From: an uncultured Bacteriovoracaceae bacterium
GTDB lineage: Bacteria > Bdellovibrionota > Bacteriovoracia > Bacteriovoracales > Bacteriovoracaceae
Length of the DNA: 64,000 bases
Direction: 5' to 3'
Assembly (NCBI GenBank): GCA_938017795.1
Contig: CALIJZ010000005.1
Span: forward strand, 1 to 64,000
Shown here: positions 1-64,000 of the stretch, piece after piece
Layout of the letters: each line of letters begins with the position of its first letter
Numbering within the stretch: position 1 is the first letter of the stretch
Made by a program: the position numbers and the translations under genes
The notes under the pieces: generated by a model
The model's input: the letters and a program-made list of their open reading frames with translations, nothing else
Told to the model about the DNA's origin: nothing
Databases searched by the model: none

Positions 1-1286
1 TCCCCCATATTCATCGCAAGTTTCACTGAGTGTTTATTATTTTTAAAAGTTGCAAAGTATAAATTATAAAAAGAAGCAGCTTTTTCAAAATAATCTTCTC
101 TTATTATTCCCCTGCTTTTCTTTCCACGTTCATGAGATCTAGTCGCCAGGTCTCGTAATTGTTTTTCAAAGAAATCATATGTACTTTTCTTGACCTTATC
201 TTTTAGTCTATAAAAGTTACTAAATTGTAAAAACCTTGAGATAACAAACTCAATCTCCGCAACGGGCACATCAACTCTTTTATTTAAAGGGATCATTAAA
301 AGAACCTCTTTATATATATTTAAAACTTTTTCTGGATTTGAATTTCTTTCACTTAAAGTTCTTAAAAGTTTAACTGCATCATTATATTTTTTCTGATGAA
401 TATATCTATAAGCAAGTTTTTCGATAACTTCTTGAAATAAGTTTTCACTGGGAGCTATTTCAGAATAATAAGCAATCGGTTTGGCATCCTTTTTAAAGAC
501 ATGTGTATAAGCTCTGACAGAATCAATTAGGGCCTCTCTTTTTAAACTAGATTTCACATCTTTACTATCAAGAGATAATTCTTTTTCATTTTCCTCGGGC
601 TTTAATTCTTTATCAATAACAACTTGTTTAAAAAGATTTAGTGCAGCTTTATGCTTTCCTTCTGCGAGCTTTATTAAACCCATTTTGTATTTAGCAGCAT
701 TTCTTTCATATGGAAATTTTGAAAATGCAACTGGTCCAAGACTTTTTAAAGCTTCGTCGTAAACTCCTCCATCAAATTGAAACTGACCTAAAAGTAGTCT
801 TGACTTAACTGCTTCTTGAGTTGTTGGATATTTAGAAATAATCAATCTTGCTGTTTTCATGAAAGGTACTCGATCATCAATTGATCTCTGTGCTAGCGCC
901 ATGGCATAATATGCTCTTGGAAGTCCTTTAAACTTTGGAAACTCTTTTGTTATTTTATTATAGACTGCAATAGATTCTTTGGTTACAACGACAACATCTG
1001 CAAATTGCTTTGATCCATCTTCACCTTCGGATTTCTCACCTTTTAATTTTTCCATTTTCAAATAGTATAAAACGTTTGCTTTCTGACTTAGAAGTGTTCC
1101 TAACTCCATATATAAATTTGCTAAGTATGGAGCCGATTGATTATTTGTAATTTGTTCTCTCAGGATATCAACTGACTTGTTGATTCTATAATACATTTTT
1201 TTTAATTTAGCATTAAACTCTGCTTCACCTGAGTGTAGATTTAAACTAAACACTGATAATAATAATAAAAATTTAATTAATCGCAT
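1..1286 (-). CDS. TPR-type periplasmic protein, 3' part outside window
   Basis: Open reading frame on the minus strand, beginning at the ATG at 1286 and running off the left edge (about 428 residues visible). The N-terminus (MRLIKFLLLLSVFSLN) is a signal peptide, so the protein is exported. The rest is predicted helical with repeated Y/A/L/G patterns such as AYYAMALAQ, SRLLLGQFQFDGGVYDEAL and AAKYKMGLIKLAEGKHKAAL, typical of tetratricopeptide units. It is downstream of and overlaps the 1277-2605 gene by 10 bases, which suggests translational coupling in an operon barrel - TPR - TPR. In Myxococcus and Bdellovibrio, exported TPR proteins next to this kind of barrel belong to the Glt/Agl gliding complex (GltC, GltD, GltE). 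That assignment is inference; what is seen is an exported TPR-like scaffold. Confidence 0.7.
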   Translation of the reverse strand, partial: MRLIKFLLLLSVFSLNLHSGEAEFNAKLKKMYYRINKSVDILREQITNNQSAPYLANLYMELGTLLSQKANVLYYLKMEKLKGEKSEGEDGSKQFADVVVVTKESIAVYNKITKEFPKFKGLPRAYYAMALAQRSIDDRVPFMKTARLIISKYPTTQEAVKSRLLLGQFQFDGGVYDEALKSLGPVAFSKFPYERNAAKYKMGLIKLAEGKHKAALNLFKQVVIDKELKPEENEKELSLDSKDVKSSLKREALIDSVRAYTHVFKKDAKPIAYYSEIAPSENLFQEVIEKLAYRYIHQKKYNDAVKLLRTLSERNSNPEKVLNIYKEVLLMIPLNKRVDVPVAEIEFVISRFLQFSNFYRLKDKVKKSTYDFFEKQLRDLATRSHERGKKSRGIIREDYFEKAASFYNLYFATFKNNKHSVKLAMNMG

Positions 1287-2605
1287 TTGCTACTCATTGC
1301 TCCATAGTATTTTTCTCTTTCATCTCTCCAATAATCACCCATCTGTTTCCACTTAAAAACAAAGCCTTTGTTGTTGTAATCAATGACATCTACTAAGCTT
1401 TCTTGTTCCTTATCTCTTGGTATAAAAACTGTGAGAGGGTTATATTTTTCTCTTGCTGTTGAATATCCTAAAAATTTCAATGATTCAGAAAGCATTGTTA
1501 ATTCTTTCGCTGCTTGATCTAAAGCTTCTTCTTTATAAAACTTTGCATACACTTTTAAGATTTTTTGTTCTGTTTGATAGAGATATCTGGCAAGTTCTCT
1601 ATTTCTAGATTTCAAATCACCAATTTTTCGTGATTCTGCCTTTAAATTGATTAGCGAATCCAAAACTTTTTTATATTGAGGATGAGTGGTCCTTGCAACA
1701 ACTTGAAGTTGCTTTAATCTGGCCAATCGTTTCCCCCTAATAATACCTTCAACTGATTGCTTGAACTCCTTATTAAAACTTCTTGTTAATAACGAAATAT
1801 TTTGAACTCTACAATTTTCAAGATAAATCTGAGCTCTTAATATATATTTCTCAAAAGAAGGATAACCTTGGGCAGAGTTAGACTCTAAATTATAAAGAGT
1901 TCCCATCAGCTCATCATATTTCTTTAAGTAATATAAATTCCATGCTTTTTCTAACCAATCACTAGGCGTTAATGGATTGACCTTTAATAAAAACTCATCG
2001 TAATAACTCAAAGACTTTTCAAACTCTTTTCTCTCGAAATGAATCCTAGCCTTCGTCCGAACAACCTTTTTAGCAAAAGTATAATCATTTTTTGAAAGTG
2101 GAGTTCTAAGGATTTTATCAAGAATATCTAAACTACCAACAAGATCTTTTTCATTATATTTCTTTATAGATTGATAGAATAAAAACTTATTAAAATTTTC
2201 TTTATCAATTCTTTGAAAAAAGTCTGTCGACCATTTTTCCATATTTTTTATTTTATTAGTTACACCTTTATAAAAGTTATAACTTTGGATAAACTTATTC
2301 CTATCCGTTTGGTCTAAGTCTCCTACAAAAAATATATCCATTAAACTATGCGGATAACCAATATCAATGAGAGCAACTAAGTATTGAAAAGCTTTTTCTT
2401 TACTTTTTAGATCATCAAAAAAATGAATCATTCGAAATGAAGCGGCAAGCACTCCAAAGTAATGACCTTCTTTATAAAGGTCATCAATGAGCCTATGCCA
2501 TCTTTCAGGTTTATTTGCGACAGCAGGTATAGTTCCTTCCCACTTCGCTTTAGGCTGAGAAAATGCAGTGAATGAAATCAATAATACTCCTATTAAAATC
2601 TTCAT
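1277..2605 (-). CDS. secreted helical TPR-like protein
   Basis: 442 residues with an N-terminal signal peptide ending near FSQPKA. The body is helix-rich with TPR-like units (RTKARIHFERKEFEKSLSYYDEFLL, then a DWLEKAWNLYYLKKYDEL segment, about residues 180-235) and a central basic coiled region (ARLKQLQVV, LINLKAESRKIGDLKSRNRELARYLYQTEQ, about 295-345). It sits between the barrel gene at 2611-3300 (5-base gap) and the next TPR gene (10-base overlap), so the three are very likely co-transcribed. Function not recognised beyond an exported protein-interaction scaffold. A role beside the barrel in an envelope-spanning complex is inferred from position. Confidence 0.65.
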   Translation of the reverse strand: MKILIGVLLISFTAFSQPKAKWEGTIPAVANKPERWHRLIDDLYKEGHYFGVLAASFRMIHFFDDLKSKEKAFQYLVALIDIGYPHSLMDIFFVGDLDQTDRNKFIQSYNFYKGVTNKIKNMEKWSTDFFQRIDKENFNKFLFYQSIKKYNEKDLVGSLDILDKILRTPLSKNDYTFAKKVVRTKARIHFERKEFEKSLSYYDEFLLKVNPLTPSDWLEKAWNLYYLKKYDELMGTLYNLESNSAQGYPSFEKYILRAQIYLENCRVQNISLLTRSFNKEFKQSVEGIIRGKRLARLKQLQVVARTTHPQYKKVLDSLINLKAESRKIGDLKSRNRELARYLYQTEQKILKVYAKFYKEEALDQAAKELTMLSESLKFLGYSTAREKYNPLTVFIPRDKEQESLVDVIDYNNKGFVFKWKQMGDYWRDEREKYYGAMSSKCD

Positions 2606-2610
2606 CTATA

Positions 2611-3300
2611 TTAAAATCTCCATGCAAGCATGGCCTTAAATTCACCAAGTTCTAAAAAATTATTTCCTTCTCGTCTTGTAAGTTCATCTTTACCTATATT
2701 GGTATTAAAGTGATTCATATATTCGAGCTTCCAAGACATTGTTTTTGAAATAGAAAAATCTAATTGAAACCCAAGATTTATTAAAATATATGTTCCGCCG
2801 GATCCACCGGTTGTTCCAAGTCTTCCACTTGTTCCTGCAACACCAATACCACCCAGAATCTCGGTTCGATTTAAACGAATATGTTTATCTAGAAATATAT
2901 TCTTCCCATAACTCAACACATATTTTAAGTTTGAGTTCACCATGAATTGAGTCTGTTCTATATCTGTTGGTTCTACCGGGTCTGCAGCGTTTGCTGTTCT
3001 TTCGACAATTGCAGCTGTTACAGGAGATTGGATATTAAAAATAAAGTCACCACTTAATACTTCCCAACCTAATTTCTTATTAAAATATCGAGTGTAGCCA
3101 AGTGTAACTCCAAAACCATAAAAGTATGGATCAAAAGGCAAGATCGTTGCTCCGATTGCAAATTCATTCTTTTTTAAAGCGGGATAATTATCAACGGCCT
3201 TAATAAAAATTCCATCTAGATCTTCATATTTTTCATCTGCAAAGGAGTTTATGCATGAGAATAATATGCAAAGCGTAAAAATTTTAAATAATAACTTCAT
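2611..3300 (-). CDS. outer-membrane beta-barrel domain protein (myxobacterial/Bdellovibrio type)
   Basis: 229 residues. Signal peptide MKLLFKIFTLCILFSCINSFA, then alternating polar/aromatic strands (YFYGFGVTLGYTRYFNKKLGWEV near residues 58-80; LINLGFQLDFSISKTMSWKLEYMNHF near 173-196) and a terminal aromatic residue, LAWRF, as expected for insertion by the BAM machinery. The layout (short N-terminal plug, GW-E after the second strand, glycine-rich loop GTSGRLGTTGGSGG, C-terminal F) fits the outer-membrane barrel family found in Myxococcus and Bdellovibrio (TIGR04565-like). First gene of the operon with two TPR proteins; gliding-complex barrels GltA/GltB are the named relatives to test. Family call from pattern recognition only. 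Confidence 0.7.
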   Translation of the reverse strand: MKLLFKIFTLCILFSCINSFADEKYEDLDGIFIKAVDNYPALKKNEFAIGATILPFDPYFYGFGVTLGYTRYFNKKLGWEVLSGDFIFNIQSPVTAAIVERTANAADPVEPTDIEQTQFMVNSNLKYVLSYGKNIFLDKHIRLNRTEILGGIGVAGTSGRLGTTGGSGGTYILINLGFQLDFSISKTMSWKLEYMNHFNTNIGKDELTRREGNNFLELGEFKAMLAWRF

Positions 3301-3400
3301 AAAACAACCTGAAACAAATTAAGTTTATCCAGTTTAATTATATCACTGCCCTAAGATTTCAAGGCTTTACTGAAATCTTTGCAGTCTATACACTACTAAA

Positions 3401-3517
3401 ATGAACAAGAAAAGCTTACGTTTGATGGCCATGGTAGTTTTATTAATTGTTGTATTTTTAATGAAATCAGAATTAGGAAATCCTGACAAACTTCCTTTTT
3501 TTAATCTTTTTAAGTGA
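3401..3517 (+). CDS. possible small single-span membrane protein (38 aa)
   Basis: A 38-codon reading frame from ATG 3401 to TGA 3515-3517, lying alone on the plus strand in the gap between two minus-strand genes. It encodes MNKKSLRLMAMVVLLIVVFL followed by MKSELGNPDKLPFFNLFK: a basic N-terminus, one hydrophobic segment of about 15 residues and a polar tail, the classic shape of a small inner-membrane protein. No convincing Shine-Dalgarno sequence is visible before the ATG, so it could be leaderless or not a gene. It ends 2 bases before the 3' end of the convergent gene at 3519. Confidence 0.35.
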   Translation: MNKKSLRLMAMVVLLIVVFLMKSELGNPDKLPFFNLFK

Positions 3518-3518
3518 T

Positions 3519-4235
3519 TTATTTTCTTCTTCGAGAAAATATAAACAATACCACTAGCAAACCTAATAATAGATAAAGATATAGAGACTTGTCTCCCTTG
3601 CTACCTTTAGTAACACTTCTGGTAGTTTTTGCCCTCTCAAGAGGTTCAAAGTCATTAGCAGATACCATTTCAATTTCCTCAAGTACTGCTCGCTGTCTTT
3701 TATCTTTTATACCAGATCTTTTACCAGCTCTTGATCCTCTGTTTCTAAAAACTTTCAAAGATAGGACAACTTTTTCCAATAGCTTCTGATATTTTGAATA
3801 ATAGGGCTGGGCAATTGAAGCCGTAAAAGCAACTCCAAGATCATCTTTTACCGTTGCAAGATACCTAGTATAATAGCCTGGAATCTCACTAGATAAATGA
3901 AGTGCATCGACCCAATCTTGAGAATTAATTTTGCTAAGCTTTACATATTTGGGTTCACTAACAACTCGCTCTCCAGTAGGTAATTTAAGAGATTTTCTTT
4001 TTTTCAAGTAAGCTTTGTAATACTCTAACGAATCAGACTTAGCTCTCATTTTAGCTGCAAAAACAAAGATTGCTTCTTTCTTTCTTTCTTCAATTGTACT
4101 TTGGCATATATACTCTGTTCCTTCTAAAGTACATTCCCAACCTATTGGTAAATCAACTGATATAAATTTATTTTGAAAAATTTTTGCTTGAGCTCCAAAT
4201 GATAAAAGACATGTTAGTAAAAATATTTTTCTCAT
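3519..4235 (-). CDS. exported protein with C-terminal membrane anchor, function unknown
   Basis: 238 residues. Signal peptide MRKIFLLTCLLSFGAQA; a globular domain beginning FISVDLPIGWECTLEGTEYIC, resembling proteins that start with a short beta sandwich and may carry a disulfide; a basic linker around residues 165-210 (RNRGSRAGKRSGIKDKRQR); then one hydrophobic helix (YLYLLLGLLVVLFIF) and the terminal SRRRK. This tripartite tail (polar linker, helix, arginine cluster) is like GlyGly-CTERM or MYXO-CTERM sorting signals but lacks their invariant residues. ATG preceded by AGAGG with good spacing. Single gene; no homologue recognised. Confidence 0.6.
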   Translation of the reverse strand: MRKIFLLTCLLSFGAQAKIFQNKFISVDLPIGWECTLEGTEYICQSTIEERKKEAIFVFAAKMRAKSDSLEYYKAYLKKRKSLKLPTGERVVSEPKYVKLSKINSQDWVDALHLSSEIPGYYTRYLATVKDDLGVAFTASIAQPYYSKYQKLLEKVVLSLKVFRNRGSRAGKRSGIKDKRQRAVLEEIEMVSANDFEPLERAKTTRSVTKGSKGDKSLYLYLLLGLLVVLFIFSRRRK

Positions 4236-4262
4236 AAAACCTCTAACTATTAATTATTATAC

Positions 4263-4871
4263 TTATAATTTAATGTTAGAAGATTTTTCTGAAGAACTAA
4301 AGTCTTCATTCAAATGAATGAACTCAAAAAAGGTTCTTTTTAAAGTCCAATGGTGAGCATTCTTCTCAAATAATGCTATTGATTTAATATTTAAGTCTAC
4401 AGGAAACCAGAACTCTTCGTTTGCGGCAGCATGAGCATCTTGAAAGTCTTGTTCAAAAGCAAATTTACCCATAATTAAATAAGGAGATTTTGCTTCTTTT
4501 TTCTTTAAAGATACTGCATGCTCTTTTTTAAGTTCATTCAATGCTTCTATACAATGATAAAAATCAAAAGAAAATCTAGGATTTAAATATAATAAGTACT
4601 TCTTATAATGTTTATAAACATCCAAACCTGTAAAGGTAACTGAATGCACATCACTTTCATCAATGAAAAATGAGGAAATTTCTTCTTCAAAGGTATCAAA
4701 GATATCATCAGTTTTCTTATCTTCTTTTAACGTAAAAGGAGCAATTAAGGGCAGGTTAATAATATTAGACTCTGAAAAAGAACTCGAGTTTCTTTTTCTA
4801 AAATTATGCATTTTTTTAAAAAAGAGATTTTCTTCTTCAAAAGTTAAACTAATAATATATTTTTTATCCAT
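4263..4871 (-). CDS. 2H-phosphoesterase-like (2'-5' RNA ligase family) protein, degenerate
   Basis: 202 residues, cytoplasmic, ATG preceded by AGGAGGT. The two repeats of the 2H fold are suggested by LPLIAPFTL (about residues 40-48) and HHWTLKRTFFEF (about 173-184); the second carries an H-x-T-L motif, while at the expected first H-x-T/S site the histidine is missing (APFTL). 2H enzymes act on 2',3'-cyclic phosphates or 2'-5' bonds, using both histidines, so this copy may be non-catalytic or act differently. It ends 27 bases from the preceding gene and starts 12 bases after the enolase stop, so it may be the distal gene of the eno transcript. Family call moderate. Confidence 0.5.
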   Translation of the reverse strand: MDKKYIISLTFEEENLFFKKMHNFRKRNSSSFSESNIINLPLIAPFTLKEDKKTDDIFDTFEEEISSFFIDESDVHSVTFTGLDVYKHYKKYLLYLNPRFSFDFYHCIEALNELKKEHAVSLKKKEAKSPYLIMGKFAFEQDFQDAHAAANEEFWFPVDLNIKSIALFEKNAHHWTLKRTFFEFIHLNEDFSSSEKSSNIKL

Positions 4872-4883
4872 TCTAACCTCCTG

Positions 4884-6164
4884 TTAGATTTGGAAATACT
4901 CCGCTTTATCTCCCAAGTATTCTTCTATCCTTAAGAGTCGATTATATTTCTCAACTCGATCAGATCTACTAGCAGATCCTGTTTTAATGAAGCCAGCACT
5001 TGTTGCTACAGCAAGGTCAGCAATAAAAGTATCAGCAGTTTCACCAGATCTATGACTAATGACAGATTTTATATCATGCTCTTTAGCTAAAGACATTGTC
5101 TCAAATGTTTCTGTTAAGCTCCCGATTTGATTTACTTTCACTAAAATAGAATTAGCTTGTTTTAATTCAATTCCTTTCTGTAAAATCTTTTTATTCGTTA
5201 CAAAGAGATCATCTCCAATGGATAAAACCTTACTTCCAATTTTTTCAGTTAAAGCAACCCAACCATCTTGGTCATCTTCAGCTAAACCATCTTCCACTGA
5301 ATACATTGGATATTTATTAACAAGCATATCAAGATAATCAATCATTTCTTCACTAGATTTTTTTGATCCATTAGAAAATTCATACAGTCCATTTTTATAA
5401 AACTCACTGGCTGCAACATCAAGGCTAATCAAAATCTCTTCTCCTGGCTTATAACTCGCATTTTCAATTGCTTTTAAAATACACTCAATTGCTTCTTCGT
5501 GACTTTTTAAATTTGGAGCAAAGCCTCCCTCATCTCCTACATTTGTAGAGTGACCTTGAGAAGCTAAAACTTTTTTCAAGTGATGAAAAATTTCTACTCC
5601 TGCTCTCAAGTTTCTTCCAAAACCGCCATCAAGTTTAGGAACAATCATAAATTCTTGTATATCTAAAGAGTTTGAAGCATGTTCACCTCCGTTGATAATA
5701 TTCATTAAAGGTGCTGGTAATTTATAAGTCGAATGATATTGAGGACAACCAAGTTCTTTATTTAAATACTGAAATAATTCCAATTTTTTACACTTTGCTC
5801 CAGCTTTAGCTACGGCTAAACTTACAGCTAAGATTGAATTTGCTCCCAGGTTTTTTTTATATTCTGTTCCATCCATCTCAAGCATAGTCTTATCAATTTT
5901 ACTTTGTTCAAAAACACTTATCCCACTTAGTTTAGGAGCAATTTGATCATTGATATTACCGACTGCTTTATAAACAGATTTTCCTAGAAAAATATTAGTA
6001 TCTTGATCTCTTAGTTCCAAAGCTTCTCTTGAACCTGTAGATGCTCCTGATGGGACAGCGGCAATAGCAACAGCTCCACAGCTAGTATGGACTTGTGCTT
6101 CTACAGTTGGATTCCCTCTAGAATCAAGGATTTGTCTGGCGTGAATTTTTTTTATAGTACTCAT
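4884..6164 (-). CDS. eno: enolase
   Basis: 426 residues, full length for bacterial enolase. Converts 2-phosphoglycerate to phosphoenolpyruvate with Mg2+ in glycolysis. Visible signatures: KIHARQILDSRGNPTVEA at the N-terminus, PSGASTGSREALELRD loop, NVGDEGGFAPNL, VEDGLAEDDQDGW, and SVISHRSGETADTFIADLAV near residue 365, which carries the conserved HRSGET loop. Catalytic acids and the lysine of the VKVNQIGSLTE strand are present. The gene lies 39 bases downstream of the CpaF-type ATPase gene; co-transcription is possible. No anomalies. Confidence 0.98.
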   Translation of the reverse strand: MSTIKKIHARQILDSRGNPTVEAQVHTSCGAVAIAAVPSGASTGSREALELRDQDTNIFLGKSVYKAVGNINDQIAPKLSGISVFEQSKIDKTMLEMDGTEYKKNLGANSILAVSLAVAKAGAKCKKLELFQYLNKELGCPQYHSTYKLPAPLMNIINGGEHASNSLDIQEFMIVPKLDGGFGRNLRAGVEIFHHLKKVLASQGHSTNVGDEGGFAPNLKSHEEAIECILKAIENASYKPGEEILISLDVAASEFYKNGLYEFSNGSKKSSEEMIDYLDMLVNKYPMYSVEDGLAEDDQDGWVALTEKIGSKVLSIGDDLFVTNKKILQKGIELKQANSILVKVNQIGSLTETFETMSLAKEHDIKSVISHRSGETADTFIADLAVATSAGFIKTGSASRSDRVEKYNRLLRIEEYLGDKAEYFQI

Positions 6165-6203
6165 AATATTGAGTATAGAGCAACTAGATCAAAAGATCTA
6201 AAT

Positions 6204-7331
6204 TTAAGCAGCTTTCTTAAGTTTTTTGACCCAATCTGGTCTTTCAAACTTAGAACTAGGAAATGGAAGTTTATTTACTTTTATTTGATCAAAAAATGTT
6301 GGCAAATATTGGCAAGGAGCTAGCTCTCCAATCAACTCTCCTGTTTCATCATTTTTACTCTTTTGAGTCCACTCAAAAATATGTTCTAAGCGATAAGATC
6401 CATCATCATTTACTCCAAGCACCTCAGAAACATGTGAAACACGTCTTTTACCATCAGAAAACCTTTTTGTTTGAACGACAACTTGTAATGCATTGGCAAT
6501 CATAAGCTTCAGTGAGTTGGGAGGGATTTTTGTTCCTGATTGCAAACAAAGAGTTTCAAGTCTTAGACAAGCCTCATCTGGATTATTAGCATGGACTGTT
6601 CCCATACTTCCATCATGACCAGTGTTCATTGCATTTACTAAATCAAGAGCTTCTCCAGACCTAACCTCTCCAACGATAATCCGATCAGGCCTTAGTCTCA
6701 TTGCTGAGTGTAAAAGATCTTGAGTTGTAATTCCTTTGATATTTTGGGTAGGGTCTTCCTTACGAGTAATCATGTGAACGACATGCTGATCTTCGAGCTT
6801 CATCTCTTTAGTATCTTCGATAATAATAATTCTTTCATTATTACTTATTCGACTTGCAAGTATATTTAGAAGGGTTGTTTTCCCTGAACCGGTTCCTCCG
6901 GAGACAAGCATATTCTTACCTAGATAAATGCAGATATCTAAAAATCTTGCTGCATCTTTTGAAATTGCTCCCCATGCGATAAGGTCTTTTAATAAAACCT
7001 TTTCTTTAAAAAACTTTCTTATTGAGACCGCCGTTCCGTTTGTACTAATTGGACTAAGCACAGCTGCAATTCTAGAACCATCAGGCAGATTAGCATCTAG
7101 TCGTGGCTCATCTGAATCAAACTTCTTCCCAACTGCCTGGGCAATTGCTCTCATTGCCGACATTAGATTCTCATTATTTTTGAACCTATAATCTGTTCTA
7201 ATGATCTTTCCACTTTTTTCAATAAATATTTCATATGGACCATTAATCATAATCTCAGATATTGAGTCATCAGATAACAGATCCTCTATGGGGCTTAAAA
7301 AATTTTTAATCGCATCATTAAAAACACTCAT
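6204..7331 (-). CDS. CpaF/TadA-type secretion ATPase
   Basis: 375 residues. N-terminal domain (SDDSISEIMINGPYEIFIE, about residues 20-40) followed by a RecA-like ATPase domain with Walker A GGTGSGKTT (about 147), Asp box IIIIEDTKEM, Walker B-like RPDRIIVGEVRSGEA and His box GSMGTVHAN. These are hallmarks of the CpaF branch of type II/IV secretion ATPases, which power Tad/Flp pilus assembly or related secretion. No tadB, tadC, prepilin or secretin gene lies nearby; it is flanked by eno and an unrelated small protein, so it is an orphan here. Partner genes must be elsewhere, or it serves another machine. Confidence 0.88.
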   Translation of the reverse strand: MSVFNDAIKNFLSPIEDLLSDDSISEIMINGPYEIFIEKSGKIIRTDYRFKNNENLMSAMRAIAQAVGKKFDSDEPRLDANLPDGSRIAAVLSPISTNGTAVSIRKFFKEKVLLKDLIAWGAISKDAARFLDICIYLGKNMLVSGGTGSGKTTLLNILASRISNNERIIIIEDTKEMKLEDQHVVHMITRKEDPTQNIKGITTQDLLHSAMRLRPDRIIVGEVRSGEALDLVNAMNTGHDGSMGTVHANNPDEACLRLETLCLQSGTKIPPNSLKLMIANALQVVVQTKRFSDGKRRVSHVSEVLGVNDDGSYRLEHIFEWTQKSKNDETGELIGELAPCQYLPTFFDQIKVNKLPFPSSKFERPDWVKKLKKAA

Positions 7332-7426
7332 AGTTCTTGATCGATCAGTCAGAGAACTTTATTGAAATGCATTCTTTAAAGGGTATATTTTGCCCTGATT
7401 AATATAATGCCTCAATTTATGTGCAA

Positions 7427-7457
7427 TTGAGTTCTCAAGCTCAAGAATAGAACTCAA
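7427..7457. promoter_or_regulatory. 9-bp perfect inverted repeat in divergent intergenic region
   Basis: TTGAGTTCT at 7427-7435 and AGAACTCAA at 7449-7457 form a perfect 9-bp inverted repeat with a 13-base spacer, in the 203-bp gap between the divergent CpaF-type gene and the small secreted protein at 7535. It is not followed by a T run on either strand, so it is not a standard terminator; a dyad operator or leader hairpin is more likely. Confidence 0.4.
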
Positions 7458-7534
7458 AACTCATCAAAAATCTCCCTTTCAAACATTAAAGTATACTCTC
7501 TAAGAGCCGAATAGTTCATAGGAGCAATTTATAT

Positions 7535-7837
7535 ATGAAAATATTTTTTATAATGCTGATGTCAGTTTCTATTTCTACAAGTGCTTTTGACCTAATGGGT
7601 TCAGATGCTGATGATTTCTTAAACGATATGAGAAGTGAAAATGAAATCTTAGAAAAAATGGAAAAAGAACAAGCTCTTGCAGAAAAAGAAGAAAAAATCA
7701 GTATGGCAAAAGAGAAAAGGTTAAGAAAGAAAGAAGCAAAATCTTCTAGGGGTATAGCCTCAGTTCAAGAAGAGCCGGAATTACCAAGTCAAGAAGACGC
7801 TCCAAGCCTAAACGGATTCATGGATTTAGATTTTTAA
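7535..7837 (+). CDS. small secreted charged protein, unknown
   Basis: 100 residues. Signal peptide MKIFFIMLMSVSISTSAFD, then a highly charged, probably coiled-coil stretch (about residues 28-70, rich in E, K and A: EKMEKEQALAEKEEKISMA) and a proline/acidic tail that ends MDLDF. ATG preceded by AGGAGC at a long spacing of 9 bases. Divergent from the CpaF-type gene. No family recognised. Confidence 0.55.
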   Translation: MKIFFIMLMSVSISTSAFDLMGSDADDFLNDMRSENEILEKMEKEQALAEKEEKISMAKEKRLRKKEAKSSRGIASVQEEPELPSQEDAPSLNGFMDLDF

Positions 7838-7846
7838 ATATTTCTA

Positions 7847-8155
7847 CTATTGACCTACTTCAAAATAGCCATAGGCAACTTCTTCATAGGGATGTGCTTT
7901 TTTCATGGCATCTATCACTGCAATGATTTTAGCTTTCTGGACTAACATTTCAACCTTAAACTCTTTTACATTCTCTATTATATCTATTTGTCCTTCAAAA
8001 GGATTACTTCCTTTTAATGGCTTGAATTGACCGAGGCCTAGAACTTCAAAGCTACATTGAGCATAATGACCCAGTTCACCTCCACCAGCTTCAAACATTG
8101 ATTGCTTAACTTTTTCTTTATATTTTACAGGTACATAAAAATATATTTGATACAT
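7847..8155 (-). CDS. stand-alone NIF3 insert-domain (CutA/PII-like) protein
   Basis: 102 residues from the ATG at 8155, chosen because AAGGAA lies 9 bases upstream; an upstream in-frame TTG at 8176 is a weaker choice. The sequence MYQIYFYVPVKYKEKVKQSM, GAGELGHY-type turn (GGGELGHYAQC), GQFKPLKGSNPF and terminal HPYEEVAYGYFEV match the small ferredoxin-like domain that is inserted in the YqfO/NIF3 family and also occurs alone. Such single-domain proteins are thought to bind metal or a small ligand, function not established. Divergent from queF, 26 bases between starts. Confidence 0.7.
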   Translation of the reverse strand: MYQIYFYVPVKYKEKVKQSMFEAGGGELGHYAQCSFEVLGLGQFKPLKGSNPFEGQIDIIENVKEFKVEMLVQKAKIIAVIDAMKKAHPYEEVAYGYFEVGQ

Positions 8156-8181
8156 GTTCTTTTCCTTGATAGACAATATTT

Positions 8182-8685
8182 ATGAGTACAAGAAAAAAGA
8201 AAGATTTAAAAGGCTTAAAACACTTAGGTGGATCTACTGATTATGCTACAGAGTATGATCCAAAAATCCTTGAGAAGTTTGTGAATAAAAACCCTAAAGA
8301 TGATCAATGGGTAAGTTTTGTCTGTACAGAGTTCACAAGTCTCTGCCCTATTACTTCTCAACCAGATTTTGCAAGAATCTTTATTAACTATATAGCTGAT
8401 AAAGAAATGGTAGAATCGAAGTCATTAAAACTTTATCTTTTCAGTTTTAGAAACCATGGAGACTTCCATGAAGACTGTGTTCAAAAAATTTGTAATGACT
8501 TATTTAAGCTTATGAAGCCAAAGTTCTTAGAAGTGATTGGGGAGTTTACTCCCAGAGGTGGTATTGCCATTTACCCTTATTCTAGTAAATCAAATAGCTC
8601 CGCTGCTTATAAGAAAATTAAGCAAACCCGTATGAGTAATTATAAACCTGGAGCTTATAGCTTTGCTCTTGGAAGACCCTACTAA
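8182..8685 (+). CDS. queF: NADPH-dependent 7-cyano-7-deazaguanine reductase
   Basis: 167 residues, the short unimodular QueF type. Reduces preQ0 to preQ1 in queuosine synthesis. The catalytic cysteine lies in VCTEFTSLCPITSQPDFA (about residues 47-64), and the QueF motif is ESKSLKLYLFSFRNHGDFHED (about 77-97), which binds NADPH and substrate. It overlaps the convergent transporter gene by 4 bases. No other que gene is in the window and no preQ1 riboswitch is recognisable in the 26-base upstream gap. Confidence 0.95.
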   Translation: MSTRKKKDLKGLKHLGGSTDYATEYDPKILEKFVNKNPKDDQWVSFVCTEFTSLCPITSQPDFARIFINYIADKEMVESKSLKLYLFSFRNHGDFHEDCVQKICNDLFKLMKPKFLEVIGEFTPRGGIAIYPYSSKSNSSAAYKKIKQTRMSNYKPGAYSFALGRPY

Positions 8686-9881
8686 ATTTTTTGATAAATA
8701 AAGTAAATCGTAAATAAACTAAAGAAAACCAAACTGATTATAAATATAAAGTTTATGAATCGATCATAAGCCGTATCTTTTTTAAGAACCTTAAATAATT
8801 TAAAGTTGAAATAACCTATAATAGGCGTTACAAGAAAAGAAATTAATGTCGCAAAATCAACCATTTGTTTCATATTCTTCATAAAGAAACCAATAACAAG
8901 AATAGTTCCTACAACTATAAGGCCTAAGCTAATATTATAAAGTTCAGTGCTAATGTTTAGCTTTAATTCTTTAACAGTTGCATGAAGAACTCTTGGGTAA
9001 GCATCCAAGCAAGTTAAAGTGGTACTTACCATTGTCGCAAGACAGGCAAAAGCAATAATTGGTTTAGACCATGGTCCTATACTTCCCACAAACATATTAA
9101 CTAATTCTCCAGCAAATCCTACGGATTGAGCTGGAAAACTATTTCCTTGAGTAAACATTACAAGGGCACCTAGAGTTAAGAATAAGAGAGCTAGAACTGT
9201 TGTAGTCCAATACCCCACATGAAAATCAAAAAAGGCATTTTGATAATCTTTTTTTTCTTCATACCAAAGTGATTGCCATACAGATGTATCAACAGGAGCA
9301 GGCATCCAACCAATTAAGGCCATCATAAACAGGAGATCCGATGATTTAGAGAAATCAAACTCATGAAATAAAAAACTAACTTTACTAGGATCATAGAGTT
9401 TTAATGATAAACAAGTAGCCATAATCGTAGTTAAACAAAGAGCAATAATAATAAATTTCACTAAATTATCTAAAAGCGAATACTTCCCTACCATCAAAAT
9501 AAGTGCAGCTCCAACTAAAACAAAGGTACTTACTAATAAAATACTTACACCCTCAGGCAAGAAAAGCATCAAGATTCCCGAAGTCACAACTGTAATCGCT
9601 GCCTGAATAATAAACATCGTCGCTAAAGTTATCAGTAAAAAAAAGATTAAATAAGATTTTCCTAACTTATGGTATCCATGTAGAAGATGCTCCCTCGTCG
9701 CCAAGGGGTATCTTACTCCCATTTCTAAAATCGGTAGCTTTAGAATATTAGCCAAAATCACAACTGCTATTAATTCAAAGCTATAAAGTGCTCCGGCCCT
9801 TGTAGATTGAACAATATGAGAAACTCCTATCGCAGCTCCAGCAAATAAAAGCCCTGGTCCTAACCTCTTAAAAAAGTTCAT
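8682..9881 (-). CDS. Nramp-family transporter with non-canonical metal site
   Basis: 399 residues with about eleven hydrophobic segments. The opening FKRLGPGLLFAGAAIGVSHI aligns with Nramp TM1, where the metal-binding DPGN is here GVSH; TM6, normally with MPHN, reads GWMPAPVDTSVWQSLW. Both key motifs of Mn/Fe Nramps are therefore replaced. Related sequences without DPGN occur in Nramp-like clades with other substrates (for example Mg2+ in NRMTs), so ion specificity cannot be stated. Inner membrane. It stands alone with a 120-bp upstream gap shared with the divergent gene at 10002. Confidence 0.8.
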   Translation of the reverse strand: MNFFKRLGPGLLFAGAAIGVSHIVQSTRAGALYSFELIAVVILANILKLPILEMGVRYPLATREHLLHGYHKLGKSYLIFFLLITLATMFIIQAAITVVTSGILMLFLPEGVSILLVSTFVLVGAALILMVGKYSLLDNLVKFIIIALCLTTIMATCLSLKLYDPSKVSFLFHEFDFSKSSDLLFMMALIGWMPAPVDTSVWQSLWYEEKKDYQNAFFDFHVGYWTTTVLALLFLTLGALVMFTQGNSFPAQSVGFAGELVNMFVGSIGPWSKPIIAFACLATMVSTTLTCLDAYPRVLHATVKELKLNISTELYNISLGLIVVGTILVIGFFMKNMKQMVDFATLISFLVTPIIGYFNFKLFKVLKKDTAYDRFINFIFIISLVFFSLFTIYFIYQKI

Positions 9882-10001
9882 TTGTTAAGTCCTTGTAAGT
9901 AGAGTGCTAAATTTTATTAAACTTCCCCTCATCTAACAAGTAAGATCAAAACATTTTAAATCTTCAAGCGTCTACTCTATAGGCCCAATCAAGGAGGTAT
10001 C

Positions 10002-10571
10002 ATGAAGGCTTTAACAATCTTACTCTGCATTATTTCTTTTCAGAACTTCTCTCAAGTCATACAAAAAAAAAATTGGGATAAAGGAACAATAGAATTAAAA
10101 TTTATTAGGGCCTACCCTGGAGAAATTAGTGACGAGCACTTTAACTTGATTTTACCTAGTTCAAGAGAGATTGAAATTATTTGCTCTACAACATTTAATC
10201 GTATTGCTACTGATCATAAAAATGAATCCTATGTAACTTATAATAATTTTTACAATAAATACCCAACAAAGTTTCGTCTTAATAATAAAAAGTGTAGAAA
10301 GTTCGTACACTATTTATTAAAGGTTTTTCCTGCTGTCGATGAAACGAACCCTATCTATTTAAGTTTTAACCTTAAAAGCAAACTGATTAGTAAAATTCAA
10401 TATCCTAAAATCGATCCATATGCTCAATGGGGAGATATCAAAGATCTTATGAAGAAACCAAAGATCAAAATGAAAATAAAACAAAAGAAAAAACAAGAAC
10501 CAAGCCACCAAGAGGATGATTTTGAACAAATCCCACTCTTTTCAAAAGCCCAGTATTTTAGCAAAAGGTGA
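10002..10571 (+). CDS. secreted protein, unknown
   Basis: 189 residues. Signal peptide MKALTILLCIISFQNFSQ; central domain with two cysteines (EIICSTTF and KKCRKFVHYLLKVFP); very basic tail KKPKIKMKIKQKKKQE. Strong ribosome-binding site AAGGAGGT three bases before the ATG, in a 120-bp gap shared with the divergent transporter gene. Followed 90 bases later by a lipoprotein gene on the same strand. No family recognised. Confidence 0.55.
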   Translation: MKALTILLCIISFQNFSQVIQKKNWDKGTIELKFIRAYPGEISDEHFNLILPSSREIEIICSTTFNRIATDHKNESYVTYNNFYNKYPTKFRLNNKKCRKFVHYLLKVFPAVDETNPIYLSFNLKSKLISKIQYPKIDPYAQWGDIKDLMKKPKIKMKIKQKKKQEPSHQEDDFEQIPLFSKAQYFSKR

Positions 10572-10661
10572 GAAATCAAGGGCCTAGTAGATTTTTCTTA
10601 ACTATAAGAACAAAATGACACTGACGTCGTATTACTTTAATATCTAAAAAAAGGAATATTT

Positions 10662-11615
10662 ATGAAAGCAATTAAATTATTACTAGTTAGCTCACTTTTA
10701 CTCTCTTGTAGCTCCTTATCAGAAAAAGACTGCAAGTCCATGGATTGGCATACAAAGGCCATTCAAGATGTACAAAAGAATAAAAACTGGCTAGCGCAGT
10801 TAAACGATTATAAACAGACTTGCTCAAAGCATGATTCTTCAGTGGATGAAAAACGTTATATTGAAGGAGTGAAGCATCAAGGAGCAATCAAGTGCACAGG
10901 ATTTAAAAACTTTCATGTTTCTGGTTGGGCCGGAGTAGGAAGAAGCGATGCTAAAAATGGAAGAGAGAAAAAAAGTTATTATGCTAATTGTTCAAAATTT
11001 AAAGTCTCGCCTGCAAAAAATTTATATAACTCAGGTTACGCTAATGGATTAGCTAATTTTTGTACAAAAAAATCTGGTTATAATTTTGGAATAGCAGGAG
11101 GGAAGTATAAAAACACTTGTTCTCATTCAAACGAAAATGCTTTCTTAGCAGGCTATGAATCAGGTCAAGATTTTCACAAACTTAATAAACTTGAGGATAA
11201 TTTAAGAGCAGCTAAGAGTGATCAAAAAGTTATTTTAGATAATATTGAATTAAAAGAACAAGAACTTGCAGAGACTCAAAATAAAATGACTCACTACATT
11301 GCCTCCAGAGAAGGCTATATTAAAGGATTAGAAGATAATCTTTATTCGCTAGAGAGATCAAAGTCTACTGTTAGAATAATCGGAGCAACAAAAACAAGTA
11401 CAACTAGCAGTAATAACGATGAAATTTTAAAAATGGTAAGAAAAATCAAGTATGCAAGAAAAGACTTTGAAAAAAAGAGAAGCGACTATCTTGCTGATAT
11501 CGCTGACATTGAAAGAGAATTAAGTATTTTAGAAAAATCAGCAAGAGATAATGAAGATAGAATTAATGATTTAACGATTGAAGTTAACAACGCCAAAAAA
11601 CAAGTCATTAGTTAG
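10662..11615 (+). CDS. DUF2799 lipoprotein with coiled-coil tail
   Basis: 317 residues. Lipoprotein signal ending LLLSCSS (lipobox cysteine about residue 16). Residues 20-170 contain cysteine-paired units such as CKSMDWH, LYNSGYANGLANFCTKKSGYNFGIAGGKYKNTC and FLAGYESGQDFH, the G-rich Y-x2-G / C pattern of DUF2799, a family of envelope lipoproteins with unknown role. Residues about 175-317 form a long coiled coil (LEDNLRAAKSDQKVILDN, ADIERELSILEKSARDNED). RBS AAAGGAA. Ends inside a (TTAG)n microsatellite. Confidence 0.75.
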   Translation: MKAIKLLLVSSLLLSCSSLSEKDCKSMDWHTKAIQDVQKNKNWLAQLNDYKQTCSKHDSSVDEKRYIEGVKHQGAIKCTGFKNFHVSGWAGVGRSDAKNGREKKSYYANCSKFKVSPAKNLYNSGYANGLANFCTKKSGYNFGIAGGKYKNTCSHSNENAFLAGYESGQDFHKLNKLEDNLRAAKSDQKVILDNIELKEQELAETQNKMTHYIASREGYIKGLEDNLYSLERSKSTVRIIGATKTSTTSSNNDEILKMVRKIKYARKDFEKKRSDYLADIADIERELSILEKSARDNEDRINDLTIEVNNAKKQVIS

Positions 11616-11627
11616 TTAGTTAGTTAA
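11608..11627. repeat. (TTAG)4-TTAA tetranucleotide run across two convergent stop codons
   Basis: Four TTAG units plus TTAA span the stop codons of the DUF2799 gene (plus strand) and of the NFACT gene (minus strand). Every unit supplies further stops in both directions, so changes in repeat number would have little coding effect. Confidence 0.6.
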
Positions 11628-12922
11628 TCAAGGTAGCAGGTAATTCGTTTTTCTTTTTTGAAGAAAACTGAGCCTGCTACACCTTTGACTCCTTTTAAAT
11701 TTTTCACTTGTGTATAAATTAAAGAAATCTCAGAACTCTTAAGCTTAGTGGCGACCTTTAAATGTCCCGCAATCATCTTGCAAATTTCGGGGTTTATCAA
11801 TTGCCCATTTAAATCTTTTACATAGGCATGAGCACTGGGTTGATTTTCAACATGAAACCACCAATCATCTTTTTTTGCCCAAGACTTTCTAAGATGATCA
11901 TTAGAGCGTGCATCCTTGCCTATTGCAACTTTATAACCTTCAAACTCTATCTCTGAATAGTCAGCATTTAGTTTTTCTTTTACTTTTAATTTTTTTCTAT
12001 TCCAAATTGGTAGGATTATTTTTTGAGAAAGAAGAACATCTTCTCTTTTCGTTTCAACTAATAACCCTTTGGAGTCATTCAACCTTTTACTCAATAGCTC
12101 TTTGGCTTTTTTAAGCCTTTTAACTTTTTGAAAAATTTTATCTATTTTTTTAAAGCTAGAAACATCTTTAGCAAATTTAAACTTGAAGCCGTGTAACACT
12201 ACTTTACTCGTTTCTTCTAATTCAGGAACCTGGCCTCCACTTTGTAAGCTCAACATCCAAGCATTCACTTTTTGCTCAATTTTGGGGATAGACAACATTT
12301 TTGCTAAATCACCTTCTATGTTTTTTACTTTTCTTTTAATAAACTTTGTTCTCTTTACATTATTTAAAGATCGATCTTTTTTTTCTTTTACTAGAAGGTC
12401 TATAATCTCTAAGTTTTTTCGATTAGATTTTTTCGACTCTAGCTCCGCTCGTCCAATTTCATCAAAAAGATCAAAGTCAATTTCTCTATCAACATAACCA
12501 TGAAAACTTGAGAAGTTTATTTCTTTGGTATCTTCAAATATTCGACTGGCAAAGATAGATTCTCGACCTCTATAGAAATAAAAGAATGAATTAATTTGCC
12601 CCCACTTAATGAAATTGAGCTTAATAATTCGATCTGATTGATCAAGTTCTATAGAATGAAAGATCCCTCCAGTTAAATACTTCCTGACGTATTGCAAGAG
12701 TTGATCTTTAACTACCCTGAGACTGGATTCTGGCTGTTTATCAGCAAACCACAACCCTTCATAACCTGCTCCTCTGCCCAAATAGATCCAATGTGTCTTT
12801 CCAGGAGACCTTAGACTAATGGCCAAATACCTCGAAGTTGAGAAGATTTTTTGTATTGGAGATCCTGACTTTGCCGGAAAATCATTTATCTGATTAGTAA
12901 TAATTTGATAGTCTTGAATCAT
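11624..12922 (-). CDS. rqcH: RqcH/NFACT-family ribosome quality-control protein
   Basis: 432 residues, shorter than Bacillus RqcH (about 570). Residues 1-150 resemble the NFACT-N fold, with the Asp-Arg pair at 97-98 (ELDQSDRIIKL); residues about 170-310 are basic helices/coiled coil; residues about 310-432 are NFACT-R, with the pattern GKDARSNDHLRKSWAKKDDW then WFHVENQPSAHAYVKD. In Bacillus, RqcH binds obstructed 50S subunits and recruits tRNA-Ala to add alanine tails, and a DR pair near 97-98 is required. Here the NFACT-N/HhH part is compact, so tailing activity is inference. Start ATG 12922 has AGAAGG 9 bases upstream, inside the divergent mutS2 gene. Confidence 0.85.
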   Translation of the reverse strand: MIQDYQIITNQINDFPAKSGSPIQKIFSTSRYLAISLRSPGKTHWIYLGRGAGYEGLWFADKQPESSLRVVKDQLLQYVRKYLTGGIFHSIELDQSDRIIKLNFIKWGQINSFFYFYRGRESIFASRIFEDTKEINFSSFHGYVDREIDFDLFDEIGRAELESKKSNRKNLEIIDLLVKEKKDRSLNNVKRTKFIKRKVKNIEGDLAKMLSIPKIEQKVNAWMLSLQSGGQVPELEETSKVVLHGFKFKFAKDVSSFKKIDKIFQKVKRLKKAKELLSKRLNDSKGLLVETKREDVLLSQKIILPIWNRKKLKVKEKLNADYSEIEFEGYKVAIGKDARSNDHLRKSWAKKDDWWFHVENQPSAHAYVKDLNGQLINPEICKMIAGHLKVATKLKSSEISLIYTQVKNLKGVKGVAGSVFFKKEKRITCYLD

Positions 12923-15269
12923 GGAACTAAACCTTCTGGCCCAAACAGATTATAAATTATTGAATCTGATCGATTGGGATCTTATAACGTCTACAATAGC
13001 ACAAAACTGCTACTTTAAGATGAACATTGAAAAGATCAAGGCCTTTCCACGTAAAAAATCTCAATCTGAAATAAGTTCATTATTTGAATTATTAGAAAAA
13101 TCAATAAAATATATCGACAGTTCTGAGTACCAAAGTTTTTATCAACACCTTCACTCTTTAAAGTCAGATGTAAACCTGATCGCAAACGTTAAAAAAATAG
13201 AAAAAGAAAGCATTCTAAGTATTGAGGAGATTCACCAAGTTGTTATTATCCTGGAAGCCTTTCATCAAAATACTTTATTATTTCAAAAACTTTTCCCAAA
13301 TAAAAAAATCGATTCAACAACATTTCAATCAATAATTAGAAAAGTAGTAAAGCCATTTAGAACATTTGTGGATTTCGATGGGCAAATAGAATACGCTCGA
13401 CATCCAGAATTAAGAAAACTCTATGAGAAAAGAAATCAATTAGATCTCAAAGCTAAAAGTGTTTTAAATCAACTCATCAGAGATTATTCTAAAAATGAGA
13501 TCCTGCAGATAAATACATATGATATCTTCAATGACCATTTTGTATTATTAATTAAAACCGATAGATACTCCAAGGACCTAGGTTTTATTCATGCTAGATC
13601 TGATTCTGGTCAAACGTTATATGTAGAACCTAAGAAGCTATCAGCAATTTCAAACCAAAGGAAAGATCTGTCTATAGAGATAGAGGCAGTGATTTATAGA
13701 ATCTGCAAAGACTTCACTCTTTTATTAAAAGAATATATTAAAGATATTCCGACAATTACCAGATTAGTTCTTGCTCTTGATCACTCTTTTGCTCTAGCTA
13801 AGTTTTCATACTCTCATCGATTAGAACGTCCATTACTCAATAGAGAAGAAAATTTTTGGTTAGAAGACTTCTACCATCCTCTGCTAGAAGATCCAGTCAT
13901 GAATACTATCAATCTTGGCAGTGAGCTTCAAGGTGTCATGATTTCAGGACCAAATACTGGAGGAAAAACTTTAACACTTAAAACAATATGCTTATGTTCA
14001 TTATTTCCACATATTGGTTTATTTGTTCCCGCAAGAAATGCAAGTATTCCTATCTTTAAAGAAATATATTTTCTCTCTCAAGATCATCAAAGTTTAAAAG
14101 AGGGACTTAGCTCATTTGCAGCAGAAACAAAAAACTATCTTGAATTAGCAAACTCACTAGGACAAGAATCTATTATTTTCATAGATGAGATTTTCAACTC
14201 TACAAGCTCTGAAGAAGCGTCTTCTCTTGCACTTGGATTTTTTGATTATTTTGATAAAACAACAAGGCCATTAATCTTTGTTTCCACCCATCATCAAATG
14301 TTAAAAGTTAAAACTCATGAAAAAAATAAACTCATGTCAGCTCACGTAGGCTTTGATGCCGACACAGGTCTGCCCACTTATAAGCTTTTTTTCAATTCTC
14401 CTGGTAGTTCACGGGCCTTAGAAATTTTCACTCAGCTATCAAAAGACTTTAGTTTTGGATCAGAGATAATTGAGAGCTCAAAAAAAATACTTGATAAAAA
14501 ACTCATGGACTATGAAGCATTACTGTCAGAAGTTTCAAAGAAAAAGTCTTCGTTAGAGAAAGAATTAAAAAATAATAAAGAAATCAATCAGAGGCTCTCA
14601 AATCAATTAAAAGCTCAAGAAGGAGTTTTGAAACTCAAAACTCAAGAAGAAATATCAAAACTTAGGCAAGAATTAAAAAAAATTAAGAAAAAATCTTATC
14701 AGGTGCTTGATGATATTAAGAGCAATAAGACCATAAGTTCAAAATCAGTTGATAAAGCTTTTCGTGAAATTGAATCTGAAAAAGTTCTGCAGGTTGAAGA
14801 GGACATGAATAAATACAAAACAATTAATCAAACTCCTATTTTAGATCAAAGCTATATTTACAAGCCATTGAGAAAGCTTGGTAAAGTCTTAAAAGTTAAT
14901 CTAAATACAAAGAAAGTGTTACTCGGTATTGGGAAAAACTTTAAAGTCGAAGCTCCTTTTGAAGATCTCGCTTACGGTCCAAAACAAAAAAGTAATATTA
15001 GCGAATTTTCTTTTAATTATACCAAGAAAGCTCATGACAGCTTAAGCCTAGATGCGCGAGGAATGCGTTTAGATGAGTTTAAAAACAAAGTTGAATTAAT
15101 GGTTTCAGATTTATATGCTGACAACCTACCTTATCTTGAAGTTATTCATGGTCATGGAAATGGAATCTTAAAAAATTGGCTAAGAAGCTTTATAAAAAAC
15201 AATGGTGAACTAGAGCTTGATATTCCTAAAGAATCAGCTGATGGGATGACTAGAATTAAGCTAAGCTAG
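12921..15269 (+). CDS. mutS2: MutS2 ATPase with Smr nuclease domain
   Basis: 782 residues. Core and lever domains (about 1-300), ATPase with Walker A GPNTGGKTLTLKT (about 343) and Walker B FIDEIFNSTSSEEA, long coiled-coil insert (about 525-630, rich in E/K/L), and C-terminal Smr domain with LDARGMR (about 712) and HGHGNG. MutS2 was known as an anti-recombination factor and is now reported to act on collided ribosomes in Bacillus, splitting them for the RqcH pathway. The only possible start is ATG 12921, since TGA is in frame just upstream; it has no clear Shine-Dalgarno and overlaps the start codon of the divergent rqcH gene by 2 bases. Confidence 0.95.
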   Translation: MELNLLAQTDYKLLNLIDWDLITSTIAQNCYFKMNIEKIKAFPRKKSQSEISSLFELLEKSIKYIDSSEYQSFYQHLHSLKSDVNLIANVKKIEKESILSIEEIHQVVIILEAFHQNTLLFQKLFPNKKIDSTTFQSIIRKVVKPFRTFVDFDGQIEYARHPELRKLYEKRNQLDLKAKSVLNQLIRDYSKNEILQINTYDIFNDHFVLLIKTDRYSKDLGFIHARSDSGQTLYVEPKKLSAISNQRKDLSIEIEAVIYRICKDFTLLLKEYIKDIPTITRLVLALDHSFALAKFSYSHRLERPLLNREENFWLEDFYHPLLEDPVMNTINLGSELQGVMISGPNTGGKTLTLKTICLCSLFPHIGLFVPARNASIPIFKEIYFLSQDHQSLKEGLSSFAAETKNYLELANSLGQESIIFIDEIFNSTSSEEASSLALGFFDYFDKTTRPLIFVSTHHQMLKVKTHEKNKLMSAHVGFDADTGLPTYKLFFNSPGSSRALEIFTQLSKDFSFGSEIIESSKKILDKKLMDYEALLSEVSKKKSSLEKELKNNKEINQRLSNQLKAQEGVLKLKTQEEISKLRQELKKIKKKSYQVLDDIKSNKTISSKSVDKAFREIESEKVLQVEEDMNKYKTINQTPILDQSYIYKPLRKLGKVLKVNLNTKKVLLGIGKNFKVEAPFEDLAYGPKQKSNISEFSFNYTKKAHDSLSLDARGMRLDEFKNKVELMVSDLYADNLPYLEVIHGHGNGILKNWLRSFIKNNGELELDIPKESADGMTRIKLS

Positions 15270-15273
15270 CCTA

Positions 15274-15852
15274 TTACTTAAAAAAACTCAATATCTTATC
15301 TATGGATGTTCTTTGCTTATAATTAACATGCACATCAGAAAACAGTACCTTCTTATCCTTTGAAACAATAAATACTGCAGGGTGAGCAACCAAGTGATGT
15401 GTTTCTCCGGAGTCACCTTCAACGTCTATCTTATAAGAATTTTTGTACTTTTCTACTAGCTCATCATCAAGCTTATTTACAATTTTAAATGATTTCAAAG
15501 TTGCGGCCTTAGGGTCACTAAGTACCGTAAAATTTAATTTTAACTTCGACTTCATCTTTTGAGCAACTGCTAATCGATCAACACTGACACCTATTAATTT
15601 TACATCTTCTAACTTAGGTAGAAGTTTAGACTCTAAATCTTTTAATTGCTTAACACAATATGGACACCATGAACCTCTATAAAAAACAATCACAGTTTTT
15701 GAATCTATATCATTTAAAGTAAAATCTTTCCCTGTACTCGTTTTAACTGAAAAGTTTGATACTCGGTCTCCTACTTTCAATCCAGGTGAGTGTCCCCCTG
15801 AAGAAGAAAAACCGCTAAAAGATAAAAAAAATAATATAAAACATGTTTTCAT
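15274..15852 (-). CDS. exported peroxiredoxin-like (AhpC/TSA) protein
   Basis: 192 residues with a signal peptide. Thioredoxin fold: KVGDRVSNFSVKTSTGKDFT, then VIVFYRGSWCPYCVKQLKDL (about residues 50-70) with a CPYC centre in the peroxiredoxin-like subfamily, and ILSDPKAATLKSF. Likely reduces peroxides or thiols in the periplasm. It follows the thioredoxin-like gene at 15872 by 19 bases and converges with mutS2 (4-base gap). Probably the last gene of the MerC-Trx-Prx group. Confidence 0.8.
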   Translation of the reverse strand: MKTCFILFFLSFSGFSSSGGHSPGLKVGDRVSNFSVKTSTGKDFTLNDIDSKTVIVFYRGSWCPYCVKQLKDLESKLLPKLEDVKLIGVSVDRLAVAQKMKSKLKLNFTVLSDPKAATLKSFKIVNKLDDELVEKYKNSYKIDVEGDSGETHHLVAHPAVFIVSKDKKVLFSDVHVNYKQRTSIDKILSFFK

Positions 15853-15871
15853 AATTCACCCTAGAAGAAAG

Positions 15872-16387
15872 TTAAAATGCTTTCTTTTTTGCACCTTCGA
15901 TCAACTGTACCAAACTTTCAAAGCTTACTCTATAGTCAGAAAAGATTTTATTTCCATTTCCATCTAAAATGATAAACCACGGAGTTCCACCTGCTCGATA
16001 TTTATTAATTAGAGCTGATCCTTTTCCATTCATATCATCATGGGCCATTAAACCCTCAAGATCATATTTTTTTCTAATTTTTTTAAGCTTAGAAAGAGTG
16101 TTGCTTCTAAAGCCTTGAAAAACAGTCTGAGCAACCAATACATTTACCTTAGAATCATTTTTATAATGATCAGAGAGTTGCTTTACTAAAGGAAGACCAA
16201 AAGAGAGGCACCCTGGACAATTACTTTTGAAGAATTTTATTACTGTAATTTTTTTAGCAAAGTCATTATCCTTAAGCTTGTGAATCTTTCCTTTAGAATC
16301 ATACCAATCTAAGCTCGTTAAGGTCTTAAATTGTGCGTATGAGCTCATTTGAAATATAGCAATAGAAGCCAGTAATAATGCTTTCAT
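15872..16387 (-). CDS. exported thioredoxin-like (TlpA-type) protein
   Basis: 171 residues with signal peptide ending near MSSYAQ. Redox centre FFKSNCPGCLSFGLP (CPGC, about residues 54-57) and a cis-proline loop AGGTPWFIILDGNG. TlpA/ResA-like proteins keep periplasmic cysteines or peroxiredoxins reduced; the neighbouring peroxiredoxin-like protein is the obvious partner (inference). Strong AAGGAG ribosome-binding site. 102 bases downstream of the MerC-like gene. Confidence 0.8.
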   Translation of the reverse strand: MKALLLASIAIFQMSSYAQFKTLTSLDWYDSKGKIHKLKDNDFAKKITVIKFFKSNCPGCLSFGLPLVKQLSDHYKNDSKVNVLVAQTVFQGFRSNTLSKLKKIRKKYDLEGLMAHDDMNGKGSALINKYRAGGTPWFIILDGNGNKIFSDYRVSFESLVQLIEGAKKKAF

Positions 16388-16489
16388 AATCTCTCCTTAG
16401 TGGTTCATAGACATATTCGTAGAAACTTACAGAATTGTTACAAAATAGATTGTTTTTTAGTACTAGATAAATACCAGGAAATAATAGAC

Positions 16490-16867
16490 TTAGGCAGTTT
16501 CCTTACAACAATTTCTAGCCTGATAATGCTTATAATGAGCAAGGATAAGACAGAAGCTACCAAGAAAACTTATACCAAGGCTTATCGCACTTTTTTCATG
16601 ATGAAAAAATGAGTTTGAAATCACTAAAAAAATCACTCCTAAAAAAGGTAGAAATAAACTCGTAAGTGATTTATTTTTTATTGCATGTGGGAGAAAAGAT
16701 AAAAGAGCTGTCAGGATAATAAATACAAATATTAAATCATGTACCAGATGATCTTCTACAAAGTTTGCTGCTGGAAAAATTAAGACAATAAATGGAAGCA
16801 CAATACAATGAATGATACATAGTCCAGAGAGTCCCATTCCAAAGATATCAAAAATTTTATTTTTCAT
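16490..16867 (-). CDS. MerC-domain membrane protein
   Basis: 125 residues with four hydrophobic segments. GLSGLCIIHCIVLPFIVL (about residues 12-29) carries the Cys/His and proline pattern of MerC TM1; CC near the C-terminus (ARNCCKETA) may also bind metal. MerC imports Hg2+ in mer operons, but no merA, merP or merR is present, and chromosomal MerC-like proteins in many marine bacteria are linked to zinc or other metal stress. Starts 9 bases after the mscS stop, so probably co-transcribed with it. Confidence 0.75.
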   Translation of the reverse strand: MKNKIFDIFGMGLSGLCIIHCIVLPFIVLIFPAANFVEDHLVHDLIFVFIILTALLSFLPHAIKNKSLTSLFLPFLGVIFLVISNSFFHHEKSAISLGISFLGSFCLILAHYKHYQARNCCKETA

Positions 16868-16876
16868 TGATTGTAA

Positions 16877-17716
16877 TTACGAATTTAGAGCTTCATTGAC
16901 AACTAAAAAATGAGAATTAGGTCTATTTATACCTTGTTTTTGAAAGTACTTGTAGGCCCTTGTTACAATATCAGTCTGAAATGCCTTCTCGTACGTTACA
17001 TCAAACACATAGGCCTTCACGGTAAAAATAAGAGCAACTGAGTATCCAAGCGTTACTTCACTTATCACAATTGAGACTGGTTTTTTTAAATAAGCATATC
17101 TACTTGTAATAGCTATTTCATATAAGACTTCTTTTATCTTATCAATATCAACATCAGTTGCTAGATGAAATGGAATCTCAATCATCATATCAAGAGCACC
17201 AGAATTTCCTGATGACACATAATTGCTAGTAAACTCTGAGTTGGGAATTGTAATGAGACTATCATCCAAAGTTACTAATCGAACTGCTCTCAAACCAATA
17301 TGGCTTATTTCACCATAAACATCTTTAAACTTAACTCTATCTCCAACTTGAAATGGACGATCAAATAATAAGACAACACCAGAGATTAAAGAAGCAACAA
17401 TATCCTTTAAAGCTAAACCAATCGCAACTGCAGCAGAACCCCCAAGCCCTAATAAGACTTCCTTGGGCGGTCTGATGGCTCCATAGACAATTAAAATTGA
17501 TCCAAAGATATACCATACAAAAGTTATAACAGTTGCAATTTGTAAGATACTTAAACGTTGATCAGGATATTTCCTTTGAATTCTAGAAACAAATTCTCTA
17601 AATTTTTTTGCAATATATATTAAAAGACCAAACCCTATTATTAATAATAGAACTGACTCAATTCTAAAGAGACTTAAATAATCAAAAGCTTCTGTTAAAT
17701 TTTCATTACCTGGCAT
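16877..17716 (-). CDS. MscS-family mechanosensitive channel
   Basis: 279 residues, close to the E. coli MscS length. Two N-terminal hydrophobic segments, then the pore-lining helix and beta domain: LGLGGSAAVAIGLALKDIVA and SGVVLLFDRPFQVGDRV (about residues 90-130), and IPNSEF (about 155). The Gly/Ala-rich TM3 and the RPFQVGDRV strand are diagnostic. Inner membrane; would open on membrane tension. It overlaps the end of the AAA-ATPase gene by 11 bases, so the two are translationally coupled and may act together. Confidence 0.93.
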   Translation of the reverse strand: MPGNENLTEAFDYLSLFRIESVLLLIIGFGLLIYIAKKFREFVSRIQRKYPDQRLSILQIATVITFVWYIFGSILIVYGAIRPPKEVLLGLGGSAAVAIGLALKDIVASLISGVVLLFDRPFQVGDRVKFKDVYGEISHIGLRAVRLVTLDDSLITIPNSEFTSNYVSSGNSGALDMMIEIPFHLATDVDIDKIKEVLYEIAITSRYAYLKKPVSIVISEVTLGYSVALIFTVKAYVFDVTYEKAFQTDIVTRAYKYFQKQGINRPNSHFLVVNEALNS

Positions 17717-19985
17717 AAACTAAATTCTTCTTTTTTAAATACCTAATCAAGGTATGTTGAAATCTATTATCTATCGTATAAGTTCTCGTATCTTTCATTG
17801 TTAGAATTGAATTATCAATTCCAAACCTAATGGCATACCTAACAGCTCCTTCACTAAGATGAGTTATCTCCATAATTTCTTTTACTGATAAGTTTTCATG
17901 CTTAACTATAGCAGCAAATGCAAACAAGGTATCATCACTCATGTTTTCTAAAGTCTTAGAAAGATCATCATCTTGTGGGAGTCCTAAGTAAAACTTTTTA
18001 GTTCCATTGAACTTCAAAGAAGACAACCAATTAGCAATGGCCACCCTAGGGTTTCCTAGAGATTGTTCCCATAAAAGTCTAAAGAATTGATCCTCAATCA
18101 CCTCAGTACTTTCACTAGCAAATTTTCCACCTACCGCTCTTATAATATCTAAATATGAAAGCTCATATTCGGTTTTATTATGTCTATTCATAACTATATT
18201 TCTAAGGTCAGTTTCACTTAAGCCTTTAATGTGAACGATATTTCTGAAGTTTTGATTTTTTCCAAAACAAGCATTGAGATAATTCCAAGAATATTGATTA
18301 AATGAAATACAAAAGAAAATATTTTCAAGTTTTGCATTTAGGACCTCAGTTAGTGCCTTGAAAGATTCAAATCCACCAAGTTTTGAAATAAAACAGTTTT
18401 GCGCTTCATCGATCAGAACTAAAGTCTTAGGTGCATCCTTATCATGTTTGATGAGAGATACAATCCCCTCACCTTCAATCCCTAAAGTTTTAAAAATAAA
18501 ATTATAAAAATCTTTTTCACTAGAAACTCTTTTCTTCATCACGACTTTAGCTACTTTTAAAGTATTAAAGTTTCTGGCAATCATTGATAAAATCGTCGTT
18601 TTTCCAATCCCAGTTTCTCCAACGATGGCCATGGAGTTTTCTTCACTTTTATCATCTCTCCAGCTTTCAATGATCTTTTTTACTTTTTGCAGAACTTCAT
18701 TTTCCGGATTTACAAATATAGCTGTATCTTCATCAATTCCCATTTTAAAGTGAGCAACGTAATCTTCAGGTAAGTTTTGAGTCGTTTCTTCAGTAAGGTT
18801 TTCTGAACTCTCCAGTCTCTTCTTAAAAATTTGAGCCGTAACTTTTTTTACAAAATCAAATTTTTCCAGCCATGTGAGAAGAGTTTGAACTGAATTGACT
18901 GCAAGAACAATCAATAAAGCAGGTAAGCTTAAAAAGAACCATTTCTTTTGGGTCACAAGGTCTGCATACCAAGTTGATAAATGAGGAAGACTAAATGCTT
19001 TGAGTTTTTGTGACAGTTCTTCTCTCCACTGGGCTGCAACAATTAAAATAAGTAAGATTATCAGGACAGAACTTATAAATAATACGATATGGTAGGATAA
19101 CCCTTTGCTAACTACACTTTTTATTAAGTCGAGTAGAAAGTACGTCCACATTAAAATCAAACCAAACTTCGTAGCATGGTTTGTCGCTTTATCTTGTAGT
19201 TTTAAGAGTTCTTGTTTGTGCCTAGATCGAGTCTTACCAATTCGAACTAAGGTATCGTAAATAAACTTCTTAAGAATTTTATAATAAATATAATATCTAA
19301 AAAATAGAATAAAATCTGCAAAGTCACTTAAGGATTCACTTTGTTTGACAAGCCAAACCATTACATAAAGAGCAGCAAGAGCTATCAACCATGGAAGATA
19401 AATAATAAAAAGTCGCATAAACTCTGAGGCAAAAGAATAATTCTTTTTTCCCCTATAAGATAATTTAACATATTTAGATCTACGCTTTTTAACTTCTGCA
19501 GTAATTTTTTTAGAAACTCCAAGTGCAAAAAAGGGAACAAAAAATATACTAAAAATTTTAATGAGTTCAAGGACAAGTTTCGAGATCCCGGAAAACCCTG
19601 AGTTTAAGTATCCCTTTAACTTTTTAGCTTTAATAAAAAATATTGTATACCATTTGAAAGGAACAGCTTTTAACTCTCTTTTTAAATCATTGAGAAAAGA
19701 TGAATTAATTTTAAAGAGCTTGCTTTTATTATGAGAATACAGGTAACTCAGATAATTAGATCTTTGCTTACTCACTTCATTTAAATGCTCAAGTTGCTCA
19801 ATATGTTCTTGGTAGTTAAGATTTTGGGTTTCTTGATCACTGGATTTAACAGATTCAAAGGTCGATTTAGAACTATCAACAGAATTTCTCCAATCTATTA
19901 TTGTTTCTTGATACTTGGCTTCATCAAAGCCTTCACAAACTCCAGTAATAGATACAAAAAATAGCAAAAGGATAAATTTCATCAA
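17706..19985 (-). CDS. membrane-anchored AAA ATPase with C-terminal winged helix, coupled to MscS
   Basis: 759 residues. Signal peptide or first helix (1-20), a charged segment of about 100 residues that would be periplasmic, then six or so hydrophobic segments (about 130-365), and a cytosolic AAA module: Walker A AIVGETGIGKTTILS (about 452), Walker B LVLIDEAQNCF (about 521), sensor-like FFCISFNQYSWN, GNPRVAIANWL. The last 70 residues (SVKEIMEITHLSEGAVRYAI) look like a winged helix, as in Orc/Cdc6- or STAND-like ATPases. Overlap with mscS suggests the ATPase controls or senses the channel. No named family recognised; topology and partner role are inferred. Confidence 0.75.
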   Translation of the reverse strand: MMKFILLLFFVSITGVCEGFDEAKYQETIIDWRNSVDSSKSTFESVKSSDQETQNLNYQEHIEQLEHLNEVSKQRSNYLSYLYSHNKSKLFKINSSFLNDLKRELKAVPFKWYTIFFIKAKKLKGYLNSGFSGISKLVLELIKIFSIFFVPFFALGVSKKITAEVKKRRSKYVKLSYRGKKNYSFASEFMRLFIIYLPWLIALAALYVMVWLVKQSESLSDFADFILFFRYYIYYKILKKFIYDTLVRIGKTRSRHKQELLKLQDKATNHATKFGLILMWTYFLLDLIKSVVSKGLSYHIVLFISSVLIILLILIVAAQWREELSQKLKAFSLPHLSTWYADLVTQKKWFFLSLPALLIVLAVNSVQTLLTWLEKFDFVKKVTAQIFKKRLESSENLTEETTQNLPEDYVAHFKMGIDEDTAIFVNPENEVLQKVKKIIESWRDDKSEENSMAIVGETGIGKTTILSMIARNFNTLKVAKVVMKKRVSSEKDFYNFIFKTLGIEGEGIVSLIKHDKDAPKTLVLIDEAQNCFISKLGGFESFKALTEVLNAKLENIFFCISFNQYSWNYLNACFGKNQNFRNIVHIKGLSETDLRNIVMNRHNKTEYELSYLDIIRAVGGKFASESTEVIEDQFFRLLWEQSLGNPRVAIANWLSSLKFNGTKKFYLGLPQDDDLSKTLENMSDDTLFAFAAIVKHENLSVKEIMEITHLSEGAVRYAIRFGIDNSILTMKDTRTYTIDNRFQHTLIRYLKKKNLVYAR

Positions 19986-20066
19986 CTAATTTAGTATAGA
20001 AAAGAAATGATTGATTTAGAAATAGATATCAGAAAAAAATGAGTATTTTTAGCAATTTTGTCTCAA

Positions 20067-21518
20067 TTACTTCTTAATAGTCCACCCTTTGCCTATTCCA
20101 TCTTGAAGCTCGATACCAATATTTACTAATTCATCTCTGACCTTATCAGATTCTTCCCAGTTTTTATTTTCTCGTGCGATTTTTCTCTTCAAAATGAGCT
20201 CTTCAACTTGTTGTATATTAATCTCTTTTTCAATAATTAGGATTTCATCAAATCTACTTTTTATTTCAGTAGGATCTTCTTGGAATAGAGCTGCCATTGC
20301 CCCTTTAGAATGAATCCAAGATTTAAAAACTTTAGAGTTTTCCTTGTGATTTGCATTCCATTTTTTAGTTTTAAATCCTAAAGCGTTAAATGCTCTTACT
20401 CCCTCAAAAATAAAAGAGATAAACTCTGCACTATTTAAATCATCATCTAAAGAGTTCATAATTTTCATATTAAGATCACTTAATGTTTTCTGAAAGTTTT
20501 TATCTACGGTTCCATCACCCTCAACACTTTCACAGACATTATTTGCAAGCTCAACAGCTGAGTAGATTCTATCTAGAGCTGAGATCACTTGAAATATTCG
20601 GTCACTATCAATTGAGAGCATTGATCGATAATGTACAGATAGAAATAAGTATTTCAAAATTTCACCATGGTATTTATCCATAAAATCACGGGCCTTCATA
20701 ACATTACCCAATGATTTACTCATTTTCTCACCACTCATATTGATAAAATTATTATGCATCCAATAATTACAATACTGACAACCTGTTCGTCCTTCACCTT
20801 GAGCTATCTCATTTTCATGATGTGGGAAAATTAGATCTATTCCTCCTCCATGAATATCAATTGTTTCTTTTCCAAAAATGCCTTGAATCATTGCTGAACA
20901 CTCTATATGCCAGCCAGGTCTTCCTTTCCCCCAAGGAGAATCCCAAGAAGGTTCTCCCTCTTTACTTGGTTTCCATAAAACAAAGTCATAAGGATTTTTC
21001 TTTCGCACATCAACTTCTACTCTCTGGCCTGCTTCTAAATCATCAAGTTTCTTTTTACTTAATTTCCCATAGTCAGAAAACTTATCTATAGCATAGAAAA
21101 TTTCACCGTCGACAATATAAGCTTTATCATTTTTTACAAGATCATCAACAAAAGTAATAATTTCATCCATGAATTCAGTTACTCTTGGATTATGTTCATG
21201 AGGAGTTAACCCTAATCGATTAAAGTCTTTTTCAAACTCTTCAATAAACCTCTCCGAAATTACAGAAGAATCGACTCCTTCTTTATTGGCCCTTTTGATA
21301 ATTTTATCATCTACATCTGTGTAATTATAAACATAAGTAACTTTCTTGCCTTTAACTTCAAGCCAGTTCCTTAAAAGATTAAAAACAATTGCTCCTCTAA
21401 AGTTTCCAATATGTAAAAAATCATAGACAGTTGGACCACAGACATACATCTTCACATGTTCTTGGTCATTAGGAATAAATTCATCTTTGTTCTGAGTAAG
21501 AGTGTTATAAACTTTCAT
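20067..21518 (-). CDS. cysS: cysteinyl-tRNA synthetase
   Basis: 483 residues, class I synthetase that charges tRNA-Cys. Signature HIGN in YVCGPTVYDFLHIGNFRG (about residues 26-43, including a zinc-ligand cysteine), WHIECSAM (second zinc cysteine), HHENEIAQ and the KMSKSLGN loop (about 266-273). C-terminal DALR-like and anticodon domains end with GWTIKK. Single gene; 80 bases upstream of its neighbour. No anomalies. Confidence 0.97.
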   Translation of the reverse strand: MKVYNTLTQNKDEFIPNDQEHVKMYVCGPTVYDFLHIGNFRGAIVFNLLRNWLEVKGKKVTYVYNYTDVDDKIIKRANKEGVDSSVISERFIEEFEKDFNRLGLTPHEHNPRVTEFMDEIITFVDDLVKNDKAYIVDGEIFYAIDKFSDYGKLSKKKLDDLEAGQRVEVDVRKKNPYDFVLWKPSKEGEPSWDSPWGKGRPGWHIECSAMIQGIFGKETIDIHGGGIDLIFPHHENEIAQGEGRTGCQYCNYWMHNNFINMSGEKMSKSLGNVMKARDFMDKYHGEILKYLFLSVHYRSMLSIDSDRIFQVISALDRIYSAVELANNVCESVEGDGTVDKNFQKTLSDLNMKIMNSLDDDLNSAEFISFIFEGVRAFNALGFKTKKWNANHKENSKVFKSWIHSKGAMAALFQEDPTEIKSRFDEILIIEKEINIQQVEELILKRKIARENKNWEESDKVRDELVNIGIELQDGIGKGWTIKK

Positions 21519-21564
21519 AGATCAATGATAAATGAAAAAACTAGCGAGTCAAAATTGAATTGAC

Positions 21565-22578
21565 TCAATCTGAGATTGGAGAGAATCTATTGTCACGTAA
21601 TGAATAAGATTTTTTTGCCTGTATTGACCCATCAGTAGAGGCATGGATCTGAAGAGTAATGCTAGGTTCAAGCCCCCAGTTTATCTTGATAGATCCATAA
21701 TTTCTTCCAGCATAAGCTAGAGGTCCATATTTTTTTCTCAATAATTTAGTGGTTGTCCTTGCTCCATGAGTAAGACCTGATGATATAAATTCATGATATC
21801 TTCTTGTTTGATAAACATATGAATGCATTAAACCAAAGTGTCTATCACCACTAAGAAAAAATACTCCACTAGGATCATGCTTTTGTACTAAGTGCATAAG
21901 TCTTTTAAACGATCTTGGATAATCAATCCACTTTTCATTTTTCTTTTCTTTTCCAGGCCTTGAAAAAACACTGGTACTAGAAACAATGAAATTCATCTTA
22001 GCTTTCGTGGTTACTAGCTGTTGCTCTAACCACTCCCATTGAGCTTCACCTAATAAATCTTTATAACCTAGCTCATTTGAGTTTCTAAAAGATCTCAAAT
22101 CCAATAAAATAAACTTTACAGATCTATCACCTTGTCCAAATTCATAACTAGTATAAATACCAGGTGTTAATGTACGATTTGAATACTTTGGCTCTCCTGC
22201 AAATTTCAGGAAGGTCTCTTTAGATTGTTTTTTTTGAGGGTAGTCGTGCCCTTGATTATTACCGGCATAATCATGATCATCCCAAGTGGCAATAAAAGGC
22301 ACTTCTGATCTTAATTTCTTAAAATCTTTATGATTTAAAAGCATTTCATAGTCTTTTTCTAAAGGCTGAAAAGAAAGAAAATCACTATAAACATTATCTC
22401 CCATTAAAAGCATAAGGTCTGGTTTCATTTTCTTAATATTTTTCCAATGGGGTTGAGGAAATCTCTGATGATTACAAGATCCGAGTGTAAAAAGATCTAA
22501 CTCATCTACTTTTTTTAAAAGAGACTCATTATTATTAGAAAAACCTGAAAGACTTAGTAAAATTAAAATATACTTCAT
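21565..22578 (-). CDS. exported PhoD-like metallophosphatase
   Basis: 337 residues with an N-terminal signal peptide. Metal-binding motifs of the PhoD/metallophosphatase fold: FTLGSCNHQRFPQPHW, DLMLLMGDNVYSD (about residues 54-66), FIATWDDHDYAGNNQG (about 95-110) and FFLSGDRHFG (about 240). Alkaline phosphatase D enzymes release phosphate from phosphodiesters or monoesters outside the inner membrane. Shorter than classic PhoD and lacks its N-terminal Fn3-like domain. Probably a stand-alone transcription unit. Confidence 0.85.
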   Translation of the reverse strand: MKYILILLSLSGFSNNNESLLKKVDELDLFTLGSCNHQRFPQPHWKNIKKMKPDLMLLMGDNVYSDFLSFQPLEKDYEMLLNHKDFKKLRSEVPFIATWDDHDYAGNNQGHDYPQKKQSKETFLKFAGEPKYSNRTLTPGIYTSYEFGQGDRSVKFILLDLRSFRNSNELGYKDLLGEAQWEWLEQQLVTTKAKMNFIVSSTSVFSRPGKEKKNEKWIDYPRSFKRLMHLVQKHDPSGVFFLSGDRHFGLMHSYVYQTRRYHEFISSGLTHGARTTTKLLRKKYGPLAYAGRNYGSIKINWGLEPSITLQIHASTDGSIQAKKSYSLRDNRFSPISD

Positions 22579-22637
22579 AATGGAGCCATTTTAGAGTCAA
22601 ATGCCTGTAAGTTCCAATGGGTATTTGAGTTATTTGT

Positions 22638-23255
22638 TTAACTAAAGTCTAATTCATTAGGTTCAGAGTCTGGCTTGGCATAACTAAGTCTAACATGTGA
22701 GTTAGTTTTGAAATATCTATCTAAACCATTTACTGCAATATTGGATATTTTGGATAGGTCTAATTTTTGAATGTCGATACTAGAGAATACTTCAAAAACT
22801 TCTCCTATAATTAGGTGAGTATTATTCACTGAAATATTCTTAACTTCTTTTAATTCTAACCCAATTCTTAATTGAGATTCTTCAACATAAGGAGCGATAC
22901 ATTTATCTGAGTAAGTAGGAGTTAAGTTACATTTTTCAAATTCTGAAGTTAAAAATCTCGCACTAGTATGATGGGATCTTTTTAAAATATTTTCATCTAT
23001 AAAATTAATAGTATAAAACTTACTTTTTTTAATATTGTCTAATGTATCTCTTTGTACACTATCAGGTCTAGAAATCATTCCGATCAAATGAGGACTTGCT
23101 CCCAAGTGGAATACATTCGAAAAAATTGATAGATTTTCTTTTTCACTTTTTGAGCCTATTAGCAAAGGGCTTTTATAGCCATGAAGGCAATTTAAAATAT
23201 TTGCTCTCAACCTAGGGTTAAGTTCATTAAAATACAATTTATTATAATAATTCAA
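22638..23255 (-). CDS. flavin reductase-family protein
   Basis: 205 residues. The split-barrel flavin-reductase/flavoredoxin fold is suggested by NVFHLGASPHLIGMISRPDS (about residues 47-66), FYTINFIDE and LIIGEVFEVF. Binds FMN. Its start codon overlaps the stop of the upstream FadH-like gene by 4 bases (ATGA type), so the two are co-translated; it may exchange flavin or electrons with that enzyme (inference). Confidence 0.8.
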   Translation of the reverse strand: MNYYNKLYFNELNPRLRANILNCLHGYKSPLLIGSKSEKENLSIFSNVFHLGASPHLIGMISRPDSVQRDTLDNIKKSKFYTINFIDENILKRSHHTSARFLTSEFEKCNLTPTYSDKCIAPYVEESQLRIGLELKEVKNISVNNTHLIIGEVFEVFSSIDIQKLDLSKISNIAVNGLDRYFKTNSHVRLSYAKPDSEPNELDFS

Positions 23256-25219
23256 ATCTTAAGTCCTAATTCAAAGCCTTCCTTTATGGCCCTTTTAGCA
23301 TCGATTGCTTTAGCATTTAATGCTCCACCTATAGTTTTATCACTCTCAATCTCTTGATGGCTTACCTGCCCAGCACAAATAATAATACTATCTGCTTTTT
23401 CAACTTTGTTTTGCCCATCTTTTTTATAATGCAATCCTTCATCATCAATTTTGATATACTCTACTTCATTTATAAACTTAGCACCTTCTTTTTTTAAGGC
23501 GGCCCTGTGAGCCCATACTGTCGTCTTACCTAAACCAGACCCAAACTTGCCTGCAGATCGTTTAAAAAGTGTGATTTCTCTTTTGGGTGCAATGTGAGTT
23601 GGTTTTTCCAAACCACCTGAAGTAGCAATGGATTTATCAATTCCCCAAAATTTAAAATAATCTATCGATTCAGACATTAGGAAAGTTGCTGAATCCATAG
23701 CAATTCCTCCACCACCAATAATAACGACTTTCTTACCTGCGGTTTTTTTCTTACTTAATAGTTCGTTATATTGGATAACACTTGAATGATCTATTCCTTC
23801 GATCTTAGGAAGTCTAGGTTTTACACCTGTAGCCATAACAACTTCGTCATAATCCTCAGTTTTTATATCTTTAAAGCTGGTTTCTAACTTTAAATTAATA
23901 TTGAATTTTTTTATCATCACAGAATAATATCTAAGTGTTTCATAGAACTCAGATTTTGATGGTACGATTTTAGCCAAATTAAACTGCCCCCCAATCTCAG
24001 GGGCCTTATCAATTAAAGTTACCTTATGCCCTCTCTCAGCTAAAGTTGTTGAACAACTAAGACCAGCTGGACCAGCTCCAACAACTAAAACCTTTTTAGG
24101 AATATGCGACTTTTTGATTTCATATTCAGATTCATAACACGCCATAGGATTTACCAAACAACTTGCTCTCTTGGCGCTAAATATATGATCAAGACACGCC
24201 TGATTACAAGCAATGCAAGTATTAATCTCTTCAGACCTTTTCTCTTTCATTTTCAAAACAAAATGAGGATCTGCTAAAAAAGGTCTCGCCATTGATACAA
24301 GGTCAGAAAAACCTTCACTTAAGCATTTTTCAATATCATCAGGATTATTAAATCTATTCACAGCAATTGTTGGTATCTTAACAGCTTCCTTTAGCTCTTT
24401 AGTCACAAATTTAAAGGCAGCTCTTGGAACCATTGCCGCAATGGTAGGAATTCTGGATTCATGCCAACCAATCCCAGTATTTAGAATTGAAACTCCAGCT
24501 CTCTCTGATAACTTAGCTAGCTCTAATACCTCATCAATCGTTGCCCCATCATCAACTAACTCCAGTGCTGAGATTCTATAAATTAATAAAAAATCATTAC
24601 CAACGGCCTCTTTCGTTCTACTAAGAATCTCAAGAGCAAAACGCATTCTATTATGAAAGCTACCACCAAAGTTATCTGTTCTGGTGTTGGTTTTTTTTGA
24701 TAAAAACTGATTTATTAAATAGCCTTCAGACCCCATGATTTCAACACCATCGTATCCAGCTTTTTTTGCAAGCTTACTAGTAGTCACAAAATCATTAATT
24801 GTTTTTTCGATGGAACGAGCACTCAACTCTTTAGGTGTAAACTTTGAAATAGGTGCTTTTTTACCACTGGCTCCAACAATAAATGGATGGTGCCCATATC
24901 GACCTGCATGTAAAACTTGTAAAATAATTTTACTATCATGTTCATGAACTGTGTTTGTTAACAATTTATGTTTTCCAAGTTGAAAAGAATAACTTAGTTG
25001 AGAGGCAATTGGTGAAAGTCGCCCCCGTAGATTAGGAGAAAAACCACCTGTAATCATTAAAGCAGCATCTCCAATAGCTCGTTGCTTGAAGTAGTGAGCA
25101 AGTTTATCAAAACGAAAATGATCTTCAAGACCTGTGTGCATTGAACCCATTACTATTCGATTTTTTAAAGTAATGCCGTGAATATTGAGTGGAGAAAAAG
25201 TGTTTGGGTATAAACTCAT
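23252..25219 (-). CDS. fadH: FadH-like 2,4-dienoyl-CoA reductase (OYE + FAD fusion)
   Basis: 655 residues, the usual length. N-terminal FMN barrel of the old-yellow-enzyme family (FSPLNIHGITLKNRIVMGSM; AGYDGVEIMGSEGYLINQFL; NFGGSFHNRMRF), a 4Fe-4S site CIACNQACLDHIFSAKRASC (spacing C-x2-C-x3-C-x11-C, about residues 335-355), then FAD and NAD(P) Rossmann folds (VLVVGAGPAGLSCS; KVVIIGGGGIAMDSA). Reduces dienoyl-CoA in oxidation of unsaturated fatty acids, or another enoate. Paired with the flavin-reductase gene. Exact substrate unknown. Confidence 0.85.
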   Translation of the reverse strand: MSLYPNTFSPLNIHGITLKNRIVMGSMHTGLEDHFRFDKLAHYFKQRAIGDAALMITGGFSPNLRGRLSPIASQLSYSFQLGKHKLLTNTVHEHDSKIILQVLHAGRYGHHPFIVGASGKKAPISKFTPKELSARSIEKTINDFVTTSKLAKKAGYDGVEIMGSEGYLINQFLSKKTNTRTDNFGGSFHNRMRFALEILSRTKEAVGNDFLLIYRISALELVDDGATIDEVLELAKLSERAGVSILNTGIGWHESRIPTIAAMVPRAAFKFVTKELKEAVKIPTIAVNRFNNPDDIEKCLSEGFSDLVSMARPFLADPHFVLKMKEKRSEEINTCIACNQACLDHIFSAKRASCLVNPMACYESEYEIKKSHIPKKVLVVGAGPAGLSCSTTLAERGHKVTLIDKAPEIGGQFNLAKIVPSKSEFYETLRYYSVMIKKFNINLKLETSFKDIKTEDYDEVVMATGVKPRLPKIEGIDHSSVIQYNELLSKKKTAGKKVVIIGGGGIAMDSATFLMSESIDYFKFWGIDKSIATSGGLEKPTHIAPKREITLFKRSAGKFGSGLGKTTVWAHRAALKKEGAKFINEVEYIKIDDEGLHYKKDGQNKVEKADSIIICAGQVSHQEIESDKTIGGALNAKAIDAKRAIKEGFELGLKI

Positions 25220-25266
25220 TTCATAAGTCTATACCCTTTTATATGATCTATTAAATAATTACTAAA

Positions 25267-25713
25267 TTATTGCTCGCTTTCAGCTCCATCTTTACCGTCA
25301 AGGTCAAAGTTTTTACGTTTAGCAAGTTGTTCTGGAGTTAAAATTGCTCTAACGGCTAATCTTTTTTCAAATCTTGCATTGGCAAATTCAGATCTTTTAT
25401 TTTGAACAACATTAAATAGACTTCTTAATTGCGCTGGAGAATTACTTGAACTTCTCATTGCTTCTTTAAACTGCCTTTTGGCTGCTCTTTTTTGCTCTCT
25501 TAGGGCCTTCATCTTATCTTTGGATGATTGTCTAATTGACTTAATTTTAGAAACTTGATCATCACTTAATCCAAGTCTTTCTTTCATTTCGCCTAGTTTT
25601 TGTTTTTTGTGTTTACGCATTTTTTTATGCATTTTTCTTTTTCCATGATGTCCGCCTGAAGCAATAGTCAGTGAAGAAGCAGCAAATAGAAATGTTAATA
25701 AGATTGTTTTCAT
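25267..25713 (-). CDS. Spy/CpxP-like periplasmic protein
   Basis: 148 residues. Signal peptide to SGG, a His/Lys-rich stretch (HHGKRKMHKKMRKHKKQK, about residues 22-40), then helices of the Spy/CpxP fold with LGLSDDQVSKIKSIR and RAILTPEQLAKRKNF, the latter an LTxxQ motif. Members are stress-induced periplasmic chaperones or metal sensors. The histidine-rich part could bind metal. ATG preceded by GGAGAG. Monocistronic by position. Confidence 0.8.
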   Translation of the reverse strand: MKTILLTFLFAASSLTIASGGHHGKRKMHKKMRKHKKQKLGEMKERLGLSDDQVSKIKSIRQSSKDKMKALREQKRAAKRQFKEAMRSSSNSPAQLRSLFNVVQNKRSEFANARFEKRLAVRAILTPEQLAKRKNFDLDGKDGAESEQ

Positions 25714-25878
25714 GTTCTCTCCTTTGAGATGTGAATTCTACTCATCTAATGATGTTGAATTAGGATAACCTTCAAATACACTACGCGTTACAGAGGAAAA
25801 AAGTTCTCTTTTAAATAAAAAAAGTTAGGTTTAAAGCTGAATAAATGTCAAAAGAGAAAAATTGAAGTACTCGGTTGA

Positions 25879-25926
25879 TTTACGGAAGAAATACGTACAA
25901 ACTACACTTACGTAAAAAAACCGTAA
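25879..25926 (+). promoter_or_regulatory. putative LexA operator cluster / promoter of the lexA operon
   Basis: Within 48 bases lie four related sites: TTTACGG (25879-25885), TACGTA (25892-25897), TTACGTAA (25908-25915, perfect palindrome) and CCGTAA (25921-25926), the first and last being inverted. A possible -35 TTTACG and -10 TACACT with 18-base spacing overlap them. Repeated TACG/CGTA half-sites just before a lexA operon fit autorepression. I recall a TTAC-N3-GTAA LexA motif reported for Bdellovibrio; this is not an exact match. Confidence 0.5.
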
Positions 25927-25935
25927 GGAGAGCAC

Positions 25936-26115
25936 ATGACTAGACAAGCGTTTCAAATGGCTGAAAGAATGTATCAGCAAAGTTCTGGGGAACATTACTA
26001 CTGCCCTAGTAAAAAAGAATTCGAATTCATTATGGGAATTGCCATAGATGAATGTTTTACTAATTTTTTAGATTTAATCGATTTCGAGGAAAAATATTGT
26101 GAGTCTAACGCCTAA
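25936..26115 (+). CDS. 59-aa protein, first gene of lexA operon
   Basis: ATG 25936 with AAGGAGA six bases upstream, the best ribosome-binding site in the neighbourhood; stop TAA 26113-26115, which overlaps the lexA GTG start by 17 bases. The product begins MTRQAFQMAERMYQQSSGEH and continues with two short helices; it has cysteines in YYCPSKKEF, IDECFTNF and KYCESNA. No family recognised. The overlap means lexA translation probably depends on translation of this gene, making it a leader peptide or a LexA partner. Confidence 0.7.
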   Translation: MTRQAFQMAERMYQQSSGEHYYCPSKKEFEFIMGIAIDECFTNFLDLIDFEEKYCESNA

Positions 26116-26710
26116 ACAGAAAAAAGTCCTAGAGTTTATTGATAGCTTTATAAACGAACACGGGTCTTCACCTACATTTCAAGAGATTAAAGATCACTTT
26201 GGATTAAAATCTCTTGGAAGTGTAGTTGATTATGTAAATTACCTGAAGAAAGCCGGGTTTATTACAACCAATGATAACTCTACTAGAAATTTAGAGTTAG
26301 TTGAACAAGCTGAAAAAAATGAACTTGTTCCAATTTTGGGCTCAGTTGCCGCTGGTAGCCCACTGGAAATAGCTGATCATCATAGTGATTTTATCTCAGT
26401 TGCTCAGTCTATGATTCCAGCGATGAGTTTGAAAAATAAGTGTTTTGCCTTAAAAGTCCAAGGTGATTCTATGATTGATCAAGGAATTTTTAACGGAGAT
26501 CACGTTATTATAAAGTCTCAAGTAAGTGCACAAAATGGAGACACAGTTGTTGCCATGATAGATGGTGGTGCAACGATAAAAACTTTTTATAAAAAAAATG
26601 ATCATTACGAATTACACCCTGCAAACTCTACCTACAAGCCTATTAAGGTCAATAAGGGACAAGATTTCTCCATTAAAGGGATTCTTGTTGCTTTACTTCG
26701 AAAGTACTAA
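26099..26710 (+). CDS. lexA: LexA repressor
   Basis: 203 residues. N-terminal winged helix LTPKQKKVLEFIDSFI...PTFQEIKDHFGLKS (residues 3-45), cleavage site Ala-Gly in LGSVAAGSPLEI (about 78-89), catalytic serine in VQGDSMID (about 122-129) and lysine in GGATIKTFYK (about 158-167). Represses SOS genes and self-cleaves on RecA filaments. GTG start at 26099, inside the preceding 59-residue gene, no separate promoter. Followed 9 bases later by a thioesterase gene. Confidence 0.95.
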   Translation: MSLTPKQKKVLEFIDSFINEHGSSPTFQEIKDHFGLKSLGSVVDYVNYLKKAGFITTNDNSTRNLELVEQAEKNELVPILGSVAAGSPLEIADHHSDFISVAQSMIPAMSLKNKCFALKVQGDSMIDQGIFNGDHVIIKSQVSAQNGDTVVAMIDGGATIKTFYKKNDHYELHPANSTYKPIKVNKGQDFSIKGILVALLRKY

Positions 26711-26719
26711 AATGAAGGG

Positions 26720-27121
26720 GTGAGATTAGAACAAACAATCACCCCTCGTTTTTTTGAAACAGATGCTCTTGGTCATATTAACAATACAGTTTTACTGCAA
26801 TGGTTTGAGCTTGCCCGAGAACCACTTTTTAAAATTTTCACACCTGATCTTGATCCAAAAAAATGGCGACTCATCATTGCAAGGTGTGAAGTCGATTTTT
26901 TAGCTCAAATTCATTACGGTCAAGATGTTAAGATTGAAACATATCTTGCAAAAATTGGAAATTCTTCAATGGAAGTTCAGCATAATGTGTATCAACAAGA
27001 TAAAAAAGTTGCTCATGGAAAAGCTGTCATGATTCACTTTAACTATCAAACTCAAAAATCTGTTAGAATTGAAGGAAATGAAAGAACAGAGCTCTCAAAA
27101 TATCTAGAGGAACAAGTTTGA
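26720..27121 (+). CDS. YbgC-like acyl-CoA thioesterase
   Basis: 133 residues, hotdog fold. The motif ETDALGHINNTVLLQWFELARE (about residues 14-35) contains the catalytic Asp and the GHxNN turn of 4HBT/YbgC enzymes, which hydrolyse short or medium acyl-CoA thioesters. GTG start with GAAGGG close upstream. Same operon as lexA by spacing, an unexpected partner; probably a passenger. Confidence 0.88.
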   Translation: MRLEQTITPRFFETDALGHINNTVLLQWFELAREPLFKIFTPDLDPKKWRLIIARCEVDFLAQIHYGQDVKIETYLAKIGNSSMEVQHNVYQQDKKVAHGKAVMIHFNYQTQKSVRIEGNERTELSKYLEEQV

Positions 27122-28023
27122 AGCTTTTTACAGGTCTTCTATTATTCTTTATAGCATGTTCAAATACTTCTCCTTATCGCACACCTCAAGGTCATAAAGA
27201 GAGTGCACAACTTCAGTTTTTTGAAAAAAAATATCTTAATGATTTAGATCTAACGATTGATGAAAAACTTATTAAATTTCATGAAATAGAACAATATACT
27301 GTAAGAGGTATGCCAGATCAAAAAGAATTTAGGCAATACTTCACTCAGGCGTTCGATAAACTTGTTTATGACAGTAAGTTACTAATTCATGAATCGTTGA
27401 TAGAGAAGGAAAATTATCAATTAAATAATAAGGGGCAAATTACCAATGACTATTTACCGCATTCTTTATTACCAAGAGATTTCTTAGAAGAAATCAATAA
27501 AAAAAAATATACACAACAAATGCTAAGTTTAATAGATAGTGAAAGATTTATTAAAAAATTTAAAAATTTAAATCAAAACATTTGTCACACTTATAAACAT
27601 CTTTATCTATATAGCTTCTGGAAACTGCTAAAGCTGGTTCCAAGTTTTGACTACCAATCTTTTTATGATTTGATCGAACAAGTTGAAGATTCCAATAAGG
27701 AAAAATTTTACTTCCTTAAAGATATTAAGAGAGCTATCTGGACACTACGGTTTTTAAAAGTTTTAAACTCTAAAAAAATTGTTTCAGATTGTAATATTAA
27801 CTCTCTTTCTCTAGTTGAAGAGTTTGAAAAAAGATATGATTTCATTTTTAATTTTAAGCCAAGGAAAAGGCGACCTTTAGGATTTGCAGTAGGTATGTGT
27901 GGACGGCCAATGAATTCTCATTATTTAGATGATCTTGTTGAAGGCAAGACTAGAGAGAAACCATCTAATTGGGACTTTCAATCATATCAAAAGATTAAAG
28001 ACTTTATTGCTCCATCAAACTAG
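27118..28023 (+). CDS. lipoprotein, unknown
   Basis: 301 residues from a TTG at 27118 that overlaps the previous stop codon (TTGA). Lipobox LLFFIACSN (Cys about residue 14). The rest is helical, with a cysteine near NICHTYKH and a basic C-terminal part FKPRKRRPLGFAVGMCGRP. No family recognised. Overlaps the convergent MFS gene by 9 bases. Last gene of the lexA operon by spacing. Confidence 0.6.
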   Translation: MKLFTGLLLFFIACSNTSPYRTPQGHKESAQLQFFEKKYLNDLDLTIDEKLIKFHEIEQYTVRGMPDQKEFRQYFTQAFDKLVYDSKLLIHESLIEKENYQLNNKGQITNDYLPHSLLPRDFLEEINKKKYTQQMLSLIDSERFIKKFKNLNQNICHTYKHLYLYSFWKLLKLVPSFDYQSFYDLIEQVEDSNKEKFYFLKDIKRAIWTLRFLKVLNSKKIVSDCNINSLSLVEEFEKRYDFIFNFKPRKRRPLGFAVGMCGRPMNSHYLDDLVEGKTREKPSNWDFQSYQKIKDFIAPSN

Positions 28024-29208
28024 AGAGTCTGATGTTTTTTTCATAATAAAAAAAGATACAAGAGTGAAAAAGATACTTAAATAACCTGTATAATGAAATC
28101 CTTCTAATTGTCCTGTAACTTCAGAAGTAGTAATTATACTTCCTGCAATAAGTGCAGCTAAACCACTGAAGAGAGATCTTAGTGCGTGCATAATACTCAT
28201 AAATGCCCCCCTGTCACCTTGAGTCGGGATTTTAGTGGCAATAGTCATACAAGGTATAAATCTCCCTGCTACAAACATTTGAAAAAATGCTGAGACTAAA
28301 ATAATAATCACTAAATTATTTGTCAGTAGATTTGTATAAATATAGACAGGAATAAATGAAATACTTGCTACTATATAATATATAATTTTACTTCCATAAA
28401 TATCACATAACTTACCTACAACTTTCATGCTAACAACTGTAAAGAAGCCAGCAAAGAAAAAAACTTTGCTTAAATCATTCTCACTGCATCCAAGGTTTAA
28501 TCCCAAATACGTACTTATAAAAGGAATGATTAAATAAGCTGAAAAAGATGCTGTTGTAGGAAGAAAAAATGCAGGCCAATACCTGCTTGTAAAAAGTACT
28601 TTCTTGTAACTTAGTAATGGATTGGTTTTCTCTCCTTTTAGATGAGAGGTTAATCTTGGGATATAAAGTTGGACTAATATAAATGTAACCGAGGCTATCA
28701 ATGATATAAAAACAAAAGTCCACTTATAAGAATATCTATCAGCTATAATAAGTCCCAAAGGAATCCCTATAATTGATGCTAAAGAAAAAGCGGCAAAAAT
28801 AGTACTAGTTGCACGGCCTCGTCTTTCTATAGAGACCAAGTCAGTTAGCATTGCTAGAATTGTTGCAGTTAAAACTCCTCCACATGCTCCAGCACAAATA
28901 CGCATTAACAAAAGTCCAGTAAAAGATGGCATCACTGAACATAAGAGAGTTGTTATCACGAAAAAAATCATAGCTATAGAAACATATTTTTTTCGATCAA
29001 ACAAATCTATAAAGAGCCCTGAAAGCAAAGCAGCAGGAGCAGCACTTAAACTATAGCTCGAAATTAAAACACTGAACTCTGTTGCACTAATACTAAATTC
29101 TCTCATTAACAAAGGACCTAAGGGCATCATCATCACAAAGTCTAGAATATGACAAAATTGAATAAGTGCTAGAATTAATACATATTTGTTTTCCTTATTT
29201 CCACCCAA
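28015..29208 (-). CDS. MFS transporter
   Basis: 397 residues with twelve predicted membrane helices. MFS signatures: IDLFDRKKYV in loop 2-3 (about residues 67-76), RICAGACGGVLTA in TM4, RRGRATSTIFA in loop 4-5. The opening LDFVMMMPLGPLL is typical of drug/sugar-efflux type members (AraJ/YdhP-like). Inner-membrane export of an unknown solute. Stand-alone, upstream gap of 64 bases. Confidence 0.88.
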   Translation of the reverse strand: MGGNKENKYVLILALIQFCHILDFVMMMPLGPLLMREFSISATEFSVLISSYSLSAAPAALLSGLFIDLFDRKKYVSIAMIFFVITTLLCSVMPSFTGLLLMRICAGACGGVLTATILAMLTDLVSIERRGRATSTIFAAFSLASIIGIPLGLIIADRYSYKWTFVFISLIASVTFILVQLYIPRLTSHLKGEKTNPLLSYKKVLFTSRYWPAFFLPTTASFSAYLIIPFISTYLGLNLGCSENDLSKVFFFAGFFTVVSMKVVGKLCDIYGSKIIYYIVASISFIPVYIYTNLLTNNLVIIILVSAFFQMFVAGRFIPCMTIATKIPTQGDRGAFMSIMHALRSLFSGLAALIAGSIITTSEVTGQLEGFHYTGYLSIFFTLVSFFIMKKTSDSLV

Positions 29209-29272
29209 TCCTTACTCCTCAAATGAGCCATTCTATCAATTTCTCAAGGGTTTGTAAGATCCAATACTGAAA

Positions 29273-29716
29273 TTAGTTTTTTCGCTGACAATTAACTCTA
29301 AAGTCCGAATATGTATTTCTTATATAAAAGCTATATTGATTTTCACTTGCTGAAACACTTATCTCGGCTTCAACTTCAAATGATAGAGGCTTGAAGCTGG
29401 AAATTGTTTTTGTTTGAACATATCCTGAGTTACATTTGATGGGAGCAAGTAACAATTCTCCAATATCAGTTTTTGTTTTCAAGTTTTTATTCACTGTAAA
29501 AGTATTTTCCTGATTTGAGTATGAAATAATATTTCCATTTAAGTCCTGGTTTTCTGAAATTTTTTGAGTTTCAATAGTAAATCGATTCCAAATCATTTCA
29601 ACTATATAGTTTGTATTATCTACTAAATGGCAATTACTAAGCTCTCCCTTTAAGCTTGGGCAGGTACCTGAAATAGCTGAAAGAGAAAGTAAAAAAATAT
29701 AATATCTAATTATCAT
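29273..29716 (-). CDS. small secreted protein, unknown
   Basis: 147 residues. Signal peptide MIIRYYIFLLSLSAISG, then a beta-rich domain with four cysteines (GTCPSLKGELSNCHL, PIKCNSGY, FRVNCQRKN) likely paired as disulfides after export. Distance to the upstream gene is 9 bases, so probably co-transcribed with the 552-residue secreted protein. No family recognised. Confidence 0.6.
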   Translation of the reverse strand: MIIRYYIFLLSLSAISGTCPSLKGELSNCHLVDNTNYIVEMIWNRFTIETQKISENQDLNGNIISYSNQENTFTVNKNLKTKTDIGELLLAPIKCNSGYVQTKTISSFKPLSFEVEAEISVSASENQYSFYIRNTYSDFRVNCQRKN

Positions 29717-29725
29717 AAGAGTAAT

Positions 29726-31384
29726 CTATTTTTTGAATATGCCTCTAAGATAGATCAAGCATGAAAAATCTGGAACTGAGCCACCTTTTTCTCGAATACT
29801 CGCTCTTATTTCTCTGTCATTTAAAATCTTCTCATCAAAAATATCAATATTTTCAACTCCACCTTCAACATGATCGATATAATATTTTGCTAATACTTGT
29901 CTAGACTTAAAAGTCTTAGATCTTTTAGAAGTCATTCCAAGATAAAAATTTAAAAACTCTACTTTCTTATGAACTTTTTCTCGAGAAACACCTAGGTCAT
30001 CTTCAAGTCTTAACAAATTTGACAAAACTCTTTGAGGGGCAATCATGATTTGGTTACTTAAAGTTTCCAGAAATATTTCTCTTAATCTTACGTCTCCCTT
30101 CTCCCATAATGCACTAAAATATCGATCGTCTTTTGCAGTGAAAATTTCAAATAAATCAATATGCGTATTTTTTTCATATCTAGATAGTAAAAAACTAAAA
30201 ACATCACCAAAGAAATCTACTTCTATTGTTGGAGTAGCTTTAACAAACGCAACCCAGTGATTAGTTGATAAAGTATCCATTCTTGTTTTCATTTCATTAA
30301 ATATTTTTTCATGAGCTTTTTTCACAACGACTACTTCACTTAGCTCTTCATCAATAGGTAAAAGTGGAGTCAATGTACTCTTATTAAAGTTAATCTTATC
30401 AGCTCTAAATTCTAATTCTCTATTAGTTCTTTTCATTAGATTAAGAAGTTGATCGTTGCTCATCGTTTCTAAGAGTTTCGGGTATGTTTCTTCAAATTTT
30501 TGTAAGTCTAAATCTGAAACTACCATTTGAGGAAGAATCCTAGCAATATCTTTTGTAGTAAAAACATAATCATTGAAGAAGTGGTTAAGCATGAGTTCAT
30601 CATTGAAATAACCTGCTTTTCTATTAAGTGAAAAATTATAACTTTCAATTAGTTGGATTTTCTGTTCCTTATCTAAGTTCTTTTTAAATATAATTTCAAA
30701 GATTTCTCTTGCAGAATCACGTTCAGTTAAGCGAAAAAACTTAGAATAACTTATTAACTCCTTTAATTTATCAAATCCTAGAGGATTTTCTAATTTCCTG
30801 TACCAATCTTGTATTTTAATATCTTCTGCTGCTTCTATTTTATAACTTGCCCTGTGTCTGAAGTCTAAAGACTCTTGTTCTACTTGCTTCAAATATTTTA
30901 AAATTTTTCGAAACTCATCATAAACTGGGTCAACATCTATATGTCGGAAATATAGATGCAAGTCCTCTGGTAATCGAAGGTTAGGATTCTTTTTTAATGT
31001 ATATTGAATCAAGTCCACAATAAAATTTTCTTTAAAGTGTTCCTTCACATTTTCAGAGTAACCTACACTTTCAAAAAGTCCAAGATAAGAATAATACTCA
31101 CTTGATTCCTTATATCTATGCATATTCATTAACTCAATTACCTGATACATAAATTCTAGAAAAGCATTCTTTCCTGTTATCACTTGATGAGATCTTTCAA
31201 ACTCCTCTAGCATTAATCGAGATACTTTCATACTTTGGCTTGAGTCAAAATCTATTCTTAAATGAGTATTGTCTTTTGTGATTTTTCTAAACTCATTAAT
31301 TAGTCTCTCAATAGTTTGAGAAGAAGCTAGATTATTATGAAAAATACAAATAAAATAGATCAAGACAGTTTTACTAAGTTTCAT
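29726..31384 (-). CDS. secreted helical protein, unknown
   Basis: 552 residues with N-terminal signal peptide ending near NLASSQ. The body is mostly helical with ordinary composition; one segment (FSLNRKAGYFNDELMLNHFF) and a late cysteine (PDFSCLIYL) stand out. No repeat or known domain seen. The gene lies 128 bases downstream of the giant surface-protein gene on the same strand, separated by an inverted repeat, so co-transcription is uncertain. Confidence 0.6.
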   Translation of the reverse strand: MKLSKTVLIYFICIFHNNLASSQTIERLINEFRKITKDNTHLRIDFDSSQSMKVSRLMLEEFERSHQVITGKNAFLEFMYQVIELMNMHRYKESSEYYSYLGLFESVGYSENVKEHFKENFIVDLIQYTLKKNPNLRLPEDLHLYFRHIDVDPVYDEFRKILKYLKQVEQESLDFRHRASYKIEAAEDIKIQDWYRKLENPLGFDKLKELISYSKFFRLTERDSAREIFEIIFKKNLDKEQKIQLIESYNFSLNRKAGYFNDELMLNHFFNDYVFTTKDIARILPQMVVSDLDLQKFEETYPKLLETMSNDQLLNLMKRTNRELEFRADKINFNKSTLTPLLPIDEELSEVVVVKKAHEKIFNEMKTRMDTLSTNHWVAFVKATPTIEVDFFGDVFSFLLSRYEKNTHIDLFEIFTAKDDRYFSALWEKGDVRLREIFLETLSNQIMIAPQRVLSNLLRLEDDLGVSREKVHKKVEFLNFYLGMTSKRSKTFKSRQVLAKYYIDHVEGGVENIDIFDEKILNDREIRASIREKGGSVPDFSCLIYLRGIFKK

Positions 31385-31469
31385 CAGTTTATTTTAAATG
31401 ACTATAAAAGTTCATCAAGAGATAGTTTGTTCTTTCCTGACAGGCATTCTCGGTTATCTTGCAAGAAGA

Positions 31470-31502
31470 GGCCACCATTTAGTCGTCAATATACTAGTGG
31501 CC
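31470..31502 (-). terminator. inverted repeat downstream of giant gene (possible mRNA 3' hairpin)
   Basis: GGCCAC (31470-31475) and GTGGCC (31497-31502) form a perfect 6-bp stem with a 21-base loop, 11 bases past the stop codon of the 3454-residue gene. No T run follows on the minus strand, so it would be a weak or factor-dependent terminator, or an mRNA-stabilising hairpin. Confidence 0.35.
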
Positions 31503-31512
31503 CATTAAGACA

Positions 31513-34500
31513 TCAATAAACTATAATTTTAACAATTCTATTTCTATTTTCTCGCATTTCATCTGTTGTATCTACTGGAAGATCTTCTTCTCCATAAGCT
31601 TCTCGTTTCTTAATTTTCACACCTTTAAGCCTATGAACAAGTCTATCTTCAACACTATCTAATCTACGTTGAGAGAGATTTTTATTATAATCCTTATTAT
31701 TTCTTGTATCAGCATAAGACTTTAAAATAATTCGATTACTTCCTTTTTGATACTCTCTAATTGCTCGACCGATAATTTTTAAGTCACCATCATCTAGATC
31801 AAATTTATCTGTATCGAAATAAACAATAAAACTCTTAGGATCTACTTCCCTACACTGCTCTGGAATCATTTGATCAAGCTCTACATAAATTTCTGTTCTT
31901 CTATTTAAAGATCGATCATCATCAGTTCGCTCAGGTACAAGAGTCTCTTTCTCACCAGCTCCTCTTCGTACAAACTTCTTCTGATCAAGCTCCGTCCTCT
32001 TAAGTAGAGCATTAGTAACCTTATGGGCCCTATCCCATGAAAGATCTTTATTATAAGAAGTCGAGCCAACTGTCGAAGTATGACCTGTAATAACTACTTT
32101 TGAGATCTTGTCTTGATGTTGATCTATGAGAGAAGAAAGCTCATCAATAGTGTTATAGAAATTATCTGATTCATTTACTTGATCATGTTCAAACCAAATT
32201 GTTTTTAAATTACTCTTTGGAAATACATAGTACTTTTCACAAGGATCAGCGAAAGATGAAAGACTTCTCTTTTGAGGTTTATGACAAGACTTACCATCTT
32301 TTTTCGCTTCAGACCTTGAATCAATAGCTAGTTCATATTCTCTTCCAATTCCATTCCATCGTGATTGAAGCTCTGTAACAAAGTTAGACATTCTCATTCC
32401 AACCATTTTCTTATCAGCATATTCAGATTTATAAGTTATTTGAACACCTGATCTCTTCTTTTTTAGCATTCTTAAAAGTTCATCTATATAATCAGCTGTT
32501 ACTTTTGTTAACTTATCAGAACAATCCTCAAAGTTAATATCTTTTAAGATAACTTCAAGAGTTTGATATTTTCCAAGACCAAAGTTATATTCAATAACTT
32601 TTGCTCGTGTTAATCTTTTCACTCGTGGATTTTCTGAAGTTACATAATAACCAAAAGGTGCTGACTCTTCATCGAGTTTCAGAGCAAAGTTTGTACCTCT
32701 TATAGCATTTGGTATCAGCGGACATGCGATATGAAATCGCCCGTGGTAATCAGAAGTAACTTTTAATCCATTTAATGTATAGATATTAGCTCCTGGAACT
32801 CCTCGCTCTCCAGCATTTGGGTAACCATCAAGATTGATATCAAAGAAGACTTTTCCAATAATATCTGGGCAATCAAATACATGATCAGGAATAATCTCAA
32901 TAGCAGCATTAGCTTGCGAGGCAATTGGGTTTTTCCCATCATCTGCACCGACCAAGTTTACTGAAGTACCTATTGCTGCAGAAGGAGTAATCCTCGTAGC
33001 AAAAGTAATGATAACTTTGGTTTGTGGCAGAATTGGATTTAATGTCCAAGTTAGATCTAAACCACTAACACTAGGCTCTAGTGCAGCTCCTTGAACTAAA
33101 GAAGAGTTAGGAATATAGCTAAATCCAAGTGGTAAACTATCTACAACATTTACTACTGGTGTTAGAATAGTTCCATTATTTGCTATTTCAATAGTCCATA
33201 TAACAGCTTCACCAACAGCGGCTTGAGTTCTATTTACTTTTTTGATCAAGCTAAGATCGCTAAAGAGTGGGAAATCAACATGAGCTGGATCATCTGCATC
33301 TCCATCACCATCTGTATCATTATTAGTTGGATCAGTTGGATCATCTGAAATATCAGTTACATCTCCATCAGTTGTTCCATCTTCAATAATATCACCCTCA
33401 GTTATAACTGAGTTGTCATTAGTAAGAGTTGTACTATTTGGATCCGGGAATACGTGTATTTTAAATTTTACTTCTATTTCATCATCTACACCAATACTAT
33501 CTCCAGAAGTTAAAACTAAGAAATGTGGATCTGAATCTCCATTAAAGTTTGTATTTACAGTTAACGTATTCGCCGTTGGAATAGGATTATCACTAAAAAA
33601 AAAGTTCGATGAAGTTAATGGTACAACCGTATATTGTCCTGGAGTTGTAGGAGTTGTTGCACTAAAAGTTCCAAAACCTGCAGTCAAATCATCTGTCATT
33701 TGGAAATCATATAATGGTACGTTCCCAGTATTTCTAGCTGTAATTGTAAACTCTACTTCAAAGATTCCGTTTCCAATATGTGTTGGTCCCGCACTAACTT
33801 GCTTAGTTGTTCCAACTTCTCCACCTACTGGGTAATCAACTGGAGTTGGATCATCTTCATCTGTCCCTGGATTATCAGCCGGATCATCTGATAAATCTTG
33901 TGCATCACCGTCAGTCGTTCCATTTTCTGAATTATCACCTTCAGCAATAGCTTGGTTTTCGTTTGTAAGACTCGGATCATTTTTATCCGGATAAATTGTT
34001 ACAGAAATTGGAATTCTAATTTTATCTCCAACTCCGAATGAATCTCCTGAAGTTAAAGTAATCATATTATTATTTGGTGCTGAACCGGTGAAAGCAGTAT
34101 TAACAGTTAGTGAATTACCAACTACTGGTGCATCGGTTACCCAAAATAGATCACTTTGAGCTAAAGGATTAATCGTATAAGTCCCTAATGAGTTTGGAAC
34201 TGTATTTACGTAAGTTCCAAAACCAGTCGTCATAGTATCAGTGATTTGGAAATCATAGAGTGGAATGTTTCCAGTATTTTCTACCTCGATAGTAAAGACT
34301 GTACTGAATGTTCCATCACCATTATCCATTACTGGTCCAACTGATTTAGTAGTTGAGATTGAAGAATTAATTGGTGGTGGAGCTGGTGTAGGATCATCTT
34401 CATCTGTACCTGGATTATCGGCTGGATCATCTGAGTCATCACTTGCATCACCATCAGTGTCACCATCTTCTGTATGATCACCTTGCGCGATTGCTTGATT

Positions 34501-37500
34501 TTCCCAAGACGTTTGATTATTCCAATCTGGTCTATAAGTTACTTCAATAGGAATATTAATCTTATCACCAACACCAAAACTATCTCCAGACGTTAAGCTG
34601 ATCATTTCAGTGTTACCACCTGAACCTGTAAAGCCTGTATCAATAGTTAAAGTATTTCCTGTCGGAGCATTATCAGTTGTAAAGACTAGATCACTTTGAA
34701 CTAATGGCCTAATAGTATACTGACCAATATTATTTAAAGTTGTCTGATAACTTCCAAAACCAGTTGCTATATCATCTGTTATTTGGAAATCATAAAGTGG
34801 AATATTACCAATATTTTCAACTTCAATATCAAAAGTAACTGTATAAGTTCCGTCACCATTATCAGCAACTGTACTTGCACTCTTTGTCGTTTTCACTTCT
34901 GAATCAAGAGTAATTGGAACTTCAGTTGGATCATCTTCATCAGCACCTGGGTTATCTACAGGATCATCTGAGAGATCCTCAGCATCACCATCAGTTGTTC
35001 CATCTTCAAAAGTATCCCCCTGAGCGGTTGCTTGATTTTCTCTAGTTAAGCTTGAAGTAAGATTTGGATAAAAAGTCATCACAAGATTGATACTAACTTT
35101 ATCTCCAACACTTAATGAATCACCACTTGTTAATGTTAATAAGTTTTGATCTGTTGATCCGTTATAAGCTGTATTAATTGTTAATGTATTTCCAGTTGGA
35201 GCCACATCTGTTACAAAACTAAGATCAGCTGCAGTTAGAGGAGTAACACTATATTCACCAGGAGCAGCTGGAGCTCCTGCAACGTATGTTCCAAAACCAG
35301 CTGTTAAATCATCAACAATTTGATTATCAAACAATGTTACGTTTCCACTATTTTCAGTTTCTAATAAGAAAGTTACTGTCCATGTTCCATCTCCATTATC
35401 AATTGAACTTACCACCGATTTTTCAATATCAATCTCAGGTGTAATAGGCGTATCAACCGGAGTTGGATCATCTTCATCATTACCAGGATTATCTGCTGGA
35501 TCATCTGATAGATCATCTACGTCACCATCAGTTGTTCCATCTTCAACTTCATCACCTTCAACTATTGCTTGGTTTTCATAAGTTGGTGCAGTTGCAGGAT
35601 TTAAATCCGGTATCCATGTAATTGTAATATTGATATCAACTGTATCGCCTACTCCTAAACTATCTCCACTAGTAAGTGTTAATAATGTATTGGCAGCAGG
35701 TGTACCGTTAAATGTTGTATCTAATGTCAGCGTATTAGTAGCTGGCGTTGCATTTGGAATAAATGCAAGATCAGCTGCAACTAGTGGAGTAATTGTATAT
35801 TCTCCTACATTTGCTGGCGTTCCTGTTACATATGTTCCAAAGGCCGTTGTAATAGTATCTGTAATTTGAGTATCAAATAGTGGAACATTTCCAGTATTTG
35901 TAGATGAAATGGTATAAGTTGCAGTGAATGTTCCATCACCATTATCCGTAACCGGACTGACAGATTTTACTAAACCAACATCTGGAGACGTTGGAAGGAA
36001 AATTGGTGTAGGATCATCTTCATCTGTTCCTGGTGCATCTGTTGGATCATCTGATAAGTCCGTAGCGTCACCATCAGTTGTTCCGTCTTCATCCTCATCA
36101 CCTTCAGCTAAAGCTTGGTTTTCATAACTAGGCCCAGCAACACTTTGATCAGGATAAAATCTTACGATGAATTGAATAGTTACTTCATCATTAACGCCTA
36201 AACTATCTCCAGAACTTAGTACTAATAAATCAGTATTCGTATTACCATTAAAACTTGTATCAAGGGTTAAAGTATTTCCAGTTGGATTAGCATCGTTACT
36301 AAAGAACATGCTTCCAGTTGTCATAGGTACAACTGTAAACTCACCTGGAGCACTTGGAGTTCCAGCAACATAAGTTCCAAGACCTGCAGCTACATTATCT
36401 GAAATTTGCACATCATATAATGTTACACTTCCAGTATTTTTTGCAACTAATGTAAAAGTTGTATTAAAAGTTCCATCACCAACTGGTACTGTCCATGAAG
36501 CAGTTTTTTGTAAATCTATTTCACTAACAATAGGAACTGTAATTGGTGTAGGGTCATCTTCATCTCCACCTGGATTATCCGCTGGATCATCAGAGAGATC
36601 ATCAGCATCACCTTCAGTGGTCCCATTTTCAGAACTATCACCTTCAATTTCCGCTTGGTTTTCATAAGTTAAACCAGACTTAGGTGTAAAAGTAATCACA
36701 ATCGGAATTTCAATAATATCTCCAACCCCTAGAGAATCTCCTGGAGTTAAAGTTAATAGAGTTGTATTACTAGTGCTACCTGTATAACTTGAATCTATAG
36801 TTAAACTATCTCCAGTTACCGGTGCATCAGTTGTAAAGATGAGACTTCCTGCATTTAAAGGAGTAATGGTATATTCACCAGCTCCACTAGGTGTACTTGC
36901 AGTATATGTTCCAAAACCTGCTGATATATCATCAGTGATTTGAACATCAAATAAAGTAGTATCACCAGTGTTCTCAGCTTTAAGCGTATAAGTTACTGAA
37001 TAAGTTCCATCGTTATTATCTGTAACAACTGAAGCGGATTTTTCTAAATCAACTTCTGGGTTAATAGAAATATTAAATACAGTTGGATCATTATTATCAC
37101 TCGGTCCATCATCTTCTGGATCTGGATCAACTCCATCATGAGAATCATCTGTTGCATCCCCATCTGGATTACCATCAGAAGTTTCATCACCGCTAACTGT
37201 TGCAGTATTTTGATAATTCGTCACCGTAGTATCAGGATAGAAGATCACAGTAAATTCGACCTCTACAGTTTCACCAACCAGCATAAACCCACCAGCAGAA
37301 ATATCAAAGATTCGTTTATCACTTGATCCGTTATAACTTGCATTAGAAGTTAATACATTTGTAGAGTTTGTTGTAATAATAGGAGCTGCTAATAATCCAT
37401 ACTCTCCAGCTGAATCTATATTCGAATTTGTAGATTCAAAAGTTCCAAACCTTGCTGCAAGATCATCTTCAAGGTTCACATCATGAAGAGCGATATTACC

Positions 37501-40500
37501 TGTGTTTTCAACAATAAATTTATAAGTTGCACTCCAAGTTCCATTACCATTATTAGTAACATTACTTACTTCTTTTGCTACACCTATTTCAGGATCTTTA
37601 ACTATTGGTATTGGAGTTGGATCACTATTATTTCCTGGTCCATCATCTTCTGGATCTGGATCTCCTCCATCGTGAGATTCATCTACAGCGTCTCCGGTAG
37701 TTGTCCCATCTTCAGTTGAATCACCTTTGATGATTGCTTGATTTTCATAAGTAATTGTAGCGTTATTAAAATCTGGAACAAATTTTATTCCAAAAGTTAT
37801 AGTAGCGCTCCCAGCTACTGCAAGAGTATCTCCACTAGTTAAAGTCAGCATATTTATGTCACTATCACCGTTATAAGCTGAATTTAAAGTTAAATTTGAA
37901 CCAGCAGAAATTGTCGTAATTGCTGGGGCCGTAGCTATTTGATATTCCCCTACCGTCATTGTTCCAGAATTAAAACTACCAAAAACTGTTGATAGATCAT
38001 CTTCAATTTGAACATCATATAATGGAACGTTTCCTGAGTTTTCAATATTTAATGTAAAGTTAGCTGTAAATGTTCCATCTCCATTATCTGTAATTGGAGT
38101 TGCCACTGATTTACCGATACCTACTTCAGGTTGAACTGGTATTTCAGCTACAGTTGGATCATCCTCATCTGTTCCACCATTATCTGCTGGATCATCTGAT
38201 AAATCTTCATATTGAGTTCCCGCTCCTCCAGTTGTTCCATCTTCTTCATCTTCACCTGTTGATTGTGCCTGATTTAAAAAGGTGGTCTTACCTGGGGTTG
38301 GAATGAAATTAACTGTAAAAATAACTTGAATTTCATCAAGTGCTCCAAGTCTAGAAAATTGAGTTGGAGATAATAATAATAAATTAGTATCCGTATTACC
38401 ATTATAGTTTGGATTTGGCGCAACTAAAGAATCACCTGCAATTGCATTATCAGCAGCGATTGTTGCAGTTACTGCAGAAACATTGTATTGACCGGCTCCC
38501 AAAGCTCCACTAGGAGTAAGAGTTCCAAACTCTGTTGCGAGATCATCAGTAATCATATGGTCATATAAGCTTGATTGCCCAATATTAGTAGAAGTTAAAG
38601 TATAAGTTATACTAAAGGTACCATCTGGATTAGAAGTAATAACACTTCCTGCTTTTTCTAAAGAAACATCAGGATACATAGTGAATGAAATCTCTGTTTC
38701 ATCATCATCCATTGGATCACCATCACCATCTTCATCCACTCCATAACCATCTTCAGTACTTGAATCAGGATCGAGCATATTTGAATTTGAAATTTCTGCA
38801 AAGTTTTGGAATGTTCCACCAGTGGTAGCAATAGCCGTAATATCAATCGAGACAACGTTTGACCCAGGTGTTGGACTTACACTTCCAATATCCCATATTC
38901 CAGTGGAAGCATCGTAATTACCAACACCAGCACTTGTTACATATGTTAAACCAATTGGAAGATTATCTGTAACTTGTACACCAGTGGCGGCATCTGGTCC
39001 TTGGTTAGTAACTGTTAATCTATATATAACTGTATCTCCAACAACTGCTGGAAATTTTGTAATTTGTTTATCTATTTCTAAATCTGCCAAACCAACTTTC
39101 GCTTGAACTGGGTTTGCACAAATTGTAATTGCAAGGTCGTCAGAGCCAAGACAAAATTCATTTGTATAATTATCTAAACCTTCAAAGTTCACTACTTCTT
39201 CAACTATATCAATATAATATGGTCCACCAAGTCCAGGAATAGTAGAAGACCTTGTAATTCTAATAGCTGTTACATCAGATGCAATTTGTGGACATGGGAG
39301 TGGATCTCCAATATTGGCACACCAATTCGTACTCCCTGTAGGATCATTACTCGGATCATCTGGATCATTTGAAATTGCTGTTTGTGGATCTGCTGAATAT
39401 TCAAATGTCTCACCATTTGCTCCAGAAACAGAAACAAAATTTATAACACCACTATAACTAGAAGCTGGAGCCACAACGGTCGATGTATCTGGCAAGATAT
39501 CAATCATTGTAGCACCATTAATAGGATTATTTGCAAGGTTTGTGTAAGAAAGCCTCCAAGTAATATTACCTGGTTTTTCAATGATTTGTGGAATGACAGA
39601 TTTATTAACCGCAAAAAGTGCTGGATTTAAAACTTTAACAGTCCATTCATCTGACCTTAATGCTAAAGGAGAACCATCATCTGGAGAACTTATAACAACA
39701 TTATTAATTGCATCAGTATTATTGGGAGTCGAGTTAACAACATTTACAGAATAAGTAATTGGAGTTTGTACTTGATTAATAACTGCAGCAGGAAAAACCC
39801 ACTTCAAAGTTGTTGTTCCATCTAGGTTATAAGTTACAGATGAAGGTGTTATGTTTGCACTTCCTGAAATATAAGTAAACCACTCAGGAAGAGTGTCTTC
39901 TATTTCGGTGTAAGTTGTAGGGTTAGCTGGAGTTGCAGGGAAAGTTGCTGACCATGCTAATTCAAAGTCTAGGTCTTCTCCTGCAAGTTCACTTGTTATA
40001 TTATTAACTTCAGATTTATTGACTCTCACTGTAACGGCTGTAAAAGTAGCTCTGTCACCAAGAGTCCCGTTAGGAATATTTTCATTATATGTACTTAGTC
40101 TCTCATCTGGATCAAATTCATCAGCCGAACAACTCCCATAATCAGCAAAGATTGTTCCAAAAGCTGGTTGAGGTAATTTATATTCATGAAAGACATGTAG
40201 GTCAACTCGGGGACTTGTTGTAGTTCCAGCTCTGGCTGCTGGTAAGTCTTGAGTTACTCTAACTTTTGTAACTCCAGCAACTCCTCCTGGAACGAAAGCT
40301 GGATTCGTATGCCATCCGCCTGGCGATGAGGCATCATCACAACTTGTTCCAGGTCCACTTGATCCGTTACCGTATTCAATAGTTCCTAAAGTTATTGGAG
40401 TATTCATTACTCCAGCACTTACTACTTCTGCGTAATTTCCACTTGCTCCTTGAGAGAGTAAATGTTTCGAGTTATCCCAAGTTGCACATACTCTGGCATT

Positions 40501-41877
40501 ATGTAGAGTTAAAGTTGGATCAAGAGCTGTGTTGGTTATCCTTGTAAAAGATTTCCATTTATTCCCCGGTGAAATAAGACCATTACCGTCTCTAGATGCT
40601 GAACTCCCAGGTAACAACGGGCTTGTAGTCCAAGTATTTTGCCTATAATACATCTGACAACTACCTCCACCAACATTTAGAGTTACATTTCTTGTATTGT
40701 TTGCAAGATTTGGATCAACATTAGGAGCACCGGAATCAGTTGTTCCAGACATCTCATATGTATTACTCGTTAGTAAACTCCCTCCTGCTGCTACAATATC
40801 TGATGTCGGAACCCAAACTCTCATAAGCATTGATACAAGGTGAATTTCATCTGAAGGTAGAGCTGAACCACTTGAATTTTGAATAGGACGGTGAAGCGGA
40901 GTTAAATCTGAACCAGTAATAACAATATTTGCAACGCTACCAGGTCCAGAATCAGAACAAGTTAAAAATGTTCCTGAATTTGCAACGGATCGATTGGGAA
41001 TACTTGAACTTCCTCCGGGACCTCCTGGCCCACCATTTACAGTATTAATATAAGCATAAGGATTGTTTAAATACTCAAATCCACTATTAGATAATCGATT
41101 GGGAATACACGCAGAAGGTGGAGATCCATTTCCCCAACCTTGCCATAATCTAGCGTTAGGCGAGACATTGGCAAGGTTATCGGTAATTGTTAAATCACTC
41201 GTAATAACTTCTTGGCCCTTCCCTCCATCAACCATTTTTACAACCATAGGATACACAAGAACAACCCCTGGTTCACTAGCGGGACCTAACCTTCTATAAA
41301 CTCTATAGGAAGCTTTTTGTTTATCAATATCAAGCATTGGTGCAGCCGAAACTGTAAAGTTAGCAGATCCATATGTTTGAACAGGCCATCCGTCTGATGA
41401 AATCTGACTTGCAGTATATCCGACAGTATTTCCTTGGTCTTCAGTATAATGAACTTGAGCTGGCAAACAAAATAAGTTAATCGTTCCATTGGCCAAATTA
41501 CCAACATTACAAACAGCAGTTTCTCCTGTTGTTACATCACCTGTCACACTTGATAAAGGAGTAACTCCTGAGGTTCTACAATAGGGAGGAAGACTAAACT
41601 CAGTACCTGGCAAAGTTGTAACTTCAATTACAACATTTGTTTCGGCTGCATTATTAACAGCAACTTCAAAACAAAAATTTAAAACATCGTTTGTTCTAAC
41701 AATGCCATTTGCATTTCCATCATCATTACCTGGGTTATTATCACCACTAAATGGTCCCGTCCCATCTTCAACAGTTGCCACAACCGAAAGATCTGCAAAA
41801 GAATTAAACGAAAAAAGCATCATCCCTAAAAGAAAAAATACATTTTTAAAAATTTGTTTCATTTTTGTATAAATCAT
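31513..41877 (-). CDS. giant DUF11 / OmpA-domain surface protein (3454 aa)
   Basis: Signal peptide (first about 28 residues, ends SFNSFA). Residues about 30-930: unique beta-rich domains with Gly/Ser/Pro loops. About 935-1065: classic DUF11 domain (VVGDTVIYRLTVTNQGPDAA). About 1066-2867: ten repeats of about 180 residues, each with a DNGDGT turn, a YDxQIxDD segment, LTLTSGDSLGVGD and an acidic tail like DLSDDPADNPGTDEDDP. Then another DUF11 (about 2870-2990), an SdrD-B-like domain IIGKVFFDINLDGYPNAGER (about 3010) and two OmpA-type peptidoglycan-binding domains (about 3225-3335 and 3345-3454). AAGGAAG ribosome-binding site. Probably a long surface fibre anchored in the cell wall. Downstream (10-base gap) of the barrel gene. 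Confidence 0.85.
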   Translation of the reverse strand: MIYTKMKQIFKNVFFLLGMMLFSFNSFADLSVVATVEDGTGPFSGDNNPGNDDGNANGIVRTNDVLNFCFEVAVNNAAETNVVIEVTTLPGTEFSLPPYCRTSGVTPLSSVTGDVTTGETAVCNVGNLANGTINLFCLPAQVHYTEDQGNTVGYTASQISSDGWPVQTYGSANFTVSAAPMLDIDKQKASYRVYRRLGPASEPGVVLVYPMVVKMVDGGKGQEVITSDLTITDNLANVSPNARLWQGWGNGSPPSACIPNRLSNSGFEYLNNPYAYINTVNGGPGGPGGSSSIPNRSVANSGTFLTCSDSGPGSVANIVITGSDLTPLHRPIQNSSGSALPSDEIHLVSMLMRVWVPTSDIVAAGGSLLTSNTYEMSGTTDSGAPNVDPNLANNTRNVTLNVGGGSCQMYYRQNTWTTSPLLPGSSASRDGNGLISPGNKWKSFTRITNTALDPTLTLHNARVCATWDNSKHLLSQGASGNYAEVVSAGVMNTPITLGTIEYGNGSSGPGTSCDDASSPGGWHTNPAFVPGGVAGVTKVRVTQDLPAARAGTTTSPRVDLHVFHEYKLPQPAFGTIFADYGSCSADEFDPDERLSTYNENIPNGTLGDRATFTAVTVRVNKSEVNNITSELAGEDLDFELAWSATFPATPANPTTYTEIEDTLPEWFTYISGSANITPSSVTYNLDGTTTLKWVFPAAVINQVQTPITYSVNVVNSTPNNTDAINNVVISSPDDGSPLALRSDEWTVKVLNPALFAVNKSVIPQIIEKPGNITWRLSYTNLANNPINGATMIDILPDTSTVVAPASSYSGVINFVSVSGANGETFEYSADPQTAISNDPDDPSNDPTGSTNWCANIGDPLPCPQIASDVTAIRITRSSTIPGLGGPYYIDIVEEVVNFEGLDNYTNEFCLGSDDLAITICANPVQAKVGLADLEIDKQITKFPAVVGDTVIYRLTVTNQGPDAATGVQVTDNLPIGLTYVTSAGVGNYDASTGIWDIGSVSPTPGSNVVSIDITAIATTGGTFQNFAEISNSNMLDPDSSTEDGYGVDEDGDGDPMDDDETEISFTMYPDVSLEKAGSVITSNPDGTFSITYTLTSTNIGQSSLYDHMITDDLATEFGTLTPSGALGAGQYNVSAVTATIAADNAIAGDSLVAPNPNYNGNTDTNLLLLSPTQFSRLGALDEIQVIFTVNFIPTPGKTTFLNQAQSTGEDEEDGTTGGAGTQYEDLSDDPADNGGTDEDDPTVAEIPVQPEVGIGKSVATPITDNGDGTFTANFTLNIENSGNVPLYDVQIEDDLSTVFGSFNSGTMTVGEYQIATAPAITTISAGSNLTLNSAYNGDSDINMLTLTSGDTLAVAGSATITFGIKFVPDFNNATITYENQAIIKGDSTEDGTTTGDAVDESHDGGDPDPEDDGPGNNSDPTPIPIVKDPEIGVAKEVSNVTNNGNGTWSATYKFIVENTGNIALHDVNLEDDLAARFGTFESTNSNIDSAGEYGLLAAPIITTNSTNVLTSNASYNGSSDKRIFDISAGGFMLVGETVEVEFTVIFYPDTTVTNYQNTATVSGDETSDGNPDGDATDDSHDGVDPDPEDDGPSDNNDPTVFNISINPEVDLEKSASVVTDNNDGTYSVTYTLKAENTGDTTLFDVQITDDISAGFGTYTASTPSGAGEYTITPLNAGSLIFTTDAPVTGDSLTIDSSYTGSTSNTTLLTLTPGDSLGVGDIIEIPIVITFTPKSGLTYENQAEIEGDSSENGTTEGDADDLSDDPADNPGGDEDDPTPITVPIVSEIDLQKTASWTVPVGDGTFNTTFTLVAKNTGSVTLYDVQISDNVAAGLGTYVAGTPSAPGEFTVVPMTTGSMFFSNDANPTGNTLTLDTSFNGNTNTDLLVLSSGDSLGVNDEVTIQFIVRFYPDQSVAGPSYENQALAEGDEDEDGTTDGDATDLSDDPTDAPGTDEDDPTPIFLPTSPDVGLVKSVSPVTDNGDGTFTATYTISSTNTGNVPLFDTQITDTITTAFGTYVTGTPANVGEYTITPLVAADLAFIPNATPATNTLTLDTTFNGTPAANTLLTLTSGDSLGVGDTVDINITITWIPDLNPATAPTYENQAIVEGDEVEDGTTDGDVDDLSDDPADNPGNDEDDPTPVDTPITPEIDIEKSVVSSIDNGDGTWTVTFLLETENSGNVTLFDNQIVDDLTAGFGTYVAGAPAAPGEYSVTPLTAADLSFVTDVAPTGNTLTINTAYNGSTDQNLLTLTSGDSLSVGDKVSINLVMTFYPNLTSSLTRENQATAQGDTFEDGTTDGDAEDLSDDPVDNPGADEDDPTEVPITLDSEVKTTKSASTVADNGDGTYTVTFDIEVENIGNIPLYDFQITDDIATGFGSYQTTLNNIGQYTIRPLVQSDLVFTTDNAPTGNTLTIDTGFTGSGGNTEMISLTSGDSFGVGDKINIPIEVTYRPDWNNQTSWENQAIAQGDHTEDGDTDGDASDDSDDPADNPGTDEDDPTPAPPPINSSISTTKSVGPVMDNGDGTFSTVFTIEVENTGNIPLYDFQITDTMTTGFGTYVNTVPNSLGTYTINPLAQSDLFWVTDAPVVGNSLTVNTAFTGSAPNNNMITLTSGDSFGVGDKIRIPISVTIYPDKNDPSLTNENQAIAEGDNSENGTTDGDAQDLSDDPADNPGTDEDDPTPVDYPVGGEVGTTKQVSAGPTHIGNGIFEVEFTITARNTGNVPLYDFQMTDDLTAGFGTFSATTPTTPGQYTVVPLTSSNFFFSDNPIPTANTLTVNTNFNGDSDPHFLVLTSGDSIGVDDEIEVKFKIHVFPDPNSTTLTNDNSVITEGDIIEDGTTDGDVTDISDDPTDPTNNDTDGDGDADDPAHVDFPLFSDLSLIKKVNRTQAAVGEAVIWTIEIANNGTILTPVVNVVDSLPLGFSYIPNSSLVQGAALEPSVSGLDLTWTLNPILPQTKVIITFATRITPSAAIGTSVNLVGADDGKNPIASQANAAIEIIPDHVFDCPDIIGKVFFDINLDGYPNAGERGVPGANIYTLNGLKVTSDYHGRFHIACPLIPNAIRGTNFALKLDEESAPFGYYVTSENPRVKRLTRAKVIEYNFGLGKYQTLEVILKDINFEDCSDKLTKVTADYIDELLRMLKKKRSGVQITYKSEYADKKMVGMRMSNFVTELQSRWNGIGREYELAIDSRSEAKKDGKSCHKPQKRSLSSFADPCEKYYVFPKSNLKTIWFEHDQVNESDNFYNTIDELSSLIDQHQDKISKVVITGHTSTVGSTSYNKDLSWDRAHKVTNALLKRTELDQKKFVRRGAGEKETLVPERTDDDRSLNRRTEIYVELDQMIPEQCREVDPKSFIVYFDTDKFDLDDGDLKIIGRAIREYQKGSNRIILKSYADTRNNKDYNKNLSQRRLDSVEDRLVHRLKGVKIKKREAYGEEDLPVDTTDEMRENRNRIVKIIVY
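33275..38680 (-). repeat. ten in-frame ~540-bp coding repeats
   Basis: Ten tandem units of about 540 bases (about 180 residues) inside the giant gene. The acidic linker is the most conserved part (DDPADNPGTDEDDPTP). The second and third units from the N-terminal side share a variant linker with ESHDG/DSHDG and PDPEDDGP, showing sub-family structure from past duplications. The acidic, Asp-rich linkers may bind calcium (inference from composition). Confidence 0.85.
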
Positions 41878-41887
41878 TGTTTCTTCC

Positions 41888-44800
41888 TTAAAACTTACTC
41901 AATACGTTTATAAAATAACCTTTGTTATCTATGGATAAGTTAGTGAGGTCACTACTGAACTCGGACCAACTATATCCTCCACCAAAACGTACGTTCTTAT
42001 TCACATGATAAAATAATCCTGCGAGTGCTCCGTAAGAGTTATCTTTACTTTCAATTTGATTTTTCCAACGTCCTTCAAGAGTTAAGTCCCATTTATGAAC
42101 TATATGTAGATCTCCTCTTAAAATCGCAATTTGAGATGTTGCTCCTAACCAGCCTGCACCAGTTAGAAAATCTTGTTCTCCAAATTTATAACCGTACTTT
42201 CCACCAAGGGTAAAGTATTTACTAATATCTAAATTTGCATCAACTGAAAAAACATGTGACTTTTGTTTGAAAAAAGTAGAGCCACCTACAGTCACTTGAT
42301 TAATTGTTGGGATATCATAGAAATATGTATATTTACCTAAAAGATTAAAGCGATCACCTTTTTTTGGTCTAAATGCAATACCAAGAGATCCTTCAACAAA
42401 CTCACCATCATTTATATTAGCTTGATTATTTTCACTAAAGCTAATATTAACTCTAGCCAATAGTGTAAACTGCTCACTTGCAACATATTTGGAATTGAAT
42501 TTTCCAACATATGTCTTTCTTTTCTGATTAGATATTAAATTATCATCAGTTCTATACTCACCGGCTATAGAAATATGTTTTCTTTCAGTTCCATATCCTA
42601 TATTTGCTCCAGCAGCAGTTCTTTTTAAATTATTTACTTTTCCTTTTTCAAAATTTCCACCTAGGTTGAAGTTTTTCCAAGGCGTTAGATCTACTCCATA
42701 AGTTCTGGTATAACCGTCTTGTCCTTGTCCATGATAAAGTCTGTCTTCCCCATAGACCGAGGCAGAACTTCCAAACCTCATTTTAGTACCAACTGACATT
42801 GTTCCACTAGTGTTATTACTAGCTCCTATTGAACCTATTCCTCCAAGTTGAGAAAAGATTCCATCATAACCTAATCCCGTATTATTTCTGTTTTCACTTA
42901 AATCGTAACCTAAGTAAAATTGAGAATGATGATTATAATCATAAGTTGCCTTTGCATTAGCATATAATTCTTCATTAACGTCTCTACTAACTTCTCCACC
43001 TAAAGATACTTTCTTAGAGATACTATACTTAGCTCCCAAACCATATCGAGTTGAATCAACAGTATTACCTTTAAAGTCTATTGTTTTTTGACCAAATAGA
43101 TATGCTTTGTTTACATGGCCTTTTCCAAACTTTAAGCCAGCTCTTAAACCAACATTTGATATTTCATCAATCACATTACTTTTTTCTGCTCCATACCCTA
43201 TAGCTCCAAAAATTTTTTGAGCTTCATAGTTAAGTTGGCCTAAATATCTATTAGATTCAATATTAGCAGAAGTTGATTTATCATATTCTATTTTACCGCT
43301 TACTCCAGATGCTTGGTCGCCTAAAAGAAGTGCAGCTCCTATTCGATTTAAATCTTGTTGAGTTGATTGCCCCAGTGCTGAATATCCAGCTTTTTGATCT
43401 CTATAATATGTATTCAACTTTCCAGGGAGCTTTTGTGTAATATCTTTGAAGTCTAAGCTTCCCTCTAAACTTATTGCTCTAGGGTCAGAGCTTGAATTAG
43501 CTGCTGATTGATTAGTTGATCCATAACCACCATCGTAAGATCTTTGGGTTAAAGTACTCTCACCATTTGTTACTGAGTATCCACCTTTAAGATAACTTTG
43601 ATCAGTTATTCTTGCTACTAGGTCAAAACCATAAAGTTCATTGTCAACTCCATTTCTAATTCTTTGCTTTAAAGCAGTTACTCCAACTTTGAAGTGATCA
43701 CCTATCCATTGGTTAGCATTACCTCCAACGAGAAAATTATTCTTAAGGCTTGTTGCAGTTGGGGTCACTTCATAGTCTACAACGAGGAAAATCGGATCTC
43801 CTGTTTGAGTTGTTCCTGAAGTTACTACATCTCCATCACCAGAAGTAGAGCTTAATGATTCATTTAATATGATTCGACCTTGAAGATAATTAATATCATA
43901 GTCTTGACCATAGATAATAGATCTTGCACTTTTTATAATTCCAGAATGTCTATCTCTGACTTCAATGCGAATTTTTTCAGAGCCAATAGTTAAGTCTTGA
44001 TAACTTAAAAAATAGACTGATCCTCCAGTTCCTCGTAATTCATCTCTTGCTGGGAAAGTTGTTGGATCTGCTAAAAAACCTACTACCTTTGTTTTTGATT
44101 CTCCATACTTTGTTTGAGAGTTTGATTCAAGATTTAGCTTTGCCCCATAAAGTGACCTATTAATTTGTGCTAGATCTGTGCCTAGTACTTTTGTTTCATA
44201 ATTCCCCCAGACAACATAAGACTTATCTTTTTGAACTCTTAAATATATCTTTCCTTGAGTTGGAGCAGTTTCTTCTGTAGTACTCTCATCTCCATAAACA
44301 GGGTAATACTTATCAGCATCTAACCTTCTTAAGAGTTGATCCGTTCTTTTTTGATCTAAGTTTCTAAAAAGCGATTCCGCATCTCCCTCTCCACTATTAC
44401 CCATCGCTGTAATTAAATATTTCCCTTGAATTTTACCTTTTAAGTAAAACCCAACTTGACCGTGTAAGTATTTATTCTCAAACTCTTCTGGTCTTGCTTC
44501 TTGAACTCTTAAAGGTCCTGTGAATTGGTTTTGTCCATAAGTTGCATCTAGCATTGCGAAGAAGAAGATCTTGTCTTTTTTAATATTTATATTTCGAATA
44601 ATTTCTCTTCTGGTGTTATTCTTATCCGTCACGTTTATTGTTAAATCTTTTATACCGTGCGGGATGATTATATCCGCCACATACCTACCATTAACATCTA
44701 CTGGAGCAAGTACATCTTCTACTTGGGAAACAGTATCTGTTTTAGCGTTCTCTCCATATACAGTAACGGTTCCTCCTCTTAAGGGAATATTTGCTTTCTC

Positions 44801-45331
44801 AAGACGTGAAATACCAAACCCAGAATTAAATTCCTTAATTGAGTTTGATTGTTTAGAAATTTTTACTTTCTTTGTTTGATCATAAACATTATCTTTATCA
44901 TAAACTTTAAGAATGATATCAAATGCTTCCAGATTATAATCTGTAAATTCTTTTTCAGTGATTGTAATTATGGTATTTATTTTTTTTACAAATAAAACAT
45001 CATCAGATCCTGGTTTATAAAAAACTAATTCTTTTTTGGAAATAAAATCTGGATAATTTAAATAGGGAGCTATAACAACTGAACCATCATCTTTTCTTGT
45101 CACTCCTAATCCTAATTTCCTATCCACCTTTGAAGCTTCATACTTCATTCGAACAAGTAAATCTTCCTTTGAGTTTTCATCTTTTTTGACTCTTATTTCA
45201 AAGGCGCTACTTTTTTCTACAACCTCTTCATTTTTCTCTATCAGGAAAGGGCTTTCTTTTATGTCTTGGGTTATAGCAAGCGATGAGAACAACAAAATAC
45301 AAAAAGCTATTAAATTAAATTGCAGATACAT
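41888..45331 (-). CDS. large outer-membrane beta-barrel protein, partner of giant protein
   Basis: 1147 residues. Signal peptide (about 1-21), a periplasmic/N-terminal beta region to about residue 260, a middle segment with IRIEVRDRHSGIIKSARSII then YGQDYDINYLQGRIILNESL (about 455-500), and about 600 residues of amphipathic strands with aromatic girdles (LGGKYGYKFGEQDFLTG, RFGGGYSWSEFSSDLTNL) ending KF. The last residue F and alternation fit an outer-membrane barrel. It is transcribed first, 10 bases before the giant gene, with AGGAGATAGAG upstream of ATG. Transport or surface display of the giant protein is inferred from context; no exact family named. Confidence 0.75.
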   Translation of the reverse strand: MYLQFNLIAFCILLFSSLAITQDIKESPFLIEKNEEVVEKSSAFEIRVKKDENSKEDLLVRMKYEASKVDRKLGLGVTRKDDGSVVIAPYLNYPDFISKKELVFYKPGSDDVLFVKKINTIITITEKEFTDYNLEAFDIILKVYDKDNVYDQTKKVKISKQSNSIKEFNSGFGISRLEKANIPLRGGTVTVYGENAKTDTVSQVEDVLAPVDVNGRYVADIIIPHGIKDLTINVTDKNNTRREIIRNINIKKDKIFFFAMLDATYGQNQFTGPLRVQEARPEEFENKYLHGQVGFYLKGKIQGKYLITAMGNSGEGDAESLFRNLDQKRTDQLLRRLDADKYYPVYGDESTTEETAPTQGKIYLRVQKDKSYVVWGNYETKVLGTDLAQINRSLYGAKLNLESNSQTKYGESKTKVVGFLADPTTFPARDELRGTGGSVYFLSYQDLTIGSEKIRIEVRDRHSGIIKSARSIIYGQDYDINYLQGRIILNESLSSTSGDGDVVTSGTTQTGDPIFLVVDYEVTPTATSLKNNFLVGGNANQWIGDHFKVGVTALKQRIRNGVDNELYGFDLVARITDQSYLKGGYSVTNGESTLTQRSYDGGYGSTNQSAANSSSDPRAISLEGSLDFKDITQKLPGKLNTYYRDQKAGYSALGQSTQQDLNRIGAALLLGDQASGVSGKIEYDKSTSANIESNRYLGQLNYEAQKIFGAIGYGAEKSNVIDEISNVGLRAGLKFGKGHVNKAYLFGQKTIDFKGNTVDSTRYGLGAKYSISKKVSLGGEVSRDVNEELYANAKATYDYNHHSQFYLGYDLSENRNNTGLGYDGIFSQLGGIGSIGASNNTSGTMSVGTKMRFGSSASVYGEDRLYHGQGQDGYTRTYGVDLTPWKNFNLGGNFEKGKVNNLKRTAAGANIGYGTERKHISIAGEYRTDDNLISNQKRKTYVGKFNSKYVASEQFTLLARVNISFSENNQANINDGEFVEGSLGIAFRPKKGDRFNLLGKYTYFYDIPTINQVTVGGSTFFKQKSHVFSVDANLDISKYFTLGGKYGYKFGEQDFLTGAGWLGATSQIAILRGDLHIVHKWDLTLEGRWKNQIESKDNSYGALAGLFYHVNKNVRFGGGYSWSEFSSDLTNLSIDNKGYFINVLSKF

Positions 45332-45379
45332 CTCTATCTCCTAAAGCGAATCGTCTCATTAAAAATCATTACATATGGT

Positions 45380-45422
45380 AACCTTGTTTAGACGCAACGC
45401 AGTCCTCCCGGAAGGTTTTTTT
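45380..45422 (+). terminator. terminator-like hairpin in the leader of the barrel gene
   Basis: AACCTT (45380-45385) and AAGGTT (45412-45417) with a 26-base loop, and a run of seven T (45416-45422) on the plus strand. On that strand it resembles an intrinsic terminator without an obvious upstream gene; on the minus strand it lies in the untranslated leader of the barrel gene, 49-91 bases before its start, and could fold in that mRNA. Confidence 0.35.
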
Positions 45423-45644
45423 GCTGTTTCTTACCTGACAAGGGAAGTTTTTGTCATAATCTTTGTATATCCAAATAACTGCTAGTTTTTTTAGGTATAT
45501 TTTTCCCCGTTGTGATCTGGAAACTATAAGGCCATGCGAGTTCTCTCCAAATTTCTTTTAAGTGTAAAATTTAGCTCTCTTTAAGATAAAAACTTTAAAT
45601 ATATCGTTTTTGTGTTAGAAAACACGTATTACTCGGAGGTAGAA

Positions 45645-46247
45645 ATGAAGTATTTAGTATTATTTTTAATATCTATAAATTTATATTCTAAAGTTACTAA
45701 AATAGATTATAGAAATTGCGTGAGTCACTCAAATTTAATTAAAGTTAAATTAACTGGAAATCAAAAATATGAAGATGATTATGACAAGCCACTTGATCAA
45801 ATCATAGTTAAAGAACTACTACCCAATATTGAACAAGACAATCAAGACTGCTCTGCTTGGATTAATGGAAATAGATTAGAGGTAAATGACTCGGGTCACC
45901 TGTTATTAATTTCAAATTTAAATAATGAAAACAAAACTGTTATCGCAAAATTACAAAATTCTTTAGAAATGAAATCTGTAACTCCTGTTAGCTTAGGTTA
46001 CCGAGGACAAGAATTTATTTTTAAACTCGAACCTTTTGTTCGAATCCAAAAGTTTGATATCTTTCAAGTGTATGTAAAAAAATGGATCTGGGGTAATGGA
46101 AGACTTTATGGGAATCATCATAAATACTCTTATAGATATCATGAAATATCGTTTTCTTTTGATGGAAAAGAATCTCAGTCTATCGAATCCAAATATTCTC
46201 AGATAAAAAAGAGAACTATTCGTAAAATTAAAAGAGCAAAAAAGTAG
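45645..46247 (+). CDS. secreted protein, unknown
   Basis: 200 residues from the ATG at 45645, chosen because GGAGGT lies 5 bases upstream and because a signal peptide begins there (MKYLVLFLISINLYSK); an upstream in-frame start at 45612 would place 11 residues before it. Two cysteines (YRNCVSHS, DCSAW) may form a disulfide. The C-terminus is basic (KKRTIRKIKRAKK). Divergent from the barrel gene with a 313-bp gap. No family recognised. Confidence 0.6.
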   Translation: MKYLVLFLISINLYSKVTKIDYRNCVSHSNLIKVKLTGNQKYEDDYDKPLDQIIVKELLPNIEQDNQDCSAWINGNRLEVNDSGHLLLISNLNNENKTVIAKLQNSLEMKSVTPVSLGYRGQEFIFKLEPFVRIQKFDIFQVYVKKWIWGNGRLYGNHHKYSYRYHEISFSFDGKESQSIESKYSQIKKRTIRKIKRAKK

Positions 46248-46289
46248 AAATTTTTAGGATTAGGAAAAATATCGATGAGGTCATGTCAT

Positions 46290-46575
46290 AGAAGAGGACT
46301 GTCTCTTGAATTCACAAAAAAAGAAAAAAATCAAACTACTACTTGCCGATACTAAGATTGAAGAGACTTATTGACTTTCGTCTGGATCGATAGTGACAGT
46401 CCTTGTCTCTGCCTACGGAGCGTTTCCGCTAGAGGTTTCTACCCTTTACTATAAAAACACTAGTACCCGTTAACTTTATTCTTGTATGCGGTATCAATGC
46501 ATGATCAGGATGGTAGCAGGGGGTATCTCGATTCTAACCTCTAGGTTTGAATCTCCATTTCTTGACGGTCTCCGA
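46290..46575. ncRNA. candidate structured RNA or degenerate element in 416-bp intergenic region
   Basis: The gap 46248-46663 holds no clear gene but several nested inverted repeats: GGACTGTC (46296-46303) with GACAGTCC (46395-46402); GTCTCTT (46301-46307) with AAGAGAC (46361-46367), which compete for the same strand; CTAGAGGTT (46429-46437) with AACCTCTAG (46536-46544), enclosing TACCC (46440-46444) with GGGTA (46521-46525); CGGAG with CTCCG outside. Composition is less AT-rich than other gaps. One plus-strand frame from 46309 has a single internal TGA in about 58 codons. No known RNA family was recognised; strand unknown. Confidence 0.4.
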
Positions 46576-46663
46576 GAGTTTTTATATCAATGATTTACCA
46601 AGAAATAATTGTAATAGGTAAATTATAGTAAGCCTTTGGTTGATTATATTTTCGATTAGTTTT

Positions 46664-49645
46664 TTATTCAGGCCCATCATCTGTAAAAGACCAACCTTCA
46701 TTTAAAAGGTTTGTTCTCGCTGTTACAGCGGCAGGTTGATATGCTGCTGGAACATCTCCCAAATTTAGTCCTGCAGTTGGAATTAAATCATTTATATTAA
46801 TTAAAAAATTGCTGTAATTCTGATTAGAAATGTTTGTAGCTATAAACATTCGATACATGTTTCCAACACTAGTCACATCCCAATTGTCAGTTTCAGGGTC
46901 TGCAACAGATGCACCAAAAAACATATGTCTCATTGTCGTAACATTTGATACATCCCAACTGCTCACATCTGGGGTTGCAAGAATTGCATATGCAAACATT
47001 CCTTCCATGTCAGAGACCATCCCTACATCCCACTCACTTACATCTGGGTTTGCTATATCCGCCTGACTAAACATAGCTTTCATGTTAGTTACTTTTGAAA
47101 CATCCCAGTCAGCAACATCAGGATCTGCAGCATCAGTTGCATAAAACATATAATCCATATCTATAACATTGCTAGTATCCCACAACTCTGTAACAGGATT
47201 TGCAACATAAGTTCCACTAAACATTCCTCCCATATCTGTAACACTAGAAACATCCCAGCTACTGACATTAGGATTTGCCATATCTGCAGAGAAGAACATG
47301 TGGTGCATATTTTCAACTTTTGAAACGTCCCACCCAAATGTATTCGGATTTGCAACATCAGACTGACTAAACATACTCTGCATTTCAGTGACATTGCCTG
47401 TATCCCATCCACTAGTCACAGGATTTGCCGATGTAGTATTTGCGAACATATAACTCATATTGGTAACATTTGCAGTATTCCAACTACTGGTGTTAGGGTT
47501 TGCATCTGTGCCAAAAAACATAGAACCCATATTAGTAACATTAGAAGTATCCCAATTAGTTGTAATTGGTTCTACATTAATTGATCCCCTGAACATGGAT
47601 TGCATCGTAGTAACTTCGCTTGTATCTCCTCCTTCAACAGTTGTTAAATTAAGACATTCCTCAAAACTTCCAAAGAAGCTTTTCCAATCTACATCTCCCA
47701 ATTCAGGAATTGATAAAATCTTCAATCTCTCAGGCGTATTCCAAAGCCTTATTGATTCCATTTTTCCTGTAATCGTAATTGTGTAAACACCTGGAGAAGC
47801 ATAAGTATGTATTCTATCAGGATCAGTTCTTGATGTAACATAACCTAAAGGACTACTATCTCCCCAATCTACATTGAAATCATATTGATTCCCATTAGCT
47901 GGTAGAGGTAAGGTTATCGTTTCACTAGCACTTGTTATATTCCATGTTGAGACAAATGGAGTTCCATAAACTGTAATTTTAAAACCTTCAGTATCATTAA
48001 GGGCCCCATCTGTAAGCACTAATACGATATCTGATTCACCTTTTTCATTAAGTGCAGGAATGGCGGAAAAACTGCAACTTGTTCCACTTCCTCCAATTGA
48101 AATATCAGCTGAAGGAATGAGAGTTGTATTTGAGTTTGATTGAACATTCACATCTGAACATGTTACAGGTGAATCGATATCTGAAATTGTAAAACTTACA
48201 ATTTGGAGAGATTTTCTAGATGTTACAAAATCGCTAATACTTTGGATCTTTGGTGGATCATTGACTGCATTAATAATTAAATCAAAGCTCGTTGAAGCTG
48301 AACTTAATCCATCAGAGATACTAAAAGTTAAATTACTAGCTGTCCCACTCGCATCATCTACAAGTGTAATCGCTGCACTACAATCTGGAGCCGTTCCTGA
48401 GAAGCTAATATTAGAGATTAAACTTCCAAAAGTACTAAGATCTGTTGTCACTGATCCACATGCTAGAGTTGAATCAATATCATTGATATCAAAATCTACT
48501 GATAAGTCGATATCTTCATTTGTTGTTTTATTTCCAAGAACATCTAGAGCTATTGTGGGTGGATCATTAACTGCATTAATAGATAAATTGACACTAGCAG
48601 TATTAGACTGAGATCCTGCAGTTGTTACTTGGTATGTGAAGTTTTCACCTAATCCGTTAAAATTTGCAACACCTTGAACTATAGCTTTACATACACCCAA
48701 AATATCACATGTACAGCTCGAAAGAGTTATATTGGTAGTCTTGGTAATGATACTACAACCTGTAGCAAGATCACCATCTGTATCTGAATAAACTAAAGTA
48801 ATCGTTTCAGGATTATCCTCTAAGAAAGAAACTGTTCCCATTGGACCAGCAACTGGCAAGGCACCAAAATCAAGTACAACTTCTAAAGTATCATTATCAA
48901 ATATATCTTCTTGATCAAAAGAAATATTTGAAATTTTATTTACTAAAGAAGTTCCAACTAAACCCGTACCCACTTTAGCAGTTATTTCAAGAGTATTAAC
49001 CTCTGCATTCTCAACTCTTCCAAGATCCCACGTCCCAGTTGAGAAGTTGTATCCACCTTTCGTAGAAGAATAGGAGAGATAAGTAAGTCCTGCTGGAAGT
49101 AAGTTCACTATTTCTAGATTTGTTAAATCTCCAGGCCCAAAATTTTCACTAGTAATAGTAAAAACAACAGTATCTCCTTCTAAAGGAGAAGAATTATTAA
49201 CTGAAAGGACTGTTTTCAAGTCATTACCACAAATTCTAATTGGATTATTTTGAATTATATTTGACTGAGTAAAAGTGATATTTTTGATTTGAATTGCCGG
49301 GTTAAGACCATTTATCATATTACCTGGGAATTCAACTGGACCACAATTGTACTGACCTTCAATACATGGACAAGTTTCCAATGATGGAATCATGTCACTA
49401 GAGCTAATCTCTAAAGTTGTATTGCTGGGAGCACAATAGCCAGTTAGGCTTACTACTTTACGTGCTGATGGAACGCAATCAGCAATATTAAGATTATTAC
49501 CAATTATTAAGGGACTTGGGTCTGAAGTATCATTAACAACTGGTCCTTCATATTCAACAATCCCTCTCATAACAATGTTAGTACTATTGTTTGGAGATAA
49601 GCAGGAAGTCATTAATAAAAAAGAAATCAAAGCCAGTTTGTGCAT
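46664..49645 (-). CDS. surface lipoprotein with DUF11, cadherin-like and DUF285 repeats
   Basis: 993 residues. Lipobox LLMTSCLSP (Cys about 15). About 145-250: a DUF11 domain (NNSSPLEGDTVVFTITSEN, NLEIVNLLPAGLTYL). About 270-560: three or so cadherin/Ig-like domains (AVNDPPTIALDVLGNKTTNE, AVNDPPKIQS). About 560-670: a PKD-like lead-in (FNVDWGDSSP, HTYASPGVYTITITGKM). About 674-934: eleven DUF285 repeats of 24-25 residues, W-D-x-S-x-V-x-x-M-x-x-MF. DUF285 occurs in surface lipoproteins of Mycoplasma and in environmental bacteria. Outer-membrane, probably adhesion. Shares DUF11 with the nearby giant protein. Confidence 0.85.
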   Translation of the reverse strand: MHKLALISFLLMTSCLSPNNSTNIVMRGIVEYEGPVVNDTSDPSPLIIGNNLNIADCVPSARKVVSLTGYCAPSNTTLEISSSDMIPSLETCPCIEGQYNCGPVEFPGNMINGLNPAIQIKNITFTQSNIIQNNPIRICGNDLKTVLSVNNSSPLEGDTVVFTITSENFGPGDLTNLEIVNLLPAGLTYLSYSSTKGGYNFSTGTWDLGRVENAEVNTLEITAKVGTGLVGTSLVNKISNISFDQEDIFDNDTLEVVLDFGALPVAGPMGTVSFLEDNPETITLVYSDTDGDLATGCSIITKTTNITLSSCTCDILGVCKAIVQGVANFNGLGENFTYQVTTAGSQSNTASVNLSINAVNDPPTIALDVLGNKTTNEDIDLSVDFDINDIDSTLACGSVTTDLSTFGSLISNISFSGTAPDCSAAITLVDDASGTASNLTFSISDGLSSASTSFDLIINAVNDPPKIQSISDFVTSRKSLQIVSFTISDIDSPVTCSDVNVQSNSNTTLIPSADISIGGSGTSCSFSAIPALNEKGESDIVLVLTDGALNDTEGFKITVYGTPFVSTWNITSASETITLPLPANGNQYDFNVDWGDSSPLGYVTSRTDPDRIHTYASPGVYTITITGKMESIRLWNTPERLKILSIPELGDVDWKSFFGSFEECLNLTTVEGGDTSEVTTMQSMFRGSINVEPITTNWDTSNVTNMGSMFFGTDANPNTSSWNTANVTNMSYMFANTTSANPVTSGWDTGNVTEMQSMFSQSDVANPNTFGWDVSKVENMHHMFFSADMANPNVSSWDVSSVTDMGGMFSGTYVANPVTELWDTSNVIDMDYMFYATDAADPDVADWDVSKVTNMKAMFSQADIANPDVSEWDVGMVSDMEGMFAYAILATPDVSSWDVSNVTTMRHMFFGASVADPETDNWDVTSVGNMYRMFIATNISNQNYSNFLININDLIPTAGLNLGDVPAAYQPAAVTARTNLLNEGWSFTDDGPE
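46843..47622 (-). repeat. eleven DUF285 24-25-residue repeats
   Basis: Tandem 72-75-base units in the 3' third of the lipoprotein gene. Each encodes W-D-(V/T)-S-x-V-x-x-M-x-x-M-F followed by a variable A-x-P-x tract (for example WDTSNVTNMGSMFFGTDANP). Confidence 0.85.
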
Positions 49646-49793
49646 TTATTACCTTAGGAGTTTATTGTTAGCTTTAATCTATAGGTTATTAAAAATTGTG
49701 CTTAGCTCGAAATATTTCAAGAAGAAGTTTTTTAGATGTTTAAAACTGCCCAAAAAGTGAGCCGGTAACAGTTAGGCTTTATTATTTTTTTTT

Positions 49794-50007
49794 ACTCAAT
49801 GATTTATCTCTCATCTTTTCATTAAAAGGTTAACAATATCCATTCTTCCAAGGTCTACTGGGTTCAATATGCAAAGTTTTCACCTCTAATCTTTTCAATC
49901 AAGACTTAAGATCAAGGGCTATAAACTCTTCTAGATTATCTGATCTAATGTAATCTGGTAGAATTCTGCTTTAAAAAGTGTTCTAATGATTCAATTACAG
50001 TATTTAC
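49794..50007 (-). pseudogene. remnant of IS3-family transposase (orfB)
   Basis: Reading the minus strand in one frame gives IRSDNLEEFIALDLKS, stop, then VKTLHIEPSRPWKNGYC, stop, PFNEKMRDKSLS, which is the conserved 3' part of IS3-type DDE transposases (RSDNG-EF ... EPG-PWENGYCESFN-K-RDE). A shifted frame upstream reads VNTVIESLEHFLKQ, matching the part just before it. At least two in-frame stops (one replacing the catalytic Glu codon), a frameshift and truncations at both ends show it is dead. A sequence like an IS end, ACTGCCCAAAAAGTGAGCC, lies at about 49745-49763. It sits in a 663-bp gap (49646-50308) with no intact gene. Confidence 0.8.
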
Positions 50008-50165
50008 CGACTAAAGCTTTTATATCACTGCCGTTAAAGTTCACTTGAAGACCTGAAATTAGCTTTAATTTTTTGATAGAAATTCACTCTCAGCAAAACG
50101 GCTTACCTAAAGTGAGTTTCAAGGTGTGATTTCTTAGCTATTTACATTACTAACTGCAATTTTTG

Positions 50166-50194
50166 ATTATATAAAAAAGTTGACAACTCTTCAA
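50166..50194 (-). promoter_or_regulatory. sigma70-like promoter in the IS-remnant gap
   Basis: TTGAAG (minus strand, 50194-50189) and a perfect TATAAT (50171-50166) with 17-base spacing. It points into the transposase remnant and the 663-bp gene-less gap; no intact gene follows until the lipoprotein gene at 49645, 520 bases on. Confidence 0.45.
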
Positions 50195-50308
50195 TGATTA
50201 CGAAACTTTAGATTTAGTTTCCACTGCTAAGCGAGTATATTCTATTCAAGAATAAGACAAGCATAGATATTTTCATTTTAATCCTTTGAATGTTATTTAT
50301 CATAGTTA

Positions 50309-51436
50309 TCAATATTCTAAATGTTTACTTATTCTTCCAGACAATAGTTTTGCTCCATCTGGTGATAAATGTAGTGCATCAACGAAAAACCTTGCTATTT
50401 TATACTTTGAACTGCCATTTGTTTCCATTGCATAATCCGAGAAGATTTCATCTCCATTTAGATAGCTAAACTTTCCCTTATTTAAAAACACTTCATAAAA
50501 ACTTTCTAACTCTTTTTTTTCATCAATTGTTTCTTCTCCCCACCAAAGATGACCAGTCTTAATAAAAACAACTTTTCTAAACTTCTCAAAGTAAGCCCCC
50601 CCTAATTCCTTGATACTTAAAAGCTCACTTTTAAATGTATCTAGAATATCGTTCTCACACATCACGTATACTAATGAATCATAATCTTTTGTAGACTCTC
50701 GTTTCAGAACTTCTGAAATCTCTTTTGAATCAAATGATTGAACCCCAGCGTTTACAAAAAAGAACTTTCCTTTGAACTCTTTAGCTAAATAACTAGCTAT
50801 AGTCTCATCATCACCAACACCAAATCCCATTGCAACACTATCACCCACCACTAATATTTTCTTTTGACTTTGAGCTTCTCCTTCCTCTGTATAATTTACA
50901 GTATTTCTATAACCTTTCTCATTAAAATAATACTGAAAAGTATCAATTGAATATTTTTCTAACAATCGTTGTAAGGGATGACTTTTTTTCTCTTGAGGAT
51001 TAAAATATAGATATACAAAGGAATACTGTAATTTTTCTCTCCTTGGTAAAACAAAACCTTCATATTTAAAGTTTTTCTTGAATGGAGAATCTTCAACTAT
51101 ACTCTTCCCAGAATAAATACTAAAATCGGCACTTACGGAAGCTAATAGTGAGTATTCCCTCATCCCTAAACAATCGACTTCAACGTTGGAGAACAGATGC
51201 GTTTTGTTCCGGTTTAATACTTTTGAGCTAACTCCTTTAGGCAAAAAAAGGTTACTATTTATCTTTGTTACTTTCTTTTTGTTCAATTGATCGATAATTT
51301 CTCTTAATTTGACTCCATATTTAATCTCTATATCAACATCAAAACAGAAGAAAAAAAATAAAATCACAATGTAAAAGCTTAAAAAGAAAGCAACAATCTT
51401 AGTGATTATTTTTAATGCATTTCTCAAAAATTTCAT
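50309..51436 (-). CDS. membrane-anchored SGNH hydrolase-like protein
   Basis: 375 residues from the ATG at 51436; an upstream frame extends to 51481, but AGGA lies 9-10 bases before 51436 and the hydrophobic anchor (IVAFFLSFYIVILFFFF) follows at once. SGNH blocks: LVVGDSVAMGFGVGDD (block I, Ser nucleophile), NAGVQSFDS (II), YVMCENDILD (III, normally GxND) and VDALHLSPDGAKLL (V, Asp/His). Such enzymes act as esterases or O-acetyl transfer factors on cell-wall or surface glycans. Overlaps the end of the upstream gene by 38 bases. The substrate is not known. Confidence 0.75.
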   Translation of the reverse strand: MKFLRNALKIITKIVAFFLSFYIVILFFFFCFDVDIEIKYGVKLREIIDQLNKKKVTKINSNLFLPKGVSSKVLNRNKTHLFSNVEVDCLGMREYSLLASVSADFSIYSGKSIVEDSPFKKNFKYEGFVLPRREKLQYSFVYLYFNPQEKKSHPLQRLLEKYSIDTFQYYFNEKGYRNTVNYTEEGEAQSQKKILVVGDSVAMGFGVGDDETIASYLAKEFKGKFFFVNAGVQSFDSKEISEVLKRESTKDYDSLVYVMCENDILDTFKSELLSIKELGGAYFEKFRKVVFIKTGHLWWGEETIDEKKELESFYEVFLNKGKFSYLNGDEIFSDYAMETNGSSKYKIARFFVDALHLSPDGAKLLSGRISKHLEY

Positions 51437-52286
51437 TTGCATAAATCCTGCTTCCCTCTTCTGATAAGTTATAAGAGTCAATATATAAACTTAAAGGACC
51501 AAGGACTTGACTACCCTTCATTTTTTCTAAAATTAGCTCTAGGCCCGAGACTATTATCATATCTTCTGATTTCAACTCATTTATTAATGAAGAAAAATTT
51601 TGCCTTGCATTTTCTCTTTTGTCATCATGGAAATAGAAAAATGATGGCATCATTGTTTGAATACTAGGGTGAACAACGAGACAATTTGTATGAGTTTTAT
51701 TTTCTTTTAAGTTCTCTAATACTGCTTTATTGTTTTCTCCAACCAGAGAGATTGTCATTTTGTCCTCTTGATTACTTCCAAGTAAATAATCAAGTTTCTC
51801 GCGTTCTATAATGATATTAAGATTTTCTTTTCTTATAATCTGTTTTATTTGTTCAGCTATTTTTTTATTTTCATCTAACATCAACCCAAGAAATGATGAG
51901 CCTAATAATAGTTTCACCTTCTTTTCAAAGTCTCTTCCATCATCACTTTTAACTTCTTTGTTCTTTTTCCCATTTTCACATTTATAATAATAAAGGTGAT
52001 CAACTTCCGCTCTTGCTACTGAACATTCACTTGCTATTAGCTCATAACAATATGCATCCATGTCTTCTAAAGTGCTTGAGTTATAAGCATTAAGATCAAA
52101 TTTCTTTCCATTAGGATGATTTTTTATAAAATTTTGTAATGAGTCTTTATCGACAAGAGAACAATTCCTATCATCGCTAAATTCTTTAATATCTAAGAAA
52201 AAGAGTGAAAGTAAAATCAAAATCAGGGCAACTATTGCTCCCATTAAAGAATAGAAAAAATAAATCTTGAGATCTCTGCTATCCAT
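51399..52286 (-). CDS. degenerate SGNH-like membrane protein, paralogue of next gene
   Basis: 295 residues. One N-terminal hydrophobic segment (YSLMGAIVALILILLSLFFLDI), then a domain with LLLGSSFLGLML (like block I of SGNH enzymes) and a C-terminal IDSYNLSEEGSRIYANEIF, which aligns with VDALHLSPDG of the downstream gene except that the catalytic His is Asn. Three or so cysteines (DAYCYELIASECSV, YYYKCENGKK) precede it. Probably a non-catalytic partner of the 50309 gene, with which it overlaps. It is a paralogue by alignment of two motifs only. Confidence 0.55.
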   Translation of the reverse strand: MDSRDLKIYFFYSLMGAIVALILILLSLFFLDIKEFSDDRNCSLVDKDSLQNFIKNHPNGKKFDLNAYNSSTLEDMDAYCYELIASECSVARAEVDHLYYYKCENGKKNKEVKSDDGRDFEKKVKLLLGSSFLGLMLDENKKIAEQIKQIIRKENLNIIIEREKLDYLLGSNQEDKMTISLVGENNKAVLENLKENKTHTNCLVVHPSIQTMMPSFFYFHDDKRENARQNFSSLINELKSEDMIIVSGLELILEKMKGSQVLGPLSLYIDSYNLSEEGSRIYANEIFEKCIKNNH

Positions 52287-52358
52287 TAATTATCTTAATA
52301 TAATATTAAAAAGCTTAAAACAAAATATTGACGGTCTTCTCGGTTAATGCCCGAAATA

Positions 52359-52434
52359 TGGTGGGCGTTGACGGGATCGAACCGCCGACATCTACCTTGT
52401 AAGGGTAGCGCTCTCCCAGCTGAGCTAAACGCCC
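52359..52434 (-). tRNA. tRNA-Val (anticodon UAC)
   Basis: Cloverleaf on the minus strand: acceptor GGGCGTT pairs with AACGCCC, D arm GCTCAGCTGGGAGAGC, anticodon stem CTACC/GGTAG enclosing CTTACAA (anticodon TAC, A at 37), T arm GGCGGTTCGATCCCGTC, discriminator A and an encoded CCA. 76 bases with CCA. Monocistronic. Confidence 0.97.
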
Positions 52435-52454
52435 ATATTTTTAGGTTGAATCAA

Positions 52455-52483
52455 AATTTATTGGATTGATCAGATACTGTCAA
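52455..52483 (-). promoter_or_regulatory. sigma70-type promoter of tRNA-Val
   Basis: Consensus TTGACA (minus strand, 52483-52478), 17-base spacer, TAAATT (52460-52455), with the tRNA 5' end 21 bases downstream of the -10 box. Consistent with a strong stable-RNA promoter. Confidence 0.65.
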
Positions 52484-52523
52484 TCTAGATTTGAAAATCT
52501 CTTAAAATAAGTCTCAATAAGGC

Positions 52524-54944
52524 CTAGTTTGCTACTTGTTTAACGTCCTCAATACCACCACCTTCAATAACATTTAATGAGCCTACTACTCTCATAAATT
52601 CTTCAGGTTTACTAAGCTCTAGAGCGACCTTTAAGACCTCTTCACAGCTACTTACTGGAATGATATCTAATCCACTCTTGATCTCATCAGGGATCTTCAC
52701 AAGGTCCTTGGCATTCTTAAATGGAATACAAATTGTACTGATTCCACACTGTTTAGCTGCTAAAAGTTTCTCTTTTAAGCCACCAATTGGAAGGACTCTT
52801 CCTCTAAGCGTGATCTCTCCAGTCATCGCAACATTTTGTTTAACAGCTATTCCGGTAATAATTGAAGTAAGAGCTGTAGCAATTGTTATACCTGCACTTG
52901 GTCCATCTTTTGGTGTTGCTCCTTCAGGAACGTGAATATGAATATCATTTGTTTCATACCACTTATGATCTACTCCAAGTCTAGCTCCGATAGATCTTAC
53001 ATAACTAAGAGCGGCTTTAGCAGACTCTTGCATTACTTCACCAAGCTTTCCTGTAACTTGTAATTTACCTGTACCAGGAACTGATATTACTTCTACGTTT
53101 AAAACACTTCCTCCTACTGGACTCCATGCTAAGCCATTTACTAATCCGATAATCTTCTTATCGGTTTCAATCTCTGTATTATCAAACCTTACTGGCCCAA
53201 GATATTTCTCTATTGCTCTATCAGTAATATTAAATTTCTTCTCAGCTGTGATTTCTTTTTCAACAACATCTGTAGCGATTTTTCTAGAAATCGTATTCAT
53301 TTTTCTTTCTAAATCTCTAACTCCAGATTCTCTTGTATATCCTCTAATAACTTTCATAAAAGCTTCATCAGTTAAGGTAACGTCATAATCTTTTAATCCG
53401 TTTTGCTTAGCTGCTTTCTTTAAAAGATAACTTTTAGCAATCTGTTGTTTCTCAAGAGGCGTATACCCTGGCAGATCAATAATTTCCATTCTGTCTCTTA
53501 AAGGTCCCGGTATCTTCGAAATATCATTGGCAGTCATGATAAACATGACATCTGATAAATCATATTCAATTTCAATATAATGATCTGAAAAATTTGAATT
53601 TTGCTCTGGATCTAAAACTTCAAGCATTGCTGAACTTGGATCTCCTCTGAAGTCACTACTCATTTTATCAATCTCATCTAATAAAATAACTGGATTGCTT
53701 GATTTTGCTTTCTTTAAAGCTTGAACAATCTTTCCTGGCATTGCTCCAACATACGTTCTTCTATGTCCTCTAATCTCAGCTTCGTCTCTTACTCCACCAA
53801 GAGAGATCCTAACAAAGTTTCTATTCATAGAATTAGCTAAAGATTTTACGATTGAAGTTTTACCAACTCCTGGAGGTCCTGCTAAACAAAGGATTACTCC
53901 TTTACTATCTTGACCAGCAAGTTTTCTCACTGATAAATATTCTATAATTCTATCTTTTACATCCTGCATTCCATAATGTTCTTCATCTAGAATATTTCTA
54001 GCTCTAGTTACATTATTATCTTCTTCTGTAGTCTCTAACCACGGAAGGCTCAACATCCAATCAAGATAGTTTCTAACTACTGCAGACTCAGCAGACATTG
54101 GAGACATCGTCTTTAATCTTCTCAGTTCTTTTTCAACTCTTTGTCGTGCTTCAACTGGCATATTTTTATTAGCAAGTTTTTCTTGCATTTCATTCATCTC
54201 AGACTTGCCATCATCTTTGTTACCAAGCTCTTTTTGAATAGCGTTGATTTGTTCGTTTAAGTAGTACTCTTTCTGAGATCTCTCCATTTGAGATTTAACT
54301 CGTGATCGAATTTTCTTTTCAACATTAATGATTTCAATTTCCGCCTGCATTTTTCCTAAAAGTTTTTGAAGTCTATCTTCTACAACAATGCAATCAAGAA
54401 TCTCTTGTTTTTCTTTAATCTTCATTGTTAAGTGAGCAACGATAATATCAGCAAGTCTCGATCCATCTTCAATAGAAGAAATGCTCATTAATAATTCAGG
54501 CGGAATTCTTTTATTTAACTTTACATATTTTTCAAACACTGTTTTGACTGATCTCATTGTTGCAAGAAGATCTGTTTCATTATTTGATTGATCTTCACAC
54601 TTTGAAACTTCAGCAGTGTAGCCTGTACTTGAATTATGAAACTCACTAATACTTGCTCTATATTTTCCTTCGATAAGAACTTTTACTGTGTTATCTGGAA
54701 GTCTTAACATTTGAATTACGTTTACAACTGTTCCTATCTCATAAACATCATCTCTTTCTGGATTTAACACTGATGCATCTTTTTGTGTTACAAGAAATAA
54801 TTCGTTACCTGATTTAGAAGCTGCTTCTAAAGCTGCAATAGACTTTTCTCTCCCAACAAACAAAGGAACAACCATATGTGGAAATATTATTACATCCCTC
54901 AGTGGTAAAAGTGGGAATGAATTTACTTTTTCATCCTTAGTCAT
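52524..54944 (-). CDS. lon: ATP-dependent protease Lon
   Basis: 806 residues from the ATG at 54944, chosen because AAGGAGG lies 5 bases upstream; an in-frame ATG at 54992 has no such site. N-terminal substrate domain (LPLLPLRDVIIFPHMVVPLF), AAA+ domain with GPPGVGKTS (about 350) and LDEIDK, sensor NDISKIPGPLRDRM, and protease domain with catalytic Ser in PKDGPSAGIT (about 680) and Lys in GGLKEKLLAAK (about 721), matching E. coli S679/K722. Degrades misfolded and regulatory proteins in the cytoplasm. Downstream of clpP-clpX, the usual order, but separated by 192 bases with its own promoter. Confidence 0.97.
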   Translation of the reverse strand: MTKDEKVNSFPLLPLRDVIIFPHMVVPLFVGREKSIAALEAASKSGNELFLVTQKDASVLNPERDDVYEIGTVVNVIQMLRLPDNTVKVLIEGKYRASISEFHNSSTGYTAEVSKCEDQSNNETDLLATMRSVKTVFEKYVKLNKRIPPELLMSISSIEDGSRLADIIVAHLTMKIKEKQEILDCIVVEDRLQKLLGKMQAEIEIINVEKKIRSRVKSQMERSQKEYYLNEQINAIQKELGNKDDGKSEMNEMQEKLANKNMPVEARQRVEKELRRLKTMSPMSAESAVVRNYLDWMLSLPWLETTEEDNNVTRARNILDEEHYGMQDVKDRIIEYLSVRKLAGQDSKGVILCLAGPPGVGKTSIVKSLANSMNRNFVRISLGGVRDEAEIRGHRRTYVGAMPGKIVQALKKAKSSNPVILLDEIDKMSSDFRGDPSSAMLEVLDPEQNSNFSDHYIEIEYDLSDVMFIMTANDISKIPGPLRDRMEIIDLPGYTPLEKQQIAKSYLLKKAAKQNGLKDYDVTLTDEAFMKVIRGYTRESGVRDLERKMNTISRKIATDVVEKEITAEKKFNITDRAIEKYLGPVRFDNTEIETDKKIIGLVNGLAWSPVGGSVLNVEVISVPGTGKLQVTGKLGEVMQESAKAALSYVRSIGARLGVDHKWYETNDIHIHVPEGATPKDGPSAGITIATALTSIITGIAVKQNVAMTGEITLRGRVLPIGGLKEKLLAAKQCGISTICIPFKNAKDLVKIPDEIKSGLDIIPVSSCEEVLKVALELSKPEEFMRVVGSLNVIEGGGIEDVKQVAN

Positions 54945-55007
54945 AAGCTCCTCCTTAAGCAAAACAACATTCTTAAATTCATCCATGAACATAAGATCAA
55001 CTTGTAC

Positions 55008-55036
55008 TTATTATTTTCTCATAAAAATGAAATCAA
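55008..55036 (-). promoter_or_regulatory. putative promoter of lon
   Basis: TTGATT (minus strand, 55036-55031), 17-base spacer, TAATAA (55013-55008), about 64 bases before the lon ATG at 54944. A reasonable sigma70-like match in the clpX-lon gap. Confidence 0.4.
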
Positions 55037-55136
55037 ATTTAACAGGGAAAAAATGGCTGTATAAGAAATTACCAGGGTATATTTTAGAAAATGTAAGATT
55101 TAAAAAACCAATTAATTTTCGTCAATTATTTTTGTC

Positions 55137-56435
55137 TTAACTGGCACTCTCAAGATGACCCTTGTCGAGTGATTCTGTTTTCTCTGGAGCCTCTGGGATT
55201 TTTCTTTCACCCTCGATAAGTCTTGGAGCTTCTAGCCCTTTAATAGCGTCTTCCGTTACTAAACACTTACAGATTTTTACGTTACTTGGAATCTCATACA
55301 TCACATCAAGCATAGTTTGCTCAAGTATAGATCTCAATCCTCTAGCTCCTGTTTTTTTCTTTAGAGCTGTTCTCGCAACTTCTCTTAATGCCTCAGGAGT
55401 AAACTCAAGTTCTATATTATCAAAGTCAAATAATTTTTTATATTGCTTTATTAAAGCATTTTTAGGCTCAGTTAATATTTGAACTAATGCATCTTCATCA
55501 AGCTCTTGTAATAATGCATTTACTGGAAGTCTTCCAATAAACTCTGGAATTAATCCAAATCTCGATAGATCCTCAGGCTCAATTCCACCTAGTTCTTCGA
55601 TTGTAGATTTCTTAGCATTCTTTTCAATTGAATTTAAACCAAGAGGTCTTTTGGTTTTTCTTTTTTTAATAATATCAGCAAGTCCAACAAAGGCCCCTGA
55701 ACAAATAAATAAGATATTAGAAGTATCTAATTGAATAAACTCTTGCTGAGGATGTTTTCTCCCACCTTTGGGTGGAACTGAAGCAACAGACCCTTCAATA
55801 AGTTTTAATAATGCTTGCTGAACACCTTCCCCCGATACATCTCTAGTAATAGAAGGGTTATCTGATTTCCTGGCAATTTTATCAATCTCATCTAGATAAA
55901 TAATTCCCCTACTAGCTCGCTCAACGTCATAATCACAATTTTGTAATAATGCGACTAAGATATTTTCTACATCCTCACCAACATAACCGGCCTCTGTTAA
56001 AGAAGTTGCATCAGCGATAGTAAATGGAACGTTTAAATACTTAGCAAGTGATTGAGCAATTAATGTTTTACCACTACCTGTAGGACCAGCAAGTAAAATA
56101 TTAGACTTTGCAAGCTCAACACCATCAGTATTAATCTTATTAGAGTTATAAGAAATCCTCTTATAATGATTATGAACAGCAACAGAAATGATTTTCTTTG
56201 CTCTAGACTGTCCAATCACGTACTGATCAAGATGTTTTTTAATCTCATGAGGTTTAGGAACATTATCAAAGATATTTTTTGATACTGCCTTAACTTGATC
56301 CTCTGTAATAATGTCATTACATAAGTCGATACATTCATCGCATATATAAACACCAAGACCCGCGATTAACTTCTTTACTTCTTTTTGTGATTTTCCACAA
56401 AAGCTACATTCTAAATTACTGTTCTTTAAAGCCAT
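55137..56435 (-). CDS. clpX: ClpX ATPase subunit
   Basis: 432 residues. N-terminal zinc-binding domain CSFCGKSQ...[10 protein letters not shown] (residues 10-42), AAA+ domain with Walker [15 protein letters not shown] (about 112-125) and Walker [25 protein letters not shown] pore-2 region, [11 protein letters not shown] in the C-domain. The unfoldase delivers SsrA-tagged and other proteins to ClpP. Starts 10 bases after clpP in one operon. No anomalies. Confidence 0.98.
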
Positions 56436-56445
56436 GAATTACCTT

Positions 56446-57069
56446 TTATTCTTGATTTGTCATTTTTCCTTTAGGTTCGATCACATTATCGATTAACCCA
56501 AAGTCTCTCGCACCTTCAGCACTTAAGTAGTTATCTCTATCACACGCTTTTTCTACATCTTCATAAGTCTTTCCAGCACTTTGATGATGAACGTAGATCT
56601 TATATAATCTCTGCTTAAGATCCAAGACTTCTCTTGCCTGAATTTCAATATCAGAAGCTTGCCCTCTAGCTCCACCCAGAGGCTGATGAATCATAATCCT
56701 ACTATGAGGAAGAGCTGATCTGTGTCCCGCGTGACCTGCAGCTAAAAGCAGTGATCCCATAGAGGCTGCCATCCCGACACAATATGTATAAACTGGGCAG
56801 CTAATATGTTGCATAACATCATATATTCCAAGTCCTGCGTACACGCTTCCACCTGGACTATTAATATAGAAATGAATTGGAGCACTTGCATCTGTTTGCT
56901 CTAAGAATAACATTTGAGCAACTAAAAGATTGGCCACAACATCATTTACCTCTGTTCCTAAAAAGATAATTCTATCCAAGAGCAACCTTGAATAAATATC
57001 ATACTGACGCTCACCTCTAGCGGTTTGTTCAATAACAACGGGGTTTGGTACGTACATTTTTGTATTCAT
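56446..57069 (-). CDS. clpP: ClpP protease subunit
   Basis: 207 residues. Catalytic Ser in [14 protein letters not shown] (about residues 98-111), His in [14 protein letters not shown] (about 122-135) and Asp in [12 protein letters not shown] (about 171-182); N-terminal propeptide region short. Forms the tetradecameric barrel with ClpX. First gene of the clpP-clpX unit; no trigger-factor gene precedes it, unlike in many proteobacteria. Confidence 0.98.
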
Positions 57070-57193
57070 AAATTCCTCTTTTGTTACTGATCGGATCTAA
57101 ATCTAATAAGTTAAGAGTAAAAACAGATTTTTCTTAGACTGCTTATAGGTAATAATAACTGGTCAAAACTGACAAAACCTGTCGGGAAACTCT

Positions 57194-57577
57194 ATGTATT
57201 TTTTACTACAATTGAGTAAAAATTATCACAAGATCTTGGCTCTTAGTCTCCAGAGATCTAAAGTGATTTCAATGGACATGACGATACCAACAAACATATT
57301 CAGTTTTCAGAGAAAAAAAGAAGAAAGAAGCGATAGAATCTTAAACTATAAAGCTATCCTTGGTGGCTTTTCTCTAATTGAGTTAAGCAATGAAATTGAT
57401 CACCTAGTAGGTCATCTTAAAAAGAAGAGCTGCAATGATGTTTATGTTTATATGAGCAAGGTTGCCATCGAAGAGATCGAATCTAGATATACAGATATTA
57501 ATAAATCTTCATCTCAAGAAATTCAAGCAATATTGACCCAAGCTAAAAAAGCCATTGAAAGCTTTAGCTTAATCTAA
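57194..57577 (+). CDS. conserved-looking small protein, unknown
   Basis: 127 residues as drawn from ATG 57194; alternative starts at 57272 and 57278 (MTIPTNIFSFQRKKEERSD) are more plausible because the leading residues look unlike a protein and no ribosome-binding site is clear. The remaining 99-101 residues are soluble, helical, with EIDHLVGHLKKKSCND and IEEIESRYTDI. Divergent from clpP and overlapping the 3' end of holA by 14 bases. No family recognised. Confidence 0.45.
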   Translation: MYFLLQLSKNYHKILALSLQRSKVISMDMTIPTNIFSFQRKKEERSDRILNYKAILGGFSLIELSNEIDHLVGHLKKKSCNDVYVYMSKVAIEEIESRYTDINKSSSQEIQAILTQAKKAIESFSLI

Positions 57578-58493
57578 GTTTCGTCAGAGAATTATTAAAC
57601 TCATCAGTACTTCTTTTTAAGCTTATCTCAAGCTTTGATAATTGTTTAATCCAAGATGATATCTCAATCTTTGAAGAATTATTTTTTATCTCTTGAAGAC
57701 TTTTGTCGTAACCAGAATGTTTTGGCTTGCTAGCAAGATATTTTTCATCGACTACTTTGTAAAATGATGCTTTTAAAAAATTCAAAACTTTAAAAATCTC
57801 AACCACTTTATTTTTATTAAAGATCTTATCAACTTCATTATAAAACCCAGCGATATCTTTACTTGCAAAGAAATCTAAAAATTTAAAAACCTTACTCTCT
57901 AATGACTGATCAAAAGTAATTAAATCTTCTTTGGTTATCTGATTTAGAGATTTATGATAGTTTTTTAATTGTTCTAGAAATTGATAAACATCTGATACTG
58001 ACCCAAAGGAGAGAGTTTCAAGATATCTTTTTAAATCTATCGAAAACTTTGAACCCACTTGTTTTTCTAAGAAATCATTCATCTTTGCTGTTTCCCAGAA
58101 CTTAAAATCCTCAACTTCCCAAAAACTTATGAGCTCATTTTTTTCAAGTTTTGCATTCTTCTTTAAACTTTTAAAATGCAGAACAATATCCAAAGAAATC
58201 CTTGCTGCAAACTCAATAAAAGTATCTAATTTAAATTTATTAATTTTTTCACAATTATAAATCCAATAAGATTGCTGGGGCGAGAAAAAATCAACGGTTG
58301 AAACAATATTCTCCAATTCAATTTGAGATAATTGATCTCCCCAGAGAATTTTCAATTTATTTTTCTTCTTTAAATTTTTCTTTATTAATAAAGTATAAAA
58401 ATCACTTGGGGACTTACAAACAACTATTCCTTTAGAAAATTTATTTCTATCAATATGATCTAAACTTTGAGTAGGATTTAATTTAGAATACAT
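57564..58493 (-). CDS. holA: DNA polymerase III delta subunit (HolA-like)
   Basis: 309 residues. No strong motif in this diverged sequence, but length, the FSPQQSYWIYNCEKINKF strand, DVYQFLEQLKNY and the final three-helix collar (VFKFLDFFASKDIAGFYNEV; FKVLNFLKASFYKV) match the delta clamp-loader fold. It directly follows lptE with an 11-base overlap, the order (lptE-holA) found across proteobacteria. Delta opens the sliding clamp in the replisome. The name rests on synteny plus fold-like pattern. Confidence 0.7.
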   Translation of the reverse strand: MYSKLNPTQSLDHIDRNKFSKGIVVCKSPSDFYTLLIKKNLKKKNKLKILWGDQLSQIELENIVSTVDFFSPQQSYWIYNCEKINKFKLDTFIEFAARISLDIVLHFKSLKKNAKLEKNELISFWEVEDFKFWETAKMNDFLEKQVGSKFSIDLKRYLETLSFGSVSDVYQFLEQLKNYHKSLNQITKEDLITFDQSLESKVFKFLDFFASKDIAGFYNEVDKIFNKNKVVEIFKVLNFLKASFYKVVDEKYLASKPKHSGYDKSLQEIKNNSSKIEISSWIKQLSKLEISLKRSTDEFNNSLTKLRLS

Positions 58494-59145
58494 AATTTAT
58501 TGATTGCTTGAATGATAAAGCAGCTTTTTTCGCTTCTGATTCAATCACTTTATTTAAAATGCCATAATTTTGAGTGGAATTCACAACATAGTCTTGATCG
58601 TAGATTTCTCTGATAATAGAAGTATATATAGGTATTGTTTTCTTTAAAACGATAGAGGGATGAGATGATAAAAGTTCTGGGTATAATTCTGACCTCAATT
58701 TTGAAATTAAACTTGATGAATCTGGCGACCTACGAACTAAAAATAAATCAACCTTTAATTTCAACACATTTGTAATAGGTAATAAGTTATCATTGCCTCT
58801 ACCTTGAGTAGGTGCAAGATCACTAATTCTTGCTACAAGTCCTCCTCTTAACAAAGTAGTACCTTCATTGGCCGCACTCCTTACAACCCCTATTAAGTAG
58901 GCATCGTTTGTTTTACTATTAGGACTTTTTATTTCCAAGTCCGGAATAGAATAAAGTTCTTGGGTAAATGAAGATGTAAATTTAGCACTAACATCAGGCA
59001 AGGTTGATTTATTATAAAACATCGGAATTGAAATACTCTCAATACCATACTTTTTAAAATGACTCTTGCTTTCCACTACCTTATAACCCGAGCAAGAAAT
59101 TGATAGTAAATAAACAGAGACAATGGATAGAAATTTAATCAACAT
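58483..59145 (-). CDS. lptE: LPS-assembly lipoprotein LptE-like
   Basis: 220 residues. Lipoprotein signal with SISCSGYKV (Cys about 18), the CGY-like start of LptE. The domain has VSAKFTSSFTQEL (two-strand/helix of LptE, about 50-62) and basic/hydrophobic strands. LptE plugs the LptD barrel and helps deliver lipopolysaccharide to the outer leaflet. Position before holA supports the name. Its ATG is 5 bases from that of divergent dciA. Confidence 0.75.
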   Translation of the reverse strand: MLIKFLSIVSVYLLSISCSGYKVVESKSHFKKYGIESISIPMFYNKSTLPDVSAKFTSSFTQELYSIPDLEIKSPNSKTNDAYLIGVVRSAANEGTTLLRGGLVARISDLAPTQGRGNDNLLPITNVLKLKVDLFLVRRSPDSSSLISKLRSELYPELLSSHPSIVLKKTIPIYTSIIREIYDQDYVVNSTQNYGILNKVIESEAKKAALSFKQSINYVF

Positions 59146-59150
59146 AAGGC

Positions 59151-59681
59151 ATGTTAAAGAAATTAGGACAAATACTCAACCAATCTTACGGTAGTACTGT
59201 TTCATCCAAGGGAACTTATAAGCAAAAGGGTGATAAATTTTCTGCCAAGAACTCTGTTGGCCAGGGTAACTTTATTGATCTCTTGCTAAACTGGGATCAG
59301 ATAGCAGGAGAAAAGCTTCGTGAAGTGACTCTTCCTCAAAGAATTCGTAATAAAACCTTAACTATTGTAGTGAGTCATCCCTTATATGCGCAGCATCTAA
59401 AATTAATTGAAAAAGATCTAATAAGGAAAATTGAAGAAGTCTATCCAAAATTTAAAAATTGTATTTTGCAATTAAAGTTTTACTACTCAGAAGCAGCATT
59501 TAAAGAATCAGAAGAGAAATTTCAGCAGAGCTTGAAATACTCTAAGGCCAAGAAAGTTGAATATAAATTTAATAAAAACGATCCTCGATTAAAATCCAAA
59601 ATAGCTCATGCTCAAGAACTGTTCTCAGATCTCGATGATGAGTTCAAAGATGTTATGCTTTCTATTTATTTACAATCTTAA
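59151..59681 (+). CDS. dciA: DciA-type (DUF721) helicase loader
   Basis: 176 residues. The DUF721 core is LLLNWDQIAGEKLREVTLPQ then RIRNKTLTIVVSHPLYAQHL (about residues 45-85): W, a small turn, P, and a hydrophobic strand. DciA loads replicative helicase DnaB in bacteria without DnaC or DnaI. The C-terminal part (about 115-176) is charged and probably disordered or helical. The start codon is 5 bases from that of divergent lptE and no clear ribosome-binding site is visible. Confidence 0.8.
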   Translation: MLKKLGQILNQSYGSTVSSKGTYKQKGDKFSAKNSVGQGNFIDLLLNWDQIAGEKLREVTLPQRIRNKTLTIVVSHPLYAQHLKLIEKDLIRKIEEVYPKFKNCILQLKFYYSEAAFKESEEKFQQSLKYSKAKKVEYKFNKNDPRLKSKIAHAQELFSDLDDEFKDVMLSIYLQS

Positions 59682-60222
59682 AAAGAAACTCCTTCCCTAC
59701 TTTTTCCATATTTGTTATTTTTAAACGAGAACTATTATCTAGAATAATTTCTTTGTTGAATGCTATAAATATATTTGCATTTCCCACTGAAATTTCTGAT
59801 AAAAGCTTGAGTATATCTAAAAAATCAAATCCATTCATAAAATGACAATTTCTCTTTCTAATATCGTGCGGATAACGACCCGTCTGAGATTCATGAAATG
59901 GAGGATTGAGTAAAATTAGATCAAACTTATCTTTAAAGTTAGTTTCAAAGACGCAACTATTATGAATCTCTAAGTTACAATCATCCTTAACACTTAAAAG
60001 ATTCTTCTTCAGAGCTGGCATAAAGTCAGTTTCTTTTTCAATAAATGAAAACTTTTTAACCATTAAATTGTTAAGTTCAAGAAATTCTATTCCTACAATT
60101 CCTTGACCAGCAAATAAGTCAACTCCCTGTTCTATCTTTTCAAGACCAATAAATTGATTGGCAAATTTGGCTAGCTTTATAGAAATCTCCGAGAATTTAT
60201 AAAAATCGGGACTTAGATACAT
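59662..60222 (-). CDS. SAM-dependent methyltransferase, TrmN6-like
   Basis: 186 residues. Rossmann methyltransferase: VDLFAGQGIVGIEFL (SAM motif I, about residues 34-48), FSFIEKETDF (motif II acid), FDLILLNPPFHESQTG (motif IV NPPF, about 100-115), the adenine-N6 catalytic signature. The opening YLSPDFYKFSEISIKLAKFA resembles TrmN6, which methylates A37 of tRNA1-Val(UAC). Could instead be another N6-adenine or rRNA enzyme. Overlaps dciA's 3' end by 20 bases. Confidence 0.6.
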   Translation of the reverse strand: MYLSPDFYKFSEISIKLAKFANQFIGLEKIEQGVDLFAGQGIVGIEFLELNNLMVKKFSFIEKETDFMPALKKNLLSVKDDCNLEIHNSCVFETNFKDKFDLILLNPPFHESQTGRYPHDIRKRNCHFMNGFDFLDILKLLSEISVGNANIFIAFNKEIILDNSSRLKITNMEKVGKEFLFKIVNK

Positions 60223-60224
60223 CG

Positions 60225-61001
60225 TTATAGATAACTCAAATATGTTGAATTCAAATCACCCATTTTCATAAGTTTATAGATGACATAGTTTTTCATCGCT
60301 GTAGAGTTGTTTTTCTTTAGTTCTTGAATATAAAAACCTCTTTTTTTCTTAAAACAACTTGAATCTAAAATCTTCTCTCCTTTTACCGAGATACCAATTA
60401 ACTGATTAAATTCACAAAGGTTAAAAAAGTGTAATTTTTTATTCTCAGTTATCAATTTTTTCTTTAAGTCCAAAATATCATCATAGATTAACTTTTTATG
60501 TTTATAAGGAAAAGCTTGAGTTACTACTGAGACTAGATTTAATGTATTTTCTTTTTTATGAAAGAAGTCAAAATATCTATTCATATATTCATAATATTTT
60601 TTTTGACCATATTTATTAAAGACATCAACACTCCACAAATTGGCCATTGGATAACCAAAAACAACATCGGTATAAAGTTCTAAGTTGTCATGATCTTTTG
60701 AGATCTCATCATAGATATATTTTTCAAGAATATTATTTTCAACTTCATAATCAAAAAAACTTAAATACTTTAAGTAACTATAAAAAGTTTTTGAATCACT
60801 TTTTTTCAACTGATCCAATGTTTCAACAAATGATTTATGTAGATCTTCATCTAAATGGTATGAGTTTGATTCCAGTACCTTTTCTAAAAATGGAACTTCT
60901 ATAGTCTTTTTAATGAACTTACGTATATTATCAAATCTATTATTTTTTAAATGTATATATATGATAAGCAAGTCTTTATATATCGAATTCGAAATCAACA
61001 T
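60225..61001 (-). CDS. unknown protein, 5' end disturbed by apparent frameshift
   Basis: 258 residues from ATG 61001, which has no ribosome-binding site. The frame stays open upstream into the gap, reading SLKSKAKINPKFIELYKK then QKDIKKTIFDYRTSVRDA before the Met, with no start codon. An ATG at 61126-61128 in another frame reads MWQK and would join this reading if the T7/A7 run at 61115-61121 had one base fewer. No domain recognised; helical, basic. It follows the GYF-like gene closely. Confidence 0.5.
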   Translation of the reverse strand: MLISNSIYKDLLIIYIHLKNNRFDNIRKFIKKTIEVPFLEKVLESNSYHLDEDLHKSFVETLDQLKKSDSKTFYSYLKYLSFFDYEVENNILEKYIYDEISKDHDNLELYTDVVFGYPMANLWSVDVFNKYGQKKYYEYMNRYFDFFHKKENTLNLVSVVTQAFPYKHKKLIYDDILDLKKKLITENKKLHFFNLCEFNQLIGISVKGEKILDSSCFKKKRGFYIQELKKNNSTAMKNYVIYKLMKMGDLNSTYLSYL

Positions 61002-61132
61002 CGCATCACGAACACTAGTTCTATAATCAAAAATAGTCTTTTTTATATCTTTTTGTTTTTTATATAGTTCGATGAACTTTGGATTAATCTTGGCCTTACT
61101 TTTAAGAGATAATGTTTTTTTGCCACATATTA

Positions 61133-62098
61133 TTACACTTTTTTTTTTGAGACTTTAGACTCGCCTACGGAGAACTTCTTTTCATCAAAAAATCTAGATA
61201 AATAGTCGACTTCTACATCTAAGAGGTCATCACAATTTATCTTTTCACTAATCAAAGAGCTCTTTAATTCAAATCCAGATATTGAAAAAAATGGAGAGAA
61301 CTTCATTTCTGAATATTCGACTGTATCATCACGCTTGTGATCTAAAGCAACCAACTCCTCAGTTTCAAGGTCTTGAGCGTAAGCAACAGAGAAGACATCT
61401 ACAATTTTAATTCCGTAATACATTACAAGCATTAACAAAATCAAAGCAATTGTTAAAACAAGCCTAACAAAGATAATTCTACTCCAGAATGGGTATTTAG
61501 TTATGACACTTCGATCAATGTTTGTTTTTAAATCTTTATACTCTTTATTTGATTGTACGGTTGAAACCTTGGACTCTTTTACCTCTTCCTTATGAATATC
61601 TTTATTTAACTTTTCAATAATTAATTTTTTCTCATCATTTAAGGACTCTTTAGGAGTTTCTAAAACTTCTTTATCAATTAATGGGTTTACATTCAGTGGA
61701 TTACTAAAATCTAGGCCGATATCAGATTTATTTTTTTCTTCTGGCTGAGCGAGTAATTTATCTATATTAACAATCTCAGTAGTATCATCTTCATTAAAAT
61801 CTTTCTTTCTTCGCTCAATTGTAGCATCAAGAGCATTACCTCTTTCCTGATCTTCTCTTAAGCGTTGCTCACTCAATGCTTCACTGACAGGATTAAATCC
61901 TAAAATTTCATCACCTAAGATATAACGATCGACATATTCTTTTTCTTTTATTTTAAACCAATAACCATTTCCTGAACAAACTTCATCATCTTCATCTAAA
62001 GAATTCGTTTCCAAAAGATTAACAAGTTTTTCTTTTACAATAGGTCCAAGCAGATGATTGTTTTTTGTTCTAATCATCCATTTTATTGCATTACTCAT
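61133..62098 (-). CDS. GYF/DUF4339-like membrane protein
   Basis: 321 residues. N-terminal GYF_2-like domain with WMIRTKNNHLLGPIVKEKLV and CSGNGYWFKIKE (about residues 6-60), a long acidic/charged linker (about 75-205), one membrane helix (IIFVRLVLTIALILLMLVMY, about 207-227) and a periplasmic tail with YAQDLE. GYF-like domains bind proline-rich or C-terminal peptides. 9 bases downstream of the MCE gene, so likely in the same operon. Confidence 0.65.
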   Translation of the reverse strand: MSNAIKWMIRTKNNHLLGPIVKEKLVNLLETNSLDEDDEVCSGNGYWFKIKEKEYVDRYILGDEILGFNPVSEALSEQRLREDQERGNALDATIERRKKDFNEDDTTEIVNIDKLLAQPEEKNKSDIGLDFSNPLNVNPLIDKEVLETPKESLNDEKKLIIEKLNKDIHKEEVKESKVSTVQSNKEYKDLKTNIDRSVITKYPFWSRIIFVRLVLTIALILLMLVMYYGIKIVDVFSVAYAQDLETEELVALDHKRDDTVEYSEMKFSPFFSISGFELKSSLISEKINCDDLLDVEVDYLSRFFDEKKFSVGESKVSKKKV

Positions 62099-62107
62099 TG
62101 ATAGGCC

Positions 62108-63481
62108 TTACCTTGCTAAAAACCCAAATATTGAAGCAAGATCTTCATCAGAAATTTTCAGACCTCCACCTACGGTTACACTTCTAGACTTACTTAAAGT
62201 GTTTTCTAATGTAGCCCTTCCATAAAGGACATTCCATAACCTAACATCTCCTGTAAATCTTAAATTTGCTCCATCAGAACTTCCAAAATCATAGATATCA
62301 GCACTTAATTTTGTATTTGCTTTATTAATATAAAGATCAACTCCAGCTCCACCCGTCGATTCTATTAACCCCCCACGAACTCCCCAGTTTTGAAAAACTC
62401 GACCAATTTGAGCGTTAAATTTTAAAGCATCAATATCTTGTTCTTCTTCATCAACAACAGTAGTTACACCACCAGTAGTTGAACTTGTTCTTTTTTTCTT
62501 AGAAGTGGTAGGTCCAAAATCACTCATCACAACACCTAGTTTATAAAACCTCTCTGGAGTAGGATATAAGTCAACTCCTAACTCAGTCTTAGAACCGTGT
62601 TCAGTATTATAGCCTGAATACATTTCTATATCTGATTGAACAGAATTAATTCTACTTACTAGCTTATTTACATTTGAAATAGTATCACTTACTTGTTCTT
62701 CAGTTTCTTTATCTGTTAGGAATTTCCCTACGACACCTTGCCCACTATTGATACTGGCCATAATCTCCTTGGCAGAATTGGATGCATCTTTAAAGTTATC
62801 AATCACAACAGAAAGCTCTGCCATTTTACTAATTATAGAATTAGGATTGTTAGGGTTAAACTGAGTACTCATCCCTCTAGTCATTTGATCTAGATTTTTC
62901 ATCACATTTGTAATTGCTTGCTGATTATCATTTGTGATAGCTGCAACTGCATTTACTGTTCTTCGTAAATCTAAAACAATGTCTTTCATAGCATTATCAG
63001 TCTCTTCGTTTTCAATTGCTTCTTTCATTTTTCCGATAATACCTTCCAGGTCTTTCATGCTGGCTCCAGCAGAAGCTGTCACTTGATCCAAACCTCCACC
63101 TTCATCAACAATAATCTCGGAATTATCTACTAATCTTTCTTGGTTTGGATCACCTAAAAAGAGATCGATATACCTATCTCCTAAAAAACCAATAGACTTA
63201 ATTTTTATCCTTGAATCTCCGGTAACTTTTAATCTTTTTTGAATCTTAAATTTAATAAGTGCTTTATCTCCAGCCAATTGAATACTTTCAATATATCCAC
63301 CTTCGATCCCTGCTACCCTAACCAAACTTTTTTCAAATAAACCTTCAGCATCATTAACGATTGCATTGTAAGTCATAGATGATCCAAAAAATGCATTTTT
63401 TGCAGTCACCATGGTCACCATATACGCACAACATACAAGTGCTAAAATACTGAATAATCCAACTTTAAATGCCTTCAACAA
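62108..63481 (-). CDS. MCE (MlaD-like) protein with beta-rich C-terminal domain
   Basis: 457 residues. N-terminal anchor helix (about residues 5-27), MCE domain (about 33-115, GLFEKSLVRVAGIEGGYIES, FLGDRYIDLFLGD), a helical middle (about 130-280) and a C-terminal beta-rich part (about 290-450, YSGYNTEHGSKTELGVDL, RVFQNWGVRGGLIEST, LSADIYDFGSSDGANL). MlaD-like proteins form hexamers that carry phospholipids across the periplasm. The last domain looks like barrel strands rather than the long helix seen in some MCE proteins. Downstream (46-base gap) of the ABC ATPase gene. Confidence 0.85.
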   Translation of the reverse strand: MLKAFKVGLFSILALVCCAYMVTMVTAKNAFFGSSMTYNAIVNDAEGLFEKSLVRVAGIEGGYIESIQLAGDKALIKFKIQKRLKVTGDSRIKIKSIGFLGDRYIDLFLGDPNQERLVDNSEIIVDEGGGLDQVTASAGASMKDLEGIIGKMKEAIENEETDNAMKDIVLDLRRTVNAVAAITNDNQQAITNVMKNLDQMTRGMSTQFNPNNPNSIISKMAELSVVIDNFKDASNSAKEIMASINSGQGVVGKFLTDKETEEQVSDTISNVNKLVSRINSVQSDIEMYSGYNTEHGSKTELGVDLYPTPERFYKLGVVMSDFGPTTSKKKRTSSTTGGVTTVVDEEEQDIDALKFNAQIGRVFQNWGVRGGLIESTGGAGVDLYINKANTKLSADIYDFGSSDGANLRFTGDVRLWNVLYGRATLENTLSKSRSVTVGGGLKISDEDLASIFGFLAR

Positions 63482-63527
63482 AGTCTCCTAAAATTCATTA
63501 AAACTATAGTAATTATAATAACATAAC

Positions 63528-64000
63528 TTAATGAGTCGTAAGGTCCAAGAACATTCTTATCGTCGGATGAGTTGTTTTCTTGAACTCTTTAGTAGGAGAA
63601 AATTCAATGATCTCTCCTTTTTCTAAAAAAGCGATATAGTCAGAAATCTTCAAAGTCGCCTGTATATCGTGAGAAATAATAACAGAAGTTAAATCTTTGG
63701 TATTTTCTGTTCTTCCCGTTGTAATAATTAAATCATTGACCATTTTAGTAGTAATTGGATCAAGTCCAGTTGTTGGCTCATCATAAAGTAGAATATCAGG
63801 CTCGAGAGCAAGTGCTCTTGCAAGACCAACTCTTTTTCTCATACCACCTGAGAGTTCTGATGGTAATCGGTGTAGACTCTGCTCTTGAAGCCCAACAGAC
63901 TTCATTAAATCATTTACTCTTTGCTCTATTTCAGCTTGATTCATTTTTGTAAATTCTGTTAATGGAAAAGCAATATTTTGAAATGTTGTTAGCGAGTCAA
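63528..64000 (-). CDS. MlaF-like ABC ATPase, N-terminal part beyond right edge
   Basis: The frame is open to the window edge (the edge reads DSLTTFQNIAFPLTEFTKMN, the post-Q-loop segment of MlaF-type ATPases, then NQAEIEQRVNDLMKSVGL). Signature LSGGMRKRVGLARALALEPD, Walker B ILLYDEPTTGLDP, H-loop VIISHDIQ. Partial, about 157 residues visible. Powers the lipid transporter with the MCE protein; the permease (MlaE-like) is expected beyond the edge. Confidence 0.9.
   Translation of the reverse strand, partial: DSLTTFQNIAFPLTEFTKMNQAEIEQRVNDLMKSVGLQEQSLHRLPSELSGGMRKRVGLARALALEPDILLYDEPTTGLDPITTKMVNDLIITTGRTENTKDLTSVIISHDIQATLKISDYIAFLEKGEIIEFSPTKEFKKTTHPTIRMFLDLTTH

Follow-up and report, generated by a model that had tools for sequence, protein, structure and literature searches.

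In this study, an uncultured Bacteriovoracaceae bacterium was found to encode a giant fibre protein next to a partner predicted to be a very large outer-membrane barrel. We consider it rather likely that the two form a two-partner fibrillar-adhesin system, wherein a C-terminal module of the fibre (CTD) would couple it to the barrel, the barrel would export or collar the stalk, and OmpA domains would anchor the complex. The coupling of fibre and barrel is well supported, and we infer that the fibre may leave the cell through the barrel.

A fibre gene and a barrel gene side by side

The window (the whole stretch of DNA that was analysed, 64,000 nucleotides of contig CALIJZ010000005.1) carries the pair on its minus strand; the 1147-aa barrel gene comes first, and the 3454-aa fibre gene follows after a gap of 10 bp. 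An earlier note on this DNA had reported two open reading frames here, 10 bases apart, and both were confirmed. Their features are as follows.

41888..45331, minus strand: barrel gene, 1147 aa, first of the pair (open reading frame; AlphaFold2, AF2; at least 574 relatives)
45266..45331, minus strand: barrel signal peptide, about aa 1-22 (sequence; AF2 helix 2-17)
44582..45205, minus strand: Ig-like N-terminal domains of the barrel protein, aa 43-250, putatively periplasmic (all-beta in AF2)
44033..44572, minus strand: first group of barrel-type strands, aa 254-433, 8 strands by DSSP (alignments, AF2)
43865..43975, minus strand: plug-like small beta insertion, aa 453-489, DRHSG...YGQDYDINYLQGRI (alignments, AF2)
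41894..43798, minus strand: second group of barrel-type strands, aa 512-1146, 34 strands by DSSP (alignment, AF2)
31513..41877, minus strand: fibre gene, 3454 aa, 10 bp 3' of the barrel gene (open reading frame; Pfam)
41794..41877, minus strand: fibre signal peptide, about aa 1-28 (sequence)
39958..41793, minus strand: N-terminal region of the fibre, aa 29-640, candidate distal or adhesive head (no Pfam family)
38758..39957, minus strand: N-terminal DUF11 (CLIPPER) domains, aa 641-1040 (Pfam, triad alignment)
33295..38685, minus strand: ten repeats of about 180 aa, DUF11/DUF7507 type, with acidic linkers, aa 1065-2861 (unit alignment)
32908..33282, minus strand: last DUF11 domain, aa 2866-2990 (AF2, triad alignment)
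32317..32886, minus strand: CTD, aa 2998-3187, an SdrD_B-like module and an OmpA-like domain (profile searches, AF2)
31879..32217, minus strand: OmpA domain 1, aa 3221-3333, ligand Asp replaced (GHTS) (Pfam)
31516..31860, minus strand: OmpA domain 2, aa 3340-3454, ligand Asp and Arg kept (Pfam)

Both genes are intact, with 87-88% identity, in a sister genome of the same genus (CALHLC010000022.1, the closest relative). The ten fibre repeats match one-to-one between the two genomes, and dN/dS along the fibre after the signal peptide is 0.02-0.17 against the sister genome, indicating purifying selection throughout. With both genes preserved in the sister genome, the repeats in register and dN/dS in this range, the barrel and fibre genes are not chance open reading frames.

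The fibre stalk is of the CLIPPER type

The signal peptide, DUF11 domains and ten 180-residue repeats that the earlier note had read in the fibre were recovered by Pfam and unit alignment. Pfam matched the fibre to DUF11 (E 8e-54), DUF7507 (2e-48) and, in two stretches, OmpA (4e-22). A motif-based unit alignment delimited the repeats: each of the ten measures 178-182 aa, and pairwise identity averages 45%; the units are strongly acidic (pI 4.05) and cysteine-free, and a BLAST self-comparison of the fibre for repeats returned no matches. DUF11 and DUF7507 have recently received the names CLIPPER and CLIPPER_2, and the main text of the source describes them as isopeptide-bonded stalk domains of fibrillar adhesins (PMC12617251). 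The window repeats carry the CLIPPER-type Lys/Asp/Asn isopeptide signature, judging by an alignment in which the triad columns Lys11, Asp48 and Asn147 are invariant in 10 of 10 units, and the bonds themselves are predicted. Among the best structural matches to a model of the fibre C-terminus was 9IFR, the crystal structure of a CLIPPER domain from an Acinetobacter adhesin with a C-terminal OmpA-like anchor, as given in that main text (PMC12617251). By its sequence, the window fibre belongs with the OmpA-anchored CLIPPER fibrillar adhesins, and an adhesive function may be presumed. A Pfam search of aa 1-650 found no family at E<=0.01 and no known adhesive domain. The partner fibres of barrel relatives contain other isopeptide families (SpaA_2, SpaA_4, DUF7933 and DUF7507).

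A conserved module at the fibre C-terminus

What the partner fibres have in common is the CTD and not the repeats (E 1e-28 to 1e-91). In the window fibre this module of about 190 aa lies between the last DUF11 domain and the OmpA domains; in partner fibres it usually lies 7-40 residues from the C-terminus. Its identity to the window across families is mostly 34-43%, versus about 33% for the barrel. Few parts of the fibre evolve as slowly as the SdrD_B-like half (dN/dS 0.02), whose match to SdrD_B is genuine, although weak (PF17210, 25 bits, slightly under the cut-off, on a homologous module). The second half shows the beta-alpha-beta-alpha-beta order of OmpA-like domains in the AF2 model, and hhalign against OmpA gave a P of 2e-4 and a probability of 46%, which is suggestive only. 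The second half is regarded as OmpA-like because of the AF2 topology, which is more informative than the profile comparison. Conservation of this kind marks the CTD as the coupling module of the fibre family.

The earlier note had placed an SdrD-B-like module and tandem OmpA peptidoglycan-binding domains here. Both were found, but domain 1 has lost the peptidoglycan-binding Asp, whereas domain 2 retains Asp and Arg. Both the domain order and the published CLIPPER/OmpA adhesin (PMC12617251) support an anchor at the C-terminus, in the periplasm, with the stalk running outward, much as the earlier note suggested. In many Alphaproteobacteria, the fibre-barrel set contains no canonical OmpA domain; thus peptidoglycan anchoring would not be universal, unless the OmpA-like half of the CTD acts as the anchor.

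The barrel protein

The AF2 model of the barrel (49 sequences, pLDDT 77, pTM 0.72) shows about 42 barrel-type strands over aa 254-1146, after a signal helix and the Ig-like domains. An exported barrel with a 600-residue strand region had been proposed in the earlier note; the signal peptide and barrel-type strands stand, but the region extends over about 890 residues. The DRHSG/YGQDYDINYLQGR segment singled out there sits in the small beta insertion of the model (aa 453-489). This insertion and the first strand group are the most conserved part of the barrel and are common to single-chain paralogues, and the C-terminal end has a conserved terminal aromatic (G-x-F-I-N-x-x-x-K-F). The barrel is predicted to have some 40 strands, its closed shape and exact count being those of the prediction; if the model is right, it is possibly the largest single-chain outer-membrane barrel on record. 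In a strand-amphipathicity test, the barrel strands were not separable from Ig strands. Most of the best Foldseek neighbours were outer-membrane barrels of very large size (SlpA/SDBC, SprA, LptD and FimD), at low TM-scores of about 0.2. The earlier note had considered that the barrel could prove to be a member of an unrelated transporter family; no credible match was found in Pfam, NCBIfam or PDB sequences.

Fibre and barrel occur together across genomes

A genome scan with a profile of a six-member alignment detected at least 574 barrel relatives. Of the 80 barrel loci retained, most are from Pseudomonadota; the others include desulfobacterial and Elusimicrobiota records. In 71 of the 74 loci that have more than 1.5 kb of upstream DNA, a giant gene with a CTD is found no more than 3 kb upstream from the barrel gene, and most often the two genes overlap by 4 bp. 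Two of the three exceptions belong to the window's genus, where the partner is downstream or past the contig end; the third (L020) is a metagenome-assembled genome with CTDs elsewhere. Strong CTD matches (E<1e-30) and strong barrel matches (E<1e-200) fell in the same 8 of 150 genomes of Hyphomicrobiales, the order of Chelativorans, and in the same 10 of 150 genomes of Burkholderiales, the order of Polaromonas; the chance of this is about 2e-13 and 9e-16, respectively, if the genomes are assumed to be independent, which they are not. The conservation of the pair as a unit, on which the earlier note had made its reading depend, is thus borne out. Against a strict pairing, the CTD fibres outnumber the barrels in a few genomes; some genomes (G059 and G195) have two CTD fibres adjoining one barrel. 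The two partners can also be fused: Hellea has the DUF11 array, CTD and barrel in one chain, with the CTD between the array and the barrel, and a paralogue in the window genome (G000:C35) reads DUF11-SdrD_B-Ig-barrel-OmpA in a single chain. Taken across these loci and genomes, the comparison strongly supports an obligatory association of the CTD fibre with a dedicated, very large outer-membrane barrel.

The OmpA domain takes different positions: at the C-terminus of the fibre in the window and Croceibacterium, on the barrel N-terminus in one to three copies in Polaromonas and Microbulbifer, inside the CTD in Elusimicrobia, and as a separate gene in Vibrio; in Gammaproteobacteria and Betaproteobacteria it is joined N-terminal to the Ig-like part of the barrel. 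Since OmpA changes place so freely, it most likely works as a periplasmic part of one complex with the fibre and barrel. This placement suggests that the barrel N-terminus and the fibre C-terminus both face the periplasm, and hence that the stalk would lead outward from the CTD.

The main rival to export is that the barrel serves only as a collar, that is, an assembly or anchoring ring in the outer membrane that surrounds or docks the CTD, while the fibre crosses by another route. The linkage of CTD, OmpA and barrel demands a complex and not translocation, and the OmpA domains that many genomes have at the N-terminus of the barrel would suit a static anchor. However, no other secretion gene consistently adjoins the pair, either in the annotated regions examined or in the window's genus, and the barrel is far bigger than anchoring requires. 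We therefore consider a collar alone to be improbable, with perhaps a modest chance of being right.

Proposed mechanism

In the proposed export mechanism, both proteins would reach the periplasm by Sec, and the CTD would dock on the barrel through the Ig-like periplasmic domains, the plug-like insert or both. The stalk would then pass outward through the wide barrel lumen with its N-terminus distal, whereas the CTD and OmpA domains would remain periplasmic, preventing release of the fibre, and the OmpA domains would hold the complex to peptidoglycan. The outcome would be a fibre on the cell surface that is anchored in the cell wall, has its own barrel as a collar and probably serves attachment to prey, surfaces or other cells. 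If the isopeptide bonds are formed already in the periplasm, they would keep the domains from unfolding for export and would call for a wide pore, which would explain the size of the barrel. In its boldest form, the proposal is an as yet unnamed secretion and anchoring system of broad distribution: the C-terminal SdrD_B/OmpA-like module would be recognised by a barrel of about 40 strands, which would carry folded, isopeptide-locked stalks with lengths of up to several thousand residues to the cell surface, where they would stay pinned to peptidoglycan; we put this forward tentatively, as somewhat short of an even chance.

Export through the barrel, if true, would add to the ways in which giant folded proteins cross the outer membrane, and it would account for the use of isopeptide-locked stalks in Gram-negative bacteria. 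The literature consulted gives no account of how Gram-negative CLIPPER adhesins cross or attach to the outer membrane, and for nearly half of all predicted fibrillar adhesins no anchor is recognised (PMC8286594). A search of the literature on DUF11 together with OmpA, barrel, TonB-dependent receptor or SdrD_B returned no description of the pair, and the barrel partner and the CTD appear to be undescribed in the literature searched. The pair offers a testable answer to both crossing and attachment of CLIPPER fibres, namely a portable C-terminal module with a cognate giant barrel, and points to an undescribed way of passing giant fibres through the outer membrane and retaining them.

Distribution and origin

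The system spans Pseudomonadota, desulfobacterial lineages, Elusimicrobiota and Bdellovibrionota, masked by such annotations as 'TonB-dependent receptor', 'OmpA family protein' and 'DUF11 domain-containing protein'. Across 241 genomes of Bdellovibrionota, the window's genus is the only one with strong CTDs, apart from one divergent giant in another family. In a tree, the window clade falls inside an alphaproteobacterial group, beside a Rickettsiales metagenome-assembled genome (SH-aLRT 99). Within the genus, the pair lies in a variable region bounded by lon and an MFS gene in two genomes; it sits at another place in a third and is missing from a fourth (98% complete). The simplest reading is that Bdellovibrionota probably acquired the fibre-barrel pair laterally.

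This patchy distribution bears on the possibility that the fibre is not an adhesin but a structural, S-layer-like envelope scaffold tying together the outer membrane, barrel and peptidoglycan. The top fold neighbour of the barrel is the Deinococcus envelope barrel SlpA/SDBC, two OmpA domains are present on the window fibre and up to three on barrels, and the window fibre has no recognised adhesive domain. However, SlpA matches the barrel with a TM-score as low as about 0.2; the system is an accessory, patchily distributed one (18 of 300 genomes in the two orders Hyphomicrobiales and Burkholderiales, and one genus member without the pair); and the DUF11 array varies among partner fibres from a few to 64 matches, unlike a fixed scaffold. 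A scaffold is thus unlikely, somewhat more so than the collar.

Comparison with known systems

An ordinary nutrient transporter lying by chance beside a surface protein is already contradicted and very improbable: PGAP names several barrel relatives 'TonB-dependent receptor', but no TonB_dep_Rec or plug domain was matched at E<=0.1 in nine members with Pfam or in six with NCBIfam, leaving the PGAP name unsupported, and the barrel co-occurs perfectly with the CTD and is fused to the fibre in some relatives.

For the fibre-barrel pair, the two-partner adhesin reading was set against known secretion systems. The CLIPPER adhesins, for example Acinetobacter silvestris B9T28_05395 (PDB 9IFR), resemble the window fibre in their DUF11/DUF7507 stalk, signal peptide, Lys/Asp/Asn isopeptide signature and C-terminal OmpA-like anchor; in contrast to the window stalk, which is tied to a giant barrel, no cognate barrel or CTD is described for them in the main text of that work, where neither the outer membrane nor a barrel is mentioned (PMC12617251).

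By analogy, the pair appears to work like two-partner secretion or an usher, without the defining features of those families for which searches were made. As in two-partner secretion (TpsA/TpsB), a large exoprotein and its own outer-membrane barrel are encoded by adjacent genes. However, the recognition module of two-partner secretion is N-terminal, whereas the conserved module of the window pair is C-terminal, and Pfam found no POTRA or TPS domain in either protein or in nine barrel relatives, which sets type Vb aside. The TpsB barrel has 16 strands, versus about 42 predicted for the window barrel. The FimD usher (Foldseek E 2e-6) likewise combines a very large barrel, a plug-like beta domain between strands and folded Ig-like cargo, but no chaperone gene was seen with the window pair, whose cargo is one giant chain and not polymerised subunits; chaperone-usher was rejected, with no usher match in Pfam for the barrel and nine relatives and weak fold similarity only. 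SprA of the type 9 system is also a very large single-chain barrel and was among the top Foldseek matches (TM about 0.15-0.17), but there was no Pfam or PDB-sequence match, the fold similarity is only weak, and type 9 cargo has its own C-terminal signal where the window cargo has the DUF11/CTD module. Type 11 secretion (Slam, DUF560) was rejected as well, as the barrel and nine relatives have no DUF560/Slam match in Pfam. Intimin and invasin (type Ve) share an Ig-repeat stalk, a barrel and periplasmic peptidoglycan binding with the pair, and the single-chain paralogue in the window genome may be compared with them; the inverse-autotransporter assignment was rejected, with no IAT_beta match in Pfam for the barrel and nine relatives and two separate chains in the window. 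The fused form is ordered stalk-CTD-barrel, versus LysM-barrel-stalk in intimin and invasin.

In the window, the barrel-fibre pair lies in a variable stretch (27118-52524) between lon and an MFS transporter gene, as seen by comparison with loci L007/L008, L110 and L111. Its surface or exported genes differ from genome to genome within the genus, and clpP-clpX-lon is conserved on one side. One such gene is missing from the corresponding place in the sister genome, and its product is likely a further surface protein:

46664-49645: gene for a 993-aa protein with DUF11 (the isopeptide stalk domain), tandem-95-like stretches and PARCEL/DUF285 repeats of the Mycoplasma/Listeria type

In G059 (C1:1518470-1527632) and G195 (C2:854650-860899), one barrel is adjoined by two giant genes with the CTD, the C-terminal module of the fibre family, which suggests that several fibres may share one barrel. 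An open frame of at least 8,919 aa was found in a Bdellovibrionota genome of another family (G442:C45:1-30637, L108/L109); its 5' end is missing at the contig edge. It contains 64 DUF11 hits, its CTD lies inside the chain, ahead of further DUF11-like domains, and a barrel-family member lies immediately downstream. A pair member also occurs on a contig of 65.8 kb whose viral classification may be wrong (L097, IMGVR_UViG_2684623061_000001).

OmpA domain 1 of the window's fibre (31879-32217) lacks the ligand-binding Asp and has GHTS instead, whereas most OmpA domains of the family retain Asp and Arg. In an Elusimicrobia MAG (L042:7535-9613), the second half of the CTD is interrupted by two OmpA domains.

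The window's own genome also encodes an 1823-aa single-chain paralogue (G000:C35:1552-7023, L006) with the order DUF11-SdrD_B-Ig-barrel-OmpA; the genes around it are smaller and exported. Burkholderiales often have single-chain proteins of a similar kind, which appeared as weaker matches in genome searches.
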